Source: an uncultured Planctomycetaceae bacterium
GTDB lineage: Bacteria; Planctomycetota; Planctomycetia; Planctomycetales; Planctomycetaceae
Direction: 5' to 3'
NCBI GenBank assembly: GCA_903823545.1
Contig: CAIJTL010000325.1
Coordinates: 1 to 11,664, forward strand
DNA length: 11,664 bases
Below, one piece after another: positions 1-11,664 of this stretch (its first letter is position 1; every line of letters begins with the position of its first letter). The translations under genes and the position numbers were made by a program. The notes beneath the pieces are model-generated. The model had not been told where the DNA came from and did no database searches. It was given only the letters and a program-made list of their open reading frames with translations.

Positions 1-57
1 CGGAAGTCTGACCAACGAACAACGAACCAAGTCCGCAGCGTCCAACGAGACCGCATC

Positions 58-1020
58 ATGTCATTAGCAATGAGCATCATCACCTTCATCGCCGGACTGC
101 TCGTCCTGACGGGGGGTGCCCATTGTTTCGTTCAAGGAGCAGTGCGGCTGGCGGAACGGCTGCGCGTGAGCCGTTTCCTAGTGGGGTTGACGGTCGTGGC
201 CTTGGGAACGTCCACGCCCGAGTTGTTTTTCGACCTGACGGCGGTGACCCACGACGCCGTGGATCTGGCGTTCGGTGATCTGGTGGGGAGCAACATCGCC
301 AACATCGGCCTGATCCTGGGCGTGGCCATGCTGGTCAGTCCGATCGAGGTGCATCTGCGTTTGATGCGTGTCGAGTTGCAATTCGTCCTGGCCATTTCGG
401 CGGGACTGTGGGCGCTGGCAGCCGATGGAGTCATTAGCCGACTGGATGGGTTCGTGCTGTGGATCGGGTTCGGCGGTTTTTTGGTGTATCTGACTCACGG
501 GGCGCGACAGGTCGCGCAGCAGGTCCGGGCGGAATCCGAGCGAACGGCATCGCCGAATTGGTCGGCGCTCCGCAGCCTCCTGGCTTTGGGAGTGGGTTTG
601 GTCGGTCTGTTTTTCGGCGCGCGGTTCATGGTCTCCGCCGCGACGGAGATCGCGCGCGACCTCGGCGTCAGCGAACTTTTGATCGGGTTGACCATCGTGG
701 CTATCGGCACCTCGTTGCCGGAATTCGCCACCTCGATCATGGCCGCGCTGCGCAACGAATTGGACATCACTGTCGGCAATGTGCTGGGAGCCAATCTGAT
801 CAACATCGCGCTCATCATGGGCAGCGTCGTCCAAGTCCGTCCGTTGCCCGTGCACCCTGAGTCCGTGGCGATCGACTTGCCGGTCATGCTCGGACTGGTC
901 CTGCTGTTGATGCTGCTGGTGGCTCGCCGCAGTTGGCTGACTCGCCGATCCGGCAGCCTGCTGGTCGGCGCGTACGTCGCCTACATCGCATTGAAGATCG
1001 TCAACGTTCCCGCCGCTTAA
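58..1020 (+). CDS. Calcium/sodium antiporter, CaCA (YrbG-like) family
   Basis: This 320-residue inner-membrane protein most likely exchanges Ca2+ for Na+ or H+. It shows the internal duplication of the CaCA superfamily. The alpha-1 repeat has GTSTPE at residues 50-55 and GDLVGSN at 73-79; the alpha-2 repeat has GTSLPE at 217-222 and GNVLGAN at 240-246. The acidic residues E55 and E222 are the expected cation ligands. About ten hydrophobic segments surround a polar loop at roughly 148-170, and the length is normal for bacterial members. Two features are slightly off consensus: alpha-1 has GD where GN is common, and alpha-2 has GAN instead of GSN. The start is uncertain, since ATG 58 and ATG 70 are in frame and neither has a strong Shine-Dalgarno. 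A DUF2934 gene follows after 23 bp, so the two are probably co-transcribed. The family call is secure; the transported ion is inferred. Confidence 0.93.
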   Translation: MSLAMSIITFIAGLLVLTGGAHCFVQGAVRLAERLRVSRFLVGLTVVALGTSTPELFFDLTAVTHDAVDLAFGDLVGSNIANIGLILGVAMLVSPIEVHLRLMRVELQFVLAISAGLWALAADGVISRLDGFVLWIGFGGFLVYLTHGARQVAQQVRAESERTASPNWSALRSLLALGVGLVGLFFGARFMVSAATEIARDLGVSELLIGLTIVAIGTSLPEFATSIMAALRNELDITVGNVLGANLINIALIMGSVVQVRPLPVHPESVAIDLPVMLGLVLLLMLLVARRSWLTRRSGSLLVGAYVAYIALKIVNVPAA

Positions 1021-1043
1021 CCAAATCTGAAAGGGACAATTCC

Positions 1044-1220
1044 ATGAGCGACTCTGATGTGACAGAACAAGCGATTCGAGATCTGGCCTATGAACTGTGG
1101 CAAAGAAATGGTTGCCCCAGAGGAGATGAAGACCATTTCTGGTACGAGGCGGAACGAGTGCTGAAGGCTGCGAAAGCACCGGCCGCCTCCGCGAGTTCGC
1201 AAAAGCCCAATGACGAATGA
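1044..1220 (+). CDS. DUF2934 small protein
   Basis: This encodes a 58-residue soluble protein with the DUF2934 pattern: a short helix IRDLAYELW at residues 11-19, a glycine/charged turn (NGCPRGDEDHFW, 22-33) and the closing helix YEAERVLKAA (34-43). DUF2934 proteins have no established biochemical function and are usually 50-100 residues long. The ATG at 1044 is preferred over an upstream extension because AAGGGA at 1031-1036 sits at proper Shine-Dalgarno distance and because the conserved segment begins about ten residues later. The tail (44-58) is Ala/Ser-rich and low complexity. It lies between the antiporter and a membrane protein in a tightly spaced same-strand run, so co-expression is likely. 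The domain assignment rests on motif recognition. Confidence 0.85.
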   Translation: MSDSDVTEQAIRDLAYELWQRNGCPRGDEDHFWYEAERVLKAAKAPAASASSQKPNDE

Positions 1221-1266
1221 CGAAGAGTTGTGCTGAGCGTCACCCTTCTCCGAGATTTGGAATCCC

Positions 1267-1986
1267 ATGTCCCCCAGAATTGCAGCTTACATTCGGTTTC
1301 TCCGCGAGCATTCACTGCTGGGGACCGCACTGTCTTGGGTGATGATCCTGGCCATGATCTGGGTCATTCCCGCTGCGCTGTGGCGCGGCGATTGGCCGCT
1401 GGCAATCATGGCGACAGTGGCTGTCGCGGTGGCTCTTCTCCCGGCCGTTCTGCAACACAATTACCGCATCGTGCTCCCCTGGTTACTGGTGTTCCTAGTG
1501 GTGCTGCAATTGCACCTGCATACGTTTTGGGGCGTGTGGCTGCGGTTCTACGACTCACACTGGTTTTGGGACAAACTGCTACACCTGAAGGGGACGATGC
1601 TGGTTTCTCTCGTCGGATTTCTGGCAGCGTATTCCGTTCATCTGTCTGGCAAGGCGCGCTTGACGGGACCGATCCTGGGTCTGTTCACCGTGGTCTTTGG
1701 AAACGCTCTGGGAGCATGGTGGGAAATTGTCGAATTTCTGGTGGACAAGACTCTCAAGAAGAACACGCAGTACGGACTCGACAACACAATGATCGACCTC
1801 ATCAACAATCTGTTGGGCAGCCTGATCGCGGCTGGGGTGGGTGGGGTGTATTTGAAAGTCACCACGCGCCAGGAACGACGACAACTGGCCGAACCGCTCG
1901 CCGCTGTCATGGGGCCGTTGTTGTCCGGCGAGATTTTCGACGAACAGGACGACGGCAACACTCAACCGGAGTGCGCGGAACCATGA
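1267..1986 (+). CDS. YjdF/DUF2238-like integral membrane protein
   Basis: This 239-residue membrane protein has roughly six hydrophobic segments between residues 15 and 197. It carries the conserved polar signature of the YjdF (DUF2238) family: WDKLLHLKGT at 101-110, with Asp and His inside a membrane segment, then GAWWEIVEFLVD at 149-160, then DNTMIDLINNLLGS at 172-185. The repeated Asp/Glu/His/Asn residues within membrane helices are typical of the family, whose function is unknown. The C-terminal 40 residues are hydrophilic and acidic (EIFDEQDD, 222-229) and probably cytoplasmic. The ATG at 1267 has only a weak purine-rich upstream sequence. It follows the DUF2934 gene by 46 bp and precedes USP-A by 103 bp. 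The family call is good; no physiological role can be read from the sequence. Confidence 0.78.
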   Translation: MSPRIAAYIRFLREHSLLGTALSWVMILAMIWVIPAALWRGDWPLAIMATVAVAVALLPAVLQHNYRIVLPWLLVFLVVLQLHLHTFWGVWLRFYDSHWFWDKLLHLKGTMLVSLVGFLAAYSVHLSGKARLTGPILGLFTVVFGNALGAWWEIVEFLVDKTLKKNTQYGLDNTMIDLINNLLGSLIAAGVGGVYLKVTTRQERRQLAEPLAAVMGPLLSGEIFDEQDDGNTQPECAEP

Positions 1987-1988
1987 AC

Positions 1989-1998
1989 CTCGCGCGAG
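1989..1998. promoter_or_regulatory. 10-bp perfect palindrome upstream of USP-A
   Basis: CTCGCGCGAG lies about 91 bp upstream of the USP-A start codon, immediately after the previous gene. The same 10-mer forms the core of a 16-bp palindrome at 7192-7207 ahead of a receiver gene. It could be an operator, but a GC-rich palindrome of this length may also occur by chance. Confidence 0.25.
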
Positions 1999-2089
1999 AA
2001 TTTCTGTTCCTGATGGGGCCTCCCTGTGGAGCAAGGCCGTGTGAGACGCCGTACAGATCAACATTCCTTTCACATTTTGGAGATTAATC

Positions 2090-3223
2090 ATGCGAACGCT
2101 GCAATCGATTCTGCTGGCCACCGATTTTCGACCACCGAGTAACGACGCCTTGAACGCGGCGGCAAAACTGGCGACGGCGTTCGGATCGGAAGTCTCCGTG
2201 TTGCATGTCTTGGAGCCTTTCACCAGCAGCCTGCACAATTCTCATCGGCGACAAATCAGTGAGATGCTCATGCGGCCTGAGTTGCAGCGCCTTACCGAAC
2301 AGCAAGTGACGGTGGCTCAGTCGAGCGTCAAGTCGGGCTCGCCCGCAAATACGATTGTCACTGTCGCGCAGGCGTGGGACGTCGAACTGATCGTCCTAGG
2401 GGCAGGAGAGTGGAAGCATCCCGAGGGATTTTGCATCGGTCCGATTGCCGAAGCGGTGGTCACCCATGCGCCGCAACCGGTGCTGGCGGTTCGGCCCGGC
2501 GACCCCCCAATGGGGTTCCAGAGAATCCTCTGCCCAGTGGATCAGTCGAGTACGTCGGCCCGTGGGCTGAAAAATGCGGTGCGGCTGGCGAAGGTCTTCG
2601 GCGGCGAAATCATCGTGCTCTCGGTCGTTCCCGAAGTGAGCTGGCTGACCGCTGCTGTGGAAACGGGCGAGTTCGTGGATGCCAAGGCGGAACACGCAAA
2701 CGAGTGGGTTCAGGAATTTGACCAGTTTCTGGAGGCCGTGGATTTTTCCGGCGTCCCCTGGAAACGCGAGGTGCGATACGGGGTGCCGCATGAACAAATC
2801 GTCTTAGCGGCAAAGGAGCACGGAGTTGGTCTGATCATAATGGGGGCTACGGGGCGTACGGGTCTGGTGCAAGTGCTGCTGGGCAGCACGACTCGGCGGC
2901 TGTTGCGGGGCCTGCCGTGTTCACTGCTGACGGTCAAACAGGAAGATGTGCTGGAGGAGTTGTTCGAGAGTGACGTGCGGATCATAGCATTAGACATCGC
3001 GGAAGCTCAGGCCCTTTTCAATGCTGGCACGTTCGTACCGGCCATCGACAAGTATCGGCAGGTCATCAGTCGTCATCCCTTCCACATCGCGGCGTTGGAG
3101 GGGCTGGTGTCGGCGAATGAAAAGATCGGTGAGACCGAGGAAGCCGATCGCTACCGCCGGCGTCTGGCAAGTTCGCTTCGTCTCGCCAACCCACACTTGG
3201 AGTCGTCGGAAGTGGCGTTTTAG
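2090..3223 (+). CDS. Tandem-domain universal stress protein with helical-repeat tail (USP-A)
   Basis: This 377-residue cytoplasmic protein has two UspA domains. Domain 1 (about 1-136) starts with SILLATDF and ends with QPVLAVRPG. Domain 2 (about 144-283) starts with RILCPVD and carries a perfect G-2x-G-9x-G-S nucleotide-binding motif (G252, G255, G265, S266), so it should bind ATP. In domain 1 the equivalent stretch is GAGEWKHPEGFCIGP (104-118), which breaks that consensus. Residues about 290-365 form a TPR-like helical hairpin (AQALFNAGTFVPAIDKY followed by ALEGLVSANEKIGETEEAD), an unusual addition to USPs. The ATG at 2090 has GGAG at 2079-2082, seven bases upstream. It is a clear paralogue of the gene at 5345-6529. 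USPs are typically induced by growth arrest or hypoxia; the partner of the helical tail is unknown. Confidence 0.93.
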   Translation: MRTLQSILLATDFRPPSNDALNAAAKLATAFGSEVSVLHVLEPFTSSLHNSHRRQISEMLMRPELQRLTEQQVTVAQSSVKSGSPANTIVTVAQAWDVELIVLGAGEWKHPEGFCIGPIAEAVVTHAPQPVLAVRPGDPPMGFQRILCPVDQSSTSARGLKNAVRLAKVFGGEIIVLSVVPEVSWLTAAVETGEFVDAKAEHANEWVQEFDQFLEAVDFSGVPWKREVRYGVPHEQIVLAAKEHGVGLIIMGATGRTGLVQVLLGSTTRRLLRGLPCSLLTVKQEDVLEELFESDVRIIALDIAEAQALFNAGTFVPAIDKYRQVISRHPFHIAALEGLVSANEKIGETEEADRYRRRLASSLRLANPHLESSEVAF

Positions 3224-3315
3224 TGATTGCGAGTATTGGAGGTTGCGCGGTGCAGCCTGGCGCTCGATACAGAAGCGGCCGACTCGCATCGCCAGACGAA
3301 TCACGAAGGTCAATC

Positions 3316-4428
3316 ATGAAATGGTCCTGGAAACTCGGTGAAGTTCGCGGCATCGGTGTTTACATGCATGCCACGTTTTTGATTTTGATCGGGTTTATCG
3401 TCCTGAGTCACTGGTCGGCGGGCGAGAGTTTAGGGAAAAGCCTGGAAGGGGTGGGCTTCATCCTCGCCCTGTTTGGCTGCGTGGTGCTGCACGAGTTCGG
3501 CCATGCGCTGATGGCAGCCCGGTACGGCATCAGAACACGGGACATCACCCTGTTGCCCATCGGTGGTGTGGCGCGCCTGGAACGCATGCCGGAGGAACCG
3601 CTTCAGGAGCTGTGGGTGGCCCTGGCCGGACCGGCCGTCAACATGGTCATCGCGGCGGCGCTGTTTGCCTGGCTCCACTTTACAGCCACGTTCGCGCCGC
3701 TGGAACAACTCAGTGTGACCAGCGGCCCGTTTCTCGAACGACTGATGGTCGTCAATGTCTCGTTGGTCGTCTTCAACATGCTCCCGGCGTTTCCCATGGA
3801 CGGCGGACGTGTGCTGCGGGCTTTGTTAGCGACGAGGCTCGAATACGCGCGCGCCACACAGATCGCCGCCGGCATCGGTCAGGCGATGGCCTTGCTGTTC
3901 GCCTTCTTGGGTTTCTTCGGAAATCCGTTCTTGTTGTTCATCGCGTTCTTCGTGTGGATCGGCGCGGCTCAGGAAGCCGGCATGGCGACCATGAAAGCCG
4001 CACTGGGAGGCATCCCCGTGAAGCGGGCGATGATGACCGATTTTCGTTCGCTGAAGCCGGGTGATTCCCTGCAACGAGCCATCGATCTGATCCTGGCGAC
4101 TCCGCAGCAGGACTTTCCGGTGCTGGAGGATTCGCGAGTCGTCGGCATTCTTCCCAGTCGCGATCTGCTGGTCGCGCTACAGCAGCGCGGGCCGGACGCG
4201 CTGGTGGGAGAGGTCATGCGTCGCGATTTCCTCGCGTTGAACGTCAACGAAATGTTGGATGCCGCCCTTGCTCGAATCCATGCCGCGGAAGGTTGCCTGA
4301 CAGCACCTGTGATTCATCGCGACGCACTGGTCGGGCTTCTGACCGCAGAGAATGTCGGTGAGTTCTTGCTCATTGTTTCCGCATTAGGGGAACGGCACCG
4401 AGATAATCACGCCAGGAGTTCCTCATGA
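3316..4428 (+). CDS. Site-2-type M50 zinc metalloprotease with CBS domains
   Basis: This 370-residue intramembrane protease is predicted to cleave membrane-embedded substrates. The zinc site is HEFGH at residues 59-63 (H59, H63, catalytic E60), and the third ligand lies in FNMLPAFPMDGGRVLRALL at 153-171 (D162). About six hydrophobic segments fill residues 15-220. Two CBS modules follow, at about 234-290 (VKRAMMTDF...) and 295-355 (VGEVMRRDF...), suggesting control by an adenosyl ligand such as AMP or ATP. The ATG at 3316 is chosen because GAAGG at 3305-3309 precedes it and the family N-terminus begins there; the upstream GTG at 3223 lacks a ribosome site. The stop overlaps the start of a mini-ORF as ATGA. 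M50-CBS proteins sit beside USPs in the mycobacterial DosR regulon (Rv2625c), and the same pairing is seen here. The substrate is unknown. Confidence 0.93.
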   Translation: MKWSWKLGEVRGIGVYMHATFLILIGFIVLSHWSAGESLGKSLEGVGFILALFGCVVLHEFGHALMAARYGIRTRDITLLPIGGVARLERMPEEPLQELWVALAGPAVNMVIAAALFAWLHFTATFAPLEQLSVTSGPFLERLMVVNVSLVVFNMLPAFPMDGGRVLRALLATRLEYARATQIAAGIGQAMALLFAFLGFFGNPFLLFIAFFVWIGAAQEAGMATMKAALGGIPVKRAMMTDFRSLKPGDSLQRAIDLILATPQQDFPVLEDSRVVGILPSRDLLVALQQRGPDALVGEVMRRDFLALNVNEMLDAALARIHAAEGCLTAPVIHRDALVGLLTAENVGEFLLIVSALGERHRDNHARSSS

Positions 4429-4490
4429 CGCAACAACGCACCGTCGCCGACGTGGCGTCGAAGATCGTGCTGCTGCCAAGCCCGGTTTAG
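4412..4490 (+). pseudogene. Relic of a glycogen phosphorylase 5' end (RBS plus 21-codon ORF)
   Basis: Positions 4412-4447 match 33 of 36 bases of 10520-10555, which is the ribosome site and first codons of the glgP gene at the right edge. The resulting ORF (ATG 4425, stop TAG 4488-4490) reads MTQQRTVADVASKIVLLPSPV in pieces: eight codons are near-identical to glgP, and alignment continues weakly in frame (10 of 21 residues identical overall). Homology then stops at a TAG codon. The simplest reading is that a second phosphorylase gene once lay here, or that its 5' end was copied here, and nearly all of it was lost. The mini-ORF could still be translated, since its ribosome site AGGAG is intact and it overlaps the M50 stop codon. 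It may therefore couple translation of the protease gene to the methyltransferase nine bases further on. Confidence 0.6.
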
Positions 4491-4499
4491 GAGTTGATG

Positions 4500-5297
4500 A
4501 TGTCATTGCAATTGCGAGTGCCTCCCACGAATCAACGAGTTCTTCCCGAAAGCGTTGAACACGACTTTGAACCGGGGTTGAGAGATCGGGAGCACACGCC
4601 ACCTCCGCGCGACGTCGCCGACGCCGGATGGGGCAACGGTTGGGAAACGGACTTCTCCGAATCGGTGCGGCGACTGTACGCGGGGTATCGTGGCGCGGTC
4701 TTGCCGACCTTGAGCGCTCTGTCGCTGCACGTCGCGCTAAGCGAACGCTGGTTTCAGCAGCGCGAGTTCGATCTGCGCGGCGCTCGGCGAATTTTGGACG
4801 TCGGTTGCGGTGCCGGGCAGTTGACTCAACACCTGTTGAAGCACGCCGATCGCGAGGCCACGATCATGGGTTGCGATCTGACTTGGGAAATGCTGCTCCG
4901 CGCTCGACGGCGTGTGCGTCACGACGCCGTGCAGTGGGTCGTCGGAAATCTGACTCATCTGCCGTTTGACGAGGCCAGCTTTGACTGCGTGACCTGCGGC
5001 TTCGTGTTGGAGCACTTGCCGGATGTCCGCCGCGGACTGCACGAATTGGCGCGCGTGCTGACGGATGGCGGACGATTGCTGCTGCTAACCACGGAAGACC
5101 ACTGGACCGGGCGCTGGACCGCTCGCGCGTGGAATTGCCGCGCGCTGAACCGCCAGGAGTTGCGGCGGCAGTGTCAGGAGGCGGGATTGGTCTGGAAACA
5201 AGACCTGTGGTTTTCCGAAGTCCATCGCTGGTTCGCGGTCGGTGGTATCTGTGTGTCGTTGGAGCGTGCGTCTCGATGCCATTCGGGCAATGGCTGA
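4500..5297 (+). CDS. Class I SAM-dependent methyltransferase (Methyltransf_11 type)
   Basis: This 265-residue soluble enzyme has a Rossmann-like methyltransferase core. Motif I is ILDVGCGAG at residues 98-106, the acidic ribose contact is in MGCDLTWEML (D126), and the post-core motif is FDCVTCGFVLEHLPDV at 161-176, followed by LTDGGRLLLLTTED (187-200). The substrate cannot be inferred; ubiquinone/menaquinone, lipid and small-molecule methylases share this fold. The first 50 residues are Pro/Arg/Asp-rich and probably disordered. Candidate starts are TTG 4494, ATG 4497 and ATG 4500; ATG 4500 has the best spacing (six bases) from AGGAG at 4489-4493, which overlaps the stop codon of the relic ORF. 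It lies between the protease and USP-B, 47 bp before the latter, and is probably co-transcribed with both. Confidence 0.88.
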   Translation: MSLQLRVPPTNQRVLPESVEHDFEPGLRDREHTPPPRDVADAGWGNGWETDFSESVRRLYAGYRGAVLPTLSALSLHVALSERWFQQREFDLRGARRILDVGCGAGQLTQHLLKHADREATIMGCDLTWEMLLRARRRVRHDAVQWVVGNLTHLPFDEASFDCVTCGFVLEHLPDVRRGLHELARVLTDGGRLLLLTTEDHWTGRWTARAWNCRALNRQELRRQCQEAGLVWKQDLWFSEVHRWFAVGGICVSLERASRCHSGNG

Positions 5298-5344
5298 GGG
5301 CGGCACAAAGTTCAGCGCGGCTTCGCCGCAGAAGGAGTTCGATC

Positions 5345-6529
5345 ATGAAACAATTACGTTCCCTTTTGTTCGCTGCGGACCTGCGGTCTCCGGGCCAGGA
5401 CATCGCCCAAGCGGTGAGCCGACTGGCACTCGCAACAGGCGCTCGCGTCACGTTGCTGCATGTGTTGGAGCCTCTCGCTCGATTGGCTTCCCCGCCCAGC
5501 ACGGGACTGGCGGGACTAGCCGGACTGGCGGGAGCCGTCAATCTGTCCCCCCGGTATGGTTGGCACGAAGTGACGGAGAGTCTGCGGCAAGTTTCGCAAA
5601 CGTCATTGGACGATTTGGCGTCGCGGCTCACATCGCAGGGGGTGGATCTGGCCGAACGCGCGATCGAAGTGGGGCCGGCGGCCGATACGATTCTGGCCAA
5701 GGCGAACGATATCGACGCGGACTTGATCCTGATTGGCGCGGGAGAGCGGGCACGCTTTGAACGATTCTCGATCGGACCCGTGGCCGTATCGGTTATCGAA
5801 CGGGCGTCGCAACCGGTGCTCGCTGTTCGGCCGGGGGAACCGCTTCTGAAGTTTGAACGGATTCTGTGCCCGGTGGACCACTCCGCTCCGGCAGCGCGCG
5901 GCCTGCGAAATGCCATTCGGTTGACGAAGATCTTCGGCGGGCAATTGGTGGTGCTGAGCGTGATTCCGGAGATCAGTTGGTTGTCAGCGGCCTTCGAGAC
6001 GGGACAACTACAGGAGGCTCAAGCGACGCACGCCAGTCAGTGGCGCGAAGAGCTGGAACAATTCCTGGCACCGATCGATTTTGCTGGCGTCTCAGTGACG
6101 CAGGACGTTCGCCACGGCGCTCCGCATCGGCAAATCGCGGCCGCCGCGAAGGACCATCTGGCCGACCTGATCGTGATGGGTGCCACAGGACGCACCGGGT
6201 TGGCGCGCGTGCTGGTCGGCAGTACCACGCGACGAATGCTGGAAGAGTTGCCCTGCTCGTTGTTGACCGTCAAGGAGGAGGAAGTGCTGGATGAAGTGTA
6301 CGGCAAGCTGTTGCGCGAACGGAACGCCTTGATCAGCGATGCGCGCGACCTGTGTGCCGCCGAGCTGTATGACCGGGCGCTTCCAAAGTTACGCCGCGTT
6401 CTGGAATTGACCCCGTTCCATCTGCCGACCGTTGAGGCGCTCGCCGAGACGCATGAAAAGCTCGGACACTCCGCGGACGCCGAAAAATTCCGGCTCCGCG
6501 CGGAACAACTCCGAGCACACGACGACTAA
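5345..6529 (+). CDS. Tandem-domain universal stress protein with helical-repeat tail (USP-B)
   Basis: This 394-residue paralogue of USP-A has the same three-part design. Domain 1 (about 1-163) opens with SLLFAADL and contains GAGERARFERFSIGP at 131-145, which again lacks the G-2x-G-9x-G(S/T) motif. Domain 2 (about 170-310) opens with RILCPVDHS and holds a perfect motif (G279, G282, G292, S293). The tail (about 325-390) is TPR-like, with AAELYDRALPKLRRVLEL followed by VEALAETHEKLGHSADAEK. A loop absent from USP-A contains GLAGLAGLAG at 54-63, encoded by a 9-bp tandem repeat. The ATG at 5345 is chosen because AAGGAG at 5332-5337 lies seven bases upstream; the longer reading from 5129 would overlap the methyltransferase. 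It is the last plus-strand gene before a non-coding scar. Confidence 0.93.
   Translation: MKQLRSLLFAADLRSPGQDIAQAVSRLALATGARVTLLHVLEPLARLASPPSTGLAGLAGLAGAVNLSPRYGWHEVTESLRQVSQTSLDDLASRLTSQGVDLAERAIEVGPAADTILAKANDIDADLILIGAGERARFERFSIGPVAVSVIERASQPVLAVRPGEPLLKFERILCPVDHSAPAARGLRNAIRLTKIFGGQLVVLSVIPEISWLSAAFETGQLQEAQATHASQWREELEQFLAPIDFAGVSVTQDVRHGAPHRQIAAAAKDHLADLIVMGATGRTGLARVLVGSTTRRMLEELPCSLLTVKEEEVLDEVYGKLLRERNALISDARDLCAAELYDRALPKLRRVLELTPFHLPTVEALAETHEKLGHSADAEKFRLRAEQLRAHDD
5505..5533. repeat. 9-bp tandem repeat (about three units) inside USP-B
   Basis: Three near-perfect copies of GGACTGGCG (the middle copy is GGACTAGCC) encode Gly-Leu-Ala three times. The repeat falls in the loop of domain 1 where USP-B is longer than USP-A, so slippage-driven expansion is plausible. 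Confidence 0.7.
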
Positions 6530-6561
6530 GGCGAGCGGCCATTGAGAAGTTATCACAATGA

Positions 6562-6630
6562 GCCGGAACGCGCTAATGTCCGGTTCGGAAGGTCAAACGA
6601 TATTCGAACCGGACGTTAGCACGTTGCGGT
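6562..6630. repeat. Long imperfect inverted repeat (REP/BIME-like, possible bidirectional terminator)
   Basis: The left arm 6567-6587 and right arm 6605-6625 are 21-base reverse complements with two differences, separated by a 17-base loop. After one G-G mismatch, pairing extends outward to 6562/6630. The left arm also contains its own small dyad (CCGGA at 6563-6567 with TCCGG at 6579-6583), as in paired REP units in opposite orientation. It sits 32 bp after the USP-B stop and upstream of the convergent receiver gene, so it may terminate transcription or stabilise mRNA ends. There is no T-run, so it is not a classic intrinsic terminator. Confidence 0.6.
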
Positions 6631-6723
6631 GACTCCGTTTCCGTGGGCTTGGGGCTGGGTGTTCGCGGGAAGTTTCGGACTGTTCTTCAGCACCGGGCCG
6701 ACCAACACGGTCCTGGCGAATGT
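6629..6723 (+). pseudogene. Fragment resembling an MFS transporter membrane segment
   Basis: Read in frame from 6629, about 31 residues form a hydrophobic segment WAWGWVFAGSFGLFF followed by STGPTNTVLANV. This resembles the late transmembrane helix of spinster-type MFS transporters, which carry a TGP-(S/A/T)-N-x-x-(L/V)-x-N-V-like signature. The similarity ends abruptly near 6723, where the sequence becomes an antisense match to the BON-like gene. A stop codon lies just upstream of the fragment and there is no proper gene start, so this is at best a remnant. The match rests on remembered family motifs. Confidence 0.35.
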
Positions 6724-6763
6724 GAAGTCCCATGACGGCGTGTTGCATGAGTTGTTTGCCGCC
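6724..6763 (-). pseudogene. Remnant duplicate of the BON-like gene 3' end
   Basis: On the minus strand this stretch encodes GKQLMQHAVMG, which matches GKQLVQHAVMD of the BON-like protein at 7227-7604. At DNA level the plus-strand text around CATGACGGCGTGTTG (6730-6744) and TTGTTTGCC parallels 7276-7315. It lies immediately downstream of the receiver stop codon at 6774 and breaks off at the join with the MFS-like fragment. It appears to be a partial duplicate left by recombination, with no start or stop of its own. Confidence 0.5.
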
Positions 6764-6773
6764 GCCTTCGGAA

Positions 6774-7154
6774 TCAAAGGGAGCATTGACGCACAATCTT
6801 CTTCAGAGCCGACGCCAACTTGGGGATATCGAGTGGTTTGGGGATCATGCAGTTCATGCCAGCTTGCAGGCATTCAGCGGCGCGTGGGTCGTGCGGTTCG
6901 CCGGTCATGAGAACCCCTGTGGTTTGCGGAGACAGGCCGCGAAGCTGGCGGAACAGGGCTAGTCCATCCATTCCCGGCATCATCAAGTCCAGCAAGGCGA
7001 TGTCGAAACGGTCGTGCCGCACTTTCTCCAAGGCCGCAGGTCCGTTGGGGGCGGTCTCCACGCGGTAGCCCAGATCCGAAAAGATGTCGGACAGATTCGA
7101 GCAAGTGTCTGTGTCATCATCGACAACCAACATGGAACTTTGAGTGGAACTCAT
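6774..7154 (-). CDS. Single-domain response regulator (CheY-like receiver)
   Basis: This 126-residue protein is a stand-alone receiver with a complete active site: acidic pocket D12-D14 in LVVDDD, phosphoacceptor D56 in LLDLMMPGMDG, T84 in VLMTGEP and K106 in IPKP. There is no output domain, so it probably passes a phosphate onward, acts by protein contact, or serves as a phosphate sink. The ATG at 7154 is favoured over the longer reading from 7226 because AAGGA lies seven bases upstream and the extra 24 residues do not look like receiver sequence. It is 72 bp downstream of the BON-like gene on the same strand. The nearest histidine kinase is encoded at 8437-9654 on the other strand and is a candidate partner. 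Confidence 0.92.
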   Translation of the reverse strand: MSSTQSSMLVVDDDTDTCSNLSDIFSDLGYRVETAPNGPAALEKVRHDRFDIALLDLMMPGMDGLALFRQLRGLSPQTTGVLMTGEPHDPRAAECLQAGMNCMIPKPLDIPKLASALKKIVRQCSL

Positions 7155-7173
7155 GGCTCTGTCCTTTTTGGAG

Positions 7174-7216
7174 CGGTAACTTTCCGTAGCCGCACTCGCG
7201 CGAGTGCTCGATCGAG
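7174..7216. promoter_or_regulatory. Cluster of palindromes upstream of the receiver gene
   Basis: The 72-bp gap between the BON-like gene and the receiver contains a perfect 16-bp palindrome, GCACTCGCGCGAGTGC at 7192-7207. Directly beside it is a 10-bp palindrome CTCGATCGAG at 7207-7216, and an imperfect dyad CGGTAACTTTCCG lies at 7174-7186. These lie 20-62 bp upstream of the receiver start and could be an operator or an mRNA-processing hairpin. No clear -35/-10 pair is evident. Confidence 0.4.
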
Positions 7217-7226
7217 CGAATGACAT

Positions 7227-7604
7227 TTACCCCACGGCGATGTTGTTGGCCAGAATTGGTAAGTCGGCTAAGTCCATGACGGCATGTTGAACCAATTGTT
7301 TGCCGTAATAGGTTCTGGTTCGGCCTTCCAGGATCAGGCCGCCATCCTGATAGCGAATGCGAAACTGCGCCAAGCGTCGAGTCAACTGTCGCTGAATCAG
7401 CGTTTCCAGTTGGACCAAGCGGCCGGTGTGTTCTCCGGCCGATGCGGTTGGCTCGCGGGGCGTGAACGAAACGGCGGCGGCACGCGTGCATGGCGGCTGG
7501 CCGTGATTCGTTGGGCGGTCAAGCACGGCGGTGTCCCGATTCCACCCGGTCGTGTCGTCAGCAATTTGATCGTGAAGCGGTTCAGCGGTCGCAACTGAGA
7601 GCAT
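7227..7604 (-). CDS. BON-like domain protein
   Basis: This 125-residue protein has a low-complexity N-terminal half (about 1-65) and a C-terminal BON-like region (about 68-125). The latter runs TLIQRQLTRRLAQFRIRYQDGG, then LILEGRTRTYYGKQLVQHAV and finally ILANNIAVG. The strand-helix pattern with the central LxGR...YY.KQL motif resembles BON-domain proteins, which bind membranes or ligands and are often stress related; the exact ligand is unknown. The ATG at 7604 is chosen because TGAGG lies six bases upstream, whereas the ATG at 7640 has no spaced ribosome site. It lies between two receiver genes on the same strand. A decayed partial copy of its 3' end is found at about 6724-6763. Confidence 0.65.
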   Translation of the reverse strand: MLSVATAEPLHDQIADDTTGWNRDTAVLDRPTNHGQPPCTRAAAVSFTPREPTASAGEHTGRLVQLETLIQRQLTRRLAQFRIRYQDGGLILEGRTRTYYGKQLVQHAVMDLADLPILANNIAVG

Positions 7605-7669
7605 GAGAAACCTCACGGTAGGCGCGACTTTCCCAACCATCCCTCGCTGGGAAGTTCACAACACTTTGT

Positions 7670-7691
7670 CGCCAGGCGGTCCTGCCTGGCG
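7670..7691 (-). terminator. 8-bp GC-rich hairpin after the atypical receiver gene
   Basis: CGCCAGGC (7670-7677) and GCCTGGCG (7684-7691) form a perfect 8-bp stem with a 6-base loop, 13 bp past the stop of the minus-strand gene ending at 7704. No T-run follows on the minus strand, so it could be a weak terminator or an mRNA-end stabiliser. Confidence 0.45.
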
Positions 7692-7703
7692 TGGAGAACG
7701 GGC

Positions 7704-8144
7704 TTATCGAGCACTTGCAGTACCCGCGAATTCGTGGCGATGGTGAGTTGGCGTTTGCCAGAGGTCGGTGCAATCTTCCGATTCGACGGCACGAATGCAG
7801 TCCAACAGGTGACTCATCAGGAACGGTTTGCGGAGGTAACGAAATACCAGCGACTGCTGGCGGAGTTCGGCGACGTTCTCTTCGGCCGTGCAGCCGACCA
7901 GGATGACGCTGGGAATCCGCTGCCGATGGGGTTCTTCGCGCAGGCACTCCACCAAGCCATCAGCCCCGCCCCACAGCAAGTCCACCGAGGCAACAAGCAC
8001 GCTGGGGGATTCGCAGCGCACGAGCGACAGGCACTCGATTCCTCCGGACGCGGTGAGAGTTCTATACCCGTGCCTGGTCAAATACCTTTGGTAGAGTTCC
8101 GCCAACTCGTCGTCTTCATCGGCAATCAGAACGGTCGTGGTCAT
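7704..8144 (-). CDS. Atypical single-domain response regulator
   Basis: This 146-residue receiver-like protein keeps the acidic pocket (D9, E10, D11 in LIADEDD), a phosphoacceptor candidate D55 in SVDLLWGGADGL, and K106 in LRKPF. It departs from consensus in two ways: the usual Pro-Gly after the acceptor loop is Gly-Gly, and the conserved Thr/Ser that signals phosphorylation appears to be replaced by V83 or G84 in SVILVGCTA. Its signalling may therefore be altered. A tail of about 25 residues rich in His/Thr follows the receiver fold. The ATG at 8144 is supported by AGGA eight bases upstream; the longer reading from 8339 adds 65 residues with no receiver character. It is divergent from the histidine kinase gene across 292 bp. 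Confidence 0.85.
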   Translation of the reverse strand: MTTTVLIADEDDELAELYQRYLTRHGYRTLTASGGIECLSLVRCESPSVLVASVDLLWGGADGLVECLREEPHRQRIPSVILVGCTAEENVAELRQQSLVFRYLRKPFLMSHLLDCIRAVESEDCTDLWQTPTHHRHEFAGTASAR

Positions 8145-8436
8145 GGGGTTGTTCCTAGGTGGTGAAATTCCTTGTGGAGCAGCCGAATTCCCCTGACTGT
8201 TCGGCGATGTGCGTCGGTCGTGAGAAAACCTCTTGACCACGAGCCGTTGGCCACCGGAACCTGCCCGCATCGCCCGCCTGAGCCATGGGAGCGGGAGTGT
8301 GACCGACTGTGAAGAATCGGGTATCGGAGCTTCTGCCATTCCAAGATGGCGGATTTCACCATGCCAATTCGACCGCCGCTCAATTAAGTTCGGTGGAAGT
8401 CAGTGAGAATTTCAGACAACAAAGGTCGGAGCCGTC
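8145..8436. promoter_or_regulatory. 292-bp divergent intergenic region
   Basis: This non-coding stretch separates the minus-strand receiver from the plus-strand kinase and must hold both promoters if each gene is separately expressed. I see no convincing sigma-70 -35/-10 pair. There is a short dyad CCCGC...GCGGG around 8272-8294 and a TTCGGTGGAAGT element at 8389-8400, which loosely resembles sequence upstream of glgP. Short readings that cross it are not credible genes. Confidence 0.45.
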
Positions 8437-9654
8437 ATGTCGTCCGCATCGGATGTTTCCAGCCGCGAGGGTGAGCCGCAGGAGTTGCTGGAAGCCCGCC
8501 GGCGCATTCTGGAATTGGAACGGCAGCTTGCGGAACGTCACGACGGGCCTGTCCGCCGGACTTTCGCGGACAAACGTGCGAAGGTGAACGAAGAGAGTCT
8601 GCGGGCGATCCTCAGCACGGCATTTAACGGGATCGTCACGATCGATCAGGCGGGCGTGATTGTCGGCGCGAATCCGGCGGCCGAGCGGATGTTCGGCTAC
8701 GCGCCGGATGAACTGCTGGGGCGGAACGTCAAGGTCTTGATGCCGCCGCCGTACTGCGACGAGCACGATGAATATCTTGAGCGGTTTCAGAGAACGCGCG
8801 AGCCGCGGATCATCGGCTCGGTTCGCGAGCTGCTCGGCAAGCGTCAGGACGGTTCGACGTTTCCGCTGGAGTTGGCAGTGAGTCAGGTGGATCACTTGGG
8901 ACTGTTCACGGGCATTTTGCAGGACATCTCCGAGCGCCGTCAGTTGCAACAGCAGGTGCTGGAAGTCGCCGTGGCCGAGCAGCGCCGGATTGGTCACGAA
9001 CTTCACGACGGCATTCAACAAGAACTCACCGGTCTGTCGCTGTTGGCCAGCACGTTGCTGGAAGTTTTGAAATCCGGACACGAAGAACCGAGTGCCGATG
9101 GGGATTGGCGATTCCGCGCCCGGAACTATTCGCAGTTGTGCGACCTGACGATGAAACTCTGCGAGCGGCTGGCGGACGCGAATCAACATGTTCATCAGTT
9201 GGCTCACGGCATACTGTCGGTCGAGATCGATCCTGAGGGGCTGCGCGCGGAACTGCAGGAGCTGGCCGCGTCACTGCACGGGCTTAACGGGTTGACCTGC
9301 CGATTCGTCTGCACCGAACCGGTGGCGATGGTGAACCCGAACACCGCCAAGCACCTGTATCGAATCGCTCAGGAATCCCTAAACAACGCGGTGCGTCACG
9401 CGCAAGCCACCGAGATCGAGATGTCACTGCGGCCACAAAACGGAGAGCTGACGCTGGAGGTGCGCGACAACGGCGTCGGCATTGGTTCGGTCGCCGCGCT
9501 GCATCGTCCGCGTATCGCGACCATGCAGGGGCTAGGGCTGCGCGCCATGAACTACCGCGCCGGAATCATCGGTGGCCGACTGACGGTCGAGCGTCTCGCC
9601 GGTGGGGGAACGTCAGTGAAATGTGTCGTGTCGTTCGAGGCCCGTGATCAATGA
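8437..9654 (+). CDS. PAS histidine kinase, FixL-like haem sensor with HisKA_3 core
   Basis: This 405-residue kinase has no membrane segment and is probably cytoplasmic. An N-terminal coiled coil (about 15-35) leads into a PAS domain (about 52-165). The PAS matches FixL-type haem-PAS: H110 (proximal haem ligand position), R116 and R130 (the Arg that contacts bound O2, R220 in Bradyrhizobium FixL) fall at the right spacing, with IIGS and GKRQDGSTFP conserved. The dimerisation domain is HisKA_3, with phosphoacceptor H190 in HELHDG, followed by a HATPase with an N box near N317, DNGVGIG (344-350) and GLGLRAM. Classic FixL uses a different HisKA type, so this is a NarX/DosS-like core on a FixL-like sensor. 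GGAG at 8428-8431 supports ATG 8437. It overlaps the downstream regulator by ATGA. Confidence 0.92.
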   Translation: MSSASDVSSREGEPQELLEARRRILELERQLAERHDGPVRRTFADKRAKVNEESLRAILSTAFNGIVTIDQAGVIVGANPAAERMFGYAPDELLGRNVKVLMPPPYCDEHDEYLERFQRTREPRIIGSVRELLGKRQDGSTFPLELAVSQVDHLGLFTGILQDISERRQLQQQVLEVAVAEQRRIGHELHDGIQQELTGLSLLASTLLEVLKSGHEEPSADGDWRFRARNYSQLCDLTMKLCERLADANQHVHQLAHGILSVEIDPEGLRAELQELAASLHGLNGLTCRFVCTEPVAMVNPNTAKHLYRIAQESLNNAVRHAQATEIEMSLRPQNGELTLEVRDNGVGIGSVAALHRPRIATMQGLGLRAMNYRAGIIGGRLTVERLAGGGTSVKCVVSFEARDQ

Positions 9655-10304
9655 CCAAAGAACCGTCTCGAATTCTGATCGTGGATGATCACCCGCTCGT
9701 CAGGGAGGGCCTGCGGATGCGCCTGTCCCTGCAGGCGGAATGGCAGGTGTGTGGCGAAGCCGGCAGCGAAGAGGAGGCGCTGGCTCTGATCCCGAAGACG
9801 TTGCCGCAATTGGTGCTCGTCGATCTCAATTTGCAGTCTGGCCACGGCATCGACTTGATCAAGCGGATCAAGTCTTTGTATCCGCGGATGGCGATGTTGG
9901 TGTTTTCTGGCTTTGACGAATCCCTGTATGCCGAACGAGCCTTGCGGGCCGGCGCATTGGGTTATCTCAACAAACGGGCATCGCACGAGAAACTTGTTGA
10001 GGCTATTCATGCCGTGCTAAACGGCCAACGGTTCATCAGCTCGGCGCTGGCTCAGCGTCTGGTCCACCAAGCGCTGGGTGACACAGACCCGTCATCAGCC
10101 CCCACCAGCCGCCTGACCGACCGCGAGCTAGAAGTGTTCCGCTTGATTGGAACGGGCTTTGCGACGGGTGCGATTGCCGAGCGACTGTTTCTCAGCCCAC
10201 ACACGATCGACACGCATCGCGAGAACATCAAACGCAAGCTGAACCTCGGGAGCGGCGGCGAACTCACCCGCGCGGCCGTGCAATGGGTCTTGGAGAACGG
10301 CTGA
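9651..10304 (+). CDS. NarL/FixJ-family response regulator with LuxR-type HTH
   Basis: This 217-residue transcription factor is the evident partner of the kinase, since the two genes overlap by four bases (ATGA). The receiver (about 6-122) has D12-D13 in IVDDH, phosphoacceptor D58 in LVDLNL, S86 in VFSGF and K108 in LNKRAS. The C-terminal LuxR-type helix-turn-helix (about 154-213) begins LTDRELEVFRLIGTG and contains the recognition helix region LFLSPHTIDTHRENIKRKL. The length and architecture are standard. Its targets are not shown by the sequence, but the USP, protease and glgP genes around it, and dyads upstream of some of them, are the natural candidates. Confidence 0.95.
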   Translation: MTKEPSRILIVDDHPLVREGLRMRLSLQAEWQVCGEAGSEEEALALIPKTLPQLVLVDLNLQSGHGIDLIKRIKSLYPRMAMLVFSGFDESLYAERALRAGALGYLNKRASHEKLVEAIHAVLNGQRFISSALAQRLVHQALGDTDPSSAPTSRLTDRELEVFRLIGTGFATGAIAERLFLSPHTIDTHRENIKRKLNLGSGGELTRAAVQWVLENG

Positions 10305-10347
10305 GCATAGGCATCGGAGCGTGCGGAATCGTCCACATCTTGTCGCG

Positions 10348-10367
10348 GCGCGCGATCGGTGGCGCGC
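10348..10367. terminator. GC hairpin after the response regulator gene
   Basis: Two GCGCGC blocks (10348-10353 and 10362-10367) can form a 6-bp stem with an 8-base loop about 44 bp after the response regulator stop. No T-run follows. It may end or attenuate the kinase-regulator transcript, but the evidence is only the dyad. Confidence 0.3.
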
Positions 10368-10473
10368 GGATGCTTTACGGGGTGTTCGGAATCTGCATGG
10401 CGCGAGTGGCCGTTCAGAATAGTTCGCAGGGGCCACATTTCGGAAACAAGGACAGAATGGTGAGCGTTCGGAT

Positions 10474-10491
10474 CGAAGTCACACGACTTCG
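10474..10491. promoter_or_regulatory. Candidate operator dyad upstream of glgP
   Basis: CGAAGTC (10474-10480) and GACTTCG (10485-10491) form a perfect 7-bp inverted repeat with a 4-base spacer, 41-58 bp upstream of the glgP start codon. The size suits a dimeric regulator such as the LuxR-type protein encoded just upstream. A second overlapping small dyad, ACTTC...GAAGT at 10486-10502, could form an RNA hairpin. The rest of the 228-bp gap shows no clear promoter hexamers. Confidence 0.45.
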
Positions 10492-10532
10492 GCTACGGAA
10501 GTGATTGCGACCCAGTTTTCAAGGAGTTCTTC

Positions 10533-11664
10533 ATGACGGAACAACGCACCGTCGCTTACTTCTCGATGGAGATCGGCCTCGAGCCGGGGATGCCGACCTA
10601 CAGCGGTGGCCTGGGTGTTCTGGCTGGCGACACGGTGCGTTCCGCTGCCGATCTGAATGTGCCGCTGGTGGCCGTCTCGTTGCTGCACCGCGCCGGCTAT
10701 TTCTATCAGCAACTGGACCGCAGCGGCTGGCAGACCGAACAGCCGGTGCGCTGGGTTGTCGAAGACTATCTGCGCGAGATGCCCGCACGAGCCGCAGTCA
10801 CAATCGAGGGGCGAGCCGTTCACATTCGCGCTTGGGAACGACACGTCCTGGGGTGCGGCGGAGCCACGGTGCCGGTCTATTTTCTCGACACCGATCTGCC
10901 GGAGAACTCTGAGTGGGACCGGACGCTGACGCACTTTCTCTATGGCGGGGATTCGCATTATCGACTGTGTCAGGAAGTCGTGCTCGGCATGGGGGGAGTC
11001 CGCCTGTTGGCGGGTCTTGGGTACGACCGTCTGGAACGTTTCCACATGAACGAAGGGCACGCCAGCTTCCTGGCTTTGGAACTTCTGGAAGACCATGCGC
11101 GGCAGATGGGGCGAGCGTCCCCCAATCGCGACGATGTCGAGACTGTCCGTCGGCTGTGCGTCTTCACCACGCACACGCCGGTTCCGGCGGGGCATGACCG
11201 GTTTCCTCTGGAGTTGGTGACCCGCGTGTTGGGAGATCGCGACGCCTTTCGCATGAAAGATGTCTTTTGCTGCGACGGCGTTCTGAACATGACCTACTTG
11301 GCTCTGAATCTGAGCCATTACGTCAACGGCGTCGCGAAGCGACACGGCGAGATTTCGCAGACCATGTTTGCTCGCCATGCGATTGATTCCATTACCAATG
11401 GCGTGCATGTCGCGACTTGGGCCTCGGCACCGTTCCGAGCGTTGTTCGAGCAGTACATCCCCGGTTGGCAGCACGACAACTTCAGCCTGCGGTACGCGCT
11501 GAACATCCCCAAATCCGAGGTGTGGCAGGCGCACATGGCGGCCAAGCACGCACTGATCCAGTATGTCAACCGCGAGGCGAATGCCGGCATGGATGTGGAT
11601 GTGCTCACGCTGGGATTTGCCCGCCGCGCCGCGACCTACAAACGAGCGGACCTGTTGTTCGACG
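10533..11664 (+). CDS. glgP: Glycogen/alpha-glucan phosphorylase, GT35 (partial, runs off window)
   Basis: The reading frame is open from ATG 10533 to the window edge, giving the first 377 residues of a larger enzyme. Alpha-glucan phosphorylases release glucose-1-phosphate from glycogen using pyridoxal phosphate. Visible family motifs are [12 protein letters not shown] (22-33), HMNEGHASF (171-179), [11 protein letters not shown] (212-222), ITNGVH (287-292) and [17 protein letters not shown] (360-376). This is the shorter bacterial/archaeal phosphorylase type without an N-terminal extension. The pyridoxal-phosphate lysine lies beyond the edge. AAGGAG at 10521-10526 sits six bases before the ATG. 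The 228-bp gap and operator-like dyad upstream suggest its own promoter. Its ribosome site and first codons are duplicated at 4412-4447, where the rest of a gene is missing. Confidence 0.95.

Follow-up and report, generated by a model that had tools for sequence, protein, structure and literature searches.

A FixL-type kinase and NarL-type regulator with a predicted operator, beside a USP–protease operon in a planctomycete

We are inclined to read the right half of an 11.7-kb planctomycete window (the whole stretch of DNA analyzed, which is the entire contig G000:C325; Table 1) as a self-regulated low-oxygen or redox switch. The reading builds on gene content, haem-pocket residues, a neighborhood that recurs in relatives and enrichment of a palindromic operator. 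The USP–protease–methyltransferase–USP genes to the left appear to form an adjacent operon without that operator, and their control by the switch is not supported by the sequence. To our knowledge, the sensing of oxygen loss and its survival are poorly known in planctomycetes, which dwell across oxygen gradients. The kinase, the regulator and the 19-bp predicted operator are present in cultured species (Bremerella volcania, Blastopirellula), so the question is directly testable.

Results

Gene layout

Every gene listed by an earlier sequence-only reading is present: two double-USPs, an M50-CBS protease, a kinase, a regulator, two lone receivers and a phosphorylase. The BON-like ORF and the SAM methyltransferase were not on that list; a Na/Ca exchanger, a DUF2934 ORF and a membrane protein lie on the same contig beyond the part covered by it. 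The inverted repeat is perhaps a bidirectional terminator. A terminator scan of the window did not report it, and a sigma-70 promoter scan of the window found 1 promoter vs 2.2 expected.

Table 1. Features of the window
Feature	Position	Strand	Basis
USP1, two Usp domains (PF00582, two stretches) and an additional C-terminal tail	2090..3223	+	
M50 peptidase, two CBS stretches	3316..4428	+	
Class I SAM-dependent methyltransferase	4497..5297	+	
USP2, double USP (PF00582, two stretches), paralogue of USP1 (45% identity)	5345..6529	+	
Inverted repeat, 25-nt arms, 88%, between the convergent USP2 and REC1 units	6563..6629	.	
REC1, canonical lone receiver	6774..7154	-	
BON-like protein	7227..7640	-	
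REC2, atypical lone receiver, divergent from kinase	7704..8144	-	
Palindromic operator (predicted), GATGGCGGATTTCACCATG, between the divergent REC2 and kinase genes	8345..8363	.	dyad enumeration, PWM
Sensor kinase, FixL-type PAS + HisKA_3 + HATPase	8437..9654	+	
NarL-family response regulator, receiver + GerE HTH, overlapping the kinase stop	9651..10304	+	
Alpha-glucan (glycogen) phosphorylase (glgP), TIGR02094, truncated by the contig end	10533..11664	+	

Sensor kinase and regulator

The PAS domain of the kinase matches FixL structures (E 8e-27), and the alignment finds the FixL haem-pocket positions kept as His110, Arg116 and Arg130. With the proximal His and distal Arg numbering that we take to hold for the FixL haem PAS, His110 is the candidate haem ligand and Arg130 the candidate distal residue, with His190 as candidate phospho-acceptor. 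The haem sensor kinase of the DosR/DevR system is a GAF-domain protein; the window kinase gave no GAF match, and the earlier view of its predicted haem sensor as PAS/FixL-type instead of GAF-type is borne out. Its score against the NCBIfam FixL equivalog NF041777 is 110.8 bits, below the cut-off of 850, and the kinase core of FixL is HisKA. Oxygen sensing by the window kinase is probable, judging from the haem-ligand residues.

The HisKA_3 + HATPase kinase adjoins the receiver-GerE regulator and thus forms with it a two-component pair of HisKA_3/NarL type. Among solved structures the regulator scored 101 bits with NarL, 93 with VraR and 90 with DevR, so that DevR is not the closest and the regulator is no closer to DosR than to NarL.

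The predicted operator

The palindrome is centered 83 bp 5' of the kinase start and has a PWM score of 26.0; within its own genome, the window site is the only zero-mismatch match to the 17-bp core. In relatives the palindrome CATGGYGGAWTCCRCCATG precedes genes for the kinase, HSP20, BON or an ATPase. With up to three mismatches, 23 sites fall in 15 of 54 loci vs none in 40 controls, while at up to five mismatches 42 sites turn up in the control windows as well. A PWM trained on family f5 found 11 sites in 10 of 23 loci of f1, the window's own family, and one trained on f1 found 28 sites in 10 of 12 f5 loci (controls 0 at 18 bits in both cases); this cross-family test is not fully blind, the operator seeds having been picked with a consensus from the pooled set. 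Likewise, the p-values of the dyad enumeration are not independent, as divergent genes share their upstream sequence. Loci outside f1 and f5 held one site among 17; in L001-L011, which belong to other phyla, no match was better than weak, the best reaching 14.7 bits.

When the 17-bp core may differ at one position or none, sites occur in 12 of 12 relatives (71 strand-wise matches vs 3 for the reversed pattern), and none of the 11 such places in Bremerella volcania falls within a called gene. For places remote from the kinase locus, the count outside called genes is 8 of 8 read in G122 and G065 (f5) vs just 2 of 10 in f1 relatives. A dispersed regulon is therefore supported in f5 and not in the window's own family; beyond the kinase locus, no family other than Bremerella/Blastopirellula has a convincing operator. 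The window's own genome (87.9% complete) has one convincing place only; another 11 places carry one or two mismatches, and nine of these are inside predicted genes, one is at an ORF 3' end and one at an ORF start.

The sequence-only reading had looked to a common dyad. One was found at the kinase locus and in relatives, and it is absent from the window regions upstream of USP1, the M50-CBS gene, USP2 and glgP. A window-wide regulon with the USPs, the protease and glgP was rejected on account of that absence. Two clusters elsewhere were rejected as regulon members, both without the operator at 10 bits: the island of G014 (L085) and, in G002 (L086), a glgP/ATPase/phosphoketolase cluster with a 92% identical glgP.

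It is very unlikely that the window carries an ordinary proteobacterial low-oxygen stress set, controlled by FNR, FixK or Anr and acquired whole. Many of its families do recur in the lxa locus of Burkholderia and in the microoxia set of Bradyrhizobium. However, an FNR-type box is absent between the genes, the six two-mismatch matches (3.2 expected) all falling within the genes for the exchanger, the protease or USP2, and the regulator is of NarL type with its own palindrome.

Neighborhoods in relatives

In two planctomycete families, and in single members of others, homologous pairs of a FixL-type HisKA_3 kinase and a NarL-type regulator adjoin USP, BON, HSP20 or cation-ATPase genes. Of 55 kinase places matched, 49 were read, the window among them; the six left out belong to the seven lowest-ranked, and loci L060, L062 and L066 were added from a separate search. 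In the 49 other neighborhoods that remain once profile-source loci are excluded, BON genes were counted in 20, HSP20 in 11, cation-ATPase in 11 and USP in 8, with none of each in 40 control windows (Fisher p, uncorrected for kinship: 7e-7, 8e-4, 8e-4 and 6e-3). Since these stress genes recur and the control windows have none, the kinase neighborhood is more than chance. In these counts the near-identical L113 and L115 figure twice, several neighborhoods are shortened by contig ends, and the second round of family profiles drew its seeds from hits in every locus, the controls among them. Seven genomes with long contigs supplied the controls; a hand-chosen position replaces one of the 40 random ones, which had hit a kinase locus. 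Neither the operator nor any of the four gene families is present in 24 of 52 kinase loci.

The recurring arrangement is [HSP20/USP]-BON divergent from kinase-regulator, followed in G261 and G176 by ATPase, phosphoketolase and acetate kinase genes and, with some kinase homologues, by an ATP-grasp acetyl-CoA synthetase-like gene. Counterparts of REC2 occupy the same position as in the window, and in locus L129 a BON-like homologue is fused to a REC2-type receiver; the Pfam BON model makes no call on the window ORF itself. Alternatively, the kinase may sense NO, CO, redox or quinone state, or have lost its haem, with the island answering general stress or energy starvation. The ligand position varies across the kinase family: 15 of the 52 kinases aligned have no His there (in L114 because a split ORF leaves a gap), and the operator-bearing loci among these 15 are L060, L061, L114, L125 and L139; BON, HSP20, CsrA, baeRF and sulfatase neighbors are not oxygen-specific either. 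We consider this unlikely, as the window kinase retains the FixL positions, and the phosphoketolase–acetate kinase and acetyl-CoA synthetase-like genes fit anaerobic ATP supply.

Co-occurrence in relatives, as suggested earlier, holds for the kinase-regulator pair with USP, BON, HSP20 and cation-ATPase genes but not for the M50-CBS protease. The latter was rejected as a conserved island gene: a USP was present in one of 12 M50-CBS neighborhoods of relatives (read from 12 of the 21 matching genomes, a number that includes the window's own), and the sole kinase-like match was weak (35 bits, L104). Loci L064 and L124 carry M50-CBS flags whose best label is CBS. Among 52 kinase loci, glgP was found only in the window and as a fragment in G033; in G014 it adjoins a kinase without a HisKA_3 match. 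Both results speak for the left operon and the kinase-regulator-receiver unit being chance neighbors and not one regulon, as do the missing operator of the left operon and the inverted repeat standing between the two. That explanation is possible but somewhat doubtful, because USP-kinase adjacency recurs within the family (G035, G233, G239, G157, G261, G176), the USPs there being mostly of two-domain size (315–379 aa).

Discussion

In the switch that we favor, the FixL-type PAS would bind haem, and loss of O2 would alter autokinase activity at His190. The NarL-type regulator would accept the phosphate and bind the palindrome, controlling from a single divergent promoter REC2-BON-REC1 leftward and kinase-regulator, perhaps with glgP, rightward; the lone receivers are possible phosphate sinks or modulators. 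Haem, oxygen, phosphotransfer, operator binding and direction of control are all predicted from sequence. The output would be survival under limited respiration, joined in some species by substrate-level energy conservation, since in relatives the operator precedes HSP20, BON and cation-ATPase genes.

More tentatively, we propose that a group of planctomycetes has an undescribed, operator-defined low-oxygen survival system, put together independently of DosR and FixK. Its parts would be the FixL-PAS/HisKA_3 kinase, the NarL-type regulator, the BON-atypical-receiver pair and the palindrome CATGGYGGAWTCCRCCATG, and its targets genes for chaperones, USPs, Ca-ATPases and acetate-forming energy metabolism. 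In Bremerella and its relatives the regulon would be dispersed; in the window's family it would be local and mainly autoregulatory. If this is true, a similar USP/HSP20/BON set would have been reached by a route separate from both DosR and FixK/FNR, a clear case of convergent regulon assembly.

A Dos-like island had been suggested, and as a functional parallel this stands, with USP genes (window) or USP or HSP20 genes (relatives) beside a HisKA_3 kinase and NarL-type regulator. The window, searched with the DosR box that we take to be GGGACTTNNGNCCCT, gave 9 matches with up to three mismatches vs 8.9 expected. The system works like the Dos, lxa or FixLJ-FixK2 systems and is not a DosR member, because the protease is not a conserved neighbor, the DosR box occurs at chance level and DosR is no closer to the regulator than NarL is. 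It resembles the tuberculosis dormancy system in strategy only, as a separate assembly.

Like DosS/DosT-DosR (DevR) of mycobacteria and OsdKR of Streptomyces, as described in an extract of PMC5069765, it combines a kinase with a NarL-family regulator, has USP and heat-shock genes nearby or controlled, and has an autoregulatory palindrome, here CATGGYGGAWTCCRCCATG vs AGGGCCGATCGGCCCT for OsdR. Unlike DosR/OsdR, the sensor here is of PAS/FixL type. Bradyrhizobium FixLJ-FixK2, in the portion of PMC6515984 used, also has the FixL haem PAS, and its microoxia-induced proteins likewise include USPs, phosphoketolase, a CBS protein and a host-attachment protein, whereas FixL there acts via FixJ and FixK2, and here the core is HisKA_3 and a FixK step was not seen. 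Myxococcus xanthus NmpRSTU, according to passages of PMC11841059, has a haem-based sensor kinase, a receiver-only protein and CBS and USP targets in hypoxia, similar to the predicted haem-type sensor, receiver-only proteins and CBS and USP families here, but it differs in its protoglobin sensor, NtrC-type regulator and phosphorelay.

The lxa locus of Burkholderia cenocepacia contains six USPs, a heat-shock protein and a BON protein, and its authors liken it to DosR and propose a CRP-family regulator (PMC6127331, in extract). It shares with our system the USP, BON and, in relatives, heat-shock families and a non-actinobacterial host; unlike lxa as that extract presents it, the kinase-regulator pair here is cis-linked and has its own palindrome. 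With the lxa locus and the microoxia set of Bradyrhizobium already published, ours is not the earliest such case outside the actinobacteria. Of the clustered lxa-type genes, USP and BON-like genes are in the window and HSP20 in relatives only.

Kinase Unit and Its Gene Context

Judged from sequence, the kinase and regulator, together with an operator of their own, form a regulatory unit that recurs and that in relatives is tied to stress and energy genes. Gene calls and domain searches recovered every gene named in the sequence-only reading. The window, which is the whole of contig C325 in a genome of 7.23 Mb and 1707 contigs, also codes for a BON-like ORF, a methyltransferase, a Na/Ca exchanger, a DUF2934 ORF and a membrane protein. 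The tightly packed plus-strand genes at 58-6529 could form a single operon.

Features separating and opposing the plus-strand genes of the window
Feature	Position	Strand	Context
Inverted repeat	6563-6629		Between plus-strand genes 58-6529 and minus-strand REC1/BON-like/REC2
REC1, BON-like, REC2	6774-8144	minus	Divergent from kinase, regulator and glgP

The kinase combines a single FixL-type PAS domain with HisKA_3 and HATPase domains. Its PAS domain matched FixL crystal-structure sequences at E 8e-27; for E. coli DosP the E value was about 2e-11. Haem-pocket residues were read on an alignment of 52 kinases and two FixLs, at positions set by the FixL residue numbering. The window kinase keeps the proximal His110, Arg116, Arg124 (Arg or His in FixLs) and the distal Arg130; across the aligned kinases the proximal position is His in 37/52, the distal position Arg in 47/52, and the phospho-acceptor His is kept in 51/52. 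The HATPase domain is also similar to those of DosT and DevS, and the regulator is roughly equidistant from NarL, VraR and DevR when matched to solved structures. Kinase homologues with an organism name were mostly from Planctomycetaceae, Pirellulaceae or Planctomycetia, with a few from Verrucomicrobiota, Kaiserbacteria and Methylococcales; Bremerella volcania has a related kinase.

A Putative Palindromic Operator at Some Related Kinase Loci

A common dyad, sought upstream of the island genes, was found at some of the related kinase loci: spaced-word enumeration in 112 upstream regions, with 663 control upstreams for comparison, yielded enriched palindromic words that assemble to CATGGYGGAWTCCRCCATG. 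When up to three mismatches were allowed, 15 of the 54 loci (881 kb) held 23 sites and the controls none; with up to four the counts were 39 against 2, and with up to five 92 against 42. A weight matrix, whose seeds were drawn from the same loci, gave 46 sites of at least 16 bits and none in controls. When trained on the Blastopirellula/Bremerella family (f5) and tested on the window's own family (f1), it found 11 sites in 10/23 loci at 18 bits; the reverse test found 28 in 10/12 loci, with no control sites either way and 0 and 1 in shuffled test sequence. Outside these two families, 17 loci held one site between them. At 19 loci a site of at least 14 bits lay upstream of the kinase start as called, in the interval from -150 to 700 bp. 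In its own genome the window site alone matches without mismatch, and the 11 other matches there, which carry one or two mismatches, resemble background; the predicted direct target backed by sequence in this genome is the unit's own divergent promoter.

As to sites away from the kinase, the 11 B. volcania places that match with no more than one mismatch all fall outside called genes. The genes next to them, as candidate targets, encode HSP20, BON (with identical genes at two loci), a Cpn60-HATPase-receiver hybrid, kinases, a YflT-like protein with an AcrB-type pump alongside, an MFS transporter for sugar or another substrate, NfeD and PDZ proteins, a receiver protein and an ATP-synthase-like protein; a further gene pair is also among them. 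Two more sites (17.0 and 19.6 bits, L219) are flanked by chaperonin and AdoMet synthetase genes. Places in genome G065 adjoin a sulfatase, a 6-phosphogluconolactonase-like gene and other genes, one lying between the regulator and an ADP-forming acetyl-CoA synthetase-like gene. Of ten non-kinase places read in f1 (G239, G150, G035, G002, G208), eight are inside called genes and one of the remaining two precedes a USP (L222, G239). Because site positions relative to genes differ in this way, there is support for a dispersed regulon in f5, whereas in f1 the operator belongs essentially to the kinase locus.

As a separate observation, seven of the places with at most one mismatch in B. volcania lie inside some 82 kb at about 1.86-1.94 Mb (L217-L219, L126), a stretch including both identical-BON loci and the hybrid gene.

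Conservation of the Neighborhood

Among 59 genomes, own included, matches were found to the kinase in 36 (1e-20), to USP1 in 6 (1e-40), to the M50-CBS protein in 21 (1e-30) and to the phosphorylase in 52 (1e-60); the kinase matched 44/297 genomes of the class at 1e-58. Family profiles, built from proteins encoded in the window and at L050, L059, L066, L085 and L086, served to read neighborhoods at 52 kinase loci, one of them the window's, and in 40 control windows. Counts refer to the 49 kinase neighborhoods outside these sources (796 kb, against 784 kb of control). BON occurred in 20/49, HSP20 and cation-ATPase in 11 each, PAC2 in 3, and CBS, phosphoketolase and acetate kinase in 2 each, all with 0/40 in controls; ADH was found in 6 against 3, the regulator in 44 against 8 and REC2 in 23 against 2. 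Of the other island families, USP was present in 8/49 against 0/40, and the profile search found glgP in 0/49 and 0/40. An independent Pfam search of 12 genomes (46 HSP20 genes in total) placed an HSP20 gene within about 3 kb of a kinase match in five (G012, G014, G033, G040, G049), the G014 kinase having no HisKA_3 match. Among the same genomes, the window and G035 were the only cases with USPs close to the best kinase match.

Loci with operator and stress genes cluster on the kinase tree (8 changes against 14.9 when shuffled; 0/500 as low), and they occupy more than one clade; in its set of six rows the window alone has both. This scattered pattern argues that operator or neighborhood was gained and lost frequently.

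The genes pointing away from the kinase are HSP20-BON in f5 (L063, L064, L116, L121-L123), with a CsrA gene beside the kinase promoter at L116 and L122, and USP, BON and often ATPase in f1 (L050, L108, L110, L113-L115); the window's divergent unit is REC2-BON-REC1. In G261 and G176 kinase and regulator are followed on the same strand by ATPase, phosphoketolase and acetate kinase. The USP/protease operon adjoins the kinase unit, and USPs lie beside the kinase elsewhere in the family too; direct control of the operon is hypothetical.

One G305 ORF (L129:3619-4305) fuses a BON-like domain to an atypical REC2-type receiver, matching the window BON-like ORF (41% over 75 residues) and REC2 (35% over 118). 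We therefore call the former BON-like, although Pfam BON matched 10/11 members of the alignment and left this ORF unmatched. In seven aligned REC2 proteins one W is invariant and the acceptor column is D, E or N, so some may be pseudo-receivers.

Relation to Known Systems

The mycobacterial DosR regulon includes Rv2623 and Rv2625c. Of the suggested Dos-like island, the functional likeness to Dos stands, but by the tested features the system is no DosR member. Functionally it resembles DosR-type systems (PMC5069765), Burkholderia lxa (PMC6127331) and FixLJ-FixK2 (PMC6515984); Myxococcus NmpRSTU (PMC11841059) is also among the comparison systems. No planctomycete counterpart is described in the titles or abstract openings among the matches listed from the open-licence literature, and no paper found there combines Planctomycetes with DosR.

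Other Observations

At L113 (14050-14547) a gene for a cytochrome c'-like protein, a possible NO-binding partner, lies between ATPase and phosphoketolase. L085 (G014 C196) is a second kind of stress island, where a PAS kinase without HisKA_3 match is near CBS, PCMT-erythromycin-esterase, HSP20, baeRF and PAC2 genes, with a phosphorylase and ribosome-hibernation/cold-shock genes; a matrix scan of the locus found no operator. At L086 (G002 C12) genes for a cation ATPase, a phosphorylase (glgP, sharing 92% identity with that of the window), phosphoketolase, acetate kinase and fumarase stand in series and may provide a route from glycogen to acetate that yields ATP.

Within the window, the glgP ribosome-binding site and first codons (10522-10575) are duplicated at 4414-4467 (81% over 54 nt), immediately behind the M50-CBS gene and before a short ORF, perhaps as a relic or misplaced copy of the phosphorylase start. 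Beyond REC1, a 32-bp segment of the BON-like gene (7274-7305) is repeated at 6730-6761 (84%), perhaps a decayed second copy of that gene.
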